Of a stretch of DNA of 64,000 bases, positions 1-64,000 are shown one piece after another. The notes under the pieces were generated by a model that was not told the DNA's origin, ran no database searches, and was given only the letters and a program-made list of their open reading frames with translations. A program made the position numbers and the translations under genes. Numbering within the stretch: position 1 is the stretch's first letter; each line of letters begins with the position of its first letter. The stretch is taken from assembly GCF_007625155.1 (NCBI RefSeq), contig NZ_VMNK01000003.1:1-64000 (forward strand). Reading direction: 5' to 3'. The stretch comes from Denitromonas halophila (GTDB lineage Bacteria > Pseudomonadota > Gammaproteobacteria > Burkholderiales > Rhodocyclaceae).

Positions 1-204
1 AACGTGTGCCGTGTTGATCGTGATGCCGCGTGCCTTTTCTTCCGGCGCGCTATCGATCGACGCGTAGTCCTTGGCTTCACCGCCGAACTTCTTCGACAGA
101 ATCGTCGTGATCGCCGCGGTCAGCGTGGTCTTGCCATGGTCGACGTGACCAATCGTACCCACGTTAACGTGCGGTTTCGTCCGCTCAAACTTACCCTTAG
201 CCAT
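1..204 (-). CDS. tuf: Elongation factor Tu, N-terminal part (runs off the window)
   Basis: EF-Tu is the GTPase that brings aminoacyl-tRNA to the ribosome. The visible 68 residues begin [27 protein letters not shown], of which GHVDHGKT is the P-loop, and continue through the switch I region ([11 protein letters not shown]). The ATG at 204 follows the three tRNA genes on the same strand, the usual beta-proteobacterial tRNA-Tyr-Gly-Thr-tuf operon (often continuing to tRNA-Trp, secE, nusG). The rest of the gene lies left of position 1. Identity is close to certain; only the choice between tufA and tufB is inferred, and tufB is favoured by the tRNA context. Confidence 0.97.
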
Positions 205-271
205 ATCGATACCTCTGTCCGAAATCAGGAATACGCGCTACACAATTTACGCAGGCCACACCAAGAATTCT

Positions 272-346
272 TGGTGCCCATGGGCAGGATTGAACTGCCG
301 ACCTCTCCCTTACCAAGGGAGTGCTCTGCCACTGAGCTACATGGGC
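272..346 (-). tRNA. tRNA-Thr (anticodon GGT)
   Basis: The minus strand folds into a 75-nt cloverleaf with a 7-bp acceptor stem (GCCCATG/CATGGGC), an encoded CCA end, the TTCAATC T-loop and the anticodon loop TTGGTAA. It is the third tRNA of the operon, directly upstream of tuf. Confidence 0.96.
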
Positions 347-363
347 GCACCACACACAAACCA

Positions 364-437
364 TGGAGCGGGTGAAGGGAATCGAACCCTCGTCGTAAGC
401 TTGGAAGGCTTCTGCTCTACCATTGAGCTACACCCGC
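364..437 (-). tRNA. tRNA-Gly (anticodon TCC)
   Basis: A 74-nt cloverleaf on the minus strand has acceptor stem GCGGGTG/CACCCGC, T-arm GGGTTCGATTCCC, anticodon loop CTTCCAA and an encoded CCA. It lies 17 nt upstream of tRNA-Thr in the same transcript. Confidence 0.96.
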
Positions 438-521
438 ACACAACGAAGCGTTACACCAACACCGCTCGCCTCACCGGGCAACTCGCCGCGGCGCTGTCTC
501 ACTACGCACATCTAAAAAATC

Positions 522-606
<85 letters not shown>

Positions 607-621
607 AGCGAGAAGCCCCGC

Positions 622-650
622 ACTATAGGCGTAGCAACCCCCTGTGTCAA
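622..650 (-). promoter_or_regulatory. Sigma-70 promoter of the tRNA-tuf operon
   Basis: The minus strand reads TTGACA (650-645), a 17-nt spacer, then TATAGT (627-622), followed by a GC-rich discriminator GCGGGGC. Such discriminators are typical of stable-RNA promoters under stringent control. The -35 box overlaps the last codons of the neighbouring Lrp-family gene. Confidence 0.85.
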
Positions 651-1162
651 ACCTTTTTTGGCGACACCGAGGAATGCGGCGCGGTACGGCGTGCAAGACC
701 GTCCAGCGGCAAGGCCGTGGTGTGTTTGACCGTCTGCAATACAAAGCTGGATTTGGCGTTTGCCACGCCTTCGAGCTTGAGCAGACGTTCCATCAGAAAG
801 CGCGAAAAATGCTCGAGATCCTCGACGATCACGTTCAACAGATAATCCATTTCGCCGGTCAGCGCAAAGCAGGAAAGCACCTCCGGCCAGGCTTGGGCCG
901 CCGCATGAAACGCACGAATCTGCGTATCGCCACGCTTCTCCATGGTGACCGTGACATAGGCCTGTAGCCCGAGCCCCACCCGCCACGGATCAACAATGGC
1001 CGCGTAATGCCGGATGACACCCGCCGTCTCCAGTTGCCGGACGCGCCGCAAACACGGCGACGGCGACAGCGACACGCGCTGCGCGAGGTCGGCGTTGGTC
1101 ATGCGACCGTCGCGCTGCAATAGCTCAAGAATGCCTAAATCGGTTCGGTCCAATGGATTCAT
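647..1162 (-). CDS. Lrp/AsnC family transcriptional regulator
   Basis: A 171-residue protein with an N-terminal winged helix-turn-helix (LDRTDLGILELLQRDGR, then a recognition helix near residues 30-50) and a C-terminal RAM/AsnC ligand-binding domain (GEMDYLLNVIVEDLEHFSRFL). Lrp-family proteins usually sense amino acids and form octamers. The start at 1162 is chosen because MNPLDRTDL is the family N-terminus; the open frame extends upstream to 1219 without support. It is divergent from the indolepyruvate oxidoreductase gene, so local control of aromatic amino acid breakdown is likely. The specific ligand is unknown. Confidence 0.9.
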   Translation of the reverse strand: MNPLDRTDLGILELLQRDGRMTNADLAQRVSLSPSPCLRRVRQLETAGVIRHYAAIVDPWRVGLGLQAYVTVTMEKRGDTQIRAFHAAAQAWPEVLSCFALTGEMDYLLNVIVEDLEHFSRFLMERLLKLEGVANAKSSFVLQTVKHTTALPLDGLARRTAPHSSVSPKKV

Positions 1163-1196
1163 GCCACGCCCCGGGCGTTTGATCGGATGGATTCTG

Positions 1197-1229
1197 TGCG
1201 CAATTAGCATCATGCGCAATTTGATTGCG
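1197..1229. promoter_or_regulatory. Probable Lrp-type operator
   Basis: TGCGCAATT occurs twice 16 bp apart (1197-1205 and 1213-1221), and the second copy is part of the perfect palindrome CGCAAT-TTG-ATTGCG (1215-1229). It sits 35 nt upstream of the regulator start, in the 269-nt divergent region before the oxidoreductase gene. Binding by the Lrp protein is inferred from position. Confidence 0.5.
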
Positions 1230-1431
1230 TGGCCGCCCGCCGTTCGCGGCCGTGCAGCGGCACTGTTCCACTACACGCAACCTTCCCGCAGACCAGCGCT
1301 CCAAACACCTAGCGGTCACGTCGGCCGCACGCTAGGCTAACGAAACCGGCGCGTGGATCCTCATCCCTCGGACACGCAACGGCATCTGCTTTTTGCGGCA
1401 CCCAAAAATACGATTTTTGAGGAGGAGCCTC

Positions 1432-4400
1432 ATGGCCGAAAGCACGCTCGTCACCGCCCCGCCACGCGACGTCACCCTCGACGACAAGTACACCCTGCAC
1501 AGCGGGCGCGTCTATCTCACCGGCTATCAGGCCTTGGTGCGACTGCTGATGATCCAGCAAGAGCGCGACCACGCCGCCGGGCTCAACACCGCTGGCTTTG
1601 TGTCGGGTTACCGCGGCTCGCCGCTGGGCGGACTCGATCAGACGCTGTGGAAGGCGCGCCCCCACCTGAAGCAGCGCAATATCGTGTTTCAGCCCGGCAT
1701 CAATGAAGACCTCGCCGCCACGGCGGTATGGGGTTCTCAGCAGGTCAACCTCTCGCCCGACGCGGAATACGACGGCGTGTTCGCCCTGTGGTACGGCAAG
1801 GGGCCGGGCGTCGACCGCAGTGGCGACGTGTTCCGCCATGGCAACGCGGCGGGCAGCTCGAAGTTTGGCGGCGTGGTGGTGGTGGCGGGCGATGACCATG
1901 CGGCCAAGTCATCCACCTTCCCGCATCAGACCGATCATTTTTTCAAGTCGATGATGATGCCGGTGCTCGCACCGGCCGGTGTGCAGGAGTACATCGACTT
2001 CGGCGTGCATGGCTACGCGCTATCACGCTACTCGGGGTGCTGGGTGGCATTCAAGGCGCTGGCCGATACGGTGGAGACCTCGGCCTCGGTGGACGTCGAC
2101 CCGAACCGCGTCGAAGTGGTCATCCCGGACGATTTCGCCATCCCGCGCGACGGCCTCAACATCCGCTGGCCGGACCCGCCGCTGGTGCAGGAAAAGCGCC
2201 TGCTCAACTACAAGCTGTATGCCGCGCTGGCCTACTGCCGCGCCAACGGGCTCAACCAGGTCATCATCGACTCGCCCGCGCCCAAGCTCGGCATCATCAC
2301 CTCGGGCAAGAGCTACCTGGACGTGCGTCAGGCCTTCGACGACTTGGGCATTGACGATGCGCTGGCCGCCGAAATCGGCATCCGGCTCTATAAAGTCGGC
2401 ATGGTCTGGCCGCTCGAATCGGTTGGCGTGCGCGACTTTGCCGAAGGGCTGGAAGAGATTCTGGTGGTCGAAGAAAAACGCCAGCTGCTCGAATACCAGC
2501 TCAAGGAAGAACTCTACAACTGGCGCGAAGACGTCCGTCCGCGCGTGGTCGGCAAGTTCGACGAAAAGGGCGAGTGGGCGCTGCTGCCCAAGGGCGACGG
2601 CAAGGTCGACCACGGCAAATGGCTGCTGCCCGCCGCCGGCGAGCTCACTCCGGCGATGATCGCCCGAGTCATCGCCGGTCGCATCGCCCGCTTCTTCACC
2701 TCCGACCGCATCCAGGCGCGCCTGGCCTTTCTCGAAGCCAAGGAGGCGGCGCTCGACCAACGCGTATTCTCCATCGACCGCGTGCCCACCTTCTGCTCCG
2801 GCTGCCCGCACAACACCTCCACCCATGTACCCGAAGGCAGCCGGGCGCTGGCCGGCATCGGCTGCCACTACATGGTCACCTGGATGCCCGAGCGGCGCAC
2901 CGGCACCTTCACCCAAATGGGTGGCGAAGGCGTGCCCTGGGTCGGCCAGTCGCCTTTCACGCGCGAAAAACACGTATTCGCCAACCTCGGCGACGGCACC
3001 TACTTCCACTCCGGCCTGCTGGCGATCCGGCAGGCGGTGTCAGCCGGCGTCAACATCACCTACAAGATCCTTTACAACGACGCCGTCGCCATGACCGGCG
3101 GCCAGCCGCACGACGGCCATCTGTCGGTGCCGATCATCGTGCAGCAACTGCAGGCCGAAGGCGTGCACAACATCGTGATCGTCACCGACGGCACCGATCG
3201 CGCCTATGGCCCGTCCGACATCCCGCATATCCCGGTGCGTCATCGCGACGAGCTCGACGCGGTCCAGCGCGAACTGCGCGCCTCGGGCGGCGTCACCGCG
3301 CTGATCTACGACCAGACCTGCGCCGCCGAAAAACGCCGCCGCCGCAAGCGCGGGCTCTACCCCGACCCGGCGCGACGGGTGTTCATCAACGAGGCGGTGT
3401 GCGAAGGCTGCGGCGACTGCGGCGTGGCCAGCAACTGCATGTCCATCCTGCCCGTCGAAACCGAATTTGGCCGCAAGCGCCAGATCGACCAGTCCTCCTG
3501 CAACAAGGACTATTCCTGCCTCAACGGCTTCTGCCCCAGCTTTGTCACTATAGAAGGTGGCGCGCCGCGCAAGGGCCGGGCGATCGCCGACGCGGGCGAG
3601 CGCTTTCCCGCGCTGCCCGAGCCGGACCTGCCGGACACCCGCAAGCCCTTCGGCATCATGGTCACCGGCGTCGGCGGCACCGGCGTGGTCACCATCGGCG
3701 CGCTGATCGGCATGGGTGCCCACCTCGACGGCAAGGGCGTCACGGTGCTCGACATGACCGGTCTGGCGCAAAAAGGCGGCTCGGTGTTCAGCCACATCCG
3801 CGTCGCCAACCAGCCCGAATCCCTGCACGCCGTGCGTATCGCCGCTGGCGAAGCCGATGCGGTAATCGGCGGTGACGTGGTGGTCTCGGCCAGTGTCGAA
3901 GCCCTGGCCAAGATGGCGGCCGGACGCACCCGCGCAGTCATCAACTGCGCCGAAACGCCCACCTCGGATTTCACCAAAAACCCGGACTGGCAGTTCCCGC
4001 TCGACAAAATGGAACGCACCGTGCGCGACGCCGTCGGGGCCGAGAACGCCGACTTCCTCGACGCGCAGGGCCTCGCCACCACATTGATGGGCGACGCCAT
4101 CGCCACCAACCTCTTCCTGCTCGGCTACGCCTGGCAAAAAGGCATGGTGCCGGTCAGCCACGCGGGCCTGATGAAAGCCATCGAGCTCAACGGCACCGCC
4201 GTCCCCATGAACAAACAGGCCTTTGTGTGGGGCCGCCGCGCGGCCTGCGACGTGGATGCAGTCAGTCGCATCGCCCGCCCGCCGCGCGCCGTGCCGCTGC
4301 ACCCCCCGGGGCTGGACGAGATCGTTGCGCGCCGGATGCGCACACTCACCGACTATCAGGACGCCGCCTATGCCCGCCGCTACCAGCACCTGGTCGAGCG

Positions 4401-4968
4401 GGTGCGCGCCGCCGAGGCGCCGCTGGGCATGACCCGGCTGGCGGAGGCCGTTGCGCACAACTACTTCAAGTTGCTCGCCTACAAGGATGAGTATGAAGTA
4501 GGGCGCCTGTATAGCGACCCGGCCTTCTGGAACCGCCTCAGCGACACCTTCGAAGGCGAGTTCGAGGTCAAATTCCACCTCGCGCCGCCCTTTCTGTCGC
4601 GCCCCGACCCGGTCACCGGGCGCATCGCCAAGCGCATCTACGGCGAAGGCATGCGGCGCGTGTTCAGTGTCCTCGCCCGACTCAAGGGCCTGCGTGGCAC
4701 GCGCTGGGATATCTTCGCCCGCACCGAAGAGCGGTGCGCTGAACGGGCACTGATCCGGCAATACGAGCAGGACATCAGCGAGGTTCTCGACTCGCTGAGT
4801 TTCCTGCGTCACAAGCAGGCCGTCGAGATCGCCCGCCTGCCGGAGACCATCCGCGGCTTCGGGCACGTCAAGGCGCGCAACATGGCCACCGCCGAGGCAC
4901 AACGGCAAGCCCTGCTCGCAAAGTGGCGTGAGCCCACGCCAAACAGCGAGGAGGCCAGCGCCGCCTAA
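1432..4968 (+). CDS. Indolepyruvate:ferredoxin oxidoreductase, fused alpha/beta subunits
   Basis: This 1178-residue protein belongs to the 2-oxoacid:ferredoxin oxidoreductases, which convert aryl pyruvates plus CoA to aryl-acetyl-CoA, CO2 and reduced ferredoxin. An N-terminal pyrimidine-binding domain is followed by the TPP-binding domain (CSGCPHNTSTH near residue 454, then GCHYM), a cysteine-rich iron-sulfur segment (CEGCGDCGVASNC...CNKDYSCLNGFCP, about 656-700), a POR-gamma domain (GVGGTGVVTIG, from about 743) and a family-specific C-terminal domain. The ATG at 1432 has a strong GAGGAGG site; the frame also opens at 1393 without one. A role in phenylalanine, tyrosine or tryptophan catabolism is inferred from the family. 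Confidence 0.92.
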   Translation: MAESTLVTAPPRDVTLDDKYTLHSGRVYLTGYQALVRLLMIQQERDHAAGLNTAGFVSGYRGSPLGGLDQTLWKARPHLKQRNIVFQPGINEDLAATAVWGSQQVNLSPDAEYDGVFALWYGKGPGVDRSGDVFRHGNAAGSSKFGGVVVVAGDDHAAKSSTFPHQTDHFFKSMMMPVLAPAGVQEYIDFGVHGYALSRYSGCWVAFKALADTVETSASVDVDPNRVEVVIPDDFAIPRDGLNIRWPDPPLVQEKRLLNYKLYAALAYCRANGLNQVIIDSPAPKLGIITSGKSYLDVRQAFDDLGIDDALAAEIGIRLYKVGMVWPLESVGVRDFAEGLEEILVVEEKRQLLEYQLKEELYNWREDVRPRVVGKFDEKGEWALLPKGDGKVDHGKWLLPAAGELTPAMIARVIAGRIARFFTSDRIQARLAFLEAKEAALDQRVFSIDRVPTFCSGCPHNTSTHVPEGSRALAGIGCHYMVTWMPERRTGTFTQMGGEGVPWVGQSPFTREKHVFANLGDGTYFHSGLLAIRQAVSAGVNITYKILYNDAVAMTGGQPHDGHLSVPIIVQQLQAEGVHNIVIVTDGTDRAYGPSDIPHIPVRHRDELDAVQRELRASGGVTALIYDQTCAAEKRRRRKRGLYPDPARRVFINEAVCEGCGDCGVASNCMSILPVETEFGRKRQIDQSSCNKDYSCLNGFCPSFVTIEGGAPRKGRAIADAGERFPALPEPDLPDTRKPFGIMVTGVGGTGVVTIGALIGMGAHLDGKGVTVLDMTGLAQKGGSVFSHIRVANQPESLHAVRIAAGEADAVIGGDVVVSASVEALAKMAAGRTRAVINCAETPTSDFTKNPDWQFPLDKMERTVRDAVGAENADFLDAQGLATTLMGDAIATNLFLLGYAWQKGMVPVSHAGLMKAIELNGTAVPMNKQAFVWGRRAACDVDAVSRIARPPRAVPLHPPGLDEIVARRMRTLTDYQDAAYARRYQHLVERVRAAEAPLGMTRLAEAVAHNYFKLLAYKDEYEVGRLYSDPAFWNRLSDTFEGEFEVKFHLAPPFLSRPDPVTGRIAKRIYGEGMRRVFSVLARLKGLRGTRWDIFARTEERCAERALIRQYEQDISEVLDSLSFLRHKQAVEIARLPETIRGFGHVKARNMATAEAQRQALLAKWREPTPNSEEASAA

Positions 4969-5092
4969 CCCCCCCTGGCGGGCGATGCCGCCTCGCCCGC
5001 CAGGGAATTGCCCCGGATTTTCCCGGCAGATCTCGCCTTACCCCCGCCAGCAGCCGGCTATCATGGGCCCACGCTGGCTTATCCCGTCGTCC

Positions 5093-5848
5093 ATGCCGCT
5101 TATTCGATTTGTGCTTTCTCAGCTGATTGCCTGGGCCGTGATCTTCGCTGCCCTCAAGCTCGGCGCACCGCTAAGCGGCTTCGCGCTGGCGCTCAGCCAG
5201 GGCGCGCTTGCCGCGCTCGCCAGTCGGGCGCTTGGGGCGCCGCGCTGGTGGCACGCCTTCCACCTCGCCTTCACGCCGCTGGTGTGGGCGGCGAGCGGAC
5301 TCGGCATTTCGGCGGGCTGGTATCTGGCGGCGTTCACGGTGCTCGCGCTCTTTTACTGGACCAGTTTCCGCACCCAGGTGCCGCTTTTTCTGACCAATGC
5401 AGCCACCACCGACGCCGTACTCGACTTGCTCCCCAAGAAGTCGGCCCGAGTGCTGGATGCCGGCGCCGGCACCGGCTCGCTGGTCCGGCCGCTTGCCGCG
5501 GCACGGCCCGACTGCCAGTTCGTAGGCATCGAAGCGGCCCCCGGCCCCTGGCTGATCGGCCGCCTGCTGGCGGCAGGCACGACCAATGTCGACTGGCGGC
5601 GCGGCGACTTCTGGGCCGACGACTGGGCCGCCTACGACCTCATCTACACCTTCCTGTCACCTGTGCCCATGGCCGAGGTGTGGGCCAAGGCGCAAGCACA
5701 GATGCGACCTGGCGCCCGGCTGGTGAGCAATAGCTTCGCGGTGCCGGCCGTCGCGCCCGATTTCATCGTGCCCGCCACCGAAGCGGGCGGCCGCGAACTG
5801 TATGTCTATTCGCCCGCCGCAAAAGGCAAAGCGCCAATAAAGGGATAA
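5093..5848 (+). CDS. Membrane-anchored class I SAM-dependent methyltransferase
   Basis: A protein of about 251 residues with two or three hydrophobic N-terminal helices (LIAWAVIFAALKLGAPL; WYLAAFTVLALFYW) followed by a Rossmann methyltransferase core: VLDAGAGTGSL is motif I, FVGIEAAP motif II and FWADDWAAYDLIYTFLSPVP motif IV. The substrate cannot be deduced. An in-frame ATG at 5063 (MGPRWLIPSS) would add ten residues; neither start has a good ribosome binding site, so the start is uncertain. It follows the oxidoreductase on the same strand but 124 nt away, so shared transcription is unproven. Confidence 0.75.
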   Translation: MPLIRFVLSQLIAWAVIFAALKLGAPLSGFALALSQGALAALASRALGAPRWWHAFHLAFTPLVWAASGLGISAGWYLAAFTVLALFYWTSFRTQVPLFLTNAATTDAVLDLLPKKSARVLDAGAGTGSLVRPLAAARPDCQFVGIEAAPGPWLIGRLLAAGTTNVDWRRGDFWADDWAAYDLIYTFLSPVPMAEVWAKAQAQMRPGARLVSNSFAVPAVAPDFIVPATEAGGRELYVYSPAAKGKAPIKG

Positions 5849-5934
5849 AAACCGGTCAGTTCCACCGGCCGTCGCCCTCGGTGCACGACGATAATTTGAT
5901 CATGCGGCATCGGCCGCGCTTCGGAAATACCGTC

Positions 5935-6639
5935 ATGGCTGACATCATCTGCGTGATCGGGAACAAGGGTGGGACTGGCAAAACCACCCTCTCGCACATG
6001 CTCTGCCAGGGGCTTGGCCTCCTCGGGCAGCGCTCGGCGTGCGTGCTCACCGACACTTCCCGCGAACCCCTCGCCCCTAATGGCCGGCGCTATGTCACGG
6101 CCGACGCGCGCACGCCCGAGAGCCTCACCAAGGTGGTCGACAAACTGCGCACCATGGACGGCTGGCTCGGCGTGATCGACGGCGGCGGCAACCGGCCAGA
6201 GGTCGATCGGCGCCTGTACGCGCTGGCCGACATCATCCTACTGCCGTTTCGGGAGTCGCATGAAGACATCCGCACGGTCGTCGCCGACCTGGAGCGCTTC
6301 CCGCGCGCCTATGCCCTGCCCTCGCAGTGGCCGACCAACCCGTGGGCGCGCGAAGCGGCCGATCGCAGCGTCGCGCAATGGATGAGCGCTTACCGGCATC
6401 GCATTCTGCGTCCGGTTAACGGATTGTCGTCGACCAAACTCTTGCTGCAACGTGAAGTGCCGGATCAACTGCCCACGCCGCTGGCCAACGCCTGCCGCGG
6501 CATTGCCCGTCAGATGCTGGATGTGATGGAAATTGAATACCGGGACAGCAAAGACCCGGAAGAGGTGGTCGTCGGCACCGATGACGAAATGGAAACCGCC
6601 GGCAGCCTGCCGCACTACGCCAACGGCCAAGTGCGCTAA
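5935..6639 (+). CDS. ParA/MinD-like P-loop ATPase (orphan)
   Basis: The 234-residue protein has the deviant Walker A motif GNKGGTGKTT at residues 9-18, typical of the ParA/MinD group, and a Walker-B-like GVIDGGGN. There is no adjacent ParB and no centromere-like repeat. Chromosomal orphan ParA proteins may position protein cargo or belong to mobile-element remnants; no role can be assigned. The start at 5935 was chosen because the motif lies close to the N-terminus and a weak GGAAAT site precedes it; the frame opens at 5881. The acidic C-terminal tail is unusual. Confidence 0.8.
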   Translation: MADIICVIGNKGGTGKTTLSHMLCQGLGLLGQRSACVLTDTSREPLAPNGRRYVTADARTPESLTKVVDKLRTMDGWLGVIDGGGNRPEVDRRLYALADIILLPFRESHEDIRTVVADLERFPRAYALPSQWPTNPWAREAADRSVAQWMSAYRHRILRPVNGLSSTKLLLQREVPDQLPTPLANACRGIARQMLDVMEIEYRDSKDPEEVVVGTDDEMETAGSLPHYANGQVR

Positions 6640-6642
6640 AAA

Positions 6643-6671
6643 CGGTCGCCCGAGCCACCTCGGGCCGACCG
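6643..6671. terminator. Bidirectional terminator between parA-like gene and response regulator
   Basis: A stem of 12-13 bp (CGGTCGCCCGAG / CTCGGGCCGACCG, one bulge) with a 4-nt loop lies between convergent genes. On the minus strand it is followed by TTTTT, giving a classical intrinsic terminator for the response regulator; the plus side has only a weak T-rich tail. Confidence 0.75.
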
Positions 6672-6673
6672 CT

Positions 6674-7303
6674 TTATACGCGCGCGCCGTGACGCGTGAT
6701 CACCAACACCGCCTGTGCGCGATTGGTGACGTTCAGCGCGCGGAAAATGGCCGACATGTGCACCTTCACCGTCCCTTCGGACAAGCCCAGCAGCTCGGCA
6801 ATTTCGCGATTGGTGCGCCCTTGGGCGAGCAACTCCATGACGCGGGTCTGCGCGGTGGTCAGGCCGAAGCGGTCCTGCACCGGCGCGCCACTTCGCCGGC
6901 GGGCGCCCGTGGCGTCTTCCTTGGGCGTATAGACCCCGCCGTTGAGCACAATGCGGATCGCGTCAAGCAGTTCTTCGCTTGAGCAGGACTTTGGCACGAA
7001 GCCCGACGCCCCAGCCTTCAGGGCGCGCTGAATCGACGCGCTATCGTCGAGCGCCGACACGACAATCGCCGGCACATCCGGGAAGCGCTTGGCCAGAATC
7101 GCCAGCAGCGAAAACCCGTTCATGTCAGGCAACATCAAATCGATGACCGCCAGATCCCACTCCGGATCCCGCTCAAGCTCCGCCAAGGCCTCATCCGCGG
7201 CCTTGAAGCCTGAACACTGGACACCGTCTTCCAGTCGCATCAGCGTCTGCGACATGGCTTCACGCACGAGGACGTGATCTTCAACCACCAGAATCTTGGT
7301 CAC
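6674..7303 (-). CDS. NarL/LuxR-family response regulator
   Basis: A 209-residue two-domain regulator: a receiver with phospho-acceptor D55 (LAVIDLMLPDMNG) and the conserved lysine (GFVPKS), then a LuxR helix-turn-helix (LTTAQTRVMELLAQGRTNREIAELLGLSEGTVKVHM, about 147-205). The GTG at 7303 is preferred because GGAGAA lies 6 nt upstream and MTKILVVEDH is the normal family start; the frame opens further upstream. It is divergent from the TonB receptor-binding protein-hybrid kinase unit, so it is the likely partner of that kinase and regulator of that operon. This pairing is inferred. Confidence 0.9.
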   Translation of the reverse strand: MTKILVVEDHVLVREAMSQTLMRLEDGVQCSGFKAADEALAELERDPEWDLAVIDLMLPDMNGFSLLAILAKRFPDVPAIVVSALDDSASIQRALKAGASGFVPKSCSSEELLDAIRIVLNGGVYTPKEDATGARRRSGAPVQDRFGLTTAQTRVMELLAQGRTNREIAELLGLSEGTVKVHMSAIFRALNVTNRAQAVLVITRHGARV

Positions 7304-7593
7304 GCACACTTCTCCATTGACATCCGAGCATGCTTTGGTGCCGCCCGCGGTCGTTTCAACCCACACATTCCGAAAGGATAGCACGACACCATTCAAATCA
7401 ATGCAGTGACATTGCGTCTCCCCGCGTCCATCCGCCCCCCTTCGCCATGCGATCTGCGACACCGTTAAAGCCGGCGTGGCCGAAGCACTTTCACCCTATG
7501 CGCTTGCCTTCAATCCGGTAACAATAGGGGGGTTTTCGTCTCTATCCAACGGCTCCTTGCCCCGTAAAACCGGGGCCACACCGTCAAGCCACC
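7304..7593. other. Intergenic region between response regulator and TonB receptor
   Basis: These 290 nt hold the divergent promoters of the two units. No convincing sigma-70 or sigma-54 box or operator palindrome was recognised. A pyrimidine-rich stretch and a small GC-rich hairpin (CCCCG-TAAAA-CGGGG, near 7560-7575) precede the receptor gene. Confidence 0.4.
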
Positions 7594-9561
7594 ATGTCCA
7601 GTCGCCACGCCTCCTGGGTCGCCGCTCTCGCGCTTGCTGCGTCGCCTCTTTCGTCACATGCCGCCTCTGACGCGGTCGCCAGCGAGATGAGTTTTCTCGA
7701 TGACATCCCGGTGGTGCTGTCGGCCGCCCGTCTGGTCCAGCCGCTCAAGGATGCGCCCGGCGCCGTCACGGTTATCGACCGCGCCATGATTCGCGCCTCG
7801 GGCGCGCGCGATGTCGCCGAACTGCTGGCCTGGGTGCCTGGGTTTCAGACCGGGCGCAAAAACGGCTCAACCGCACTGACGACCTATCACGGCCTGTCTG
7901 ACGACGCGCCCCGTCGGATGCTCGTGCGGGTGGACGGCCGCTCGGCTTATTCGCCGTATTTTATCAGCGGCATCGAGTGGGCAAAGCTCAGCGTCGATAT
8001 CGACGATATCGAACGCATCGAAGTCTTCCGCGGCTCCAACGCGGCCGCCTATGGCAGCAACGCCTTCCTCGGCGTGGTCAACATCATCACCCGCCCCGCC
8101 GCCGACACCCCACGCTACCGCGTGCGTTTCACCGAAGGCGAGAACGGCATTCAGGAGCGCGTGCTGTCGACCCGCCAGCAATTCGGCGATCTCACGGCCC
8201 GGCTCACCGTCGGCCGCCAAGGCGACAACGGCCTCGCCCCCATCGACGACACCTATCGCAACCAACGGGTCGATGCTCGCATCGACTGGCAACTGACGCC
8301 CGACCAGCAGGTCGAGCTTCATCTGGGCTTTGTCGACAACCGGGCGCGAACCGGCGTGACAACCGATGTCTCCGACCCCGCGCGCAGCGTCGACAACTAC
8401 ACCGGCTTCGGCCAGATTCGGTGGCACAAGCAGCTTGGTCTGAACGACGAAATCAAAGCGACCTATTTTCATCAGGAAGAGCGCGCGGTCGACGCGTTCT
8501 TTGTGCCACTTGGCGGTGGCCTGGGAGTGCAAGTCAACTACGGAAATAGAGCGCTGCGTGATGACATCGAAGTTGAGCATCTGATCCACCCCAGAGGCGA
8601 TCTGCGACTGGCGTGGGGTGTCGGTCTGCGCGAAGATCGGGTGAACTCAACGCAAATATTCAACACCGACGACAACATCGTTGTCCGACAGGCCCGGCTC
8701 TTCGCAAACACCGAATGGCAAGCCAGTCCGCGCTGGACGCTCAACGCCGGCGCCATGCTGGAAAAAACCAATGTGACCGGTTTGCGCCTGTCCCCACGCT
8801 TTGCCGCCAACTTCCATGCCACGCCCAACACCACACTGCGCGCGGCCGTGAGCCGTGCCTACCGAAACCTCACCCCCTTCGAGCGGCAAGCGGATGTCAG
8901 ATTCTATGAGAGCAGCACCGGAATGCTCATTCGCCAAAGCTTCCAGCCATCCCCCGGCCTGAGGCCGGAGCGCATCACCACACGTGAAATAGGCATCCGC
9001 CAAGAATGGCAAAATGGCCGCAGCAACATCGATCTTCGACTCTTTGATGAACGGGTCGAAGATATGCTTCGCCGGATTACATCCCCCTCTAACGCAAATC
9101 CTGTCCCGGTTCTCAACACAAACGGGGAGACACCGCATTACACCAACGGCGGCTACGCGCGAATTCGTGGTGCTGAATTGACCGGTCTATATCGTCCGAC
9201 ACATGACACATGGATCGGCGGGCATTATGCTTCGTTAGATATCAACAGCAATGACGAATTCGCAGATCGATCGGCGCCGAACGAGCAGTTTTCGGTCTTT
9301 GCAGCAGCGCAAATACACCCCGGATGGCATATGAGCTTAACGCACCACTTTGTGGGCAGCATGCAGTGGTATACCCAAGAAAAGAACCGGCTGAAAGCCT
9401 ATCGCCAGACCAACCTTCGGCTGGCGCACCGCTTCTCAATCCGTGGCGTTCGCGGTGAAATCGCAGTGGGCGTGCAGCACTGGACCGACGCCTTCGCCGA
9501 CTACCTGCCATCGCTGACCCGTCCAACCCAGGCCTACGCAAGCTTGAGGCTGGAGTACTAA
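7594..9561 (+). CDS. TonB-dependent outer-membrane receptor
   Basis: A 655-residue outer-membrane protein with a cleavable signal peptide (cleavage after SSHAA), a plug domain (GAVTVIDRAMIRASGARDVAELLAWVPGF, then IERIEVFRGSNAAAYGSNAFLGVVNIITRPA, the NIIT plug motif) and a 22-strand-type barrel ending in an aromatic residue (LRLEY). It resembles vitamin B12/colicin-type receptors in length. No TonB-box match was obvious and the ligand is unknown. It is the first gene of a unit with a periplasmic binding protein and a hybrid histidine kinase, so it may deliver the signal molecule the kinase senses. Confidence 0.9.
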   Translation: MSSRHASWVAALALAASPLSSHAASDAVASEMSFLDDIPVVLSAARLVQPLKDAPGAVTVIDRAMIRASGARDVAELLAWVPGFQTGRKNGSTALTTYHGLSDDAPRRMLVRVDGRSAYSPYFISGIEWAKLSVDIDDIERIEVFRGSNAAAYGSNAFLGVVNIITRPAADTPRYRVRFTEGENGIQERVLSTRQQFGDLTARLTVGRQGDNGLAPIDDTYRNQRVDARIDWQLTPDQQVELHLGFVDNRARTGVTTDVSDPARSVDNYTGFGQIRWHKQLGLNDEIKATYFHQEERAVDAFFVPLGGGLGVQVNYGNRALRDDIEVEHLIHPRGDLRLAWGVGLREDRVNSTQIFNTDDNIVVRQARLFANTEWQASPRWTLNAGAMLEKTNVTGLRLSPRFAANFHATPNTTLRAAVSRAYRNLTPFERQADVRFYESSTGMLIRQSFQPSPGLRPERITTREIGIRQEWQNGRSNIDLRLFDERVEDMLRRITSPSNANPVPVLNTNGETPHYTNGGYARIRGAELTGLYRPTHDTWIGGHYASLDINSNDEFADRSAPNEQFSVFAAAQIHPGWHMSLTHHFVGSMQWYTQEKNRLKAYRQTNLRLAHRFSIRGVRGEIAVGVQHWTDAFADYLPSLTRPTQAYASLRLEY

Positions 9562-9663
9562 AGCATGGCGTTCTTCAACTCACCGGCCCCGTTCGCCATG
9601 ACCCGCCGCCGGCTCACCCGGCGCGCGATTGCCGACGTTTCCACGCACTGACACTAACCGCCC

Positions 9664-10584
9664 ATGAAACGCTCAGGCGCCCGCCTTCTTCGCGCTCTGG
9701 TCATGCTGCTGTGCTGCATGGCCGGATCGCTGATGGCGGCGCCCAGTGTCTACCTCGTCCTCAGTGGCGAGGCCGATGCCTACCAACGCACCGCACAAGC
9801 GGCCGCTGACACCCTGCAAGCCAGCCTGCCCAATGTGGCAACGATTCGCACCGACATCGACGCCCTCGACACGCAAACACTGCAAGCAGACGACATACTG
9901 ATCGCCATCGGTACGCGGGCAGCGCAAGTCCTGTCGCAACGCCCCGACCAGCGGCTCATCTGTTCGCTGCTCACCGAACAAAGCTACAGCGCCCTGCCAC
10001 CGGCCGTGGCCGGCCAACGCACCGCGGTCTTCATCGACCAGCCCGTCGCCCGACAGCTGGCGCTGATTCGCGCCGGCCTGCCGGAATGGTCGCGCATCGC
10101 GATCGTACACGGTGCCGACTCGCGCGATTTCGTCAAGGCGATCAAGGCCGCCGCGCCCGCACTTGGCCTGACCACAAACACCGCCGCGGTCTCCAGCAAT
10201 CAGACGCTCTACAACGCCCTGCAGACAGTCTTGGCTACTTCATCGGTTCTGCTCGCCGTCCCCGACCCGAAAGTGTTCAACAACTTCACTATCCAGAACG
10301 TCTTGCTCACGGCCTACCGCCATCGCTCGCCGGTGATCGGCTTCTCGCCCGCCTATGTCCGCGCGGGCGCGGTCATGGCGGTGTACTCCAGCCCCGAACA
10401 AATGGGCCAACAGGCCGCCGAGATCGCCCTGCAGAGTCTGCGCGGCGCCCCCCTGTCCGAGGCCACGCATCCGAGGTATTTCTCGGTCAGCGTCAATCCG
10501 CATGTGGCCCGCTCACTCGCCATCGAGCTGCCCGATGCCGCCACACTCGAAGCGCAGATTCGCCGCCAGGAGGGCGCGCGATGA
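9664..10584 (+). CDS. Periplasmic ABC-type substrate-binding protein (PF04392-like), orphan
   Basis: The 306-residue protein has a signal peptide (ALVMLLCCMAGSLMAAP) and the type I periplasmic-binding fold of the ABC_sub_bind family (VYLVLSGEADAYQRTAQAAADTL; AIVHGADSRDFVKAIKAAA; VIGFSPAYVRAGAVMAVYSSPEQMGQQAAEIALQSLRGAP). No permease or ATPase gene is nearby. Its stop overlaps the kinase start by ATGA (10581-10584), so the two are translationally coupled. A sensory rather than transport role, presenting ligand to the kinase, is inferred. Confidence 0.85.
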   Translation: MKRSGARLLRALVMLLCCMAGSLMAAPSVYLVLSGEADAYQRTAQAAADTLQASLPNVATIRTDIDALDTQTLQADDILIAIGTRAAQVLSQRPDQRLICSLLTEQSYSALPPAVAGQRTAVFIDQPVARQLALIRAGLPEWSRIAIVHGADSRDFVKAIKAAAPALGLTTNTAAVSSNQTLYNALQTVLATSSVLLAVPDPKVFNNFTIQNVLLTAYRHRSPVIGFSPAYVRAGAVMAVYSSPEQMGQQAAEIALQSLRGAPLSEATHPRYFSVSVNPHVARSLAIELPDAATLEAQIRRQEGAR

Positions 10585-12500
10585 TTCAATCCTGGGGAAT
10601 CCGCGCCCGCGTCATACTGGTAGCCGTCGTGCCGGCCATCGTGTTGGCTGTGTTCATGACGATCTACTACACCCATTCGCGGATCGCTGACCTCGAAGAA
10701 GCCTATCGCGATCGCGGGCGCGCCTTTGCCCGGCAGATCGCCAGCGCGACCGAGTACGCCGTCTTCTCGAACAACCGCGAAGACATACGCCGTCTGCTCG
10801 ACGGCGCCCGCGCCGAAGAAGGCGTTCGCGGCATCTTCATCGCCGACACTTCCGGCCAGGAGCTGGCCCGCAGCGGCTTCATTTCCGTCGCCGCCCCGCT
10901 GCGCCGGCCGACCCAATCCGTTGATGAGGCCTTCGACCAGACGCTGCGCTTCTACGAACCCATCCTGCCCACCCGACTGGACGTCGACCTCCTCGCCTTC
11001 GACGAAGCCCAGCAAGGCAGCAGCACGCAGCAACTGGGCGTCGTCTTGCTCGATCTGTCCCGCACGCGCCTCGACGCGCAGCGCGATGCGCTCCTGTGGA
11101 CCGGTCTGTCGGCGCTGATGCTAGTGCTCGCCGGCAGCGTGCTGCTGGCCATTCGCATGAGCCAGGGGGTCAGCGAGCCGATCCGGAAGGTCGCTGAAAC
11201 GGTCGGGCGAATCGGCGCCGGGCGTCTGCACGAGCGCGTCGAAATTCGCGGCGGCGGCAGCTTGCGGCGACTGGGTGTCGGCGTCAATGACATGGCCGAA
11301 CGCCTGCAAGGCGCGCACGACGACATGACCCGCCGCATCGCCGAAGCCACCGCCGAACTGCGTGAGCGCAAGGACGAAGCGGAGCGCGCCGACATCGCCA
11401 AGTCCCGATTCCTCGCCGCCGCCAGCCACGACCTGCGCCAGCCCATGCATGCGCTGGGCCTGTTCATTGCCGAACTCAGCGAAAAAGATCATCCACCAGC
11501 CACGCATCGGCTTGTGCGCCAGATTGCCGCCTCCGCCGAGGCCATGGAAAACCTGCTCGACAGCCTGCTCGACATCTCCCGCCTCGACGCCGGCGCCCTG
11601 CAGCCGAGCATCCAGCCCACCCCCGTGCAACCCATCCTCGACCGCATCGCCAACGACTTCCACATCTGGGCCGAGGAGCGCCACCTGAAGCTCCGCGTGC
11701 GCCCCTGCCCGCACTGGATCGCCACCGACCCCCTGCTGTTCGAACGCATTCTGTCGAACCTGGTGAGCAACGCCATCCGCTACACCGATCACGGGCGCAT
11801 TCTCATCGCCTGCCGGCAGGAGGGCGAGTTCCTGCGCGTCGAAGTACGCGACAACGGCCGGGGCATCGAAAGCGACGCTCAGGAACTGATCTTTCAGGAA
11901 TTCGTCCAGCTCGACAATCCCGAGCGCGCCCGCAGCAAAGGCCTCGGCCTCGGCCTGGCCATCGTCCGTCGACTGACCCAGCTTCTCAGCCACCGCCTCA
12001 GTCTGCGCTCGGGCCCCGGTTGGGGCTCGGTATTCGGCGTCAGCGCCCGACGCGTTCCGCCCGAAGCGCCCGACACGATTGCCCCCACCGACCGCCAGCC
12101 GGGCAGTCTTCAGAACGTCCGCATCGCCATTCTCGACGACGACCCGCTGGCCCTCGAAAGCCTCAACAGTCTGCTGTGCTCATGGGGCTGCGATGTCACC
12201 TCGGCCGCCATGCCATCGGCGCTGATCGACGCCCTCGCCGGTGCCCCCGTGCCCGACATCCTGATTACCGATTACCGCCTGCAAGAGCACCAGACCGGGC
12301 TCGATGTCATCGGCAGTCTGCGCCACGCCTTCGGCCACCGCCTGCAAGCCATCCTGATCAGCGGCGACACCGCCTCCGAACCCGCCGATCGCGCCCGGGC
12401 GGCCGGCGTGCCGCTACTGCACAAGCCCGTGCGCCCCGCCAAACTACGCGCGCTGGTGCAACGCATGCTGAGCAGCGATACGTCGGAAGACGTCAGCTAG
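10581..12500 (+). CDS. Hybrid sensor histidine kinase with C-terminal receiver
   Basis: The 639-residue kinase has an N-terminal membrane helix (VILVAVVPAIVLAVFMTIYY), a periplasmic sensor of about 150 residues, a second helix (ALMLVLAGSVLLAI), HAMP, a short coiled coil, HisKA with H283 (AASHDLRQPMHALGL), HATPase_c (SNAIRYTDHG near 395; DNGRGIE; KGLGLGLAIVRRL) and a receiver with D564 (DILITDYRL). The start overlaps the upstream gene by 4 nt; the longer open frame beginning at 10086 is a shadow of that gene. Signal may pass from the internal receiver back to the divergent LuxR regulator, but no phosphotransfer domain was seen. Confidence 0.92.
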   Translation: MIQSWGIRARVILVAVVPAIVLAVFMTIYYTHSRIADLEEAYRDRGRAFARQIASATEYAVFSNNREDIRRLLDGARAEEGVRGIFIADTSGQELARSGFISVAAPLRRPTQSVDEAFDQTLRFYEPILPTRLDVDLLAFDEAQQGSSTQQLGVVLLDLSRTRLDAQRDALLWTGLSALMLVLAGSVLLAIRMSQGVSEPIRKVAETVGRIGAGRLHERVEIRGGGSLRRLGVGVNDMAERLQGAHDDMTRRIAEATAELRERKDEAERADIAKSRFLAAASHDLRQPMHALGLFIAELSEKDHPPATHRLVRQIAASAEAMENLLDSLLDISRLDAGALQPSIQPTPVQPILDRIANDFHIWAEERHLKLRVRPCPHWIATDPLLFERILSNLVSNAIRYTDHGRILIACRQEGEFLRVEVRDNGRGIESDAQELIFQEFVQLDNPERARSKGLGLGLAIVRRLTQLLSHRLSLRSGPGWGSVFGVSARRVPPEAPDTIAPTDRQPGSLQNVRIAILDDDPLALESLNSLLCSWGCDVTSAAMPSALIDALAGAPVPDILITDYRLQEHQTGLDVIGSLRHAFGHRLQAILISGDTASEPADRARAAGVPLLHKPVRPAKLRALVQRMLSSDTSEDVS

Positions 12501-12609
12501 TCCCTCTCGCCGAGTCAGACCGTCTCACCAAAATGCTGCCATGCACCATGCATTTCACCGCGGGCTCAGCTAAGATCAACGCTCAACCTGCAAACCCACG
12601 GAGCCCCCA

Positions 12610-13242
12610 ATGAGCCACGAATCCTCGTCTGACCCTCTCGATTTTGTGCGCAACATGTGGAGTGGCATGGGCTTCTCGCTGCCCGGCATGGTAACGCCCA
12701 CCCTGGATATCGACGAGCTCGAGAAGCGCATCACCGACATGAAAGCGGTGGAAGGCTGGCTCAAGATGAATCTCAACATGTTGCAGATGAGCATTCAGGG
12801 CCTTGAAATGCAGCACGCCACCCTGACCACGATCAAGGCCATGGGCGAGGCAACCCGCCAAAAAGGCCCGGACGCCGCCGACACCAGTGACTCGGCCAAC
12901 GCCAACCCCTTCAACAACGCCGCCCTGTGGTCATGGTTGCAAGCCATGAGCGGCGCCGCGCCCGAGGCGGCGGCCCAGGCCACACCGCAGAGCGAGCCCC
13001 CGGAATCCAGCGCCGAAGGCAGCAACCCGTTTGCCGGAGTCGCCGCCGCGGCAACCAACGCAGCGGCCAGCGCGGCCATGTGGCCCTGGCAATTGATGCC
13101 CGAGAATGCCGCCGAAAAAAAGGCTGCGCCCGCAAAAAAGCCGGCGGCCAAAAAACCCGCCAGCAGCGCCCGCGCTAAGCCCACCGCGGCGCGCACGCCC
13201 GCCGCCAAGAAACCGGCCGCAACGCCGCGAAAAAAAACCTGA
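12610..13242 (+). CDS. phaM: PhaM-like polyhydroxyalkanoate granule regulatory protein
   Basis: The 210-residue protein has a conserved N-terminal PhaM domain (DPLDFVRNMWSGMGFSLPGMVTPTLDIDELEKRITDMKAVEGWLKMNLNMLQMSIQGLEMQ), an Ala/Pro-rich middle and a lysine-rich AKKPAAKKP-type histone-like tail. In Ralstonia eutropha, PhaM activates PHA synthase and tethers granules to the nucleoid through such a tail. The gene stands alone, with a GGAG site 8 nt before the ATG. No pha synthesis genes are in the window. Confidence 0.85.
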   Translation: MSHESSSDPLDFVRNMWSGMGFSLPGMVTPTLDIDELEKRITDMKAVEGWLKMNLNMLQMSIQGLEMQHATLTTIKAMGEATRQKGPDAADTSDSANANPFNNAALWSWLQAMSGAAPEAAAQATPQSEPPESSAEGSNPFAGVAAAATNAAASAAMWPWQLMPENAAEKKAAPAKKPAAKKPASSARAKPTAARTPAAKKPAATPRKKT

Positions 13243-13285
13243 TATCTCCGCCAAAAAACGCCGCCGGAGACGTTGACCGGGTGCT

Positions 13286-14182
13286 TCAGCCGCGCAGCAG
13301 GCCGAGCCAGAAGGTGAGCGTCGGCACGGCCAGCAGCGTGGTGGCGGAGATCAGCCATGCCACCCCCGGCCCATCGCCGCCCATGCGCATGGCCAGGATA
13401 TAAGCCGATGACGCGGATGGTAGCGCGGCAAAGATTACCGCCACATCGCGCGCCACCCCGGACAGACCCAACCACGGCGCCACAAACCACACCAGGGTCG
13501 GCAGGCACAGCAGCTTGACCGTCATGATCCACGCCGACCCCGCCCAGCGGCCGCCGGCCTGACCCCAGCGCAGCGCGGCCCCCACCGCCAGCAAACCCAG
13601 CGCAATCGACGCGTCGGCCAGGCGCGTCAAGAAGGACTGCGCCGGCACGGCCAGCGCCCCGCCGGCGAGATTAAAGGCCAGGCCGGCAAGCGTTGCCAGG
13701 ATCAGCGGGTTTTTTGCCAGTTCGCGAAAGACACCGCCCTGCCCATGCCGTGCCATCAAACTCACGGCCATGACGTTGGCAAAAGGCACCATCGTGCCGC
13801 ACAGCACGCCCATGGTCGCAATGCCCTCAACGCCATGGACCTTGCCGGCGACGGCCATGCCGATATAGGTATTGAAGCGGAAGGCGCATTGAACGCGCGA
13901 CGCAAAGGCCATGGACGTCAAGCCCGCAAATGGACGCGCCGCCAGGCCAAGCGCAAAACCTGAGCCCATCACGATCAGCCCCGCCAGAAAAAGCGGCAAG
14001 GTGGTGTCAAAATCGATACGTGCCCGCGCCAGCGCACTGAACAGCAAGGCGGGAAACAGGACGAAGTAGACCAGCTTCTCCAGCCCCGGCCAGAAACTGT
14101 CGCCAAAGCCGCCGTAGCGGCGCAAAAGCGCCCCCAGCAGGATCAGGGAAAAATCCGGTAACAAGAGGAGGAAGGTATCCAT
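13286..14182 (-). CDS. AEC-family (auxin efflux carrier/malate permease-like) transporter
   Basis: A 298-residue inner-membrane protein with eight to ten hydrophobic helices in two halves, typical of the AEC family, including the MGVLCGTMVPFANVMAVSLMA and AIFAALPSASSAYILAMRMGGD signatures. Family members export organic acids or auxin-like compounds; the substrate here is unknown. The start at 14182 (MDTFLLLLPDFSLILLGALLRR) is the family start; the frame continues upstream over the divergent ferritin-like gene without coding support. Confidence 0.85.
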   Translation of the reverse strand: MDTFLLLLPDFSLILLGALLRRYGGFGDSFWPGLEKLVYFVLFPALLFSALARARIDFDTTLPLFLAGLIVMGSGFALGLAARPFAGLTSMAFASRVQCAFRFNTYIGMAVAGKVHGVEGIATMGVLCGTMVPFANVMAVSLMARHGQGGVFRELAKNPLILATLAGLAFNLAGGALAVPAQSFLTRLADASIALGLLAVGAALRWGQAGGRWAGSAWIMTVKLLCLPTLVWFVAPWLGLSGVARDVAVIFAALPSASSAYILAMRMGGDGPGVAWLISATTLLAVPTLTFWLGLLRG

Positions 14183-14249
14183 GAGCGGGAGGATACCTGT
14201 GGCTACCAACCTGCGGCATCCGTAATACGCACATTCTTTTTGCCACCGA

Positions 14250-14279
14250 TGCATCCAGTGACCTAGCGGGTCCGTACAG
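14250..14279 (+). promoter_or_regulatory. ECF sigma promoter of the ferritin-like gene
   Basis: TGCATCCA (14250-14257), 14 nt, then CCGTACAG (14272-14279), ending 48 nt before the ATG. The same two boxes with the same spacer occur upstream of the P460 lipoprotein gene and of the ECF sigma gene at 17047, which suggests this sigma factor reads all three. Confidence 0.75.
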
Positions 14280-14327
14280 GAGACAAGGGCGGCCATCGTC
14301 GCCCCCTTGCCAACAACGGAGATCACC

Positions 14328-14915
14328 ATGAACAAGAAAGAGATCGATCTGTCCCTGACCCGCGTCGAACGTCGTCTGTTTCTGAAGAACAGCAGCCTCT
14401 TCGCCCTCGGCGCCACCGCCGCCATTGGCCTGGCCGCCCCCGGACGCGCGCTGGCCGGCAAGATGAAGATGAGCGAGACCGACGACCTGGCCATTCTCAA
14501 CGTCGCCCTCGGCCTGGAGTATCAGGCAATCGCGGCCTATCAGGTCGGCGCCGAGTCGGGCCTGCTGCAAAAGCCGGTCCTCGATGTGGCGGTGAAATTT
14601 CAGGGCCACCACAAGGCGCATGCCGATGTGCTTGCCGGCACCATCGAGAAACTCGGCGGCAAGCCGGTGATGGCGATGCGCGCGGAAAACTACCAGTTCC
14701 CGGTTACCCAACTCAAAGAGCAGGCCGACGTCCTGCGCTTTGCTGCCGGGCTGGAAAAAGGGGCCGCCAGCGCCTACCTGGGTGCGGTGCCGCAGTTCTC
14801 GAACCGCGAACTGGCCCGCGCGGCGGCCAGCATTCTGGGCGACGAAACCATGCACTGGGCGATCCTGCTCAACGCCTTGGGCGAAGACCCGGTGCCGGCC
14901 GCCTTCATCGCCTGA
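14328..14915 (+). CDS. Tat-exported ferritin-like domain protein
   Basis: A 195-residue protein with a twin-arginine-type leader (VERRLFLKNSSLFALGATAAIGLAAP) and a four-helix ferritin-like bundle (DDLAILNVALGLEYQAIAAYQ; FQGHHKAHADVLAGTIEKLGG; GLEKGAASAYLGAVP; SILGDETMHWAILLNALG). The glutamates and histidines in helices 1, 2 and 4 match possible di-metal ligands. The start at 14328 has a GGAG site; a frame extension begins at 14307. It faces the P460 lipoprotein gene and shares its promoter motif, so both are probably ECF targets. The substrate is unknown; a periplasmic redox or metal stress role is inferred. Confidence 0.82.
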   Translation: MNKKEIDLSLTRVERRLFLKNSSLFALGATAAIGLAAPGRALAGKMKMSETDDLAILNVALGLEYQAIAAYQVGAESGLLQKPVLDVAVKFQGHHKAHADVLAGTIEKLGGKPVMAMRAENYQFPVTQLKEQADVLRFAAGLEKGAASAYLGAVPQFSNRELARAAASILGDETMHWAILLNALGEDPVPAAFIA

Positions 14916-14956
14916 TCCGACGCCCGGTCCCGCAAGGGCCTGGGCTTGATCAGAGC

Positions 14957-14993
14957 ACGGGGATCGCGCCAGTTCGGCGCGATCCCCGTTTTA
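14957..14993 (+). terminator. Intrinsic terminator of the ferritin-like gene
   Basis: A perfect 14-bp stem (ACGGGGATCGCGCC / GGCGCGATCCCCGT) with a 5-nt loop is followed by TTTATT. Confidence 0.9.
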
Positions 14994-15040
14994 TTGGCCG
15001 GCATCTGTGCAAAACAATGCCGGCCCGTGGTGTTGGCTGC

Positions 15041-15066
15041 CTGCCCGGGCTGCGAGCCCCGGGCAG
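15041..15066 (-). terminator. Hairpin downstream of the P460 lipoprotein gene
   Basis: CTGCCCGGG and CCCGGGCAG form a strong GC stem just past the P460 stop codon. There is no T-tract, so it may be a 3' stabilising or weak termination structure. Confidence 0.45.
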
Positions 15067-15071
15067 ATGCG

Positions 15072-15644
15072 TCAGCGCATGCGCGCCATGAAGTGCTCGT
15101 CGTAGCGCGCCACGAAGTCGGTGTTTGCCATCGGTAGATGGCAACTGCGGCAGCCACTGAAATCAGAAGTCGCGGCGGTCTTGCCGTCGGCCTGCCAGGC
15201 GCCATACACCCAGTCGCCGTTGCCCACGGTACCGGCGGGCAGGCTCGCGCCCCAGCCCTCGCCCTTGGCCATGACGAAGATCTTTGACAACTCGCCTTTG
15301 ATCAATCGCCCCTCCGGGGTCATAAGGAGCTTGCCAGCCGCATCCTTGCGCGCGGCGTAGAGTTCCATCACCGAGACCGTCCCTGCCGCAAAGGCCTCGC
15401 CCTTCTGTGCCCTCAGCCCGACCGGGTTGATATAGATCTCGCGCACCTGCGCCCCGCCGACCTTGTCGACGGTCGGCACGAAGCTCGGCCATGCGCGATA
15501 CGTGGCTGGCACGCCGATGTCGCCATCGGCAGGCGCCTTGACCATGGGCTCGGCGCCACGATGACTGGCACAGCCAGCGCCGATCACGGTGGCGCCGATC
15601 ACGGCCAGGCTGAGGGCCGTCAAGTGGAATCGTTTCGTATTCAT
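15072..15644 (-). CDS. Cytochrome P460 family lipoprotein
   Basis: The 190-residue protein begins with a lipoprotein signal (lipobox around C25, VIGAGC) and carries the P460 fold with the c-type heme motif CRSCH at residues 165-169 near the C-terminus. P460 proteins bind a lysine-crosslinked heme c and act on hydroxylamine or NO; here the protein would sit on a periplasmic membrane face. The start at 15644 has GGGAG 7 nt upstream. It lies directly downstream of the ECF motif at 15693-15722 and is transcribed towards the ferritin-like gene. Confidence 0.87.
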   Translation of the reverse strand: MNTKRFHLTALSLAVIGATVIGAGCASHRGAEPMVKAPADGDIGVPATYRAWPSFVPTVDKVGGAQVREIYINPVGLRAQKGEAFAAGTVSVMELYAARKDAAGKLLMTPEGRLIKGELSKIFVMAKGEGWGASLPAGTVGNGDWVYGAWQADGKTAATSDFSGCRSCHLPMANTDFVARYDEHFMARMR

Positions 15645-15671
15645 GAGCGTACTCCCGTCAGTGCTGTGGAT

Positions 15672-15687
15672 GTATCCGGGGGGATAC
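15672..15687. promoter_or_regulatory. Palindrome at the P460 transcription start
   Basis: GTATCC-GGGG-GGATAC is a perfect inverted repeat located just downstream of the predicted ECF -10 box, so it overlaps the expected transcription start. It could be an operator or a 5'-UTR hairpin. Confidence 0.45.
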
Positions 15688-15692
15688 CTCAC

Positions 15693-15722
15693 TTGTACGG
15701 GCCAAGCCCCGCGGTGGATGCA
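15693..15722 (-). promoter_or_regulatory. ECF sigma promoter of the P460 lipoprotein gene
   Basis: The minus strand reads TGCATCCA (15722-15715), 14 nt, then CCGTACAA (15700-15693). There are 48 nt to the ATG, exactly the distance seen in front of the ferritin-like gene. Confidence 0.75.
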
Positions 15723-15785
15723 CCCAGGCGGTGTCAACGCAAAGACGCCCGCCAAAGCGAGCGCCCCTGGCCAGAATGAAACGGC

Positions 15786-16478
15786 TTATACCGCGTCGAT
15801 GGCACCGACCAGAATCACCGGGCCGGTCGGCGCCCCGGTAGGCGAACCACCCGCCGGTTCGACCGACACCGCCAGCCTGGCCCCGGCGTGCAAGCGCCCG
15901 ACCAGCGGCGCCGGCACCGGCACTTGCGCGCTCAGCTGGCCAAGCACCGCGACCGACACCGGTGCGCTACCGTCGGGCGGCAGCAGCCACAGCTCGTAGC
16001 TTTGAGTGCTGGCCGCGAGCACTGGCCGCGACGGCGCCAATTGCAGCCAGCGCCCATCGTCCGACAAGGACGCCACCACTGGCGCCGCCCCCTCGCCGCT
16101 GGCCAGCGTGGCGATCGGGTGCATGATCGGCGCCACCGGCGCACGCTCAACCAGGCTGGCACCCAGCCAGACCGTGAGCGCCGCCGTGGCGGTCAGCGCC
16201 CAGCCGCGCCACAGCCCCACCCGGGCGAACCACGGCTGCCGATAGCGGCGAAGATCGAGATCGTGCGCGATGCGCTGCCAGGTTCGCGGTGCCGGTTGCA
16301 TACGGAAAGCCTCGCTGGGCTGAGGGGTAAACACCTGCTGCCAATGCTGAAGACGCAGGGCGACACGTGGCTCTTCAGCGCACGCGCGTTCGAAGCGCGC
16401 CCGCGCGGCGCCACGCAGCGTGCCCAGCAGGTATTCGCCACACAGCGCGTCGAGAAGCGGGGATTGGTCGAGCTTCAT
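15786..16478 (-). CDS. Anti-sigma factor (RskA-like, membrane)
   Basis: The 230-residue protein has an N-terminal cytoplasmic anti-sigma domain (LLDALCGEYLLGTLRGAARARFERACAEEP), a single membrane helix (WALTATAALTVWLGASLV) and a periplasmic RskA-type C-terminal domain (YELWLLPPDGSAPVSVAVL; AVSVEPAGGSPTGAPTGPVILVGAI). It would hold the sigma factor at the membrane until a periplasmic signal triggers release. Its ATG overlaps the sigma stop (16475-16478), so the two are translationally coupled. Confidence 0.88.
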   Translation of the reverse strand: MKLDQSPLLDALCGEYLLGTLRGAARARFERACAEEPRVALRLQHWQQVFTPQPSEAFRMQPAPRTWQRIAHDLDLRRYRQPWFARVGLWRGWALTATAALTVWLGASLVERAPVAPIMHPIATLASGEGAAPVVASLSDDGRWLQLAPSRPVLAASTQSYELWLLPPDGSAPVSVAVLGQLSAQVPVPAPLVGRLHAGARLAVSVEPAGGSPTGAPTGPVILVGAIDAV

Positions 16479-17047
16479 GACACCCCCATGCAGCTATCGA
16501 CGCACTGCTTGAGGCTCTGCATGCCACGTCGAACCCAGGATTTGACGGTACCCAGCGGCTTGGCCAGCTGATTGGACAGTTCGCCATGACTGAGGCCATG
16601 CATGTAGGCCAGCACCAGCGCCTGCCGCTCGCCGCCCTTGAGCTCATCGAGGCAGCCGCGCAGCCAGTGACGCATGCGGGCGCTGTCGGCTTCGTCCTCG
16701 GACGCGTCGGACCAGTCGAAATAGCGATCCAGGCTGTCTTCGTCCTCATCGACGGAGATAACCCGCGCCACATCGGCCCGACTTACGGTGTCGATGGCAC
16801 GATTGCGCACGATGGTCGCCATCCAGGCCACCGGCCGGGTCGCCGTCGGATCGAAGCGTGCCGCCGCATGCCAGATCTTGATGAAAGCGTCGTGCAGCAC
16901 CTCTTCGGCCAGCTCGCGCCGGCCGGTGACCTTGAAGGCCACGCCCAGCAAGACCGGCGCTGTCAGGCGATAGAGCTGTTCAAAGGCCTCGGCGTCGCGC
17001 GCGGCGCTAAGAAGAATCAATCGTCGGATGTGGATATCGTCGAGCAT
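16475..17047 (-). CDS. ECF RNA polymerase sigma factor (SigK-like)
   Basis: The 190-residue sigma factor has region 2 (AFEQLYRLTAPVLLGVAFKVTGRRELAEEVLHDAFIKIWHAA, then PVAWMATIVRNRAIDTVSR) and region 4 (GERQALVLAYMHGLSHGELSNQLAKPLGTVKSWVRRGMQSLKQCV). It is coupled to the RskA-type anti-sigma gene. The motif TGCATCCA-N14-TCGTACAG upstream of it matches those before the P460 and ferritin-like genes, which supports autoregulation. The inducing signal is unknown; the targets hint at reactive nitrogen, oxygen or metal stress. Confidence 0.92.
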   Translation of the reverse strand: MLDDIHIRRLILLSAARDAEAFEQLYRLTAPVLLGVAFKVTGRRELAEEVLHDAFIKIWHAAARFDPTATRPVAWMATIVRNRAIDTVSRADVARVISVDEDEDSLDRYFDWSDASEDEADSARMRHWLRGCLDELKGGERQALVLAYMHGLSHGELSNQLAKPLGTVKSWVRRGMQSLKQCVDSCMGVS

Positions 17048-17084
17048 GGCTCCCCTCTCGGCGCAAAAGAGGCGCCCTTGCTCC

Positions 17085-17114
17085 CTGTACGACTATGGCC
17101 TCGCGCTGGATGCA
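17085..17114 (-). promoter_or_regulatory. ECF promoter of the sigma/anti-sigma operon
   Basis: The minus strand reads TGCATCCA (17114-17107), 14 nt, then TCGTACAG (17092-17085), 37 nt before the sigma ATG. It overlaps the last codons of the upstream racemase gene. Confidence 0.72.
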
Positions 17115-18232
17115 CGCGCACGAAGCGCTTCGCGATCCGCATCGGCCGCGGGCGCCGGCTTCGCCTCGCCGAGCGCATAGTCGCTCAGGCCGAAAGGCGG
17201 CGCAAACTGGCGGATACCACCGACCTCCACCACCATGCCGCGCGCCTGAATCTGCGGGTGCTGCAGGCTCTCGTGCAGGCGCAGCACCGGCGTGACGCAG
17301 CAATCGACCGCATCGAACACTGCCGTCCAGTGAGCCAGCGGCTGGGCACGGAAAATGGCTTCGAGCTGTGCGCGGGCATAGGCACCATCCTCGCCGCGGC
17401 TGAGGTGATAGGGTTTGAGGTCGGCCCGACCGAGGGTATCGCAGGTCAGCTGCCAGAACTTTTCTTCGAGCGCCCCCACTGCCATGTGCCGCCCGTCCTG
17501 CGTTTCATACACCCCGTAGCAGGGCACGCCGCCGGTAAGCAGATCTTCGCCGCGCGGACGGGTTTTGCCTTCGGCCAGCACTTCGGCCATGGGGAAGATC
17601 GCATGCGCCAGCGCCGCATCGGTCATGGCCACATCCACATGCCGGCCGCGACCATTGGCGCGCGCGTCGATCACCGCCGCCAGCACGCCCACCAGCGAAG
17701 TGAGCGTGCCGCCGAGCAGATCGGCAATCTGCAGATTGCTCATCGCCGGCGGCCCGCCCGCGACGCCCATCTGATCGAGCACACCGGCGTAGCCAAGGTA
17801 GTTGATGTCGTGCCCGGCGCGCTGCGCATAGGGGCCGGTCTGGCCATAGCCGCTGATACTGGCGTAGACCAGCCGCGGGTTGTGCGCGCTGAGCGTGGCG
17901 TAGTCGAGGCCCAGCTTGGCCATCACGCCGGGGCGAAAGCCTTCGACAAGAATGTCGGCCGTCGCCACCAGGCCAAGCAGCACCGCCTTGTCGGCCGGGT
18001 CCTTGAGGTCGAGCACCAGACTCTTCTTGTTGCGATTGACCAGCTGGAAGAAGTAGCTGGTGTCGCCATGCATGGCGCCCATGCTTCGGGCGTAGTCACC
18101 CACGCCGGGGTCTTCGATCTTGATGACTTCGGCGCCCAGGTCACCCAGGTGCATGGTGGCCAGCGGGCCCGGCAGCAGACGGGTGAGGTCGAGGACGGTG
18201 AGGCCGGTGAGGGGTTTGCTGCGTTCGGTCAT
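17093..18232 (-). CDS. CaiB/BaiF-family enzyme, probable alpha-methylacyl-CoA racemase
   Basis: A 379-residue class III CoA-transferase-fold protein (LDLTRLLPGPLATMHLGDLGAEVIKIE; NRNKKSLVLDLKDP). The GHDINYLGYAG motif (H141) together with D171 (NLQIADLLGG) keeps the 30-residue spacing of the His/Asp pair of alpha-methylacyl-CoA racemases, so racemization of 2-methylacyl-CoA esters is favoured over CoA transfer. It starts 3 nt after the carbonic anhydrase stop, so the two form one transcript. The acyl substrate is not known. Confidence 0.82.
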   Translation of the reverse strand: MTERSKPLTGLTVLDLTRLLPGPLATMHLGDLGAEVIKIEDPGVGDYARSMGAMHGDTSYFFQLVNRNKKSLVLDLKDPADKAVLLGLVATADILVEGFRPGVMAKLGLDYATLSAHNPRLVYASISGYGQTGPYAQRAGHDINYLGYAGVLDQMGVAGGPPAMSNLQIADLLGGTLTSLVGVLAAVIDARANGRGRHVDVAMTDAALAHAIFPMAEVLAEGKTRPRGEDLLTGGVPCYGVYETQDGRHMAVGALEEKFWQLTCDTLGRADLKPYHLSRGEDGAYARAQLEAIFRAQPLAHWTAVFDAVDCCVTPVLRLHESLQHPQIQARGMVVEVGGIRQFAPPFGLSDYALGEAKPAPAADADREALRARASSARP

Positions 18233-18235
18233 GTC

Positions 18236-18847
18236 TTACTCGCTTCTGGGGCGGCGCGGGCGCGACGCCTGCACGTTGATGCAGCCAGTGTCCATGTCAT
18301 ACACCCAGCCGTGCACCGCCAGCTTGCCGGCGTCGACCGCCCGCGCCACGAAGGGATAGGCCAGCAGGTGCTCCATCTGCAGGCTGACGTTTTCTTCCAC
18401 GACCAGCCGATGGCGCTGCACCGCGCTGAGCGGTTCGCTGGCGGTAAGCAGGCGCCCGTCCACGCGGTGGGCCGCCTCGCGAGCGCTGTTCAGCCAGATC
18501 GGCACGTACTGATCGTGCTCGCTGGTGTTGTCGAGCGCCAGAATGCCGCCGCAACCGTAGTGACCGCAGATGACGATGTCGGGAATGTTGAGGTGGTTGA
18601 TCGAGAACTCGAGCACCGCCGACAGGTTCCAATCGGCGCCGGCGACGATGTTGGCCACATTGCGATGCACGAAAATCTCGCCGGGGCGCGTCTGGGTGAT
18701 GGTGTTCACCGGCACACGCGAATCGGAGCAGCCGATCCACAGCACCGTAGGGTGCTGCGCTTTAGACAGTTCGGCGAAATACGGGCGCTCGCGTTCGAAC
18801 ACCGTCTCGACGAAACGACGATTGCCTTTGAGCAGGTCGTTGATCAT
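18236..18847 (-). CDS. can: Beta-class carbonic anhydrase
   Basis: The 203-residue enzyme interconverts CO2 and bicarbonate. The zinc ligands C40, H96 and C99 and the D42-R44 dyad are present in the motifs GCSDSRVP and CGHYGCGG; NVAN at 64-67 is also typical. The ATG at 18847 has a GGGAGAAGGG site. Pairing with an acyl-CoA racemase is unusual; it may supply bicarbonate for a carboxylase encoded elsewhere, which is speculation. Confidence 0.93.
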   Translation of the reverse strand: MINDLLKGNRRFVETVFERERPYFAELSKAQHPTVLWIGCSDSRVPVNTITQTRPGEIFVHRNVANIVAGADWNLSAVLEFSINHLNIPDIVICGHYGCGGILALDNTSEHDQYVPIWLNSAREAAHRVDGRLLTASEPLSAVQRHRLVVEENVSLQMEHLLAYPFVARAVDAGKLAVHGWVYDMDTGCINVQASRPRRPRSE

Positions 18848-18923
18848 GCCCTTCTCCCGCAGCGCGTGGGTATCTCGGTCAGCCCGTATCCTGTTCGCTG
18901 CGGGGCCATCGGTCGAGGGCGTG

Positions 18924-20153
18924 CTACTCGTAGGTCCGAACGTCGTCGATGACCTTGCCGTCGTTGGGCAACGAGCCTACGGCGCAGAACGCCACCTCAC
19001 CGCGCAGCTTGGTCAGCTCGCGCAGGCTGGCGACGATGCCGGCCTGCAGCGCGGCGTCTTCGGCGGCTTCGCACTTGAGCGTCATGCGATCGGTCAGGTC
19101 GGGGTTGTCCACCACCAGGCGTGCACGCTGGATCTCGGGGTGGCGCTTGACCACCGCGGCGACCTGCCCGGGATGCACGAACATGCCCTTGATCTTGGTG
19201 GTCTGGTCGGCCCGCCCCATCCAGCCCTTGATGCGGGCGTTGGTGCGCCCGCAGGGGCTCGCGCCCGGCAGCACGGCCGAGAGGTCGCCGGTGCCGAAGC
19301 GGATCAGCGGATAGTCGGGGTTGAAGGTGGTCACCACCACCTCGCCGACCTCGCCCTCGGCCACCGGATCGCCGGTGCCGGGACGCACGATCTCGACCAG
19401 TACGTCTTCATCAATCACCAGGCCTTCGCGGGCCGGGGTTTCGTAGGCGATCAGGCCGATGTCTGCCGTGGCATAGGCCTGGTAGGCATGAATGCCGCGT
19501 GCCGCCAGCGCGTCGCGCTGGCTGGGCGGAAACGCTTCGCCCGACACAAAGGCCTTGCTCAGGCTGAGGGTAATGCCGGCTTCGTCGGCTTTTTCGAGCA
19601 AGATGCGCAGGAAAGACGGCGTGCCGGTATAGGCCACCGGCTGCAAATCGAGCATGGCGGCCAGCTGCTGTTCGGTCTGACCCACCCCCCCCGGAAACAC
19701 CGAGCAGCCAATGGCATGCGCACCAGTTTCCATCATCGAGCCCGCCGGTGTCATGTGATAGGAGAAGGTGTTGTGCACCAGATCGCCTTCGCGGAAGCCG
19801 GCGGCAAACAGCGCACGGGCCATTCGCCAGTAGTTTTCACGCGCGCCTTCGGGCTCGTAGAGCGGTCCCGGTGAGGCAAAGACCCGCGCGCAGGACGCGC
19901 CCCACTTGATGGCAGAAAAGCCACCGAAGGGGCGCGCCGCCTTCTGCAACTCGAGCAGCTCCGACTTGCGGGTCACTGGCAATGCTGACAGCGCCTCACG
20001 CGAGGTGATGGTGCTCGGGTCGACCGCCTTCAGCAGACTCGCAAACGCCGGCGTCTTGGCCTTTGCATGCTGAATCTGCTGGGGCAGGCGGGCCAGCAAG
20101 TCCCGCTCGCGCTCGGCGGGATCGCGGTGTTCTCTGGCGTCGAAGAAGTTCAT
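18924..20153 (-). CDS. Phenylacetate-CoA ligase family (PaaK-like) AMP-forming ligase
   Basis: A 409-residue ANL-superfamily enzyme of the compact PaaK type, with YATADIGLIAYET (adenylate-binding), FGTGDLSAVLPG, RTNARIKGWMGRADQTTKIKGMFVHPGQV (hinge and C-terminal subdomain) and a C-terminal NDGKVIDDVRTYE with the expected lysine. It activates an aryl or acyl acid to its CoA ester with ATP. The Ser/Gly-rich P-loop is weakly conserved (FASPGPLYEPEG), which is a slight oddity. It is the last gene of the Liv-type transporter operon, so its substrate is probably imported by that system. Start 20153 has an AAGGA site. Confidence 0.85.
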   Translation of the reverse strand: MNFFDAREHRDPAERERDLLARLPQQIQHAKAKTPAFASLLKAVDPSTITSREALSALPVTRKSELLELQKAARPFGGFSAIKWGASCARVFASPGPLYEPEGARENYWRMARALFAAGFREGDLVHNTFSYHMTPAGSMMETGAHAIGCSVFPGGVGQTEQQLAAMLDLQPVAYTGTPSFLRILLEKADEAGITLSLSKAFVSGEAFPPSQRDALAARGIHAYQAYATADIGLIAYETPAREGLVIDEDVLVEIVRPGTGDPVAEGEVGEVVVTTFNPDYPLIRFGTGDLSAVLPGASPCGRTNARIKGWMGRADQTTKIKGMFVHPGQVAAVVKRHPEIQRARLVVDNPDLTDRMTLKCEAAEDAALQAGIVASLRELTKLRGEVAFCAVGSLPNDGKVIDDVRTYE

Positions 20154-20210
20154 AAGATTCCTTGATTCAATCAATACAGGCGCGGCCCGCGCTCCGGCGC
20201 GATGGGCCAG

Positions 20211-20241
20211 CCGTGGTTACGAGCGCTGCCCGCAACCACGG
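20211..20241 (-). terminator. Hairpin after livF-like gene
   Basis: CCGTGGTT and AACCACGG form an 8-bp stem immediately after the livF-like stop and before the PaaK-like ligase. There is no T-tract; it may cause partial termination or stabilise the upstream mRNA. Confidence 0.4.
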
Positions 20242-20242
20242 A

Positions 20243-21085
20243 TCAAGACAGCCAGCGCTTGCGACGGCGATAGTGCTTGACGTCGCGGAAGCTCTTGCGC
20301 CCTTCGCCCGACAAACCGAGGTAGAACTCTTTCACGTCCTCGTTGGTGGCCAGGTACTGCGCCTCGCCTTCCATCACGATGCGGCCGTTCTCGAGGATGT
20401 ACCCGAAGTCGGCATAGCGCAGCGCGACCATGGTGTTCTGCTCGGCGAGCAGGAAGCTCACGTTTTCTTTCTTGTTCAGGTCTTTCACGATCTCGAAAAT
20501 CTCTTCGACGATCTGCGGCGCCAGGCCCATGGAGGGCTCATCGAGCAGCACCATCTCGGGGTTGGCCATGATGGCGCGACCAATGGCGCACATCTGTTGC
20601 TCACCGCCCGAGGTGTAGCCCGCCTGCGAGCTACGACGCGTCTTGAGACGCGGGAAGTAGTCATAGACCATGTCGAGCGAGCGCTTGATGCCGGCGCTGC
20701 CATCGCCCCGGGTGTAGGCACCGGTGAGCAGATTCTCTTCAATGGTCAGGTGGCCGAAGCAGTGACGGCCTTCCATCACCTGGATCACGCCACGCTTGAC
20801 GAGGTCGGCCGGCGTCATCTGATCGATGCGCGCGCCCTTGAATTCGATATTGCCCTTGGTCACATCGCCACGCTCTGCACGCAGCAGGTTCGAGATGGAT
20901 TTGAGCGTTGTGCTCTTGCCGGCGCCGTTGGCACCGAGCAAAGCGACGATCTTGCCTTTCGGAACAACAAGGGATACGCCCTTGAGAACCAGAATGACGT
21001 GGTCGTAAATGACCTCGACGTTATTGACGCTGAGGTAGGGTGCGGCCTCGATGGCCGCGGCAGTATTCTGCATTGTCATTGTCAT
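20243..21085 (-). CDS. livF: Branched-chain amino acid-type ABC transporter ATPase (LivF-like)
   Basis: The 280-residue ATPase has Walker A GANGAGKST, signature SGGEQQM, Walker B MVLLDEPSMGL and the H-loop region replaced by AEQN, as is normal for LivF proteins. It powers the transporter together with the LivG-like ATPase encoded upstream. Three in-frame ATGs lie at 21085, 21079 and 21073; 21085 is chosen as the longest that does not enter the hairpin region. The substrate is probably an aromatic or acyl acid rather than an amino acid, because CoA ligases flank the operon. That is inference. Confidence 0.9.
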   Translation of the reverse strand: MTMTMQNTAAAIEAAPYLSVNNVEVIYDHVILVLKGVSLVVPKGKIVALLGANGAGKSTTLKSISNLLRAERGDVTKGNIEFKGARIDQMTPADLVKRGVIQVMEGRHCFGHLTIEENLLTGAYTRGDGSAGIKRSLDMVYDYFPRLKTRRSSQAGYTSGGEQQMCAIGRAIMANPEMVLLDEPSMGLAPQIVEEIFEIVKDLNKKENVSFLLAEQNTMVALRYADFGYILENGRIVMEGEAQYLATNEDVKEFYLGLSGEGRKSFRDVKHYRRRKRWLS

Positions 21086-21138
21086 GTCTCTGCCGACTTG
21101 GTGTTGCCCCTCCTTCCCCGCAAACTGCTCAAGAGAGG

Positions 21139-21172
21139 GTCCGCCGAACGCACCGCGATGCGCTCGGCGGAC
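21139..21172 (-). terminator. Intercistronic hairpin between livK- and livF-like genes
   Basis: GTCCGCCGAACGCA and TGCGCTCGGCGGAC form a 14-bp stem with one mismatch in the 146-nt gap. Such a structure usually protects the abundant binding-protein message and lowers expression of downstream genes. Confidence 0.5.
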
Positions 21173-21231
21173 CTCCCCCATTCGGGGAAGGCCCCGCACA
21201 GCCGCCCAGGCGGCCGTGCGTGCCCTTGCAA

Positions 21232-22554
21232 TTACATCTCTTTCGAGCAATCGCGCGGGGTAATGCCTTTTTCCTTGGCGTAGGCCGCCGCGGACTCTTC
21301 GATCATGCCGCGAACCATTTCCTTGTCGGCGTCGATCCAGTCGGTGACGACGTTCCACTTGTTGCCGTCCCACTGCTGGTACTTGACCTTGCCGGAACCT
21401 TCGTGGTCCATGCAGCTGGTCTTGAGCGGCGGCAGGAAGCCGGTGGCGCCCAATTCGCCCAGACGCTTGTCGTCCATGTCGAGGTTCTCGAAGCCCCAGC
21501 GCACTTGCTCGCCGGTCAGGGCCTTGCCCTTGCCGTACTTCTCCTGCGCCTTGCGAATCGCCTCGACCGTGATCAGACCGTGCACCACGCCGCGGTTGTA
21601 ATAGACGCTACCGATGCGGGACTTGTCTTCCATGTTGCCGTGGCCCTTGGCGTACACGAACTTCTCGATATCCTTGATGACCGGGTAGTCGGCGCCTGCC
21701 ACGTTGTAACCTGCGGCCGTAAAGCCCTTGGCAGCGCTACCGGCCGGCACCGTGTCTTCCTCTGCGCCGGACCACCACACGCCGACCATCTTCTCGCGCG
21801 AGAACCCGGTCTTGGCGGCTGACTTGAGTGCGGTCGGGTTCATCACACCCCAGCCCCACAGAATGACCCAGTCCGGACGCAGCTGACGGATCTGCAGCCA
21901 CTGCGACTGCTGCTCGTTACCCGGGTGGGCAACGGCCAGCTTGGTCAGCTCATAGCCATAACGCTCGGCCATTTTCTCGAGCACGGCGTGCGACTCTTTG
22001 CCGTAGGCGGAGTCGTGATACAGCAGGGCGATCTTCTTGCCCTTGAGCTTGTCGGTACCGCCTTCTTTGCCGGCGATGTACTTGACCATCGTGGTCGCCT
22101 GCGACCAGTAGGTGGTGATCAGCGGGAAGACGTACGGGAAGACGCGGCCATCGGCTGCATCGGTACGGCCGTAACCCATGGTCACCAGCGGAATCTTGTC
22201 CTTGGCGACCTTGTCGAGCACGGAATAGGTGATACCGGTCGACAGCGGCTGGAACACCGAGTTACCCGTCTCGCCCTTTTCCTTCAGACGCTCGTAGCAC
22301 TCGACGCCCCGGGCGTTGTTGTACTCGGTTTCGCACTCTTCCCAAGCGAGCTTGACGCCGTTGATGCCGCCATCGCGCTCGTTGATCATCTGCATGTAGT
22401 CGATCCAGCCACCGTAGATTCCGGAGCCGCCTGCAGCGTAGGGACCGACGCGGTAGCTCGGCAGACCAATGAACTGTTCCGCCGCAATCGCCATGGACGA
22501 ACCCAGCAAGCCCGCAACAGCGGCGCCGAGAATGACTGTTTTCTTCAGATTCAT
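21232..22554 (-). CDS. Periplasmic substrate-binding protein of the Liv-type transporter
   Basis: A 440-residue type I binding protein with a signal peptide (AAVAGLLGSSMAIAAEQ). Core segments are YAAGGSGIYGGWIDYMQMINERDGGINGVKL, FQPLSTGITYSVLDKVAKDKIPLV and KGKKIALLYHDSAYGKESH. It is longer than LivK (about 370 residues) and resembles the large binding proteins that accompany CoA-ligase operons. A strong GAGGAG site precedes the ATG at 22554. It captures the substrate for the LivH/M permeases. Confidence 0.9.
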   Translation of the reverse strand: MNLKKTVILGAAVAGLLGSSMAIAAEQFIGLPSYRVGPYAAGGSGIYGGWIDYMQMINERDGGINGVKLAWEECETEYNNARGVECYERLKEKGETGNSVFQPLSTGITYSVLDKVAKDKIPLVTMGYGRTDAADGRVFPYVFPLITTYWSQATTMVKYIAGKEGGTDKLKGKKIALLYHDSAYGKESHAVLEKMAERYGYELTKLAVAHPGNEQQSQWLQIRQLRPDWVILWGWGVMNPTALKSAAKTGFSREKMVGVWWSGAEEDTVPAGSAAKGFTAAGYNVAGADYPVIKDIEKFVYAKGHGNMEDKSRIGSVYYNRGVVHGLITVEAIRKAQEKYGKGKALTGEQVRWGFENLDMDDKRLGELGATGFLPPLKTSCMDHEGSGKVKYQQWDGNKWNVVTDWIDADKEMVRGMIEESAAAYAKEKGITPRDCSKEM

Positions 22555-22624
22555 GTGTTTATCTCCTCTTTTTTCTTTGGTGTTGCCTGGTGAGATCAGC
22601 GCAAAACGCCAATCGAATTCCAGT

Positions 22625-23692
22625 TTAGTGCGGGAACGGCCACAGCCGCAGCTTCTCCTTGCCGATCTGCCACAAGCGAGCCAGCCCGTGCGGTTCGACA
22701 ATCAGGAAGAACACAATCAACCCACCAAAGACGATGAGCTGAAGGTTGGATACGAAACTCGAAGACACCAGGTCACCCAGCAGCATCGGCACGAACACAT
22801 CGAGCGCGATCGGCAGCAGCACGATGAAGGCCGCGCCGAGGAAGGAGCCCATGATCGAGCCCACCCCGCCGATGATGATCATGAACAGGATCTTGAAGGA
22901 CAGGTCCAGGTTGAAGCCCTCCGGCTCCACCGTGCCGATGTAGGTGTAGGCATAGAGCGCGCCAGCCACACCACAGTAGAACGAGGACACCGCAAACGCG
23001 GTCAGCTTGGTGCGCATCAGGCGGATGCCGATCACCTCGGCAGCCACGTCCATGTCACGCACCGCCATCCACGAACGGCCGGTGGTCGAGCGCACCATGT
23101 TCTTGGCCGCCAGGGCCATCATCACCACCACGAACAGGGTCAGCAGGTACTTGGACTGCGGCCCCTCGAAGGCGAAGCCGAGAATTTCGATCTGCTGTGC
23201 GGTGATCACGCCCGAGGACGAGTAGTTGGAGAACCACTCGATCTTGACCAGCGCCCAGACGATGAAGAACTGCGCCGCGAGCGTGGCCACCGCGAGGTAA
23301 AAGCCCTTGATACGCAAGCTCGGCAGGCCGAACATCACGCCAACCAGGGCCGCACACAGCCCGCCCAGCAAAATCGCCACCAGGAAGGGCATGCCGTCAA
23401 TGCGCAGCATGAAGTTATAGGCCCCGAAGGCGCCCACCGCCATGAACGCGGCCGAACCCAGCGACAGCTGGCCCGCGTAGCCGGTGAGGATGTTCAGACC
23501 GATCGCTGCCAGCGAAAAGATCAGCACCGGAATCAAAATGGCCTTGAGCCAGTACTGGTCGGCAAACAGCGGCACCGCCAGGGCGAAGAAACCAATCAGC
23601 AGCATGACGCCGATACGGTCCTGAAGAATTGGGAAGATCTGTTGATCTGCCTCGTAACTGGCCTTGAACTGGCCGGCTTCACGGTAAAGCAT
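22625..23692 (-). CDS. livM: Liv-type ABC transporter permease (LivM-like)
   Basis: The 355-residue inner-membrane permease has about ten helices and the family motif LNILTGYAGQLSLGSAAFMAVGAFGAYNF, plus the cytoplasmic EAA-like loop (RSTTGRSWMAVRDMDVAAEVIGIRLMRTKLTAFAVSSFYCGVAGALY). A GGAG site precedes the ATG. It pairs with the LivH-like permease encoded next to it. Confidence 0.92.
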   Translation of the reverse strand: MLYREAGQFKASYEADQQIFPILQDRIGVMLLIGFFALAVPLFADQYWLKAILIPVLIFSLAAIGLNILTGYAGQLSLGSAAFMAVGAFGAYNFMLRIDGMPFLVAILLGGLCAALVGVMFGLPSLRIKGFYLAVATLAAQFFIVWALVKIEWFSNYSSSGVITAQQIEILGFAFEGPQSKYLLTLFVVVMMALAAKNMVRSTTGRSWMAVRDMDVAAEVIGIRLMRTKLTAFAVSSFYCGVAGALYAYTYIGTVEPEGFNLDLSFKILFMIIIGGVGSIMGSFLGAAFIVLLPIALDVFVPMLLGDLVSSSFVSNLQLIVFGGLIVFFLIVEPHGLARLWQIGKEKLRLWPFPH

Positions 23693-23744
23693 GAGTTGTC
23701 TCCAATGTTGCCGCTCTCGTTATTCGTATCCATCGCCCGGCGCC

Positions 23745-23814
23745 GGGCCGCCCCAAGGCGGGCGACGGCCCCCTCCGGGGGCAGCGCCGGGGCCTTGGCC
23801 CCAAGCGTGGGGGC
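23745..23814. repeat. Dispersed G/C-rich intergenic repeat, copy 1
   Basis: In the gap between livH and livM, the complement reads GCCCCCACGCT, then GCTGCCCCC-GAGGGGG, and ends with CTTGGGGCGGCCC. The same blocks recur at 29955-30017 inside a mobile element. Such blocks are common intergenic repeats in beta-proteobacteria; their function is unknown. Confidence 0.6.
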
Positions 23815-24741
23815 TCATACTCTGTCAATATGCTTCTCGCCGAACAGACCTTCCGGACGAACCAGCAGGAAGCCGAGCGCGAGGATGTACGGGAACCAGG
23901 ATTCGATACCACCGCCAACGAAGGGGCCGACATACACCTCGGCCAGCTTCTCGGAGGCGCCGATGATCAGACCGCCCACGATGGCACCGGGCACCGACGT
24001 GAATCCGCCGAGGATCAGCACCGGCAGCGCCTTGAGTGCGGTGAAGGTCAGCGCAAACTGCACCCCGTTACGCGCGCCCCAGATCATCCCGGCCACGAGG
24101 GCCACAAAACCGGCCACTGCCCACACGATGACCCAGATGTGACGCAGCGGAATACCGATCGACAAGGCCGCCTGGTGATCGTCCGCCACGGCGCGCAGGG
24201 CCCGGCCGATGCGGGTGTATTGGAAGAACAGCGCCAGCGCTGCCACCAGCACCGCCGCCACCGCTGCGGCGAACACGTCGAAGGACGAAATCAGGATGTT
24301 GAAGTTGTCCATCATGTATTCGATGGGGACATCCGCGATACCCAGATCCAGGCCACGCACGTTGGCGCCCCAGATGCCCTGTGCAATCCCTTCCACCAGG
24401 AAGGTCAGACCGATGGTCGCCATGAACAAGGTAATCGGCGGCTGATTGACCAGCGGGCGCAGCACGAACTTCTCGGTCGCGATCGCAAGCACCACCATGG
24501 CGGCCAGCGACAGCACGAAGGCCAGCCAGAATACCGCCCGACCGCCTTCTTCCATCCCGGTCCAGCCGGGCAAGACTTCCAGAAAGCCGACGAAGGTCAG
24601 CGCGGCAAAAAACACCATGGCGCCCTGCGCGAAGTTGAACACCCCGGACGCCTTGTAGATCAGCACGAAGCCCAGCGCCACGAGGGCATACAACACCCCT
24701 GAGAGCAGGCCGCCGATCAGCACTTCGAAAAAGAACTGCAT
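23815..24741 (-). CDS. livH: Liv-type ABC transporter permease (LivH-like)
   Basis: The 308-residue permease has eight or more helices, with the N-terminus LIGGLLSGVLYALVALGFVLIYKASGVFNFAQGAMVFFAAL typical of LivH and the coupling loop RIGRALRAVADDHQAALSIGIPLRHIWVIVWA. It forms the membrane channel with the LivM-like subunit. Confidence 0.92.
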   Translation of the reverse strand: MQFFFEVLIGGLLSGVLYALVALGFVLIYKASGVFNFAQGAMVFFAALTFVGFLEVLPGWTGMEEGGRAVFWLAFVLSLAAMVVLAIATEKFVLRPLVNQPPITLFMATIGLTFLVEGIAQGIWGANVRGLDLGIADVPIEYMMDNFNILISSFDVFAAAVAAVLVAALALFFQYTRIGRALRAVADDHQAALSIGIPLRHIWVIVWAVAGFVALVAGMIWGARNGVQFALTFTALKALPVLILGGFTSVPGAIVGGLIIGASEKLAEVYVGPFVGGGIESWFPYILALGFLLVRPEGLFGEKHIDRV

Positions 24742-24773
24742 TGTTTGTCTCCCTTATCCTTTTCGCGGCGCGC

Positions 24774-25556
24774 TCAGTGGCTGGTGCCGAGGTAGGCGGC
24801 AATCACGTCCGGATTGTTCTTCACTTCATCCGGCTCGCCGTCGCCAATCTTCTTGCCGTAGTCGAGCACCACCACGCGGTCCGAGATATCCATCACCACG
24901 CCCATGTCGTGCTCGATCAGGACGATGGTGGTGCCAAACTGGTCATTCACATCGAGGATGAAGCGGCACATGTCCTGCTTCTCTTCCACGTTCATGCCGG
25001 CCATTGGCTCGTCGAGCAGCATCATCGACGGCTCGGCGGCCAGCGCCCGGCCCAGCTCAACGCGCTTTTGCAGACCGTAGGGCAGGCGCCCGACCGGCGT
25101 CTTGCGGATGTTCTGGATCTCGAGAAAGTCGATCACTTCCTCGACCTTCTTGCGATGCTCGATCTCCTCCGCGCGGGCCTTGCCCCAGTGCAGCGCGTGA
25201 TGAAAGACGTTGCACTTCATCTTCAGGTTGCGGCCGGTCATGATGTTGTCGATCACGCTCATGCCCTTGAACAAGGCGATGTTCTGGAAGGTGCGCGCAA
25301 TGCCCTGCTTGGCCGCCTTGTGGGGCTCCATGTCGCGGCGCACCTCACCGCGGAAGGTCACCTGCCCCTCCTGCGGGTGATACACCCCGTTGATGACGTT
25401 CAACATCGAGCTCTTGCCAGCGCCATTCGGGCCGATGATTGAGCGGATTTCGTGTTCGCGCACATCAAAACTGATGTTGGTCAGCGCCTTGACGCCACCA
25501 AAAGAGAGCGAGATGCCCTCCATCTTCAGAATGACGTCGCCGATTTCTCGTGCCAT
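24774..25556 (-). CDS. livG: Liv-type ABC transporter ATPase (LivG-like)
   Basis: The 260-residue ATPase has Walker A GPNGAGKSS, a LivG-type signature region (PYGLQKRVELGRALA, where the usual LSGGQ is LPYGLQ), Walker B MMLLDEPMAGM and the H-loop LIEHDMGVV. The degenerate signature is normal for this subfamily. It is cotranscribed with the AMP-forming ligase upstream (15-nt gap). Confidence 0.9.
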   Translation of the reverse strand: MAREIGDVILKMEGISLSFGGVKALTNISFDVREHEIRSIIGPNGAGKSSMLNVINGVYHPQEGQVTFRGEVRRDMEPHKAAKQGIARTFQNIALFKGMSVIDNIMTGRNLKMKCNVFHHALHWGKARAEEIEHRKKVEEVIDFLEIQNIRKTPVGRLPYGLQKRVELGRALAAEPSMMLLDEPMAGMNVEEKQDMCRFILDVNDQFGTTIVLIEHDMGVVMDISDRVVVLDYGKKIGDGEPDEVKNNPDVIAAYLGTSH

Positions 25557-25571
25557 GTTGTCTCCTCGCGC

Positions 25572-27536
25572 TCAGGCGGCCGTCTTTGCGGCCTGCGGGG
25601 CGAAGGTTTTCGCCTCTTCGATCTTAAGGTCAGCCGAAACCTTGCCCTGGCGACCATCCTCGTATTTCACGTCGGTTTCGATGTGCTGCTCGCTCTTGCC
25701 CGAATACAGCGCATCGATCAGCACCGCGTAGCGCTCCGACACGAACTTGCGACGCACCTTGCGGGTGCGGGTCAGCTCGCCGTCATCGGCATCCAGCTCC
25801 TTGTGCAGAATCAGGAAGCGCTTGATCTGCGAATCGGCCATCATCGGATCGGCCGCCAGTTGCGCGTTGATCTCTTCAACACACTCCTTGATCAGCTGCA
25901 GCACCATCGGCTGAGCGGCCAGATCGGTATAGCCCGAGTAGGCCAGACCGCGGCGCTCGACATAGTTGCCCACCGCTTCGAGGTCGATGTTGATGAAGGC
26001 GGTCACATAGTCCCGCTCGTTGCCGAAGGCCACGGCTTCCTTCACGTGCTGGAAGAACTTGAGCTTGTTCTCGATGTAGTTGGGCGCAAAAATGCTGCCG
26101 CCATTGAGCTTGCCCACATCCTTGGCGCGATCGATGATCTTCAGGTGGCCGTCTTCATCAAAGAAGCCGGCGTCACCGGTGAGGAAGTAACCGTCCTCGT
26201 TGATCGACTCGGCCGTTGCGTCGGGGCGCTTGTAATACGCCTTGAGCAGCATCGGCCCCTTGACCAGAATCTCGCCGTTCTCGGCCAGTTTCACCTCCAC
26301 ACCCGGCGCCGGCTTGCCGACGGAGTCGAGCTTGATCTGGCCGTCCGGCTGCAGGCACACATAGGCGCAGGTTTCGGTCTGGCCATAGAGCTGCTTGAGG
26401 TTGATGCCAATCGAGCGATAGAAGCGGAACAGATCCGGGCCAATCGCCGCGCCGGCGGTGTAGGCCACGCGAATGCGCGAAAAACCCAGCACATTCTTGA
26501 GCGGCCCGAGGATGAGCAGGTTGCTCAGCCAGTACTGGAAGCGATCCGAAGTCGACACCGGCTTGCCATCCAGAATCTCGGCGCCGCAGCGCTTGGCCAC
26601 ATCCATGGCAAAAGCAAATATCTTGCGCTTGAACCAGCTCGCGTCTTCCATGCGGATCAGCACGGTGGTCAGCAGGTTCTCAAACACGCGCGGCGGTGCA
26701 AAGTAATAGGTGGGGCCAATCTCGCGCAGATCGGTCATCACCGTCTCGCCCGACTCCGGGCAGTTGATGGTGAAACCCGACACCATCGCCTGCGCATACG
26801 AGAACAGGTGGTCGCCCACCCACGCCATCGGCAGGTACGAGAGGATGTCTTCGTTCTCGGTCAACTTGTCGAACTGGCAACCGCCCTTGGCCGACTGAAT
26901 GAACGCGTCGTGCGTCTGACACACGCCTTTCGGCTTGCCCGTCGTGCCCGACGTGTAGAGCATCACCGACACATCGTCGGGCCCGCCCTTGCTGATCTCG
27001 CCATCGAGAAAGTCCGGTTGGCTCTTGTCGTGGGCCGTGCCCATCGACTGCAACTCATCCAGGCCAAGCAGGAAGGTGTCAGCGTAGTGACGCATGCCGC
27101 GCGAATCGTCATAAATAACATGCTCGAGGAGCGGGCACTGCTCGCGAATCTCGAGCATCTTGTCCACCTGCTCCTGGTCTTCGACCACGGCGAACTTGAT
27201 CTCGGCATCCTGCAGCACGTAGGCCATTTCCTCGGCCACCGCATCCTGATACATCATCACCGGAATGCCACCCAGGCACTGACAGGCCGCCACCGACCAA
27301 TACAGACGGGGACGGTTGTCACCGATGATGCCGAGGCGATCGCCCCGCTTGAAACCCAGCTCTGCCAGACCGCAGGCGATGGCGCGCACGTTTTGCGCAA
27401 CCTCTGCCCAGCTATAGGTCTGCCAGATGCCGTATTCCTTCTCACGCATTGCCGGCCGGTTCGGCCGCTGTTGAGCATGCTGCATCAACAGGCGCGGAAA
27501 AGTGTTCAGTTCAGCCTGCCCACGGGGGTCTGACAT
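25572..27536 (-). CDS. AMP-binding long-chain-type acyl-CoA ligase
   Basis: The 654-residue ANL enzyme has the P-loop MLYTSGTTGKPKGVC, the A5 motif YGQTE, the A7 motif YFLTGDAGFFDEDGHLKIIDRAKD and a C-terminal domain ending in acidic/basic residues. It makes acyl-CoA esters from fatty or aryl-alkyl acids. It is the first gene of the Liv-type operon, so uptake and activation of one substrate class are coupled. AAGGAGG lies 7 nt before the ATG at 27536; the track upstream to 27719 lacks support. Confidence 0.9.
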   Translation of the reverse strand: MSDPRGQAELNTFPRLLMQHAQQRPNRPAMREKEYGIWQTYSWAEVAQNVRAIACGLAELGFKRGDRLGIIGDNRPRLYWSVAACQCLGGIPVMMYQDAVAEEMAYVLQDAEIKFAVVEDQEQVDKMLEIREQCPLLEHVIYDDSRGMRHYADTFLLGLDELQSMGTAHDKSQPDFLDGEISKGGPDDVSVMLYTSGTTGKPKGVCQTHDAFIQSAKGGCQFDKLTENEDILSYLPMAWVGDHLFSYAQAMVSGFTINCPESGETVMTDLREIGPTYYFAPPRVFENLLTTVLIRMEDASWFKRKIFAFAMDVAKRCGAEILDGKPVSTSDRFQYWLSNLLILGPLKNVLGFSRIRVAYTAGAAIGPDLFRFYRSIGINLKQLYGQTETCAYVCLQPDGQIKLDSVGKPAPGVEVKLAENGEILVKGPMLLKAYYKRPDATAESINEDGYFLTGDAGFFDEDGHLKIIDRAKDVGKLNGGSIFAPNYIENKLKFFQHVKEAVAFGNERDYVTAFINIDLEAVGNYVERRGLAYSGYTDLAAQPMVLQLIKECVEEINAQLAADPMMADSQIKRFLILHKELDADDGELTRTRKVRRKFVSERYAVLIDALYSGKSEQHIETDVKYEDGRQGKVSADLKIEEAKTFAPQAAKTAA

Positions 27537-27674
27537 ACCCGCCTCCTCCTTGTGTGTCTCTTTTCTGTGCCGCAGCGCCGGGGGTTTTCTTATTCGGCGT
27601 CCGGGTGGCCTGGGGGCCATGTTCGAGGCTGGAGTCTCGCAGCCTATGTTTGCGCAACTATTTTCAGAATGTAC

Positions 27675-27691
27675 GCAATTGTGACAATTGC
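27675..27691. promoter_or_regulatory. Perfect palindromic operator candidate
   Basis: GCAATTGT-G-ACAATTGC is a perfect 17-bp palindrome in the divergent region, 139 nt upstream of the CoA-ligase/Liv operon and 83 nt upstream of the BrkB-like gene. Its form suits a dimeric TetR- or MarR-type repressor, but no such gene is adjacent. Confidence 0.5.
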
Positions 27692-27774
27692 CCGATCCGC
27701 GTCCGCGCCACACCGACATCGCCGCACAACGCGGTTACAGTAGGGGCTTCACGCATATGTAATGGCCGATCGCC

Positions 27775-28773
27775 GTGACGACACTCACCCGCGCACTTCG
27801 CTACGCCCTCGTCCCCTGGCGCGCCGCCCGCAAATGGGGCGACGACCGCTGCGCCACCTACGCCGCCGCCCTCGCCTACTACTCCGCGTTTTCGCTCGCA
27901 CCGGTGCTGGTCATCGCCGTCTCGGTGGCCGGCCTCATTTTTGGCCCCGACACCGCCAGCGAACGCATCGTCGGTGAGCTCGAAGCACTCATCGGCGCCG
28001 ACGGCGCGCGGCTCATCGCCCGCATGGTCACCGCCAGTCAGGCCTCCGGCCAAGGCGCGCTCGCCGCGGTAGTCAGCACCGTCATCACGCTGATCGGTGC
28101 CACCGGCCTGTTCGTCCAGATGGGTCATGCCTTCGAAGCCGTCTTCGGCCGCCCCACCCAGGGCCGCAGCGCCTGGATGAAGCAACTCATCGGCCGCCTG
28201 CGCGGGCTCACCGTCGTCATCGGCATCGGCTTCCTGCTCATGGTCTCGCTGGTCGCCAGCGCCGCCATCCTCGCCGTTGGCGAATACGCCACGCGTGGCA
28301 TCCAGGCCCTGCTGTGGCTCGCCACCGCACTGCAGATCGGCATCTCGCTCGCCCTGCAAAGCAGCATGATCGGCATCATCTACAAGGTGCTGGTGCCCAC
28401 CAAACTGTCCACCCGCGCCCTCACGATCGGCGCCGTGCTCACCGCCATCCTGTTCGAACTGGGCAAATGGGCTATCGGCCTCTACCTGGGCCGCAGCAAC
28501 ACCGCCGCCACCTTCGGCCCCGCCGGCTCGCTCGCCATCGTGCTGCTGTGGGTGTACTACGTGTCGCTGATTTTGCTCTACGGCGCGGAAATCACCTTCC
28601 AGCTCAACCGCATCGAGCATGTCGGCGACCGGCGCTTCCGTCGGCAGAAAAAGCAGAAAAAGGCGGCCACGCCGCCGCTGGAGGCGCAGGAGGCGCGCCC
28701 CGAGCCGCTCCCGGCCGAGGCCACACCCGCCCTGTTCAAGCCCCCTGCCACCGAAGAGACGCCCACCCGATAG
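27775..28773 (+). CDS. YihY/BrkB-family inner-membrane protein
   Basis: The 332-residue protein has the family N-terminus (WGDDRCATYAAALAYYSAFSLAPVLVIAVSVAGLIFG) and six membrane helices with LLWVYYVSLILLYGAEITFQ at the end of the core. The C-terminal 50 residues are basic and proline-rich (RRFRRQKKQKKAA). Despite an old RNase BN label, the family has no proven enzymatic function. The start is GTG. Its 3' end is overlapped by the antisense reading frame of the damaged VOC gene. Confidence 0.87.
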   Translation: MTTLTRALRYALVPWRAARKWGDDRCATYAAALAYYSAFSLAPVLVIAVSVAGLIFGPDTASERIVGELEALIGADGARLIARMVTASQASGQGALAAVVSTVITLIGATGLFVQMGHAFEAVFGRPTQGRSAWMKQLIGRLRGLTVVIGIGFLLMVSLVASAAILAVGEYATRGIQALLWLATALQIGISLALQSSMIGIIYKVLVPTKLSTRALTIGAVLTAILFELGKWAIGLYLGRSNTAATFGPAGSLAIVLLWVYYVSLILLYGAEITFQLNRIEHVGDRRFRRQKKQKKAATPPLEAQEARPEPLPAEATPALFKPPATEETPTR

Positions 28774-29222
28774 CTTGGTCGGGGGCAAAAAGGCACGCCG
28801 CGGGGAATCCCCCCCGCCCTGCTACGCCCCCGGCACACCGCGCAAAGCTTGTTGCCGTCGGGGTCGCGCACACAGGCCTGGTGCATCGCGCCGAGCGTGC
28901 TCTCGCGCAGCCCCGGCGCGTTCTCAATCGACACCCCGCCGTGCGCCAACGCCACGTCATGGAACTGCCTGACCTGCTCGGGCGACGCGCACTTGAAGCC
29001 GACGATGCCGACGGTGCCGCCGTTCGCCGGCATCGCCGCCTCACCATTGATTGGCACGGTCACGCCAAAGGAGCCGCCCACGTGCCGGTTGAACAGACGC
29101 ACATCTCCCGTCGGCGCCTCGTTGCGCACCGCCTCACCCGCACCGAGCACCGCCAGCACGGCATCATAGAAACGCTTCGAACGCGCGATATCGTTCGACC
29201 CCACCATCACATGGCTGAACAC
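28578..29222 (-). CDS. VOC (glyoxalase-fold) protein with overrun C-terminus, probable 1-nt frameshift
   Basis: Residues 1-130 are a complete single-domain VOC/lactoylglutathione lyase-like protein (FSHVMVGSNDIARSKRFYDAVLAVLGAG ... HQACVRDPDGNKLCAVCR). After CRG the frame runs on for about 85 residues of low-complexity sequence antisense to the BrkB gene. One extra G in the G5 run at about 28829-28833 would give CRGA and a stop at 28822-28824, the usual protein length. The start is GTG at 29222 with AGGA upstream. The frame end is therefore formal; 28822 is the likely ancestral end. Substrate unknown. Confidence 0.7.
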   Translation of the reverse strand: MFSHVMVGSNDIARSKRFYDAVLAVLGAGEAVRNEAPTGDVRLFNRHVGGSFGVTVPINGEAAMPANGGTVGIVGFKCASPEQVRQFHDVALAHGGVSIENAPGLRESTLGAMHQACVRDPDGNKLCAVCRGRSRAGGIPRGVPFCPRPSYRVGVSSVAGGLNRAGVASAGSGSGRASCASSGGVAAFFCFFCRRKRRSPTCSMRLSWKVISAP

Positions 29223-29308
29223 CGGTCTGTTTCCTGTTGCTGTGTGGAGCCGCAGCGTATCTCCAACGGAGCCGAGGCAGCGTGTCGCGCGGATGTAGTG
29301 CGTCGCCG

Positions 29309-29326
29309 GGATGCAGGCCGGCATCC
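29309..29326. repeat. Small palindromic repeat
   Basis: GGATGC-AGGCCG-GCATCC lies upstream of the VOC gene. It resembles half of the larger palindrome at 29388-29424 (ATCCGG-type core). Confidence 0.4.
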
Positions 29327-29387
29327 GGGGTCGGTGTGGCAACCAGGCGCAGTCTTTCGATGCGGGGCGGTGTGCCTGATCGAGCCG

Positions 29388-29424
29388 GTGAGCCCGGATT
29401 CCGCGGCGCGGCATCCGGGCTCAC
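29388..29424. repeat. REP-like palindrome
   Basis: GTGAGCCCGGAT and ATCCGGGCTCAC form a perfect 12-bp inverted repeat around a 13-nt GC loop. It lies just past the stop of the hypothetical gene at 29428. The core resembles the CCCGGATT...ATCCGGG palindromes scattered through many proteobacterial genomes. No T-tract follows, so a terminator role is weak. Confidence 0.6.
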
Positions 29425-29427
29425 CAC

Positions 29428-29901
29428 TCAACTTCTCGGCGACTCAAAACACCGCGCCCGCGCGATCTCGTAGTCGAGACGCACATCCTTCGCGCCACGC
29501 ATCGCCACGGCAAACGCAGCGTCTTCCGTCGACTCAGTCGCCGAGCGCGCCATCACAGCCTGCCGCGACGCCTGCATCGCCAGCACCAACTGCTCGCCCA
29601 CCCGCGCCGCACAGCCCGACGCCGGCACCCGGGCCACCGTCTGTTCGGCCTCGGTCATTTCGCGGACCGGGCCGGCCGCCGCCTCGCCCGACGCCTTCAG
29701 CGCGGCATCGACGGCGCGCGCCCAGCGCCTATCCGCGCGGTCGTACTCGGCAAAGGCCGCCTGCACCCGCGCCATGGCCTGGCGCTTGTCGTAGATGTCG
29801 TAGCCGGTCCGCCCCATGAACGCCAGCACGAAGAGCACCACGCCGACCAGCACCCACGGTATCCGGCGTCGCTTCGGCACGCCCGCTCGATCTGTCATCA
29901 T
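29428..29901 (-). CDS. Hypothetical single-pass membrane protein; start region hit by a mobile element
   Basis: A 157-residue protein not recognised as a family. A basic N-terminus and one membrane helix (IPWVLVGVVLFVLAFMG) precede a soluble region rich in Ala and Arg, with helical character (ARVQAAFAEYDRADRRWARAVDAAL) and two cysteines. The mobile element at 29902-30212 begins at the base next to the ATG. Joining the flanks restores ATGAGGGCC before ATGATG, so the insertion cut the gene from its ribosome binding site and promoter. Expression is therefore doubtful. Confidence 0.6.
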   Translation of the reverse strand: MMTDRAGVPKRRRIPWVLVGVVLFVLAFMGRTGYDIYDKRQAMARVQAAFAEYDRADRRWARAVDAALKASGEAAAGPVREMTEAEQTVARVPASGCAARVGEQLVLAMQASRQAVMARSATESTEDAAFAVAMRGAKDVRLDYEIARARCFESPRS

Positions 29902-30212
29902 CCTAGAAACCGTAGTTGGACGCGCCCGAGTGCGCGTTTGACGGGCTGAGCACAGGCCCCCACGCTCACTTCATTCGCTGCCCCCCGAGGGGGTTGTACC
30001 CACTCTTGGGGCGGCCCGGCGAGCGGGTGAGCAAGGCGCAACGACGCACAGCCTGCACGCTGCAAGGAGAAGCAACGCGGCCAGGCGGCCCGCCAGACGT
30101 GCAATCGGGTGCGTAGCGCTGTCACCCACCGGGTGATCGGCCTCGAAGCCGAAGAAGTTTGCATGTTCAATACCTTGCTCTTGGGCACAAGCGGTCAACT
30201 GCGGTTTCTAGG
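29902..30212. mobile_element. MITE-like element, copy 1 (311 bp)
   Basis: The element has imperfect terminal inverted repeats of about 20 bp (left CCTAGAAACCGTAGTT; right end complement CCTAGAAACCGCAGTT) and is flanked on both sides by ATCAT, a 5-bp target-site duplication. A second, internal inverted repeat is present (ACGCGCCCGAGTGCGCG near the left end against ACGCACCCGATTGCACG from 30087-30113). It encodes no transposase. A second copy at 57196-57428 differs by about 78 nt that are inserted here and by scattered substitutions. Confidence 0.85.
29955..30017. repeat. Dispersed G/C-rich repeat nested in MITE copy 1
   Basis: GGCCCCCACGCT, GCTGCCCCCCGAGGGGG and CTTGGGGCGGCCC occur in the same order as in the complement of 23745-23814. 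This block accounts for most of the extra length of MITE copy 1 compared with copy 2. Confidence 0.6.
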
Positions 30213-30362
30213 ATCATGGCCCTCATGACCATCCATTCGCCGACAGTCTGACAGCATGTCGGCCGGCGGCGGGCAAAAGGACGGTTTCCGGTGCGGTGCA
30301 AGATCGCCCGGCGGCGCCCGGATAGCGCCGCGCTGCATCCCCTCGACCCCAAGGAGACCCGC

Positions 30363-30908
30363 ATGCTTCTCGACACCCCGATCTGCGACTTCGGCTGGCA
30401 AGCCCCCGATTTCACGCTGCCAGACCCCGACGGCATGTCCTACACCCTGTCCGAACAACTGGGCGACAAGGGCGTGCTGATCGCCTTCATCTGCAACCAC
30501 TGCCCTTATGTGCAAGCCATTGCGGACCGTCTGGCCGACGACGCCCGCGCGCTGCAGGCCGAGGGCGTCGGCGTGCTGGCCGTGATGTCGAACGACGCCA
30601 CGCAAGTGCCGCTCGACAGCCCGGCGAACATGAAACGCTTCGCCGCGGAACACGGCTTCAGCTTCCCGTATCTGGTCGATGCGACCCAGCAGGTCGGTCG
30701 CGCCTACGGGGCGGTGTGCACGCCGGATTTCTTCGGGCTGAACAAGGACGGCGAACTGCAGTACCGCGGCCGTCTGGACGATGCCGGCCGGGGCAATCCG
30801 ACCAAGCGCACCCGCGAACTGGTCGACGCCATGCGGCTGATCGCCGCCACCGGGCGGGGCCCGCGCGAGCAAACGCCCAGCATGGGCTGTTCGATCAAGT
30901 GGAGATGA
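30363..30908 (+). CDS. Thioredoxin-fold redoxin (AhpC/TSA-like, CNHC motif)
   Basis: The 181-residue protein has the AhpC/TSA-like thioredoxin fold (APDFTLPDPDGMSYTLSEQLGDKGVLIAFICNHCPYV), with a CxxC-type active site CNHC. Homologous thioredoxin-family proteins often carry the FxCNHCPYV motif; the reductant and substrate are unknown. No signal peptide is seen, so it is probably cytoplasmic. AAGGAG precedes the ATG at 30363; the frame opens at 30291 without support. Confidence 0.85.
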   Translation: MLLDTPICDFGWQAPDFTLPDPDGMSYTLSEQLGDKGVLIAFICNHCPYVQAIADRLADDARALQAEGVGVLAVMSNDATQVPLDSPANMKRFAAEHGFSFPYLVDATQQVGRAYGAVCTPDFFGLNKDGELQYRGRLDDAGRGNPTKRTRELVDAMRLIAATGRGPREQTPSMGCSIKWR

Positions 30909-30912
30909 GTTG

Positions 30913-30945
30913 GCCCCCGGAAGCCGCCGGGCGGCCTCCGGGGGC
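30913..30945. terminator. Hairpin between convergent redoxin and chemoreceptor genes
   Basis: GCCCCCGGA and TCCGGGGGC form a 9-bp GC stem with a smaller inner stem (GCCGCC/GGCGGC). Its place between convergent genes suggests a bidirectional terminator, though no T-tract follows. Confidence 0.5.
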
Positions 30946-30959
30946 GGTGCGCGCACGCA

Positions 30960-32612
30960 TCACAGCTTGAAGGCGGCGAACTTCTCCATCGTGCTGCGCG
31001 ACACCAGGGCCACCTGATCCACCGTCTTGCGCGCTTCGCGCAGGGCAGCATCGGTCTCCTGGACCCGTCCGGTGATGCCCTCGGTGTTCTGCGCGATGGA
31101 CGACGTGGCGCTGCGCTGTTCGTTGATCGACAGGGCAACCTCGCTCATGCGGTTGGCCACGGCGGTGATCTTGCTGCCGATCTCTGAAATCTTGCCGCGC
31201 GCGTCTTCGGTCAGGCTGACGCTGCTCTCCACCGTCGCGACGGTCTGCTCCATGAAGCCGACGGCCTGCTGCGTTTCGTCGCGCATGCCGTCGAGCATGG
31301 TGGTGATTTCCAGCGTGGCCTTGCCGGTGCGCTCGGCCAGCTTGCGCACTTCATCGGCCACCACGGCAAAGCCGCGCCCCTGTTCGCCGGCACGGGCCGC
31401 TTCGATGGCGGCATTGAGCGCCAGCAGATTGGTCTGGTCGGCGATCTCGCGGATCACCCCGACAATGCCGGTGATGTCGCCCGAGCGGCGGTCCAGGCCG
31501 CCGAGCACGTCGGCCAGCTCACGCACCCGCCGGGCCGATTCGACGGCCTGCGCGGCAATGGTGGTCACGCCCTCCGCGGTGGCCACGGTCAGCTCCCCCG
31601 TGCTGTGCGCCAGGGCTTCGGCATCGTTGCTGTTGTCGGCGATATGGGAGACGCTCACCGTGATCTGCTCGACGCTGGCGGCGTTGGCGGTGGTAATGTC
31701 AGCCAGCGCCTCCGAGCGATCGGAGATCTCGTTGATGCTCGCTTCAAGCTGCCGCACGCCGTCGGTCAGCTTGTCGGCATCGCCGAGCAGCTGACGGAAC
31801 ATCCCGCCCAGGCTGTCCAGCAGCTGGTTGAAACTGACCGCCATCTGGCCCAGTTCGTCCTTCGAATTGATCGGGAGACGAACCGTCAGGTCACCCCCGC
31901 CGGCCGACAATTCCTTCAGGCGCGCATTCAGGTTGCGCAGCGGCGTGAACACCAGCTTGGGCACCAACAGCAGCACCGCGAGTATCGTGACCACCACCAT
32001 AGCGCTGATGATCAGCGTGCCGACATAGGCGGCATGGGCCGAGCTTTCGGCCCGCGCCTCGCTGGCCGCGGCGCCATCGGCCATGATCTCGGACAACTTG
32101 TCGATCTTGTCGCGCATGCTGCCGAACTGCTTGGCGGCCTCGCCAAAGCTCAGGCTGCGCGCTTCGGCAACGGCGGCCTCGTCGCCACCTTTGAGCAAGG
32201 TGATGATCCGGTCGTTACTGGCCTCCCAGACTCGCCGATCGCTTTCGTACTGTTTGAGCAGCGGGTCGGTCGCCGCTGCGGTGGCCGGCAATTGCGCAGC
32301 GATGGCGGCGAACTTTCCGACACGGGTCGCGGACTGCTGCCGGTTTTCGTCGATTTGCGTCTGCCATTTGGCTTGCTGCCCATCGTTGCCGGAGTTCAAC
32401 CAGGAGCGCTCCGCCACCAAGGCTTGGTAGAGGTCTCGATCGGCTTCGAGCAGCACCGTAATGGCCGGCAGGTAGCGCCCCCCCATTTCAACGGTGAGCG
32501 CTTCGGTATTTCTGGCGCTGTTGATGCCAAACGCGCTCAGCACGAGGGACATCGCCCCCATGAAGAGGATCGGACCAATGATTTTCCAACGGACGGACAG
32601 GTTCGCGAGCAT
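30960..32612 (-). CDS. Methyl-accepting chemotaxis protein
   Basis: A 550-residue chemoreceptor: membrane helix 1 ([20 protein letters not shown]), a four-helix periplasmic sensor of about 150 residues ([16 protein letters not shown]), helix 2 ([25 protein letters not shown]), HAMP ([23 protein letters not shown]) and a cytoplasmic signalling tip ([31 protein letters not shown]). There is no C-terminal pentapeptide for CheR tethering. The ligand is unknown; no che genes are adjacent. Confidence 0.94.
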
Positions 32613-34952
<2,340 letters not shown>

Positions 34953-34954
34953 GC

Positions 34955-35551
34955 ATGCCGCGCAAAAAAACCGAACCCGCCGCCGATGCCAACCGCCGCA
35001 CCGACGTGCTGCGCGCGGCCGCCCGCCTGTTTGTCGAAAAAGGCTTCGAAGCGACCACCACGCGCGACATCGCCGAGGCCGCCGGCATGCGCTCGGGCAG
35101 CCCCTTCTACCATTTCCGCAGCAAGCTCGATCTGCTCAAGGCGGTGATTCTCGAAGGCCTTGCCAATAGCGATGCCCGCCAGCGGGCGGCCATCGTCGGC
35201 GTAGACGACCCGCTCGACCGCCTGCGCGTGCTGGTGCGCACCCACCTGGCCAGCCTGCATGAATTCGACTGCGACTCGCCCTTGCTGATCGGCGAAACCC
35301 GCGCGCTCGACGACGCCGCCAAACGCGACATCGCGGCGGCTTTCGATGCATATCAAATCCCCTGGCAGCACACACTCGACACGCTGGCGGCGGCCGGCCA
35401 TATCGCCAGCGCCGCGCCGCCGGTACGGCTGTGGCTGTTCGGCATGCTCAACTGGAGTACCCACTGGTATCGCGCCGACGGCGCGCTGTCGCTCGATGCA
35501 CTGGCCGACAGCGCGCTGGCGATGCTGCTCGCCAAGCCGGCGGGCACTTAG
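34955..35551 (+). CDS. TetR/AcrR family regulator (fadH partner)
   Basis: The 198-residue protein has an N-terminal helix-turn-helix (FEATTTRDIAEAAGMRSGSPFYHFRSKLDLLKAVI, about 30-65) and an all-helical ligand-binding domain. It starts 2 nt after the fadH stop, so it is cotranscribed. Acyl-CoA is the likely effector, by analogy with TetR fatty-acid regulators such as PsrA and FadR-type TetR proteins. The longer open frame from 34532 is antisense/out-of-frame noise over fadH. Confidence 0.9.
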   Translation: MPRKKTEPAADANRRTDVLRAAARLFVEKGFEATTTRDIAEAAGMRSGSPFYHFRSKLDLLKAVILEGLANSDARQRAAIVGVDDPLDRLRVLVRTHLASLHEFDCDSPLLIGETRALDDAAKRDIAAAFDAYQIPWQHTLDTLAAAGHIASAAPPVRLWLFGMLNWSTHWYRADGALSLDALADSALAMLLAKPAGT

Positions 35552-36810
35552 TCGTCCTGCGAGATCGGTAAAAACAGCGTCATGCGCGTCCCGCGACCTG
35601 CCGCGCTGTCCATGTCGATACGCCCGGCGTGCTGCTCGGCAATGCCCCACGCCTGGGTGAGACCCAGGCCCACGCCTTCGCCCACCGGGCGGGTGGTGAA
35701 GAAGGGGTCAAACACGTAGGCCTGAATGTCGGCGGGGATGCCAGGCCCGGTATCCTCGACGGCCACCCACTGCTCACCGTCAGTCTGGCCGGTCTCGATG
35801 GTCAATCTGCCGCCGTCGGCCACGGCCTGCAATGCGTTGCTCAACAGATGCACACAGGCCCGGCTCACGTCCCCCGGGCGACATACCAGCGGCGGCAAGT
35901 CGGCAAACCGATACTGAACATTGGCGCGCTCCAGCGACTGCGCAGGCAACAGGTTGAGGGCCCGCTTCACCAGCGCTCGCAAGCTGACCTGCTCCATGGC
36001 GCTGGTGCTGGCTTCGGCAAAGGTGCGCAGATCGGCCACAATCACACGCACCCGATCCAGGCCCGATTTCAACTCGTTCAGCAGCTCAGGGATGTCTTCG
36101 GTCAGAAACGCCACATCCGCCTCAACGCATTGCTGTGCCAGAGCCGCCGCCACCGCCGGTGCCTGGGCGGCGATCAGCGGGTCGGCGTCGCGATACGCTG
36201 ACAGCAAGGCCATCAAGGCGGTCACGTCCCGCGCCAGCATGTCGCAATTGCCGGTGGCGAAGCCGAGCGGGTTGTTGATTTCGTGCGCCACACCCGCCGC
36301 CAGACGCCCCACCGAGGCCATCTTCTCGGACTGCAGCAATTGATTGTGCGCCTTCTCAAGCCGGGCGTTGGCGGCTTCCAGCGCGGCGTTGCGCTCGCGC
36401 AAGGCCTCTTGCGCCAGCCAGCGGCTAGTGACGTCGCGGCCGATCCCGCGATAGCCCGTAAAAACGCCGTTCTTGTCAAAAACCGGATCGCCGCTGATCG
36501 AAAAATGCCGCAATCCGTCGTTGGTCATCAAGCTGTATTCCAACTCACGAAATGGCTGGTGGGCGCGCACCAGCGCCTCGTGCGCCGCAATCTCGGCCTC
36601 GCTCAGTCCGGCACCCTTGAGTCGCAAGAAGGCCCAACGTGTCATGCCGACAAAAGCGCTGGGCGACGTGTTGCCGCGTGCAGCCAGGCCATCGGAGAAC
36701 GCCAAGAACCGATACTCGGCGTCCTGCTCCCAGTACCAGTCCGACGACAGATCCAGCAGGTGGCGAAACCGCGCCGCTGCCTGATCGTGCTTTTCATCCT
36801 CTTGGCTCAT
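35548..36810 (-). CDS. PAS-domain sensor histidine kinase (cytoplasmic)
   Basis: The 420-residue kinase has no membrane helix. An N-terminal PAS/PAC domain (FRHLLDLSSDWYWEQDAEYRFLAFSDG ... GVFTGYRGIGRDVT) leads through a coiled coil to a HisKA-like dimerisation region with H176 (LAAGVAHEINNPLGF) and a HATPase_c domain (LLSNALQAVADGG; DTGPGIP; PFFTTRPVGEGVGLGLT). No response regulator is adjacent. Its H-box region closely resembles that of the kinase at 54697-55911. GAGGTG precedes the ATG at 36810. The gene converges with tetR, with a 4-nt overlap. Confidence 0.92.
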   Translation of the reverse strand: MSQEDEKHDQAAARFRHLLDLSSDWYWEQDAEYRFLAFSDGLAARGNTSPSAFVGMTRWAFLRLKGAGLSEAEIAAHEALVRAHQPFRELEYSLMTNDGLRHFSISGDPVFDKNGVFTGYRGIGRDVTSRWLAQEALRERNAALEAANARLEKAHNQLLQSEKMASVGRLAAGVAHEINNPLGFATGNCDMLARDVTALMALLSAYRDADPLIAAQAPAVAAALAQQCVEADVAFLTEDIPELLNELKSGLDRVRVIVADLRTFAEASTSAMEQVSLRALVKRALNLLPAQSLERANVQYRFADLPPLVCRPGDVSRACVHLLSNALQAVADGGRLTIETGQTDGEQWVAVEDTGPGIPADIQAYVFDPFFTTRPVGEGVGLGLTQAWGIAEQHAGRIDMDSAAGRGTRMTLFLPISQDD

Positions 36811-36901
36811 GCCACACCTCGACCGCCGTCGTTCATCAATCACTCATCGGCAGCCGGCCGCCAAGCTTGACGCTAAGACTTTCGAAATAGAGGCAAAATA
36901 G

Positions 36902-36925
36902 AAAATCGCCGCGCAAGGCGGCGAT
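36902..36925 (-). terminator. Intrinsic terminator of the hypothetical gene at 36958
   Basis: ATCGCCGC-GCAAG-GCGGCGAT (36905-36925) forms a perfect 8-bp stem. On the minus strand it is followed by TTTTCTATTTT. Confidence 0.75.
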
Positions 36926-36957
36926 CGTGACGGGCGCGAAGGCGTAAAAAAACTGGA

Positions 36958-37323
36958 TCAGGCGTGCGCGGCGGTGAAGCCCTCGGCACGTCGGCTTTGC
37001 GGCTCGGCGGCGGATGCTGACGCCACACGCGATGCCGTCAGCGCGGCCTGATCGTCCTCAGACAGATGCAGCTCAACGGCCGCCAGGCGCGCCAGCGTGG
37101 CGTCGAGATCCCAGGGCGCCGCCAGGCGAAGCTTCTTGCCCGTACGCATTTCAGCGTGCAGCCAGAAGGCCCCCGTCTCGGCGTCGGCGCGCAGATACAC
37201 CCGCGCCGCCAGCGTCGGGTCGGCTTCGATGCGGGCCAGGCCGTCTTGCTTCTTGCACTTGCCAGCCAGGTAGGCCCCCGCCAACACCACCACCACGATT
37301 GCCACTGCGCCGATCAGTTCCAT
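36958..37323 (-). CDS. Hypothetical membrane-anchored protein
   Basis: A 121-residue protein with an N-terminal membrane helix (LIGAVAIVVVVLAGAYLAG) ending in KCKKQDG, then a small soluble domain (VYLRADAETGAFWLHAEMRTGKKLRLAAPWDLDATLARLAAVELHLSEDDQAAL) and a disordered Ala-rich tail. No family was recognised. GGAGAA lies just before the ATG at 37323. The gene stands alone, with its own terminator. Confidence 0.7.
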   Translation of the reverse strand: MELIGAVAIVVVVLAGAYLAGKCKKQDGLARIEADPTLAARVYLRADAETGAFWLHAEMRTGKKLRLAAPWDLDATLARLAAVELHLSEDDQAALTASRVASASAAEPQSRRAEGFTAAHA

Positions 37324-37618
37324 GCGTCTTCTCCGTTCGCGGTGTGTGTCACACCGCCGTGCTGCGCTGTTCGACCGCATGAACGCGGCCTTGATGGGTT
37401 CGAAGACTAAATCAGCACCCCCTGCCTCGTCGCGTATATGGATAGCGCCAATTTCTATATAAACGCGCCAAGCGCATAAAACTTTGCGTTATAAGCCCGC
37501 TCGCCGGCCTTCGCCGCGACATGCGTCACGCCACGAGGCGCCCGTGGTGCTTCGGCTTCAGGGGTGAAGCGCGTTAGACTGGATGGGTCCGAGCGCCCCG
37601 CTGCGCCTTCAGGAGCCC
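37324..37618. other. A/T-rich intergenic promoter region
   Basis: These 295 nt separate the hypothetical gene from the ExbB/MotA-like gene. The stretch 37431-37495 is clearly more A/T-rich than its surroundings (TTTCTATATAAACG, GCATAAAACTTTGCGTTATAAGC) and is the likely promoter for one or both genes. No specific operator was identified. Confidence 0.45.
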
Positions 37619-38698
37619 ATGTCGATGCAACACAAAGCCTTCACCCGGCCCGTCCATGCCACCACCTGGATGAGTCTGTTTCTGGCACTCGTGGCATTGC
37701 TGGCGGCCTTTCTGGCCCCCCAACTCGAATCCGCCTTTCGCGCCAACGCGCTGTTCAACGGCGTGATCATCGCCGTGCTGGTGGTGGGCATTGGCGTCAA
37801 TCTGCGCCAGGTGTGGCGACTGCAGCGCGAAGTGCTGTGGATCGAAGCCTTCGAGCCGCGCGCCGACGGCGGCGGCACCGGCGACGGCCGCCCGGTCCTG
37901 CTCGCCCCCATGGCCCGGTTGCTCACCAGCCGCGATGGCGGCCGCTTTCACCTCTCGCCGGCGTCGATGCGCACCATCCTCGACAGCGTACAGATCCGCC
38001 TCGAAGAGCAGCGCGACCTCTCCCGCTACCTGATCGGCCTGCTCATCTTCCTCGGTCTGCTCGGCACCTTCTGGGGCCTGCTCGCCACCATCCGCTCGGT
38101 CGGTGACATCATCGGCGGCATGAGGGTGGGCGCCGATCCGGTCGCCATGTTCGAAACGCTCAAGACCCGGCTGGACGCACCGCTGTCGGGCATGGCCACC
38201 AGCTTCTCCACCTCGCTGTTTGGTCTGGCCGGCTCACTGGTGGTCGGTTTTCTCGACCTGCAATCCGGCCACGCCCAGAACCGTTTCTACAATGAACTTG
38301 AAGAGTGGCTCTCCAGCATCACCCGCCTGCCCTCGTCCGGCGTGGGCGGCGATGGCGACGGCACCGTCCCGGCCTACGTGGTGGCCCTGCTCGAGCAGAC
38401 CGCCGAAAGCCTGGAGCGCATGCAGCGATCCTCGGTTGAGTCCGAACGCGAACGCCACGCGATTGGCGACCAACTCGGCGACCTGAACAGCCAGCTCACC
38501 CGCCTGGCCGACCTCATCTCGCGCGAGTCGCGTGACTTCAGCACCCTGGCCAGCAGTCAGGACGACCTCGCCGGCCTGGTCCGTCACCTGGCCCACCAAC
38601 CCAACCAGAACGCGCAGTTCTCCGAAGAGTTGCGCTCAGAGATCCGGCTGATGTCGCGCACCATCGCGGCAGCCCTCGACAACCGGCGGGCGGACTAA
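37619..38698 (+). CDS. MotA/TolQ/ExbB-like proton-channel family protein
   Basis: A protein of about 359 residues with two N-terminal helices (WMSLFLALVALLAAFLAP; LFNGVIIAVLVVGIGVNL) and two further helices of the MotA/ExbB type (YLIGLLIFLGLLGTFWGLLATI; GMATSFSTSLFGLAGSLVVGFLDL), then a helical cytoplasmic tail. The GTFWGLLATI and TSFSTSLFGLAGSL motifs form the ion path in the family. A second ATG at 37625 is better spaced from AGGAG. It forms a stator-like pair with the OmpA-domain protein encoded 4 nt downstream; the rotor or energised partner is unknown. Confidence 0.82.
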   Translation: MSMQHKAFTRPVHATTWMSLFLALVALLAAFLAPQLESAFRANALFNGVIIAVLVVGIGVNLRQVWRLQREVLWIEAFEPRADGGGTGDGRPVLLAPMARLLTSRDGGRFHLSPASMRTILDSVQIRLEEQRDLSRYLIGLLIFLGLLGTFWGLLATIRSVGDIIGGMRVGADPVAMFETLKTRLDAPLSGMATSFSTSLFGLAGSLVVGFLDLQSGHAQNRFYNELEEWLSSITRLPSSGVGGDGDGTVPAYVVALLEQTAESLERMQRSSVESERERHAIGDQLGDLNSQLTRLADLISRESRDFSTLASSQDDLAGLVRHLAHQPNQNAQFSEELRSEIRLMSRTIAAALDNRRAD

Positions 38699-38702
38699 GG
38701 CG

Positions 38703-39851
38703 ATGGCCTCCATCGGCCGCCGCCGGCGCGGCATCGACTTCTGGCCCGGTTTTGTCGATGCGCTGGCCGCGCTGCTGATGGTGATGATCTTCGTCATCCT
38801 GATCTTCACCATTGGTCAGTTCGTGCTCACCGACGCCGTTTCCGGCCGCGACCGCGCGCTGGCACAACTCAACGCGGAGCTGTCTCAGCTGGCTGAGCAA
38901 CTGAGCCTCGAAACCAACGCCCGCAAGAGAGCCGATGTGCAACTGGGCGAACTCTCCGCCTCGCTCGCCAGCAGCGAATCGGCCCGCCAGGCACTCGATG
39001 TCCGTCTGCAATCGACCGAAGCCGCGCGCGCCGAAACCGAAGCTGCACGTGTCGCGTCGGAGGCGGCCCGCGCCGCCGCCGAGGCCGAAGGGCTGCGCCT
39101 GGTGGCCGACATCGCCGCCCTGCAACGCCTCAAGACCGAACTCGAAGCCGAGGCCGCGCGACTGGCCAGCCAGCTCGACAGCACCGGCACGGCGCTCAAG
39201 GAAAAGACCGAACTGTCGGAGCGCTCGATCGCCCAGGTCGAACTGCTCAACCGCCAGCTCGCCGCGCTGCGCACCCAGCTCGAACAGCTCAATGAAGCCC
39301 TCGGCGCGGCCGAAACCGCCGCGCGCAGCAAGGATCTGGAAATCGAGGAACTCGGCAAGAAGCTCAACGTGGCGCTGGCCAGCCGGGTGCAAAAACTGGC
39401 GCGCTACCGCTCGGAGTTCTTCGGCCGACTGCGTGAGGTGCTGGACAAGCGTGACGATGTGCAGATCGTCGGCGACCGCTTTGTGTTCTCCAGCGAGGTG
39501 CTCTTCGACAGCGCTTCAGACAACGTCAGCGAGGCCGGCAAAAACCAGCTCGCCAAACTGGCCAGCACGCTCAAGGGCATCGCCCGCGAGATTCCGGCCG
39601 ATCTGCCCTGGGTGCTGCAAGTCGATGGCCACACCGACCGCCGCCCGATTTCGACCGAGCGCTTCCCCTCGAACTGGGAGCTATCGACCGCGCGCGCGCT
39701 GTCCATCGTCAAGTTCCTGCGCGCACAGGGCATCGAGCCACAGCGCCTGGCCGCCACCGGCTACGGCGAATTCCACCCGCTCGACGAACGCAACACCGAC
39801 GCCGCCTACGCCAAGAACCGGCGCATCGAACTCAAGCTCACGAATCGCTGA
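38703..39851 (+). CDS. MotB-like OmpA-domain protein with long coiled coil
   Basis: The 382-residue protein has one N-terminal helix (FVDALAALLMVMIFVILIFTIGQFVL), about 190 residues of alanine/glutamate-rich coiled coil, and a C-terminal OmpA/MotB peptidoglycan-binding domain (VLFDSASDNVSEAGKNQLAKLA; VDGHTDRRPI; NWELSTARALSIVKFLRAQGIEPQRLAATGYGEFHPL). This is the topology of MotB and ZorB. With the ExbB-like gene it forms an ion-driven membrane complex reaching the cell wall. No flagellar, Tol-Pal or Zorya effector genes are adjacent. Confidence 0.87.
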   Translation: MASIGRRRRGIDFWPGFVDALAALLMVMIFVILIFTIGQFVLTDAVSGRDRALAQLNAELSQLAEQLSLETNARKRADVQLGELSASLASSESARQALDVRLQSTEAARAETEAARVASEAARAAAEAEGLRLVADIAALQRLKTELEAEAARLASQLDSTGTALKEKTELSERSIAQVELLNRQLAALRTQLEQLNEALGAAETAARSKDLEIEELGKKLNVALASRVQKLARYRSEFFGRLREVLDKRDDVQIVGDRFVFSSEVLFDSASDNVSEAGKNQLAKLASTLKGIAREIPADLPWVLQVDGHTDRRPISTERFPSNWELSTARALSIVKFLRAQGIEPQRLAATGYGEFHPLDERNTDAAYAKNRRIELKLTNR

Positions 39852-40680
39852 GCGCCGCCTCGCCGCGCACCTGCGCCAGCCAGTCGCGTGGGGCGCAGCC
39901 CATGCGCGCACGGAAGGCCCGCGCCAGCGCGTTCGGGCTGCCATAGCCGACCCGATCCGCCACCACCGCCACCGGCCGCCCCTGCTTGAGCAAGGTGCAG
40001 CTCACATTCATGCGCCAGTCGGCCAGATAGTCGCCCGGCGTCACCCCCACCGTGTCCTTGAACGCGGCGGCGAAACGCGCGCGTGACATGCCCGCCTGCG
40101 CCGCCAGCGCCTCGAGCGACCACGCGGTCTGCGGCGCGTCGTGCATGGCGGTGATGGCGCGCGCGAGTTTCGGGTCAGCCAGGCCGGCGAGCAAACCGGT
40201 TTGGGCCGCGCCCTGGTCCATCAGATAGCGCAACAGCTGAATCAGCAACAACTCGCACAGCCGGTCGATGGCCGCCTGCCGGCCGCACTGATCGCGCCCG
40301 GCTTCGGCAAACAGCAAGTCCAGCGTCGGACCCAGTCCCGGCAGATCGGCCAGCGGAATCTGCAGCATCGGCGGCAAGGCCATGGCCAGCGGATTGCCAG
40401 CCGAGGCCCCCAGATCGACTTCGGCGCACAGCAAGTCGACGGTGTCGCCCGGCGCCGCGACAAAGCGGTGCGAGGCCACGCGCGGATAAAACAGCAGGCT
40501 CGGCTCGGTGACCAGCAGATCCTCATGCACCGACGAGCGCGCCGTGATCGGGCCGCGGCGCAACAAGTGGATATAGCCATGCGGCGCCGCGTAGTGATGC
40601 TGCCCACAAAAAGCGCCGGTGTGAAACACACGCGCCGACAGCGAGTAGTGCTGAAGCAAGCCAGCCAGTCGATCCGCCAT
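39838..40680 (-). CDS. AraC family regulator (cupin-type sensor)
   Basis: The 280-residue regulator has an N-terminal cupin-like AraC_binding domain (FHTGAFCGQHHYAAPHGYIHLLRRGPI) and two C-terminal helix-turn-helix motifs (WSLEALAAQAGMSRARFAAAFKDTVGVTPGDYLADWRM; VAVVADRVGYGSPNALARAFRARMGCAPRDW). GGAGGTTGAG precedes the ATG at 40680. It is divergent from the AhpD-P460-UDG-NTF2-tautomerase genes and probably controls them. Confidence 0.9.
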   Translation of the reverse strand: MADRLAGLLQHYSLSARVFHTGAFCGQHHYAAPHGYIHLLRRGPITARSSVHEDLLVTEPSLLFYPRVASHRFVAAPGDTVDLLCAEVDLGASAGNPLAMALPPMLQIPLADLPGLGPTLDLLFAEAGRDQCGRQAAIDRLCELLLIQLLRYLMDQGAAQTGLLAGLADPKLARAITAMHDAPQTAWSLEALAAQAGMSRARFAAAFKDTVGVTPGDYLADWRMNVSCTLLKQGRPVAVVADRVGYGSPNALARAFRARMGCAPRDWLAQVRGEAALSDS

Positions 40681-40798
40681 CTCAACCTCCATGCAAGACG
40701 ATAAGTTACATCTTTGATACTTAATGCGCCATATCGTACCAAACAAGCGGCGATGATGCGTCACGTGCTCTTGCACCTCACTCACAACGGAGAAACAC

Positions 40799-41332
40799 AT
40801 GACTCAGATCGCCCCCCTGACCCTCGACACCGCCGACACCGCGACCGCCGCCACACTCAAGGCCGTCAAAACCAAACTCGGCATGGTGCCGAACATGTTC
40901 GCCACGCTCGCCCACGCCCCGGCCGCGCTCAACGGCTACCTCGGTTTATCCGAGACGCTGGCCACCGGCCGCCTCAGCGCCGCGCAACGCGAAATCGTGG
41001 CGCTCGCCGCCGGCCAGGCCAACCGCTGCCAGTACTGCCTGAGCGCCCACACCCTGATCGGCAAAGGCGCTGGCCTGAGCGAAGACGCCATCGCCGCCGC
41101 CCGCACCGGCAAGGGCGCCAACGCACTTGACGACGCCATCGCCGGCTTTACCCGCGCCCTGGTGGAGCAACGCGGCGTGGTCGCCACCGAGGCGCTTGCC
41201 AGCTACCGCCGCGCTGGGCTCGATGACGGCCTGATTCTGGAAGTGATCGCCAACGTCGCGCTCAACACCCTCACCAACTACACCAACCACGTCGCCGATA
41301 CGACCGTGGATTTCCCCGTCGTCGCCGTCTGA
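40799..41332 (+). CDS. AhpD-like carboxymuconolactone decarboxylase family protein
   Basis: The 177-residue protein has the AhpD/CMD core with the peroxidatic motif CQYCLSAH (RCQYCLSAHTLIGKGAG) and flanking helices. CxxC members are alkylhydroperoxidase-like reductants, so detoxification of peroxides or reactive organic compounds is likely. It is first in an operon under the divergent AraC regulator. A GGAG site precedes the ATG. Confidence 0.88.
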   Translation: MTQIAPLTLDTADTATAATLKAVKTKLGMVPNMFATLAHAPAALNGYLGLSETLATGRLSAAQREIVALAAGQANRCQYCLSAHTLIGKGAGLSEDAIAAARTGKGANALDDAIAGFTRALVEQRGVVATEALASYRRAGLDDGLILEVIANVALNTLTNYTNHVADTTVDFPVVAV

Positions 41333-41357
41333 CTGCCCCTGCAAAAAGGAGAAGAAG

Positions 41358-41906
41358 ATGAAAACCACGCTCACCCGCGCGCTGCTCGCCAGCGCCCTCG
41401 CCCTGCCGCTGGTCGCCACCGCCAGCGACTTCTCGCCCTATGTCGATGCCAAAGGCGGTATCAGCCGCCCAACCGACTTCCGCACCCACTTCGTCCATCT
41501 GGGCTCCTGGGCGGTGCTGGACGAAAAATCCGCCGCCCGCGGCCTACACGATGTGTACACCGAAAAGGCCTCGGCCGAGGCCTACCGCAAAACCGGCAAA
41601 TTCCCGGATGGTGCCACGCTGGTCAAGGAAATCCGCAAGCTCGAAACCGGCGCCATGACCACCGGCGACCCGGTGGTCTGGGGCTCCGACACGGCCGTGT
41701 GGTTCGTGATGGTCAAGGACGCCAAAGGCCGTTTCGCCAGCCACCCGCAATGGGGCGACGGCTGGGGTTGGGCCATGTTCAAGGCCGACGCGCCGGCCAC
41801 CAATGTGGCGGCCAGCTATGACGCCGACTGCAAGGCCTGCCATATCCCCGCGGCCAAAACCGACCGGGTGTTCATCCAGGGCTACCCAACCCTGGCCCCG
41901 AACTGA
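41358..41906 (+). CDS. Cytochrome P460 family protein, second copy
   Basis: The 182-residue periplasmic protein has a Sec signal (LLASALALPLVATA) and the C-terminal heme motif CKACH at residues 158-162. P460 proteins act on hydroxylamine or NO. Unlike the copy at 15072-15644 it has no lipobox, and it belongs to an AraC-linked operon rather than the ECF set. It starts 25 nt after the AhpD-like gene. Confidence 0.87.
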   Translation: MKTTLTRALLASALALPLVATASDFSPYVDAKGGISRPTDFRTHFVHLGSWAVLDEKSAARGLHDVYTEKASAEAYRKTGKFPDGATLVKEIRKLETGAMTTGDPVVWGSDTAVWFVMVKDAKGRFASHPQWGDGWGWAMFKADAPATNVAASYDADCKACHIPAAKTDRVFIQGYPTLAPN

Positions 41907-41976
41907 CTTGCAGCGAGGCATGGCATCGCGCAGGATGACCCTGTCCTGCGCGATGCGCGATTTCGGGAGCCACGCC

Positions 41977-42570
41977 ATGCCGACACTCGACGCCTTTCTG
42001 GCCGACGTCCGCGCCTGCACGCGCTGCGCCGCGCATCTGCCGCATGGCGTGCGGCCAGTCTTCCAGTTTCATCCGAGCGCGCCCATTCTCATCGCCGGCC
42101 AGGCGCCGGGCGCCCGCGTACATGCCTCCGGCGTGCCCTTCGACGATGCCAGTGGCGACCGCCTGCGCGCCTGGCTGGGCATTGACCGCGACACCTTTTA
42201 CGACCCCACCCGAATCGCCATCCTGCCGATGGGATTCTGCTACCCCGGCACCGGCAAAACTGGCGACCTGCCGCCTCGCCCCGAATGCGCCCCCGCCTGG
42301 CGCGATGCTTTCATGCAGCGCTTCGAGCGCCTGTCGCTGGTCATCGTGCTGGGCAGCTACGCCATGGACTACCACCTCGGCACCGGCAAGGCGCCGCTCA
42401 CCGAGATCGTCCAGAACTGGCGCGAACACTGGCCACAAGCGCTGCCGCTACCGCACCCCAGTCCGCGCAACAACCGCTGGCTGGTGCGAAACCCCTGGTT
42501 CGAACACGACGTATTACCCGCCCTCAAGGCCCGCGTCCGCGAAGTGCTGACCACCAAGGAAACCTCATGA
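41977..42570 (+). CDS. Uracil-DNA glycosylase superfamily protein
   Basis: The 197-residue protein has the UDG fold: an N-terminal CTRC segment, GQAPGARVHASGVPFDDASGDRLRAWLG (motif 1) and HPSPRNNRW (motif 2), with LVIVLGSYA between them. The motif-1 sequence follows the family 4/5-like pattern, but cysteine spacing for an iron-sulfur cluster is incomplete. The start at 41977 has GGGAG upstream; the frame extends to 41803 over the P460 gene. Its stop overlaps the next start (ATGA). Real DNA-repair activity is not assured. Confidence 0.82.
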   Translation: MPTLDAFLADVRACTRCAAHLPHGVRPVFQFHPSAPILIAGQAPGARVHASGVPFDDASGDRLRAWLGIDRDTFYDPTRIAILPMGFCYPGTGKTGDLPPRPECAPAWRDAFMQRFERLSLVIVLGSYAMDYHLGTGKAPLTEIVQNWREHWPQALPLPHPSPRNNRWLVRNPWFEHDVLPALKARVREVLTTKETS

Positions 42571-42956
42571 CCGACCCCATTGCCGACATCACCACACTGC
42601 TGCAAAAGTACTACGACGCCCTGGTGCGCTGCGACACCGCGCTGCTGGCCGAGGTGTTTCACCCCGAGGCGCACTACTTCACCGCCAGCGACGGCCAGCT
42701 GCTGCATCTCGACATGCCCACCTACTTTCCCATCGTGGCAGCTCGCACCTCGCCCGACAGCACCGGCGAAGCCTGCCACTACACCATCGACAGCATCGAA
42801 CTCATCGGCCCGGTGACCGCACTGGCCCGCATGCGCAGCACCATGCTGCAAAAACACTTCAACGACATCCTCAGCCTCATCCTCATCGATGGCCAATGGC
42901 GCATCATCGCCAAGGTCTTCCATTTCGACCCGGCCACCCCCACAGGAGCCCGCTGA
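42567..42956 (+). CDS. NTF2-like (lumazine-binding) protein
   Basis: A 129-residue SnoaL/NTF2-fold protein (TTLLQKYYDALVRCDTALLAEVFHPEAHYF; GPVTALARMRSTMLQKHFNDILSLILIDGQWRIIAKVFHF) of the putative lumazine-binding family. It starts in a 4-nt overlap with the UDG stop. Function unknown; in this operon it may act on or carry a small reactive organic molecule. Confidence 0.85.
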   Translation: MTDPIADITTLLQKYYDALVRCDTALLAEVFHPEAHYFTASDGQLLHLDMPTYFPIVAARTSPDSTGEACHYTIDSIELIGPVTALARMRSTMLQKHFNDILSLILIDGQWRIIAKVFHFDPATPTGAR

Positions 42957-42958
42957 CC

Positions 42959-43177
42959 ATGCCCTATGTGAACATCAAGATCACCCGCGAAGGCGGCACC
43001 ACCGCCGAGCAAAAAGCCGAACTCATCGACGGCGTCACCACCCTGCTCGCTCGTGTCCTCAACAAGAACCCGGCCACCACCGTGGTGGTCATCGATGAAG
43101 TGGATCCGGACAACTGGGGTATCGGCGGTTTGCCGGTGAAAGCGTTCCGCCATCGGCAAAACAGCGGCGAGAAATAG
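42959..43177 (+). CDS. 4-oxalocrotonate tautomerase family protein
   Basis: A 72-residue tautomerase with the catalytic proline directly after the initiator Met (MPYVNIKITREGGTTAEQKAELIDGVTTLL) and VVVIDEVDPDNWGIGG. Family members catalyse keto-enol tautomerization in aromatic degradation or act on halogenated compounds. It starts 2 nt after the NTF2-like gene and ends the operon. Confidence 0.9.
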   Translation: MPYVNIKITREGGTTAEQKAELIDGVTTLLARVLNKNPATTVVVIDEVDPDNWGIGGLPVKAFRHRQNSGEK

Positions 43178-43198
43178 GGTCAGCCCGAGCCGCGACGC

Positions 43199-43585
43199 TC
43201 AGTCCTCGGCGCCTTCCCAGCGAATCGTCACTTCGCGCCGGCCCCAGTCGCGGGCCTTTTTGACGTTCTCACCCATGTAGATGTCGATCTTCGCGTTCCA
43301 GCGCGGATGCATCTTGTCGAGCACCACATAGCGCCCGTCGAGGCCGTCGATGGTCACTTCGGCGCCTTGCACCAGACCGAGCTCAAGCAGGTCGCGCGAG
43401 ACGGCGATGACTTTCATGCCGGGCGCCAGGGTGTCGCCCCAGGCGGCGATGTTGGGGGTATCGTCGGTTTCGCCGGGCGATGAGGTGTAGGCCGTGGCAG
43501 TGACAGTGAGTGTGCGTTCATCATCTCCGCAGGCCGCGACGAGAAAGGCGATCAGCAACGCGGCGAGTCGGGCGGGTGGGCGCAT
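43199..43585 (-). CDS. 3D-domain (MltA C-terminal-like) lipoprotein
   Basis: The 128-residue protein has a lipoprotein signal (ALLIAFLVAACGDD, lipidated C21-like cysteine) and a 3D/RlpA-like double-psi barrel (TLTVTATAYTSSPGETDDTP; VIAVSRDLLELGLVQGAEVTIDGLDGRYVVLDKMHPRWNAKIDIYMG). The three-aspartate-type domain normally occurs in peptidoglycan-active enzymes. It stands alone downstream of the AraC-linked operon, on the opposite strand. Confidence 0.8.
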   Translation of the reverse strand: MRPPARLAALLIAFLVAACGDDERTLTVTATAYTSSPGETDDTPNIAAWGDTLAPGMKVIAVSRDLLELGLVQGAEVTIDGLDGRYVVLDKMHPRWNAKIDIYMGENVKKARDWGRREVTIRWEGAED

Positions 43586-43774
43586 GCTCACGGCACGCAG
43601 CTGCGCCAGTCGGCCATGCTCGCCAAGCGGGATCTGGCCGACCGCGCCATGTCAGGCCAATCCGAACAACCGGTCTCATCGTGCATGCCGACTCTCCCCA
43701 GCGCAGTCAGGGGCCGCGCCCATTTTCAGCATAGCTGCTACGCCCGGCGCTGCCATCGACGGGCCGACGCGGGC
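43586..43774. other. Intergenic region between 3D lipoprotein and hemerythrin-Crp gene
   Basis: These 189 nt hold the leader of the lipoprotein gene and the 3' end region of the regulator gene. No palindrome, terminator or gene was recognised. Confidence 0.4.
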
Positions 43775-45406
43775 TCAATCCGTGCTGAAATTCAGCAGCC
43801 GGCGTTTGTTGGGGATGCGCACATAGCGCCCGCTCATTTCGATCAGCCCGGCTTCGCTCAATTGCTGGAAGGTTCGCGACAGCGTTGGCGGAGTGAGGTT
43901 GAGGTACGAGGCGATGATCTGTTTCTGCGCGGGCAACACGGCTTCGAGCACACCGTGTCCGTTGATGCGGGCATGTGCGAGCAAATGGTGGATGACCCGT
44001 TCCATGCCGGTTTGCAGCGCAAAGGCTTCGAGGTCGGCCGCCACCGCGTGGTAGCGCCGCCCCAGATGCGCCAGCACCGCTTGCGAAAATGGCAGGCTAC
44101 GCGTCAGCAAGGCCAGCAGCGGCGCTTGCGGAATCAGCAGCAGCACGGAGGCGGTCAGGGCTTGCGCGAACACCGTATGCGCCGATCCGGTCAGCGCATC
44201 GGCCTCGCCAAACACCTGCAGCGGACCGGCAATATCCATGACTTTTTCGGCGCCGCGCGCGTTTGATACCGCGAGCTTCACCTGCCCGCTGATCACCAGA
44301 TACACGCCATGCGGCGCATCCCCGCGATTGAACACCACCTTGCCCTTGGGCATGCGCATCAGGCGTGAGGCAGACTCCAGGCCATCGCGCTCCACTTTTG
44401 TCAGCCCCCGAAACAGCGCGTGTCGCGACAGCACCGAGCTGTCTTCCTTGAGCCGCTCGCCCACACCTACCGTCGCGGCATCCGCCTCACTGAGCGCCGG
44501 GCGCAAAAGCACCAGCAACACCATCTGACCATGCAGCGCCAGATGCGTCAGCCGCGCCCACACCGGCACTGCGGCGCCCTGGGCGACACGGCAATGCAGT
44601 CGCCCTTCAAAACGGCCCGCCATCAAGACTTCACTGACCAGCACCGGAAAACGCAGCGCTTCATCGGGCGCCAGCACATTCGCCAAATGCTGCGTGCTCA
44701 AGGCGTCGGCCGACTCGCCAAAAAAATCCGCCGCAGCCGTGTTGGCATGCAGGATGGTCGACGGCATCAAGGCCGAATCGACCGACACAATCAAGGCGGG
44801 TGCCTCGCCGTGTGCGCACATCTCCAGCACGCCGGCCTCGCTCGCCAGCAGCGCCGCGCTGTGCTGCGCCACCACATCGCTGAAGCTCGGCTCGGTCGCC
44901 GTCGGCACCATCAAGGCCTGTGCCCGCGCCTCCCAGCTGGCCATTCCGTCAGACGGCAAGGCGGTTGTCTTGCCCCCCGTCGGGGACGCACTCGCCTGTG
45001 CCGCACGCAGCGCCTTGGCAACGACCTGGTCCTCGCCCTGGATGTGATCGACCAGCCAGTCGCCAAGGAACATCAACAACCGCTGCCCGTCGAGCACGCC
45101 GTCCTCACCCAGCGCTTCGACCATGTCGCCCACTTGGGCAAGGAAGCGTGCATGGCTTTGATGATGGACGTCGCTCTGTTTCGCCTCCAGCCCACACAAG
45201 GCCATCAAGGCCTCTTCGGTGCTGAAGTGCACCTGTGCATACTCGGTGAGATAGCCCAGCAGCAAGCGCACCTCATCTGCCGACAACTCGGGCGCGTCGG
45301 CCAGCTTCGCGGCCGTCGCGTTGACCAGTTCAACCAGCCCGCGATGCTGCTGATCGACCACGTCGATGTCGGTTTTCAGGGAGTCGTTCCACGCCACAAT
45401 CTGCAT
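43775..45406 (-). CDS. Hemerythrin-PAS-Crp/Fnr fusion transcription regulator
   Basis: The 543-residue protein joins three parts. Residues 1-135 are a bacteriohemerythrin with all seven di-iron ligands (H21, H60, E64, H81, H85, H121, D126). Residues 190-310 look like a PAS domain (PALIVSVDSALMPSTILHANTAAADFFGESADAL). Residues 325-540 are a Crp/Fnr regulator with a cyclic-nucleotide-type barrel (VVFNRGDAPHGVYLVISGQVKLAV) and a winged helix (IIASYLNLTPPTLSRTFQQLSEAGLIEM). Hemerythrins bind O2 and NO, so this is a probable gas-responsive DNA-binding protein; the gas and target genes are unknown. Confidence 0.88.
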   Translation of the reverse strand: MQIVAWNDSLKTDIDVVDQQHRGLVELVNATAAKLADAPELSADEVRLLLGYLTEYAQVHFSTEEALMALCGLEAKQSDVHHQSHARFLAQVGDMVEALGEDGVLDGQRLLMFLGDWLVDHIQGEDQVVAKALRAAQASASPTGGKTTALPSDGMASWEARAQALMVPTATEPSFSDVVAQHSAALLASEAGVLEMCAHGEAPALIVSVDSALMPSTILHANTAAADFFGESADALSTQHLANVLAPDEALRFPVLVSEVLMAGRFEGRLHCRVAQGAAVPVWARLTHLALHGQMVLLVLLRPALSEADAATVGVGERLKEDSSVLSRHALFRGLTKVERDGLESASRLMRMPKGKVVFNRGDAPHGVYLVISGQVKLAVSNARGAEKVMDIAGPLQVFGEADALTGSAHTVFAQALTASVLLLIPQAPLLALLTRSLPFSQAVLAHLGRRYHAVAADLEAFALQTGMERVIHHLLAHARINGHGVLEAVLPAQKQIIASYLNLTPPTLSRTFQQLSEAGLIEMSGRYVRIPNKRRLLNFSTD

Positions 45407-45691
45407 TCACATCACCTCAGGAGTTGCCCCGAACCGACCATCTGCATGGTCTGGCCGGCCAGGTCGCGCGGGCATTCGTGGCGCCGCGCGTCAAGCCTCG
45501 ATTGTCCCGAACGGCCTGGGGCGCGTGTTGATGGATATCAATTGCTTCCGCCCAAACCCCTGATATCGCGGCAAAAGCCGGGCGCCGGCGAGGACAGCCA
45601 GCAACACGCCTTGTTCGCGCAGGCTGGCCGTCTACACTGAGATCTGTCACCACCACTTGCCCATCGAATGCATATCTCATAGGGAGATGTC

Positions 45692-46837
45692 ATGGCACAA
45701 GGCTTGAAGTACGACAACGACTATCTTGTCGGCGGCCCCGCGCGTGCCGCCGTCACCCCCAACTTCCGACTCGCCGAATACACCCGCCCCGACGGCAGCA
45801 TCCGGGTTCACCGGGAACTGGTCGGCGCCGTCCAGATGCTGCGCAACGCACTCAAACGCAGCGTCGATATCGCCTCCCTGCTGCCCGAAGGCGGCTTGGG
45901 CCGCGGGCGGGACGGGCGCTTCGTGTGGGTTGAGGCAGGCGACCCCGCCGAGGTCGCCGCTGCCGCCACCCGACTGGCGCGCGATGGCTGGTTCGAGCGC
46001 ATCGAAATCAAGGGGCCGCGGGTGTATCTCGAAATGCCCGACCCCGCGCAGCTCCCGCCGCTGGTGGCCGAAAACGCGCTCGAGCGCGCCATCCAGGTGA
46101 CCGCGGCGTTCGAGACCTCGGGCGACCCCTATCTGCAGGTGACCGGCAATTTCGACGGCGCCGGGCTGTCCTTCGGCCCCATCCAGGTCAACTTCGGCAC
46201 CGGCACGCTGCAAGAGATGTTCCGCCGCTACCGGGCGCGCGACGAAGCCGCCCTCAAACGCTGCTTCGGCGAGTTGTGGACCGAATGGCTGCAGGTGCTC
46301 GCCCTGCCCTCGCGCAGCCGCCAGGTGGCATGGGCCGACGGCCTCAGCCGCGGCCGCAACAAGGCCGACTTCGACCCCGCCTGGAAGGCCGCGCTGCAAG
46401 CCGTGGGCAACACCCCCGCCTTCCGCGAAGAAACCCTGCGCTATGCCTACGATGTGTACGGCCGCAAGCTGATCGCCGCGCTGTCATGGCTCAATGGCGT
46501 GTGCCCCATCCCCATCGGCAACTTCCGCTGCCTCGCCGCGCTTTATGATCTGTGCGTGCAACAAGGCAGCCTCAATAAGGCCCACGACGCTATCCGCCGC
46601 CGCGTTGTCACCGAAAACCCGACCGACGAATTCCAGCTCACCCGCATCGCGGTCGAAGAGCGCGGCCGCAAGGCCAACTCGGCTTGGCGCGCCGACTGCA
46701 TCAGCCGCCGCCTGTGCATCCTCGAGCGCGAGCCGGTCGAAGTCACCGAGTCGGGCCGCAGCGCCCAGCGCGACAACCCCAACCTGTATCTGCTGCGCAA
46801 TGTGCCGGTGAAGCAGATGGAGCGGTATTTGTTATAG
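45692..46837 (+). CDS. Lysozyme-like (chitosanase-fold) protein with degenerate M15-like N-terminus
   Basis: A 381-residue protein without signal peptide. Residues 20-115 resemble peptidase M15A domains (FRLAEYTRPDGSIRVHRELVGAVQMLRNAL) but lack clear zinc ligands. Residues 130-350 resemble a lysozyme/chitosanase fold: the candidate acid E141 (FETSG) precedes VTGNFDGAGLSFGPIQVNFGTGTLQEM. This domain pairing is typical of endolysin or toxin-like cell-wall enzymes. AGGGAG precedes the ATG. The gene stands alone, with a terminator. Function is inferred. Confidence 0.6.
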   Translation: MAQGLKYDNDYLVGGPARAAVTPNFRLAEYTRPDGSIRVHRELVGAVQMLRNALKRSVDIASLLPEGGLGRGRDGRFVWVEAGDPAEVAAAATRLARDGWFERIEIKGPRVYLEMPDPAQLPPLVAENALERAIQVTAAFETSGDPYLQVTGNFDGAGLSFGPIQVNFGTGTLQEMFRRYRARDEAALKRCFGELWTEWLQVLALPSRSRQVAWADGLSRGRNKADFDPAWKAALQAVGNTPAFREETLRYAYDVYGRKLIAALSWLNGVCPIPIGNFRCLAALYDLCVQQGSLNKAHDAIRRRVVTENPTDEFQLTRIAVEERGRKANSAWRADCISRRLCILEREPVEVTESGRSAQRDNPNLYLLRNVPVKQMERYLL

Positions 46838-46870
46838 CCGGGTATCAGCGAAGCACTCGCTGATTGCCAG

Positions 46871-46912
46871 AAAGCCGACGGTCCGCAACGCCGCATGGCG
46901 TCGGCTTTCTTT
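46871..46912 (+). terminator. Intrinsic terminator of the lysozyme-like gene
   Basis: AAAGCCGACG (46871-46880) and CGTCGGCTTT (46899-46908) form a 10-bp stem followed by CTTT. Confidence 0.75.
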
Positions 46913-46990
46913 ACAGACCGCATGCCACAGCATCGGCGCCACCCAAGCCAACCCATTGTTCTGTTAAAAGAATGTGGTACGCATCGGCAT

Positions 46991-47005
46991 TGGCGCAAGA
47001 CTTGC
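46991..47005 (+). promoter_or_regulatory. Sigma-54 promoter of the PEP-CTERM gene
   Basis: TGGCGC-AAGAC-TTGC matches the -24/-12 consensus (TGGCAC-N5-TTGC) with one mismatch and correct spacing, 84 nt before the ATG. Sigma-54 control of PEP-CTERM genes by the PrsK-PrsR system is known in Zoogloea-type bacteria; the regulators are not in this window. Confidence 0.75.
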
Positions 47006-47089
47006 TTTTGACTACCCAGACCCACTGCCGACGGCCTCGCCAGCACCACTGCCGAAAAGCCCCGTCCTCACGATTCTGGAGCCAAACGC

Positions 47090-47854
47090 ATGACACAGCT
47101 TTCTCGTATCGCCCTGACCACCGCCCTGACACTCGCCGCCGCTGGCGCGCAGGCCGCCCCGACCTTCTGGACCGACTGGACCGGCGGCGATCTGGACCAA
47201 GGCCCTGGCTTCCAGGCCCAGGGCACCATCACCACCGGCACCGCCACGGTCGGCGTCACCTACACCAACGCCAATGGCATCGGCTTCTATCAGCCCACGG
47301 GCGGCATCGACTATTGGCAGAACCAGGGCGGCGGCCGGAACGATGCCATCTCGCCGTACACCAGCGCAGCAGTCGACAACAGCCCGACCGGCTCCGACAT
47401 CATTGCGCTGCGCTACGCTGGCACGCAGACGCTGCAGTTCTCCGAGGCCATCGCCAATCCGGTGTTCGGCTTTGTCAGCCTCAACGGCAACGGCTACGCC
47501 TTCAATCAGGATTTCGTCATCATCAGCGCTGGCGGTGCCGACGGCAATGCCTGCGGCTACTGGGGTTGCGGCACGTCGTACAAAAACATCGTCGACCTGG
47601 GCGGCGGCAATTTCGAATATCAGCTGCTGGGCACCGGCGAGCCGCACGGCACCCTGCGCTTCACCGGCGCCTTTGACACGGTCAGCTGGCGCAGCCTGAG
47701 CAACGAATACTGGAACGGTTTCACCGTCGGCATCCAGGGCACCGCGGTGGAAATCTTCCCCGAGCAGCCCGGCGGCACGGTTCCCGAGCCAGCGACCCTG
47801 GCGCTGCTTGGCCTCAGCCTGCTCGGTCTGGGCGCTACCCGCCGCCGTCGCTGA
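47090..47854 (+). CDS. PEP-CTERM sorting-signal protein
   Basis: The 254-residue secreted protein has a signal peptide (ALTTALTLAAAGAQAAP) and a C-terminal sorting signal VPEPATLALLGLSLLGLGATRRRR (PEP motif, membrane helix, arginine cluster), the substrate of an exosortase. The middle is Gly/Asn-rich beta structure with two cysteine pairs, fitting an extracellular matrix component. No exosortase or EPS genes are in the window. It has its own sigma-54 promoter and terminator. Confidence 0.92.
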   Translation: MTQLSRIALTTALTLAAAGAQAAPTFWTDWTGGDLDQGPGFQAQGTITTGTATVGVTYTNANGIGFYQPTGGIDYWQNQGGGRNDAISPYTSAAVDNSPTGSDIIALRYAGTQTLQFSEAIANPVFGFVSLNGNGYAFNQDFVIISAGGADGNACGYWGCGTSYKNIVDLGGGNFEYQLLGTGEPHGTLRFTGAFDTVSWRSLSNEYWNGFTVGIQGTAVEIFPEQPGGTVPEPATLALLGLSLLGLGATRRRR

Positions 47855-47873
47855 ACACACCCGCGCCCCATGC

Positions 47874-47905
47874 AGAACGGCGACCTCGGTCGCCGTTCTT
47901 GCTTT
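47874..47905 (+). terminator. Intrinsic terminator of the PEP-CTERM gene
   Basis: AGAACGGCGACC and GGTCGCCGTTCT form a 12-bp perfect inverted repeat followed by TGCTTTC. Confidence 0.85.
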
Positions 47906-47938
47906 CAGCGGCGGCCATTCGCCGCCATCACACCGAGA

Positions 47939-48292
47939 TCAATCACGCCGATCCTTCGCGCCCCGCTCGCGATCCTCATCATCGCGGTCGGCGCGCTTGC
48001 GCTCGGTCTTCATGACTTCGCCGGAATGCGGATCGACATACAGCTCGACGCGCTGTCCCTCGGCGTTGGTCGCCTTCACTTCATAGCGATCGCGCTCACG
48101 CTCGACCGACCGGATGTCGCGGTAACCGGCCGCGGTGAGTGTGTCGTGGATTTGCGGGATGCCGAGCCACGGCGCCTCTGACATGGGCGCGCTGGCGGGC
48201 GCATTCTGCGCAAAGGCGGGCACCAGGGCAGCACCGCCGGCAACGAGTCCGGCAGCCATGGCGAGGGAGGCAAACAGGGTACGGGTTTTCAT
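47939..48292 (-). CDS. PepSY-domain periplasmic protein
   Basis: The 117-residue protein has a signal peptide (ASLAMAAGLVAGGAALVPAFA) and a PepSY-like domain (IPQIHDTLTAAGYRDIRSVERERDRYEVKATNAEGQRVELYVDPHSGEVMKTERK), then a charged tail rich in Arg and Asp. AAAGGAG precedes the ATG at 48292. Such proteins often bind metal or inhibit peptidases; its position downstream of the ECF/metal-resistance-like cluster suggests membership. Confidence 0.82.
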   Translation of the reverse strand: MKTRTLFASLAMAAGLVAGGAALVPAFAQNAPASAPMSEAPWLGIPQIHDTLTAAGYRDIRSVERERDRYEVKATNAEGQRVELYVDPHSGEVMKTERKRADRDDEDRERGAKDRRD

Positions 48293-48467
48293 GGTGGTTC
48301 TCCTTTGGGTTCGTCTCGATCGTCTGTTCGACCGTGAAGCCATTCTGGAACCCACCCGCTGAACCAAGGCTGAAGCGCGCGTTCACCCGGCATTCATGCG
48401 TTTCGCGCAGCCCAGCGGTATCTAAAACGGCTGTCGCCGCTGTGTTGTCTACTCAGCCACTGCCGAA

Positions 48468-48911
48468 TCACGGCCGGTGCAGCGCTTCGAGCGCTGACGA
48501 CACCTCTGGCTGGTTCAGCAGCAGGTGGGCCAGGCGCTCGCGTTGCGCGGGGTCGAGCATCGCACGCTCCGTGAGCAGTTGCTCGATCATCAATCGCTGC
48601 TGCGCCTGTTGCAGCAGGGCAATCTGGGCGCGTTCAGCTTCGATCGCCACAGGATCAACGGTCTCGGAGAATATGCGCCGGATCAACGCCATGCGATGAG
48701 TTTCGAGCCGAGCCGAGGCGGCGCCAAACTGCGCCAGAAACGGCGCTTCCGCGGCGTGCCAGCGCGCCCGCTGATCCGCGTTCAGCGACAGATAGTCCGG
48801 CAGCACCGGCGCCGATGGCTCACGCAGGGCATCGAGCGCAATGGCGGCCACCACGCCGAGGTTGAGCAGGACGGACAGCAGCAAGGCAAAGCGCAGGGCA
48901 GTTCGTTTCAT
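48468..48911 (-). CDS. Metal-resistance-like (Spy/CnrX-type) periplasmic protein
   Basis: A 147-residue protein anchored by an N-terminal helix (LRFALLLSVLLNLGVVAAIALDAL), then an all-helical Metal_resist/Spy-like region (LSLNADQRARWHAAEAPFLAQFGAASARLETHRMALIRRIFSE; LLQQAQQRLMIEQLLTERAMLDPAQRERLAHLLL). CnrX-type members sense metals; Spy is a chaperone. It is the last gene of the second ECF operon, overlapping the anti-sigma stop by 4 nt (48908-48911). Confidence 0.78.
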   Translation of the reverse strand: MKRTALRFALLLSVLLNLGVVAAIALDALREPSAPVLPDYLSLNADQRARWHAAEAPFLAQFGAASARLETHRMALIRRIFSETVDPVAIEAERAQIALLQQAQQRLMIEQLLTERAMLDPAQRERLAHLLLNQPEVSSALEALHRP

Positions 48912-49360
48912 CGGGACACTCTCGCAAGCAAACAGGCTTCGGGACGGGGGCATAGATTGCCGGGCGGAACGGCATCGAAAACCGACATCGCCAGCACCAC
49001 CGGCGAGGTCGCTTCACGCCCGACATCATCGGACACCAGACTCATGCCGAGGCGCAATCCGAGGACCAGCGCGGCGGCGGCACCAGCCAATGCCACCAAC
49101 GACGACCACCCACCCCACAGGCGACGGCGCGGAGCGGGTCGCGACGGCAGGCGCGTCTCGATCCGCGCGCCCAGATCGAAGCCGAGCGGCGTCGGCGGCA
49201 AGACATGAAAATCCTCGCTCAGCTGTCGCATCTCGTTCAAGCGCAGGCCACAGGCGGGGCAGCACGCCACATGCGCGCGGGCCTCGCGTTCGGCGGTCGT
49301 CGTCAAAGCACCATCGACCAAGGCCGACAGCGTCTCCAGATCAAGGCAGGTTTCAGTCAT
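48908..49360 (-). CDS. Zinc-finger (zf-HC2) anti-sigma factor
   Basis: The 150-residue protein has an N-terminal zf-HC2/ZAS motif (H-x3-CC-x2-C: HVACCPACG, residues 30-38), a membrane helix (LVALAGAAAALVLGLRLGMSL) and a short periplasmic part with two cysteines. It would inhibit the sigma factor encoded upstream. Its ATG (49360) overlaps the sigma stop by 8 nt, so the pair is coupled. Confidence 0.85.
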   Translation of the reverse strand: MTETCLDLETLSALVDGALTTTAEREARAHVACCPACGLRLNEMRQLSEDFHVLPPTPLGFDLGARIETRLPSRPAPRRRLWGGWSSLVALAGAAAALVLGLRLGMSLVSDDVGREATSPVVLAMSVFDAVPPGNLCPRPEACLLARVSR

Positions 49361-49922
49361 CGGCATCTCCGGCGAACGGGCGATAACGCGCCAGCAAGGC
49401 CGCGCGCGCACGGGCAAGGCGCGATTTCACCGTCCCCTCGCTCAGCCCCAGCGTCGCGCCAAGCTCGGCATACGACAAATCTTCGATCTCGCGCAGCAGC
49501 AAGATCTCGCGATGCTCTGGCGCGATCTGGGCGAGCGCGTCGATAAGGCGTCCCTGGCGCTGGCGCCCCGCATAGTGCTCGTCGGGCCCCGGCGCGGTAT
49601 CGGCGACCTCCGCCTGGGCCTCGAGCGCCGTAAAGCCGACACGCTCACGGCGACGCAATACATCGAGCGCGGCATTGCGCGCGATCTGCAGCAGCCAGGT
49701 CGACAGGCGCGCCTCGGGGCGCCAGCCCGGCAAGGCCGTCCAGGCCTTGAGGAAGACATCCTGGGTCAGCTCCATGGCTTCTTCACGCACGCCGATCATC
49801 CGCAACACAAAGCCGAACACGCGGTCCTGATAACGACGCACCAGCGCCGCAAAGGCGCCGGTGTCGCCAGCACGGGCACGCGCGATCTCGGCGGCCTCGC
49901 GCAATGCATCCTCATCTCGCAT
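49353..49922 (-). CDS. ECF RNA polymerase sigma factor (RpoE-like)
   Basis: The 189-residue protein has region 2 (AFAALVRRYQDRVFGFVLRMIGVREEAMELTQDVFLKAWTALPGWRPEARLSTWLLQIARNAALDVLRRR) and region 4 (LIDALAQIAPEHREILLLREIEDLSYAELGATLGLSEGTVKSRLARARAALL). It precedes a zf-HC2 anti-sigma gene and a Spy/CnrX-like gene, an arrangement seen for metal- and envelope-stress ECF systems. The start at 49922 has weak ribosome-binding support; the frame opens at 50000. Confidence 0.9.
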   Translation of the reverse strand: MRDEDALREAAEIARARAGDTGAFAALVRRYQDRVFGFVLRMIGVREEAMELTQDVFLKAWTALPGWRPEARLSTWLLQIARNAALDVLRRRERVGFTALEAQAEVADTAPGPDEHYAGRQRQGRLIDALAQIAPEHREILLLREIEDLSYAELGATLGLSEGTVKSRLARARAALLARYRPFAGDADD

Positions 49923-49941
49923 GCCCAGCGCGCGTCGCGAC

Positions 49942-50433
49942 TCAGTGCCCGGTCGCCACCGGGGCCCAGCCCGGATGATCGAAATGACGGCCATAGGCAT
50001 CGAGCGCCGTCACCAGCCGGATCACACCGGCCCGCTGATCAGTCTCCGCCGGGGCGGCACGGAGCGCGTCGGCCGCCTGACTCAACTCGGCGATCACGCC
50101 ATGGAGCACGGCGTCCGCGTCGGGCGGCAGCTTGCAATGCGCAACAATGCCGGCCACCTCCTGTTCCACCGCCTCGACGAGCGCGCCATACTGCGCAGCC
50201 GACGCTTGCCCAGCGTGGACCGCGGGCAGGGTCAGCTCGAGACGAGCACGGATATGCTGCATGCCCTCGCGCAACGGGGCATCGGTCTGCCATTTGCTGC
50301 CGGCGTTAAGGGTCAGGGCGGGCGGGCTGGCGTCGTGATGGTGCTCGCCACTCGCCGCCACGGCCCCGCCCATGGTGAAGGCGGCCAACGCGCTCAGTAC
50401 GCAGGCAAGATGGGTCAAAGTACGTGTTGTCAT
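49942..50433 (-). CDS. Hypothetical periplasmic protein with His-rich N-terminus
   Basis: A 163-residue protein with a signal peptide (VLSALAAFTMGGAVAASG), a short His cluster (GEHHHD) and a helical domain (APLREGMQHIRARLELTLPAVHAGQ; VEQEVAGIVAHCKLPPDADAVLHGVIAELSQAADAL). The His cluster suggests metal contact. It begins the operon that continues with the second ECF sigma gene 19 nt downstream. No family was recognised with confidence. Confidence 0.7.
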   Translation of the reverse strand: MTTRTLTHLACVLSALAAFTMGGAVAASGEHHHDASPPALTLNAGSKWQTDAPLREGMQHIRARLELTLPAVHAGQASAAQYGALVEAVEQEVAGIVAHCKLPPDADAVLHGVIAELSQAADALRAAPAETDQRAGVIRLVTALDAYGRHFDHPGWAPVATGH

Positions 50434-50513
50434 GATCTCGAGTCCTTTTCTATCAATGATTAAACAGACCACTCAACAGTGTTTCATCGACCGTTGAGCG
50501 GCTCTGATCACTG

Positions 50514-50539
50514 AAACGAACGACGTCGGAGAATGTTCC
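50514..50539 (-). promoter_or_regulatory. ECF-type promoter of the second sigma operon
   Basis: The minus strand reads GGAAC (50539-50535), 16 nt, then CGTTT (50518-50514), the classic sigma-E-like -35/-10 pattern. It lies 80 nt upstream of the first gene, consistent with autoregulation. Confidence 0.5.
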
Positions 50540-50561
50540 CACACGCAGCCCGACCCGGTAA

Positions 50562-51644
50562 CTACACCGCCTCGGCCATCTCCATCGTGGGGTAGTCGAT
50601 ATAGCCCTCGGGGCCCGAGGTGTAGAAGGTCGCCGGATTTGGCGTGTTGAGTTCAGCCCCGGCCGCGATTCTTTCAGGCAAGTCCGGATTGGCCAGGAAA
50701 CCGGTGCCAAAGGCGACGGCATCGAGCGTGCCGGCGGCGACGGCGGCCGCCGCTTCGTCCGGGGTATAACCCATGTTGCCGATGAGCACGCCTTTGTAGT
50801 GCTCGCGCACCGGCGTCACCACGTCGCCGTGCTGCTTGCCGAAGAAGTCGCCGCGCATCAGGTGCAGGTAGGCCAGATCGTAGTCGTTCAGGCGCTTCGC
50901 CAACCAGGTGATGAGGCCAACCGGATCGCTGTCGATCATGTCGTTGTAGCTGTTGAGCGGCGACAGGCGCAGGCCGACACGATCGCTGCCCCACACGCCG
51001 ATCACGGCGTCGAGGACGTCGAGCAACAGGCGCGCGCGATTTTCGATCGGGCCACCGTAGGCACCGCTGCGCGTATTGACCCCGTCGCGCAGGAATTGAT
51101 CAAGCAGATAGCCATTGGCGCCATGCACTTCCACCGCATCAAAACCCGCCGCTTTGGCGTTGGCCGCCGCCTGGGCGAAGCCGGCGACGATGGCCGGCAG
51201 CTCGTCATCGGCCAGCACGCGCGGCACGGTGTAGGGCTGCTTGCCCTGCGGGGTGTGCACTTCGTCGTTGGCAATCGCCACGGCGCTGGACGACACCGGC
51301 TGGCGGCCGTCATTGAGCAGCGGGTGGGCCGCACGACCGGCATGCCAGAGCTGCAGCGCGATGCGGCCGCCGGCGGCGTGCACCGCATCGGTCACCTGCC
51401 GCCAGCCGGCGATCTGCGCCTCGGAATAAATGCCCGGCTCTTTCCAGAACGCCGAGGTGCCTGCCATGGCCATGGTGGCCTCGGCAATGAGCAGGCCGGC
51501 GCTGGCGCGCTGGGCGTAGTGGGTGGCCATCAAGGCGCCCGGCACATGCTCGGCCTCGGCACGGGTGCGCGTCAGCGGCGCCATCAAGATGCGGTTCGGC
51601 AGCGTCAGCGCGCCCGCCTGAAGGGGAGAAAACAGCGTGGTCAT
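50562..51644 (-). CDS. nemA: Old yellow enzyme family alkene reductase (NemA-like)
   Basis: A 360-residue FMN-dependent OYE that reduces activated double bonds of N-ethylmaleimide, quinones or nitro-compounds. Motifs are LPNRILMAPLTRTRAE, LQLWHAGRAAHPLL (with the H-x2-A/H pair), FDAVEVHGANGYLLDQFLRDGVNTRSGAYGG and FGTGFLANPDLPER. AGGA precedes the ATG. It is divergent from an HxlR regulator, the common electrophile-sensing arrangement. Confidence 0.93.
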   Translation of the reverse strand: MTTLFSPLQAGALTLPNRILMAPLTRTRAEAEHVPGALMATHYAQRASAGLLIAEATMAMAGTSAFWKEPGIYSEAQIAGWRQVTDAVHAAGGRIALQLWHAGRAAHPLLNDGRQPVSSSAVAIANDEVHTPQGKQPYTVPRVLADDELPAIVAGFAQAAANAKAAGFDAVEVHGANGYLLDQFLRDGVNTRSGAYGGPIENRARLLLDVLDAVIGVWGSDRVGLRLSPLNSYNDMIDSDPVGLITWLAKRLNDYDLAYLHLMRGDFFGKQHGDVVTPVREHYKGVLIGNMGYTPDEAAAAVAAGTLDAVAFGTGFLANPDLPERIAAGAELNTPNPATFYTSGPEGYIDYPTMEMAEAV

Positions 51645-51706
51645 GGATCGTGTCCTTGTTCGAATTTCTGAGCGGAAAAACAACCTGGACAGAGTGTGAG
51701 GGTGCT

Positions 51707-51741
51707 GGTAACAAATATCAACCAGTGGTATTTTAGTAACC
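51707..51741. promoter_or_regulatory. Operator palindrome between nemA and hxlR-type gene
   Basis: A 35-bp imperfect palindrome beginning GGTAACAAATAT and ending ATTTTAGTAACC fills most of the 126-nt divergent gap. HxlR proteins bind such long A/T-rich repeats; control of both genes is inferred. Confidence 0.6.
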
Positions 51742-51770
51742 TACTCGCCGCATTGAACCCGGAGCCCCGC

Positions 51771-52115
51771 ATGAACGCCCCCGCCACCGAAGTCGAAACC
51801 AAGAAAGCCGGTTGCAATGAACCCTGCCCCATCGAGCGCGGCATGCGCGTGCTCGGCGGCAAATGGACCGGCTCCGTGCTGTGGCATCTCAAGGACGGCC
51901 CGGTGCGCTTCAACGACCTCGCCCGCCAGCTCGGCGGCGCCAGCAAGAAGATGGTGGATCAACGCCTGAAGGAACTCGAGGCGCAAGGCCTGGTGCGCCG
52001 CGAGGTGCTCAGCACCCGGCCCATCGCCGTGGCCTACGAGATGACCGACATGGGCCACAGCGCGCTGGGCGTGCTGGAACACCTCAAGGCGTGGACCGAC
52101 GCGCACGGCATCTGA
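51771..52115 (+). CDS. HxlR family redox/electrophile-sensing regulator
   Basis: The 114-residue winged-helix protein has CNEPCPIERGMRVLGGKWTGSVLWHLKDGPVRFNDLARQLGGASKKMVDQRLKELEAQGLVRREV, with the N-terminal CPIERG cysteine typical of HxlR sensors such as YodB and QorR. It probably represses nemA until quinones or aldehydes modify the cysteine. GGAG precedes the ATG at 51771. Confidence 0.9.
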   Translation: MNAPATEVETKKAGCNEPCPIERGMRVLGGKWTGSVLWHLKDGPVRFNDLARQLGGASKKMVDQRLKELEAQGLVRREVLSTRPIAVAYEMTDMGHSALGVLEHLKAWTDAHGI

Positions 52116-52129
52116 TTTGCGCAAAAGAA

Positions 52130-52147
52130 AGCCCGCCGGGGCGGGCT
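52130..52147 (+). terminator. Hairpin after the HxlR gene
   Basis: AGCCCGCC and GGCGGGCT form an 8-bp stem with a 2-nt loop. No T-tract follows. Confidence 0.4.
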
Positions 52148-52187
52148 CAAGGTGCAGCGGGGGTGTTCTCGTGTGCGGTGACGACGC

Positions 52188-52556
52188 TCAGCGCAGCAGC
52201 ACCAGCGCCCAGATGACGGCGGCGTTAACCAGCGCCACAAACACCGCGGCACTGCCGATGTCCTTGGCGCGCTTGGCGAGTGAGTGGCTGTCGAGCGAGA
52301 CACGGTCGACGGTGGCTTCGACCGCCGAATTGAGCAGCTCGACCACCAGCACGAACATCACGCTGGCGATCAGCATGGCGCGCTCGATGCCGCTTACATC
52401 GAACCACATCGCGAGCGGGATGAGCACGGCGGCGAGCAGCACTTCCTGCCGAAACGCGTCTTCGACACGAAAGGCAGTGGCCAGGCCGTTCATTGAATAA
52501 CCAAAGGCGTTGATCAACCGGCGCAGGCCGGTTTTACCCTTGAACGGGCTTTCCAT
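52188..52556 (-). CDS. dgkA: Diacylglycerol kinase
   Basis: The 122-residue integral membrane enzyme phosphorylates diacylglycerol to phosphatidic acid. It has three helices, the amphipathic N-terminus KTGLRRLINAFGYSMNGLATAFR, the catalytic ELLNSAVEATVDRVSLDSHSLAKRAKDIGSAAV and near-exact E. coli DgkA length. GGAG precedes the ATG. It overlaps the glycosyltransferase stop by 23 nt, so it is the last gene of the phosphoesterase-glycosyltransferase operon. Confidence 0.93.
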   Translation of the reverse strand: MESPFKGKTGLRRLINAFGYSMNGLATAFRVEDAFRQEVLLAAVLIPLAMWFDVSGIERAMLIASVMFVLVVELLNSAVEATVDRVSLDSHSLAKRAKDIGSAAVFVALVNAAVIWALVLLR

Positions 52557-53733
52557 GCAGATCTCCGGGAATGCTGCGGGTGTCGGGGGCGGCGAGTTGT
52601 CGGTAAAGCGTGGCCAGCCGCGCGGCCATGGCGGTGTCGGACCACTCGGCGGCATGCGTGCGGGCGGCAGCAGCGAGCGTGGTCTTGCGGCCGGGGTCGG
52701 CGAGCAGATCGATGATCGCCTGCGCGAAGGGCTCGGCCTCGGCCGGTGGCGTACGGGCGGCGGCGCAGTTGGCGACCACGTCGCGCACCCCCATCTCGGC
52801 CAGACACACCACCGGCACGCCGGCGGCCATGGCCTCGAGCAGCACCAGGCCCTGGGTTTCGGTCTTGGAGCCGAACACAAAGGCGTCGGCCGCCGCGTAG
52901 CAATCGGGCAGCTCGTCTTCGCGCGACAGGTAGCCGACAAAGGCCACGCAGTCGGTCAGGCCGCGACTTTTGACCGCCTCGCGCAGCGGTGCATTGGCCG
53001 GCCCATCGCCGGCGAGCAAGATGCGCGCATTCGATTGCTTGTGCCGCAGCTGCTCGGCCACGTCGAGCAAAAAATTCAGGTTTTTCTCGAAGGCCAGACG
53101 CCCCACATACAAGGCCAGCGGGCGCTCGGCGCTGAAGCCGAAGCGCGCCCGGAAGCGCGCCCCGTTGCCCTTGGCGTAGTGCGCCACTGGAATGCCGGTG
53201 GGCAGAATATGAATCGGCTGGCGCACACCGTAGTCCCGCAGGCGCTCGGCCATCGCCGACGAGGGCGCAATCACCGCATCGACCGCGTTGCACTGCTGGC
53301 GCGAGAGGCGACGAGCCAGCGCGCGCAGGGCCGACCGGGGCAGCCAGGGCGCATAGTGGTGCAGGTAGTCTTCAAACAGGGTGTGATAGGTCACCACCGT
53401 CGGCAACCCGGTCTTGCGACGCAAGCGGCTACCCAGGTAGTGCGCCAGAAACGGGGTCTGGATATGGATAGCATCGTAGTCACCCAGCGGCAGCGCATCG
53501 ACCGCCCGGCAGGCGTCGCGCCAGCGCATGATGCGGTCTTCCGGGTCACCCGGCACAGGGCGGCCGGCAATGCGCAGAATGTCGGCCTCGGCAGGGGTGT
53601 CGCCGCCGTAGTTCGGCGCGAGCAGCGTGGACGTCACCCCGTGGGCCGGCAACTGTCGACGGAAGGTTTCGATCGACGTCGACACCCCATTGATGCGCGG
53701 AAAATACACATCACTCAACATCAGGACACGCAT
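52534..53733 (-). CDS. GT4-family glycosyltransferase
   Basis: The 399-residue protein has a GT-B fold: N-terminal MRVLMLSDVYFPRINGVSTSIETF, glycine-rich LPTGIPVAHY and LYVGRLAFEKNLN, and the donor-site E-x7-E motif (ETQGLVLLEAMAAGVPVV). The acceptor is unknown. Between a PlcP-type phosphoesterase and diacylglycerol kinase it most likely glycosylates diacylglycerol to make a phosphorus-free glycolipid. GGAGG precedes the ATG, and the start overlaps the phosphoesterase stop by 13 nt. Confidence 0.88.
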   Translation of the reverse strand: MRVLMLSDVYFPRINGVSTSIETFRRQLPAHGVTSTLLAPNYGGDTPAEADILRIAGRPVPGDPEDRIMRWRDACRAVDALPLGDYDAIHIQTPFLAHYLGSRLRRKTGLPTVVTYHTLFEDYLHHYAPWLPRSALRALARRLSRQQCNAVDAVIAPSSAMAERLRDYGVRQPIHILPTGIPVAHYAKGNGARFRARFGFSAERPLALYVGRLAFEKNLNFLLDVAEQLRHKQSNARILLAGDGPANAPLREAVKSRGLTDCVAFVGYLSREDELPDCYAAADAFVFGSKTETQGLVLLEAMAAGVPVVCLAEMGVRDVVANCAAARTPPAEAEPFAQAIIDLLADPGRKTTLAAAARTHAAEWSDTAMAARLATLYRQLAAPDTRSIPGDLHGKPVQG

Positions 53734-54512
53734 TCGGCATCCTCCTTGTGTGGCTGCAGCTCCGGCGCGGGGCGCGCCATGCTCGCATCCCAGCGCACCA
53801 CCCGCAGCGCGCCGCTGTCGTCTTCGACCAGGGCCGAGCACGAATCCACCCAGTCACCGCAGTTGGCGTACATCGTGCCGTCAAAATCCTTGATCGTGGG
53901 CCAGTGAATATGCCCGCAGACCACACCATCGAGCCCGCGGTCGCGCACATGGTGGATGACCGAATCCTCGAAATCGAAGACGAAATCGATCGCCTTCTTG
54001 ACCTTCTGCTTGGCGTAGCCGGCCAGCGACCAGTAGCCGCTGATGCCCAGCAAACGCCGCGCACGCGATAACCAGATGTTGATCCGCACCAGCGTGTTGT
54101 AGGCCATGTCGCCGAGTACCGCGACCCAGCGATGGTGACGCGTGACCTGGTCGAAAGCGTCACCGTGGATGATCAGCAGGCGGCGCCCGTCGGCCGTGGT
54201 GTGAATCGCCTCTTCGCGCAGTTCGACACCGCCAAAGGCCGTGCCGCAGTAGTCGCGCAGCGCCTCGTCATGGTTGCCTGGGATGAACACCACCTGCGTG
54301 CCGTGGCGTGCCATGCGCAGCAGTTTTTGCACCACGGTGTTCTGCTCGGCCGTCCAGTGAATGCTGCGCGACATGGCCCAGAAGTCGATGATGTCGCCCA
54401 CCAGATACAGCCGCTCGCAGGGGTGGTGACGGAGGAAATCGAGCAGACGATCGGCCTGACAAGCCCGCGTGCCCAGGTGAATATCGGAGAGGAAGACAGT
54501 TTTCCAGCGCAT
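53721..54512 (-). CDS. plcP: PlcP-like calcineurin-type phospholipase (LpxH-related)
   Basis: The 263-residue metallophosphoesterase has the five metal motifs D10-x-H12, GDIID (D40), GNHD (80-82), HGD (116-118) and GHIH near 200. It is related to UDP-2,3-diacylglucosamine hydrolase LpxH, but the sequence pattern (RACQADRLLDFLRHHPCERLYLVGDIIDFW) resembles rhizobial PlcP, which cleaves phospholipids to diacylglycerol. The Pho box upstream and the glycosyltransferase-DgkA partners support that role; LpxH activity is the alternative. Confidence 0.8.
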   Translation of the reverse strand: MRWKTVFLSDIHLGTRACQADRLLDFLRHHPCERLYLVGDIIDFWAMSRSIHWTAEQNTVVQKLLRMARHGTQVVFIPGNHDEALRDYCGTAFGGVELREEAIHTTADGRRLLIIHGDAFDQVTRHHRWVAVLGDMAYNTLVRINIWLSRARRLLGISGYWSLAGYAKQKVKKAIDFVFDFEDSVIHHVRDRGLDGVVCGHIHWPTIKDFDGTMYANCGDWVDSCSALVEDDSGALRVVRWDASMARPAPELQPHKEDAECVS

Positions 54513-54535
54513 TGCCGCGCAGTGTGTGCAGGCGG

Positions 54536-54554
54536 CGTGTCAGCTTCGTGACAA
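54536..54554 (-). promoter_or_regulatory. Pho box upstream of the plcP-like operon
   Basis: The minus strand reads TTGTCACGAAGCTGACACG, 14 of 19 matches to an E. coli-type Pho box (CTGTCATAAAGCTGTCACA). It lies 24 nt upstream of the ATG at 54512. PhoB binding is inferred; the short leader and absent Shine-Dalgarno suggest a near-leaderless message. Confidence 0.65.
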
Positions 54555-54696
54555 ACGGGTTGCGCTCTGATGACGCACCAAAAAATCAAACGCGTCAGTC
54601 AGGCGCACCCGACCAAACCTCTGCGTCAAAGACGGCTGCGTTCGGCAATTGGCTCGAGGCATCACGGGGCAGATGCCCCTGCCCCTGCCCGCTGCC

Positions 54697-55911
54697 TCAA
54701 GCGTCGAACGCGGTTTGTTCGCCGACCGTCGGGCACCCACACGCCGTGTGATGATCCTCAGTGGCCGTGCGCTGGCGAGCGGGCAGGCAGAGGCGGAACC
54801 GTGTTCCGCGCCCGGGGTGACTCTCAACCTCGAGACAACCACCATGGCGCTTGGCAATGCCATAGGAAACCGACAGGCCAAGCCCTGTCCCTTGGCCGAC
54901 CGGTTTGGTGGTGAAGAAGGGGTCGAAGATTTTCGTCAGGTGTTCGGCGGCAATGCCGCAGCCGGTATCGGCCACGTCAATCCACACCCACTCACCGTCG
55001 GCCCCCGACGAGAGCGTGATGGTTCCGCCGCCCTCACAGGCCTGGGCCGCATTCATCAACAAGTTCATGAACACCTGGTTGATCTGGCACGGCAGACACT
55101 CAACCTCGGGCAGCTCGCCAAACGCCTTGACGATCTGCGCCCGATCCTTGATCTCTCCCCAGACGATGTTGAGCGTACTGTCGAGTCCATGATGCAAGTC
55201 GGCGAGCTGCCACCTGTCATCGCCCGCCAGCGAAAAATCACGCATGTCCTGCACGATCCGGTGAACACGCACCGCACCGTCGATCGACTCAGCGATCAGG
55301 CTTGCAATGTCTTCGCGTAGATAGTCGATATCAATCGCCTGCCGGACGGCCTCGACCTCGGCCAGAGCGGCCGGGTCGGGCTCACGCCGAGCGGTGTAGC
55401 GCTCATACACCGCGATCAACCGGAGCAGATCTGCCGCGTAAGTTTGCAATGTCGACAGATTCGAATTAACGAAGCCGATGGGATTGTTGATCTCATGCGC
55501 CAGCCCGGCGGCCAGTTGCCCGATTGAGGCCAATTGCTCCGACTGCAGAAGCTGGTTCTGAGCACTCTCCAGTTTCTGGATAAGGGCGCGCTGCTCGTCC
55601 TTTTCCTTCTCCAGAGCGGCCTGTACGCGCTTTCGCTCCTCGATCTCCTGCGTCATTTTCAAGCGCGCTGCCACCAGAGACTGGTTGATCTCGCGGTTTT
55701 CGACAACGGCCGCTTCGAGTTCGGCGGTCCGTGCTCGCACCTGGTTTTCGAGGATCACGTTCGTTTGGAACTGCACAAAATCAGAGCGCTGACCATTCGC
55801 CTCGCGCTCTATCCGGTTCATCAGTGCCTGGATGATTTTTTGCTGCCGAACGATCTCATCCTGCGCGCTACGTTCAGTCGCCACCTTGGGGCCGCCTGTG
55901 TTCTCAGGCAT
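54697..55911 (-). CDS. Cytoplasmic sensor histidine kinase, partner of the FIST protein
   Basis: The 404-residue kinase has no membrane helix or clear PAS domain. It has an N-terminal coiled coil of about 110 residues, a HisKA region with H139 ([24 protein letters not shown]) and HATPase_c ([44 protein letters not shown]). It starts 8 nt inside the FIST gene (55904-55911). By analogy with the NosP-NahK pair of Pseudomonas, the FIST protein probably controls its activity. No response regulator is adjacent. Confidence 0.9.
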
Positions 55912-57064
55912 CGTCCACCTCCAGCGATCGGCCAATCGCAATCCCGGTCAGTGTCTGGTTAACATGCACACCGCCATACTGCTCGCCGTAGGTGCTGAAG
56001 CCCACGCAGTTGTTGCGAACCAGCAGATCGGCCACGGCATCGCGCTGCTGGCCGGCGTCCATTTCAAGGCGACGTAGAATGCAGTCACAACTGAACACAA
56101 AGTCGGGCGGCCCGATCTGCGCCCGGACACTAGCCAGCGCCCGCGACAGATCAGACACCATGTCCTGCCCCCGGGCGACCCGCAAGACCAACCCTTCCTC
56201 AATGGCACAGTAAAAGGTGAGACTGCCGTCCGCATTCACTTTCTGAATCGACCGGACATAATCCGTGCCGTCGATCATCACCACCACCGGGTGGGCAGCA
56301 AATTGCGCCGGCCCCAGGCTCTCGCACGCCACGCCAACCAGCCGTGCATACTCTTGCGCAGCCGGCAACCCGTTGATTTCATGAACAATGCGGCGACTGG
56401 CGTCCGCCTCGGTCACCACAAAGCGCTCGTCCTCAGTCGCAAAATGCTGTGTTTTGAACGCCAGGACCGGAAGCTCGGTACCAATCAGCGCAAGCACCGC
56501 GCAGTCGGCATGAAACGCGCCTTCGTGATAGACCCACGTGTGACTGAACTCCAGATCATCCCCCGCCGACCCCCCAATGACCGGAAGACGCCCCAGCGCC
56601 GATTGCACCGCGTGCGACACCATCTCCTCTCGCACCGAGAGTCCGTCGATCAACTGCAATCCAAAACAATGGGCCGGCGCATTGCCGGATGGACTCAGCC
56701 CCTTGAGTCGGGCCAACAGCTCACTGGCAAAACGCTGGCCGGCCGGCATCTCGAACTGCTGCAAACCGTCGAGGCGACCCACTACGGCGCTGAACGCGCT
56801 GCGACAAAAGCTCGCCCCCGACAGGCTGTGCCGGCAATACCCAGCGGGCCCGATTTCACCTGCCGTGGTGCAGCCGATCACCGTCACCCCATCGAACAGT
56901 CGCGCCAACTCATCGGCCAGTGCGTCCAGATCGTACAAGGTGGAACAAAAGAACACGACCAGCGAACAGTCGCGCTGCGCAACCGCATCATGGAACGCCC
57001 GCGCCGCCAGGCGAGCATCCTGAAGCAAGGAATGACCGAGTCGAATACCTTGTTGAACCGCCAT
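55904..57064 (-). CDS. FIST-domain sensor protein, NosP-like
   Basis: The 386-residue soluble protein has a FIST N-terminal domain (LVVFFCSTLYDLDALADELARLFDGVTVIGCTTAGEIG; CFGLQLIDGLSVREE; LPVIGGSAGDDLEFSHTWVYHEGAF) and a FIST C-terminal domain (FSCDCILRRLEMDAGQQRDAVADLLVRNNCVGFSTYGEQYGGVHVNQTLTGIAIG). NosP proteins of this type bind heme and NO and inhibit their kinase. A heme-binding His cannot be assigned by eye. It is the first gene of a two-gene unit with the kinase. Confidence 0.87.
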   Translation of the reverse strand: MAVQQGIRLGHSLLQDARLAARAFHDAVAQRDCSLVVFFCSTLYDLDALADELARLFDGVTVIGCTTAGEIGPAGYCRHSLSGASFCRSAFSAVVGRLDGLQQFEMPAGQRFASELLARLKGLSPSGNAPAHCFGLQLIDGLSVREEMVSHAVQSALGRLPVIGGSAGDDLEFSHTWVYHEGAFHADCAVLALIGTELPVLAFKTQHFATEDERFVVTEADASRRIVHEINGLPAAQEYARLVGVACESLGPAQFAAHPVVVMIDGTDYVRSIQKVNADGSLTFYCAIEEGLVLRVARGQDMVSDLSRALASVRAQIGPPDFVFSCDCILRRLEMDAGQQRDAVADLLVRNNCVGFSTYGEQYGGVHVNQTLTGIAIGRSLEVDDA

Positions 57065-57195
57065 GTCATGCCCACCAAAGACACGCCAGAAATACGTTGC
57101 CCAATGCCGCCGACCCAGTATCCGCAGCCGCCCGCGGCAAGAAGCGCCTTCATGTATCTACGACCGCCGGCCAGCAGACTGTAGGGCGCGTTGAA

Positions 57196-57428
57196 CCAGG
57201 AAGCCGTAGTTAGACGCGCCCGAGTGTGCGCTTGGCGGGCGGTCTGGCAAGGCGCGACGACACGCAGCCTGCACGCGGCAAGGAGGAGCAACGCAGCAAG
57301 GCAGCCCGCCAAGCGCACAATCGGACGCGTAGCGCTATCACCCGCCGGGTGATCGGCCTCGAAGCCGAACAGGTTCGCATGTTCAATACCTGGCTCATGG
57401 GCACAAGCGGTCAGCTGCGGTTTCCAGG
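57196..57428. mobile_element. MITE-like element, copy 2 (233 bp)
   Basis: This element is closely related to 29902-30212. Its terminal inverted repeats are CCAGGAAGCCGTAGTT (left) and CCTGGAAACCGCAGCT (complement of the right end), and TTGAA flanks both sides as a 5-bp target duplication. It lacks the nested dispersed repeat of copy 1. Between the copies, differences in the frame that reads TACAxExGIEHANxFGFEADHP fall mostly at third codon positions. It lies upstream of the FIST gene, in the gap before the hypothetical gene at 57520. Confidence 0.85.
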
Positions 57429-57519
57429 TTGAACGCCGCACGACAATGCCGCCTCCGCCACGGCGTCATCTGACGCGCCAGAACGACGTAAAATGCACGC
57501 ATTTTCGAGAGGAAAGCCA

Positions 57520-57924
57520 ATGGAACTGACAAATTTCGACGATTTCCTGCGCGTGGCAAGTCAACAAATCGAGCCACAACGCCTGCTGTTCGTGTTTGCC
57601 GCCGCACAGCTCCCCGACGAGCACACCGAGGAAGAAGCCGAGCGGTTTGCCCAAGGCCAGGGCGGCACACTGTCGCCCATCATGTATGTCGACAAGGCGC
57701 TGCATGAAGTCCCCAGCTTTGAGGCCCTGCTAAATGAATCCCGCCAGATGGGGCGTGAATGGCAGATCGTGTTTGTCGGTGCGCTCGACGGTCACAACGG
57801 CGTGATGCTCAGCACCGAGCAGGCCGGGCAACCGCTGGAGCTGATGGTCAAGCACATCGAGAACGGCGAGGTTCAGCGCTTCCTGGCCTTCGACGCGCAA
57901 GGCCAGACGGTCAGCTTCGTCTGA
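57520..57924 (+). CDS. Conserved hypothetical protein
   Basis: A 134-residue cytoplasmic protein (FDDFLRVASQQIEPQRLLFVFAAAQLPDEHTEEEAERFAQGQGGTLSPIMYVDKALHEVPSFEALLNESRQ; WQIVFVGALDGHN) with no signal peptide or membrane helix. Similar proteins are sometimes labelled ribonucleotide reductase subunit, but nothing in it resembles that enzyme. AGAGGA precedes the ATG at 57520. Confidence 0.75.
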   Translation: MELTNFDDFLRVASQQIEPQRLLFVFAAAQLPDEHTEEEAERFAQGQGGTLSPIMYVDKALHEVPSFEALLNESRQMGREWQIVFVGALDGHNGVMLSTEQAGQPLELMVKHIENGEVQRFLAFDAQGQTVSFV

Positions 57925-57955
57925 GCCCGCGCATTGGCGCGATGGCCCGGCCGCG

Positions 57956-58318
57956 TCACAGCACTTCGCTTCGCACCGTAATGTCAGGGCCATTGCGCAC
58001 CGTCTGAAGCACCACGCAGCTATGCTCGGCGGCCTTCATCAGCCGCGCGATCACGCCGGGCGAGGGGGTTTCGCTTGGCGACAGGCGGGCGCACAGCGCA
58101 ATCTTCTGAAAGCCCACCGGCACGGCGCGATCGACAAGCAAGGTGCCGCGCACATCCACCTCGGCGTCGACCTGCACTTCCAGCGCGTCGAACGCGATGC
58201 CGAAGCGATTGGCGAGAATGCTCCGGGAAATTCGAGGCCGCATCGAAGTAGCCAGCGCAGTCCGGCCTGGGCCCGCAGGGGGCCTCCGAAATTCATCGAT
58301 TGATCGGCCGCCGGACAT
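57956..58318 (-). pseudogene. OsmC-family remnant (N-terminus lost)
   Basis: The C-terminal 85 residues (LANRFGIAFDALEVQVDAEVDVRGTLLVDRAVPVGFQKIALCARL...CVVLQTVRN) match the OsmC-like protein at 60553-61128 (ANRLGI...VDVRGALGMDTAVPVGFQ...CVVQQT). Upstream, the expected motif with the first catalytic cysteine is not readable in one frame (TALATSMRPRIS), although pieces of it occur in another frame (YFDAAS). A frameshift plus truncation is the best explanation. Confidence 0.7.
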
Positions 58319-58689
58319 CAGCCGCCCTTACTGGCCTGGGCTTTAGCCGAGACGCTAACCGCTGACCTGCCGTCGGCGTACGCCCATCCCAAGGACACAC
58401 TATCTTCGACAGACGGCAACCATCTGCCAGGAACCGCCGGATGAAGCCAGCCGCGCAATAGGCAGCAATGCAGCGCAAGGCGATGAAGCATTTTGGCGAC
58501 AGAAAAATTTTCACTTGAGAGATTTCATGAAGCCGTCTCTCATTTGAAGACATTCCATTCGCAATGACATGCCTGGCGGGGAATTTAGAAGCAAGAACAC
58601 GGCGCGCTTTCGGTCCATCACCGAAGACTGAATCCCGCGACACTGCTCGATCTGCCGCAGTCGAAACGACCACGGCAGGACTTTATCGG
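58319..58689. other. Degenerate, gene-free stretch
   Basis: In these 371 nt no credible gene was found. A minus-strand open frame (58293-58673) has no family match and atypical composition and may be the remnant of a lost gene or element. TGAGAGA (58516-58522) and TCTCTCA (58536-58542) form a small inverted repeat. The section looks more A/T-rich than the surrounding genome. Confidence 0.45.
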
Positions 58690-59664
58690 TCAGTTTTCCT
58701 TAATTTTCTTCTCCACCTGACTACGACGCCACTTCGCCGGCGGTACGCCATATTCTCGACTGAAGGCGCGGCTAAATGCGGTATCAGTTTGGTACCCTAC
58801 TTCCTCGGCAATCCGGATCAGTGGCGCGCTACTACCTGCTAGAAGGTTGGCAGCCATAAGCATCCGCCACTGTGTCAAATACTGCATCGGTGCGATGCCG
58901 ACAATCAGCTGAAACCTTTCAGCAAGCACCGATCGCGATGTCCCTACCTGGCTCGCCAGATCCTCGAGAGTCCATGCGTGTGCGGGGCTCTTGTGCAGCG
59001 CGCCCAATGCCGCTCCAACGATGCGATCACTCAAACCGGCCAGCCAGCCTGTGGTTCCAAGCGTCGGCTCGTTCATGTAGATACGCAGAACTTCAATGAA
59101 AAACACTTCGGATAATTTGGCCAAAACGCCCATACCACCCGGGCGTGGCGACCGGGCCTCGCTCAATGCATAACGCAATGATGTTTCCAGCCAAACGCCG
59201 GCATTCGAGCCGCGAACATGGACTTTGACGATGGAAGGCAAGCCTGCCATGAGCATGCGGGCCAGACGCGCATCGCAAGCCATATACCCGCACACCAGGC
59301 GTGTCACTGCGCCGCCCCCACCGTAGCTCAATTTACGAGGACGCCTTGACAACACAACGTCTAATTTCGCGCCGGTGGCTGCAGGTACACCTGGCGCGGA
59401 GGCCATGCGATGCGCATCGCCTTGAGGAAAAACCACCGCATCACCAGCAACGAGGTGCACAGGTGGCTGCCCAGCCATCTCTACATAGCATTCTCCTTCG
59501 GTAATCATGTGGAAAATTACCACTCGCTCGGCACCAGGCTCTAGCAATGGCGCGGCATAGTCAGCATGCGGAGACTGATAGCACCAAGGTGCTGTGAATC
59601 GTCCGTTGATAAAGATAGCGCCCATCAGACGCACAACTCTCAAAGTTTCAGACAGGGCATCCAT
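58690..59664 (-). CDS. AraC family regulator (cupin_6 type)
   Basis: A 324-residue regulator with an N-terminal cupin_6 domain (ERVVIFHMITEGECYVEMAGQPPVHLVAGDAVVFPQGDAHRMAS) and two C-terminal HTH motifs (WTLEDLASQVGTSRSVLAERFQLIVGIAPMQYLTQWRM; LIRIAEEVGYQTDTAFSRAFSREYGVPPAKWRR). An in-frame GTG at 59670 overlaps the OsmC stop as GTGA and may be the true start. It is cotranscribed with the OsmC gene. Confidence 0.88.
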   Translation of the reverse strand: MDALSETLRVVRLMGAIFINGRFTAPWCYQSPHADYAAPLLEPGAERVVIFHMITEGECYVEMAGQPPVHLVAGDAVVFPQGDAHRMASAPGVPAATGAKLDVVLSRRPRKLSYGGGGAVTRLVCGYMACDARLARMLMAGLPSIVKVHVRGSNAGVWLETSLRYALSEARSPRPGGMGVLAKLSEVFFIEVLRIYMNEPTLGTTGWLAGLSDRIVGAALGALHKSPAHAWTLEDLASQVGTSRSVLAERFQLIVGIAPMQYLTQWRMLMAANLLAGSSAPLIRIAEEVGYQTDTAFSRAFSREYGVPPAKWRRSQVEKKIKEN

Positions 59665-59666
59665 TG

Positions 59667-60197
59667 TCACGACGCGACGGTGACATGCAGGGAAAACGGC
59701 GTTGCTGTCAGGAGTGCACTCGGGACGGGGGAGTGACTAAGGCAACTCTCAACCAAAGTTTTCAAGGCCGCCGGAGTTGATCCGTTCGCAGCGACTGTGA
59801 CACGCAACTCAACATCGAAGGGGCCTGCAGAAACCGGCGCTCCATTGGACTCAGACATTCCAAGAAGACCTCTAGCATCTGAGCGGCTGCCGACATCGAC
59901 CTCAATCTTCGTAAGTACGATTCCTTCACATGCGGCGGCCATCACGATTGAAGTTGTCGCACATGACGCGATACCGGCACGAAACAACCAGCCCGGCGAA
60001 ACCTGGTCGCCGCTACCACCGAGTTCCGCCGGCATGTCAGTTGCCACCTCAATGCCATTGGCGTTTCGGATAAGCACCCTTGTTCCGGCTACCCATCTGG
60101 CGCTTGCCGGAGCATCGTCGCTGATACCAACCTTGGGGCGTCGCTGAAAAGCAGCCTTCGCGCGGCATATCGCTGCCTCGATGTCTTGAAGTCCCAT
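59667..60197 (-). CDS. OsmC-family peroxiredoxin-like protein
   Basis: A 176-residue OsmC/Ohr-fold protein (GLFRAGIASCATTSIVMAAACEGIVLTKIEVDVGSRSDARGLLGMSE). OsmC proteins reduce organic peroxides with a cysteine pair; C78 in IASCATTS is the likely peroxidatic residue, and the second active-site cysteine may be C150 (LVESCLSHSP). It is divergent from the small ORF and second OsmC gene and coupled to the AraC gene downstream. Confidence 0.83.
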   Translation of the reverse strand: MGLQDIEAAICRAKAAFQRRPKVGISDDAPASARWVAGTRVLIRNANGIEVATDMPAELGGSGDQVSPGWLFRAGIASCATTSIVMAAACEGIVLTKIEVDVGSRSDARGLLGMSESNGAPVSAGPFDVELRVTVAANGSTPAALKTLVESCLSHSPVPSALLTATPFSLHVTVAS

Positions 60198-60442
60198 TTT
60201 CTAATCCCTTGGTTGGTTTCAACAGATCACATTCTGGGCGCTTTGAGCAGCTTCCAGCAATGCCTTGTGCTGACCAGAACTGCACGCAGGATGATCAAAC
60301 AGTAAATCCGGACGTTGAGGCAACGGTCGCGAGGATTCACTGCCAATTCAGGACGGTCAGTCAATTCGTCGCGACGCCTAGACAGGACGAGTCGTCATTC
60401 ATTGAGGCACCGTCTAAACGTTACAACTCAGGAGATATCACC
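60198..60442. other. Divergent promoter region between two OsmC units
   Basis: The 245-nt region should contain both promoters of the AraC-OsmC and small-ORF-OsmC units. No consensus promoter or clear operator was recognised. The only clear signal is the AGGAG before the small ORF. Confidence 0.4.
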
Positions 60443-60556
60443 GTGCAAATTTCAACTCATTTCAATGCCGTTGAGCAGATGCAAGCATCTGCATGGGCAA
60501 GCGGCGTCGCCCCCAGTGAATACATTGAGATAGTGCTCACAGGGACTAAACCGTGA
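60443..60556 (+). CDS. Small ORF (37 aa) coupled to the OsmC gene
   Basis: A GTG-started ORF reading MQISTHFNAVEQMQASAWASGVAPSEYIEIVLTGTKP, with a strong AGGAG at 60430-60434 (8-nt spacer). Its stop overlaps the next gene's GTG by 4 nt (60553-60556), which argues that it is translated. No known family was recognised. It may be a leader peptide or a small partner protein. Confidence 0.6.
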   Translation: MQISTHFNAVEQMQASAWASGVAPSEYIEIVLTGTKP

Positions 60557-61128
60557 AAACGATCGTCCAAAATGCCCAGGAGCCGCTGCGCAAACAGTTC
60601 AAGGAGGCACCGGCTTTGGCCATGGTGACCGACCACGCGCGCACTTGTGGCACTAATCCCGCAGATCCTTTCCACACCTTGGTGGAACCTATGGATGGAT
60701 GCGGCGTTTGCGTTCCTGTTGGTGTTCATCGAGCCGTCGGTGGCCTTCATGATGCCCCCACACCCGGTGACATGCTGTGCGCTGCGCTGGCGGCGTGTCA
60801 GGACTCCGCTGTCAGAATGGTGGCCAATCGTTTAGGGATCGAAATCATCCACCTGGAAGTTCGTGTGACTGCGCAAGTCGATGTGCGAGGCGCCTTGGGC
60901 ATGGACACGGCTGTGCCGGTGGGCTTTCAGTCCATGACTTGTGACATCCATCTGAGTGTGCAGGAGAGCACGCCCCCCAAGTTGCTAGTTGCCCTGCATG
61001 CGGCGGCCCAAAGGTGCTGCGTGGTGCAGCAAACCCTGCACCAACCGCCGCCAGTGACGACCCGGTTTAGAACCTTTTCACCTAGCGCCGTTGAAAGCAA
61101 TGAAATCTCAGTTGCATCGAAGCAATAG
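60553..61128 (+). CDS. OsmC-family protein, second gene
   Basis: A 191-residue OsmC-like protein (GDMLCAALAACQDSAVRMVANRLGIEIIHLEVRVTAQVDVRGALGMDTAVPVGFQ; AAQRCCVVQQTL). The cysteines in LAACQDS and RCCVVQQT occupy the usual catalytic positions. The start is a GTG overlapping the small ORF. It is the closest relative of the truncated copy at 57956-58318. Confidence 0.83.
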   Translation: MKTIVQNAQEPLRKQFKEAPALAMVTDHARTCGTNPADPFHTLVEPMDGCGVCVPVGVHRAVGGLHDAPTPGDMLCAALAACQDSAVRMVANRLGIEIIHLEVRVTAQVDVRGALGMDTAVPVGFQSMTCDIHLSVQESTPPKLLVALHAAAQRCCVVQQTLHQPPPVTTRFRTFSPSAVESNEISVASKQ

Positions 61129-61163
61129 TTTCAATAGCAGGTTTGATATTTCAGTGCTGAACG

Positions 61164-61196
61164 TTGGGCTTCGCTGCGCTCAACCCAACCTACATG
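61164..61196. repeat. Short dispersed hairpin repeat, copy A
   Basis: A 33-nt repeat beginning TTGGGCTTCGCTGCGCTCAA and ending CCTACATG, identical to 62181-62213. It contains the inverted pair TTGGG/CCCAA. Such GCTTCGCTGCGCT hairpins are widespread intergenic elements in proteobacteria. Confidence 0.8.
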
Positions 61197-61392
61197 GAGC
61201 CGTGGCGCACTTACGACGGACGGCTCGGCGTCGATAGCGGTCCGTCACGCCCTTTCCCCGATTACCCACCATTCACACCTTGAACACGATGGCGAGCGTG
61301 AGTGATGCCAGACCAACGTCCGCCATGCGTGTTTCGGCAGCCACAAGCACTACCGGGCGAGTGGTGAGCTACTGCGATGCCTCGTGGAGGCA

Positions 61393-62046
61393 TCACTCCG
61401 CCAGCAACGCGTCCCGAACGACTTGTCGCACGGCTTTCGCAATCAACCAGCCGGGAATCGTGGCGGGCCCGGCATAGGAGTGGTGGGCACCACGCCCCGT
61501 GGTTGCGACCGTTACGGTGTCGGTGGAGGTGCCGGTGGCGAGTGCGCCGTCCGGGGTACGGATGGCCATGTCGATGAGTGTGGCGGTCTTGGCTTCGGTG
61601 GTGGTGATGATGGCGTTCACCATGGCGGCTCGGGTGAGTGCAGCGTCGACCAGCACGATGAGGTTGATGGTGCCGGGCGTGGCTTTGTACGGCGCTGAGA
61701 TGCCGGCGCTGGTGGCATTGCCGATGCCGGCGGTGGCGAGCACACCGACGCGCACGCCGCTTTCTTCGACGAGGGCGAGTCGTGCCTTGTGCAGTGGCAC
61801 CGCAGTGAGCAGACCGATGAAAGGGCCGGTGATGTCGCACTGCCTGGCGATGCGCTCAAGGTCTGATGCGGGGTCGTCGGAGCAATAGTCGACGGGCACA
61901 TTCGCGTTGAGGATATGGCGTACCCGGCGAAATCCGCCGCCATGGAAAGACGACGAGAGTGTAGTCAGCAGCGCTTCGCTTTCGACATGAATCGCGCCAG
62001 GACTGTGTTTGATGCGGATGCCGGGAATCGGGGTTTCGATGCGCAT
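61393..62046 (-). CDS. cbiZ: Adenosylcobinamide amidohydrolase (CbiZ)
   Basis: The 217-residue CbiZ-family enzyme (SSFHGGGFRRVRHILNANVPVDYCSDDP; GVRVGVLATAGIGNATSAGISAPYKATPGTINLIVLVDAALTRAAMVNAIITTTEAKTATLIDMAIRTPDGALATGTSTDTVTVATTG) removes the nucleotide-loop part of pseudo-B12-like corrinoids for salvage. The start at 62046 follows the family; no Shine-Dalgarno is evident. No cob genes are adjacent. It is flanked by hairpin repeats on both sides (61164-61196 and 62120-62213). Confidence 0.85.
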   Translation of the reverse strand: MRIETPIPGIRIKHSPGAIHVESEALLTTLSSSFHGGGFRRVRHILNANVPVDYCSDDPASDLERIARQCDITGPFIGLLTAVPLHKARLALVEESGVRVGVLATAGIGNATSAGISAPYKATPGTINLIVLVDAALTRAAMVNAIITTTEAKTATLIDMAIRTPDGALATGTSTDTVTVATTGRGAHHSYAGPATIPGWLIAKAVRQVVRDALLAE

Positions 62047-62119
62047 GGGCGGGAGTTTAGTGCATGCGGCACGTCGGACCGGCGCGCCGGGTGCTTCCCC
62101 GCGCCATGCGTCGGCGATG

Positions 62120-62148
62120 CGTAGGCTGGGCTGACGAAGGAAGCCCAA
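62120..62148. repeat. Short dispersed hairpin repeat, inverted variant
   Basis: GTAGGCTGGGCTGACGAAGG and then AAGCCCAAC resemble the complement of the 33-nt repeat at 62181-62213, with a different loop. The two lie head to head on one side of cbiZ. Confidence 0.6.
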
Positions 62149-62180
62149 CACTCGGCCTTCCACGATTGCATAGCGACACC

Positions 62181-62213
62181 TTGGGCTTCGCTGCGCTCAA
62201 CCCAACCTACATG
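62181..62213. repeat. Short dispersed hairpin repeat, copy B
   Basis: Identical over 33 nt to copy A at 61164-61196, in the same orientation, on the other side of cbiZ. Confidence 0.8.
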
Positions 62214-62237
62214 ACGCCATCGCGACGCTGATCGCGC

Positions 62238-63452
62238 TCAGGCCGTGCGCTGCCCGACGCCGAGCGCCGCGACTACAGCGATCATCAGCACCACGGCCGC
62301 GCCGGCTAGGGTCGCGCCGTACCAGCCCTGATCCATGAAGGCGCCGAAGAGCACTGGCGAGATGGCGAAGCCGACGTCGAGGCCGGAATACACCGTGCCG
62401 TAGACGCGGCCGGTGGCGCCTTTTGGGGCGGCCTTTTTGATCATCATGTCGCGGCTGGGGCCGCCGATGCCGACGGCGAAGCCGGTGGCGGCGAGCAGGG
62501 CCATGGTGCCTTGGCCGCCGAGCCAGCCGGTGGCGCAAACGAGTAGCAGCATGGCGCCGGCGGTCATCGCCCAGGCGACCACCCGGTCGCTGTGGCGGGT
62601 CTGGCCGGCGATGAAACCACCGACCAGCATGCCGAAGGCGCCGCACAGCATGTAGGCGCTGATAGTGAGCGTGGCGGCTTCAACGCTGACGCCGTGCACG
62701 GCTTCGAGAATGGAGGGCGCGAAGCTTTGCACCACGGCGAGCGTCATGGTGGACAGCAAAAAGAAGGCGAAGCACCACCAGATGACCGGCAGCTTGAGGT
62801 AGTCGAGATCAGAGCCTTTGGGGGCGTCGGGGTGGCGCACGGCCACCTCGGTGCGCAGTTTATCGCGCTGCCAGAACAACACCGCCAACACCACCGCGTA
62901 CAGCGCGGCGGCCGACAGGTAGGCCGTGCGCCAGTCGGCCAGCGCGGTGATGCCAACCAGGAAGGCCGGCGCCAGCGCCCAGCCGAGGTTGCCGGTCAGG
63001 CCGTGGGCGCTGAAAGCGTGACCGAGCCGGCCGGTCGATACCTTCTGGTTGAGGATGGTGAAATCGGCAGGATGAAACGGCGCATTGCCCAAGCCCGCGA
63101 GCACGGCCACCAGCATCAAGCCGGTGTAACCCGTCGCCTGACTCGCCACCAGCGCCGCCACCAGAAACAGCGAGATCGCTGCGAACAGCACGGGTCGCGC
63201 ACCGAAGCGGTCGACCACGAAACCCGCCAGCGCCTGCCCGGTGCCCGAGACCACGAAGAACAGGCTCATCAGCAGGCCAACATCCGAGAAGCTCAGGCCG
63301 AACTCGCGGATGAACACCGGAAACAACGGGGCGAGCAGCAGGTGCGAGAAGTGCGAGATGCCATGCGCCAGACCAACGAGGCCGATCACGGTGGCGTCCT
63401 GCTTCAGTGTGGGAATGGGCGCGACGGCCGCATCGAGCGTGGTGGTGTTCAT
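62238..63452 (-). CDS. MFS transporter, fosmidomycin-resistance (Fsr)-like
   Basis: A 404-residue transporter with twelve helices and an Fsr-type N-half (LVGLAHGISHFSHLLLAPLFPVFIREFGLSFSDVGLLMSLFFVVSGTGQALAGFVVDRFGARPVL). Family members export small drug-like compounds. The start at 63452 (MNTTTLDAAVAPIP) lacks a clear ribosome binding site. The gene stands alone between a conserved hypothetical gene and the repeat region near cbiZ. Confidence 0.85.
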   Translation of the reverse strand: MNTTTLDAAVAPIPTLKQDATVIGLVGLAHGISHFSHLLLAPLFPVFIREFGLSFSDVGLLMSLFFVVSGTGQALAGFVVDRFGARPVLFAAISLFLVAALVASQATGYTGLMLVAVLAGLGNAPFHPADFTILNQKVSTGRLGHAFSAHGLTGNLGWALAPAFLVGITALADWRTAYLSAAALYAVVLAVLFWQRDKLRTEVAVRHPDAPKGSDLDYLKLPVIWWCFAFFLLSTMTLAVVQSFAPSILEAVHGVSVEAATLTISAYMLCGAFGMLVGGFIAGQTRHSDRVVAWAMTAGAMLLLVCATGWLGGQGTMALLAATGFAVGIGGPSRDMMIKKAAPKGATGRVYGTVYSGLDVGFAISPVLFGAFMDQGWYGATLAGAAVVLMIAVVAALGVGQRTA

Positions 63453-63535
63453 GGGGCGATAGTACGTTCGAATCGCTGGGCACGAACAGGGCAAGGGCGA
63501 AAAAAGCCGCGCCGGCCAGCCGAACGGCAGTGACG

Positions 63536-64000
63536 CTACTGAATCGTCAGCCTTCCGAACCAGCGCACATCGGGCGCTACATCGCTGCGTTCATGCGGCC
63601 CGTAGGGCGGCAACGCGGGGTCGGTTGGCGGCGCGCCGATCAGGTTGAGATCAATGGCCTGGGGCGTGCCAACCAGCCCCTCATCGGTGCGCTGCAGGCG
63701 GTAATACACGCCGTTCCAGAGTTTCGCACCGAACTCGTTGGGCAGTTTGTAGAAGAACAACAGCGCATGCTCGAGCCAGGCGAGATCATCGGCGGTGACA
63801 CTGGCGGGGTTGGCATGCGGATACGGCACGTGGCAGAACACTTCGTCCGGCGCTTCGAGGCACTTGAACTCTTTCATCGACAGGAAAAAGTCGGTGAAAC
63901 GCGCATGATCCATATGCACGGCCACGCCAATGCGTTCGCCTTGTGGCGTGAATGTAACGGTGCCGATGGGGGTGCGTTGCCCGTCGCGTGCGTGCAGCAC
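63536..64000 (-). CDS. Conserved hypothetical protein (5' end outside the window)
   Basis: The last 154 residues of a protein whose start lies beyond 64000. Visible segments are GTVTFTPQGERIGVAVHMDHARFTDFFLSMKEFKCLEAPDEVFCHVPYPHANPASVTADDLAWLEHALLFFYKLPNEFGAKLWNGVYYRL. No signal peptide or membrane helix lies in the visible part. No function is known for this type. Confidence 0.7.
   Translation of the reverse strand: MLHARDGQRTPIGTVTFTPQGERIGVAVHMDHARFTDFFLSMKEFKCLEAPDEVFCHVPYPHANPASVTADDLAWLEHALLFFYKLPNEFGAKLWNGVYYRLQRTDEGLVGTPQAIDLNLIGAPPTDPALPPYGPHERSDVAPDVRWFGRLTIQ

Follow-up and report, generated by a model that had tools for sequence, protein, structure and literature searches.

A probable autoregulated SigK/RskA-type regulon with exported ferritin-like and P460-fold targets in Denitromonas halophila

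What does an ECF sigma factor control when one promoter-like sequence stands before its own gene and before two others, and what do the products do? The window analysed here, a stretch of 64,000 nucleotides of Denitromonas halophila DNA, holds three copies of TGCATCCA-N14-YCGTACAR, each 5' of a gene (Table 1). A pattern search confirmed what an earlier note on this DNA had claimed for them, namely their positions and strands and that each lies 5' of a different unit. The 48 nt that the note had counted from box to ATG also hold in the sequence for both the ferritin-like and the P460 gene; the distance is 37 nt for the sigma gene, whose box runs over the final 22 nt of a CoA-transferase frame. 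We consider it likely that these boxes define an autoregulated SigK/RskA regulon comprising the sigma factor and a ferritin-like protein exported by Tat, joined in some members of the genus by a P460-fold cytochrome, with the exported products acting against reactive species. The regulon probably deals with periplasmic redox stress. Hydrogen peroxide is the leading candidate for the species handled, an identification to which we give a little less than even odds.

Table 1. Features of the locus, with window coordinates and the evidence for each
Feature	Position	Strand	Evidence
Ferritin-like gene, ECF-type promoter box (TGCATCCA-N14-CCGTACAG)	14250..14279	+	Pattern search; aligned in six Denitromonas-group loci, one mismatch in L167
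Tat-signal ferritin-like protein (PF13668 Ferritin_2), 195 aa, E64/H95/H98/E143/E173/H176 site	14328..14915	+	Pfam, model, alignment; Tat motif by eye
Terminator-like hairpin between the convergent ferritin-like and P460 genes	14957..14989	+	
P460-fold c-type cytochrome (cytochrome c'-beta, Met type), lipoprotein-like signal, 190 aa	15072..15644	-	Sequence alignment, profile match; lipobox by eye
P460-fold gene, ECF-type promoter box	15693..15722	-	Pattern search and alignment
RskA-type anti-sigma factor (PF10099), 230 aa, one hydrophobic segment at residues 92-110	15786..16478	-	Pfam; hydrophobicity peak
ECF sigma factor, SigK type, Cys132/Cys182 pair, 190 aa	16475..17047	-	Pfam, NCBIfam, solved-structure match, alignment
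Sigma/anti-sigma operon, ECF-type promoter box	17085..17114	-	Pattern search, sigma-upstream scan, alignment; overlaps 3' end of CoA-transferase frame

The sequence itself establishes the predicted genes and the candidate boxes, and shows that the boxes are conserved and recur at the same gene families. The search that confirmed the three boxes gave 0 matches in 100 dinucleotide-preserving shuffles. In the 4.39 Mb genome, the relaxed pattern TGCATCCA-N13..15-CGTA occurs at these three places in the window only. Allowing up to two mismatches to TGCATCCA-N15-CGTACA yields 21 places in the whole genome, against 8 with a reversed control; 17 of the 21 have two mismatches, and the single place with one mismatch lies within a 471-aa frame, on the opposite strand (L007). 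In alignments of the promoters from relatives (six ferritin, four P460 and six sigma) the two blocks are kept and the spacers drift. The exceptions are one mismatch in the ferritin box of L167 and one base changed behind CGTA in its sigma box. D. ohlonensis SFB-1 (L072) has the full set of three boxes. Conservation upstream of orthologues was one of the outcomes on which the earlier note had staked its proposal, and the boxes are indeed conserved there; among more distant orthologues only part carry one.

A complete box stands 5' of 14 of 41 sigma genes (0.01 expected), counts that are not independent, as five of the 14 are the window and four close relatives. Including boxes one base short raises the number to 19 of 41 (0.16 expected), and 15 of the 41 upstream regions have no box scoring at least 9.5 of 11.5. 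Ferritin-like and P460-family genes were gathered independently of the sigma factor, with the window's own genes counted in; a complete or one-base-short box precedes 9 of 30 of the former (0.10 expected) and 5 of 30 of the latter (0.11 expected), and no box of at least 10.5 was found at the other 21 and 25, respectively. Within one genus (f16/g20, taken as Nitrosomonas-like from the motif only), eight P460-family genes score at most 7.5, and a different, weakly similar ECF sigma gene, without the box, precedes 11 of the 30 ferritin-like genes. In support of the regulon, the gene families also cluster in relatives: L051/L079 contains sigma, anti-sigma, ferritin-like, cytochrome c, DUF3034 and globin genes, and L177 contains anti-sigma, globin and P460 genes. 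The ferritin box-to-start gaps in relatives, converted from a measure one nt shorter, include 30, 46, 47, 48 and 49 nt, and thus exactly 48 nt is no general rule.

Across 25 genomes, TGCATCCR-N14-YCGTA occurs at 31 places. Ten wrong spacings gave 69 places (6.9 each), and the reversed pattern gave 104 over the same ten spacings (10.4 each). Another reversed-pattern control, which disagrees with this one, gave 0 in 25 genomes, a zero that carries no weight. By the wrong-spacing control, about seven places per 25 genomes are expected by chance for the TGCATCCR form, and therefore we do not claim isolated single hits outside Denitromonas. Such lone hits, set aside as within chance expectation, include a catalase-like gene (L113), a DUF1223 gene (L117), a CMAS gene (L132), a TPR gene (L128), L121 and others. 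Strict-box hits in two family members (G248 and G239; L159 and L160) lie within long reading frames and look like chance as well. Among the box-bearing genes there is also a TonB-receptor-like frame (L130), judged by eye only.

The regulators resemble SigK and RskA. The sigma factor has Sigma-70 regions 2 and 4 only (Pfam PF04542 and PF08281), its best solved relative is SigK (4nqw), and it scores 122.3 bits with the NCBIfam SigK model PRK09646, under the curated cut-off of 226. Cys132 and Cys182 match the SigK pair Cys133/Cys183, and both are present in 40 of 41 sequences, the window included. The product of the adjoining gene matches PF10099 (RskA_C) with 59.1 bits against a cut-off of 29.4, and the NCBIfam anti-sigma equivalog with 72.4 bits, under its cut-off of 100; a search of its profile against solved structures returned a single weak match, an antibody chain (E=0.38). 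The locus thus shares with SigK-RskA of Mycobacterium tuberculosis (ECF18/19) a sigma gene next to an RskA_C anti-sigma gene, the closest solved sigma structure and the places of the Cys pair. The targets differ: exported ferritin-like and P460-fold proteins in the window, and mpt70/mpt83 for M. tuberculosis SigK, as given in a passage of PMC7509140.

A canonical ferritin-like di-metal site has ExxH on helices 2 and 4. The ferritin-like protein belongs to the family (Ferritin_2, PF13668, 116.6 bits against a cut-off of 24.7) and is modelled as four long helices (mean pLDDT 73.6), but it departs from that pair: helix 2 carries H95xxH98 and helix 4 carries E173xxH176, in 38 of 38 sequences. RvFeMP-1 (8kce), a tardigrade ferritin-like metabolite phosphatase with a ferritin-like domain in common, is its best sequence match and among its best fold matches. 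However, helix-2 Glu90 of RvFeMP-1 is His in the window protein, catalytic Asp135 is Ala, and the window protein has no IgG-like domain. We rejected a metabolite phosphatase, since Asp135, described in PMC11616004 as required for RvFeMP activity, corresponds to Ala146 in 38 of 38 sequences. Literature searches on the HxxH subfamily found no study of it.

The cytochrome likewise differs from the protein whose fold it shares. Going by the diagnostic P460 features in Table 2 of PMC11928373, the position of the heme-linking Lys is Met93, with Lys in 0 of the 33 homologues that have a residue there (35 aligned), and the distal carboxylate is replaced, by alignment, with Phe123. A hydroxylamine-oxidising cytochrome P460 was rejected because both features are missing. 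The P460 fold, CXXCH and Met at the cross-link place are those of a cytochrome c'-beta of the Met type, an assignment that rests on sequence alignment, the structure model being weak (mean pLDDT 62.3). The nearest solved relative, cytochrome c'beta-Met of Nitrosomonas europaea (7s5o; E=1e-35 as a profile), shares all three and is described in PMC11928373 as forming a ferryl species with H2O2 and having guaiacol peroxidase activity. Compared with 7s5o, the window protein has Lys61 in place of Arg at the cap and Phe123 in place of Ala, bears a lipoprotein-like signal and sits under an ECF box. The gene is absent from the locus in D. iodatirespirans (L071) and in the same-genus genome G280 (L167) and is thus accessory, not a fixed member of the regulon.

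The earlier note had the sigma factor controlling itself, a periplasmic di-metal-type protein and a heme P460. The evidence supports a single ECF-type promoter, a regulon of three units and, as probable, autoregulation; the protein labels need correction. "Heme P460" does not hold, given Met in place of the defining Lys, and the site of the "di-metal-type" protein departs from the usual ligand set. The cytochrome's place in the trio stands for the window, where its gene bears the box, but not for the two sister genomes.

We postulate that the RskA-type anti-sigma factor, encoded behind the sigma factor, would hold the SigK-type sigma factor at the membrane, and that a cell-envelope signal would release it, most likely through stepwise cleavage of the anti-sigma factor. 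The freed sigma factor would read ATCC-N16-CGTA promoters, its own among them, which would give positive feedback. Its other targets would be the ferritin-like Tat substrate and, in some members of the genus, the P460-fold cytochrome (c'-beta, Met type), exported metal proteins that may scavenge or buffer periplasmic reactive species. Direct activation by an oxidant is a poor fit, as PMC7509140 describes an oxidised Cys pair in M. tuberculosis SigK that stabilises the inhibited complex, and reduction that frees SigK.

The second candidate is nitric oxide or another reactive nitrogen species from denitrification, which we regard as possible but rather doubtful. The closest named relatives are Denitromonas, a genus of denitrifying physiology, and on this reading the P460-fold cytochrome and the exported globin of relatives would bind NO. 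The clusters in relatives hold Bac_globin genes with N-termini that look signal-like by eye. However, of the two exported targets it is the ferritin-like protein that recurs more steadily, and we know of no NO chemistry for it; two sister genomes keep the sigma and ferritin boxes but have no cytochrome gene at the locus. Cytochromes c'-beta have been proposed to act in nitrosative defence and NO trafficking (PMC11928373), but the nearest solved one is peroxide-reactive. A role in periplasmic metal or heme handling rather than detoxification seems unlikely: the two exported targets, like several of those in relatives, come from families that bind metal or heme, but the box-bearing genes seen show no recurring family for uptake, efflux or chaperone function.

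It is very unlikely that another ECF sigma factor reads the boxes, for example one of the RpoE/ChrR (singlet oxygen) type, even though the ATCC-N16-CGTA core is the same. The autoregulated Pseudomonas syringae PSPTO_1043 and Shewanella oneidensis RpoE2-ChrR have TGATCC-N16-CGTA promoters, as reported in PMC5507510 and PMC4336711, and in Shewanella an exported peroxidase is a target. In addition, the L049 cluster has a second ECF sigma gene with a ChrR-like cupin, and cupin hits lie near ferritin-like genes in G208 and G217. However, those systems have a ChrR-type anti-sigma factor and G before ATCC, whereas all three window boxes have C there, and all 19 sigma-upstream boxes scoring at least 10.5 have C or A, not G, in a scan built on TGCATCC and biased that way. 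The box precedes this sigma gene itself; no ChrR cupin exceeds the cut-off in G201, a genome with all three boxes; and the window genome has cupins at C16:49117 and, as a pair, at C31:466371-466991, the first of which showed no SigK-like sigma in the 10 kb examined. A conserved repressor or activator binding site for the sigma gene and its neighbours, and no promoter, is highly improbable. Conservation by itself separates neither, but the two-part spacing is fixed (31 at N14 against 6.9 per wrong spacing), the boxes lie 37-48 nt before starts, and they are similar to an ECF promoter with a mapped start (PMC4336711).

The layout of the proposed SigK/RskA regulon is of a known kind, and the target pair looks unreported; no abstract or passage returned by literature searches for this gene combination was recognised as describing it (general background is given in PMC7907618, PMC3420878 and PMC8103513). 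A 2025 review calls the physiological role of any cytochrome c' undetermined (PMC11928373), and PMC7509140 calls the activating signal of M. tuberculosis SigK/RskA unknown. Both become testable in a small regulon of a free-living denitrifier, by asking what turns on three promoters. The regulon also ties the HxxH ferritin-like subfamily to a SigK/RskA-type response and offers a way into two protein families of unknown role. The ferritin-like protein, which adjoins ECF sigma genes of at least two kinds, might even report redox or metal state to the anti-sigma factor, with the HxxH and c'beta-Met proteins forming a single redox device in the periplasm, coupled to ECF sigma factors. We hold this to be distinctly unlikely; if true, SigK/RskA systems would have a metal-centre sensor. 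RpoE and ChrR of Rhodobacter capsulatus, a photooxidative-stress system, are described in PMC7074977 as nearer to SigK and RskA than to the R. sphaeroides proteins that share their names, a kinship that offers a lead toward an oxidative reading.

All three boxes match exactly and are significant, and the case that they define a regulon is strong. Their positions and strands are those that the earlier note gave, and the pattern TGCATCCA-N14-YCGTACAR had no match in 100 shuffles of the window. The form TGCATCCA-N13..15-CGTA has no copy beyond these three in the whole 4,393,467-base genome. Read from the sequence, the distance from box to ATG is 48 nt for both the ferritin-like and the P460-fold genes, exactly as claimed, and 37 nt for the sigma gene. 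The sigma promoter lies within the last part of a CoA-transferase frame, which the box overlaps, and coding and promoter constraints therefore overlap there. The Pfam assignments of the four proteins of the locus are all above curated cut-offs.

Features of the locus in the window, and two example loci from other genomes
Feature	Coordinates	Strand	Remark
Box of ferritin-like gene	14250-14279	+	TGCATCCA-N14-YCGTACAR
Ferritin-like protein	14328-14915	+	Ferritin_2 (Pfam)
Terminator-like hairpin	14957-14989		where ferritin-like and P460 genes converge
P460-fold protein	15072-15644	-	Cytochrome_P460 (Pfam)
Box of P460-fold gene	15693-15722	-	TGCATCCA-N14-YCGTACAR
Anti-sigma	15786-16478	-	RskA_C (Pfam)
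ECF sigma	16475-17047	-	Pfam
Box of sigma/anti-sigma operon	17085-17114	-	TGCATCCA-N14-YCGTACAR
Weakly SigK-like sigma with HxxH ferritin-like gene	L204:806-2055		example
Weakly SigK-like sigma with HxxH ferritin-like gene	L212:1091-3359		example

Among named organisms, the nearest matches to the anti-sigma are in Zoogloeaceae bacterium G21618-S1 and Denitromonas ohlonensis SFB-1 (95% each), followed by Proteobacteria MAG PRO3 (87%) and D. iodatirespirans (81%), which makes Denitromonas the most likely source of the window. All four genes and all three boxes are kept in three close relatives (L069, L070 and L072, the last being D. ohlonensis SFB-1). The D. iodatirespirans locus (L071) keeps the sigma and ferritin boxes; the P460 gene is absent there, and that genome has no homologue at E 1e-5. 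The P460 gene is also absent at the locus of a genome of the same genus (G280), where the sigma box is complete and the ferritin box has one mismatch. In promoter alignments (6 ferritin, 4 P460 and 6 sigma), the two conserved blocks hold and the spacer drifts. At another D. iodatirespirans locus (L121), a further box at 3475, possibly there by chance, precedes a 373-aa protein (2257-3378, minus strand) with no Pfam match.

The check that the earlier note proposed, conservation of the boxes upstream of orthologues, came out in its favor, although only some of the more distant orthologues have one. For SigK-like sigma genes, 41 distinct upstream regions were scored, with expected counts taken from shuffles; 14 contain a complete box (0.01 expected), 5 of these being the window and its close relatives. 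Scores of at least 10.5 out of 11.5 occur in 19 (0.16 expected) and of at least 9.5 in 26 (2.16 expected); the other 15 have no box at this last threshold. Alcanivorax hongdengensis (L091) also carries a sigma box. When the target genes were sought independently of sigma across 399 genomes of the order, ferritin-like genes were found in 32 and the P460 family in 29. A box scoring at least 10.5 lies ahead of 9 of the 30 ferritin-like genes tested (0.10 expected) and 5 of the 30 P460-family genes tested (0.11 expected), the window's own counted in each, but the majority of both kinds lack one. Eight P460-family genes of one genus (g20 of family f16), Nitrosomonas-like to judge by motif only, reach at most 7.5. 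Across 25 genomes, the pattern TGMATCCR-N14-YCGTA has 42 places, spread over 20 of the genomes; at 31 of these places the form is TGCATCCR. In control searches, the TGCATCCR form at ten wrong spacings gave 69 places in total, and the reversed pattern at the same spacings gave 104. Another reversed control, for the 25-genome count, gave 0 places; this disagrees with the 104, and we put no weight on it.

The system belongs to a known kind. Among solved proteins, M. tuberculosis SigK (4nqw, E=1.9e-18) is the best relative of the window sigma, and Cys132 and Cys182, both present in 40 of 41 sigma sequences, are at the same places as SigK Cys133 and Cys183. For M. tuberculosis, PMC7509140 describes the oxidised cysteine pair as holding SigK on RskA, reduction as freeing SigK, and RskA as a substrate that the membrane protease Rip1 cuts. 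The anti-sigma has one clear hydrophobic segment (residues 92-110), and its only cysteines (13 and 33) both lie ahead of it, so thiol sensing by its outer domain is impossible. The lack of thiols in that domain would make stepwise cleavage, by analogy only, the likelier switch.

Judged by eye and by the usual rules for signal sequences, both targets appear to carry export signals: the N-terminus of the ferritin-like protein contains ERRLFLK, which we take to be a Tat signal, and that of the P460-fold protein has GAGC, presumably a lipobox, ahead of the mature part. The earlier description of the latter as a heme P460 needs correction. Pfam assigns it to Cytochrome_P460, and all 35 homologues have CXXCH, but by alignment the cross-link place holds Met93 rather than Lys and the carboxylate place Phe123, with Lys61 at the cap. 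Lys is absent from the cross-link place in all 35 homologues, which have Met there in 23 cases, Leu in 7, Ala in 2, Val in 1 and a gap in 2. The nearest solved structure is 7s5o (profile E=1e-35; next match 3.9e-13), which is also top by fold comparison with a weak model of the window protein. PMC11928373 describes this protein, cytochrome c'beta-Met, as unable to oxidise hydroxylamine; with H2O2 it gives a ferryl species, and it oxidises guaiacol.

The ferritin-like protein is modelled (pLDDT 73.6) with four long helices (50-76, 84-108, 132-156 and 160-183), which hold E64, H95, H98, E143, E173 and H176, all six being conserved throughout the 38 sequences compared. The ligands reported for the tardigrade phosphatase RvFeMP-1 are Glu51, Glu90, His93, Glu132, Asp135 and Asp162 (PMC11616004). 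In the window protein, by contrast, the helix-2 Glu is replaced by His and the needed Asp by Ala, and from these residues we expect a metal site with chemistry other than that of RvFeMP-1.

We tentatively favor peroxide as the signal because of the cytochrome and because of a precedent in Shewanella, where an exported peroxidase is reported to be ECF-driven from a promoter near-identical to the box (PMC4336711). The main rival is nitric oxide, and the direction of the M. tuberculosis SigK cysteine switch lends no support to direct activation by an oxidant. Literature searches for the gene combination did not find a ferritin-like and P460-fold target pair in print.

In some relatives, genes for a mono-heme cytochrome c, a DUF3034 protein and a globin whose N-terminus is signal-like accompany the ferritin-like gene in the sigma cluster. 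The box lies ahead of the DUF3034 unit at three loci (L076, L077 and L086) and of the ferritin-like gene at two (L074 and L086). In one genome (G092, locus L177), an anti-sigma gene, a globin gene and a Met-bearing P460-fold gene follow one another, and a SigK-like sigma gene lies immediately upstream of them (G092:C2:381238-381756). Two families of unknown function follow the same box in more than one genome: DUF3455 in three (L122, L125 and L131, by Pfam) and DUF4331 in two (L127 by Pfam, and L108 judged from its likeness to L127). At one locus, a second ECF sigma and a ChrR-like cupin anti-sigma adjoin the SigK/ferritin cluster (L049:12562-14021). In a single genome, and possibly by chance, a catalase-domain protein with a signal-like N-terminus (L113:1628-2224) is encoded roughly 105 nt downstream of a box.

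At 11 of 30 ferritin-like loci (L202, L204, L206, L207, L209, L212, L213, L214, L216, L217 and L218), there is no box, and the ferritin-like gene directly follows an ECF sigma frame with weak likeness to SigK (18-38 bits). The ferritin-like protein is therefore tied to more than one kind of ECF sigma gene. At 7 of these 11 loci, a cytochrome c follows the ferritin-like gene.
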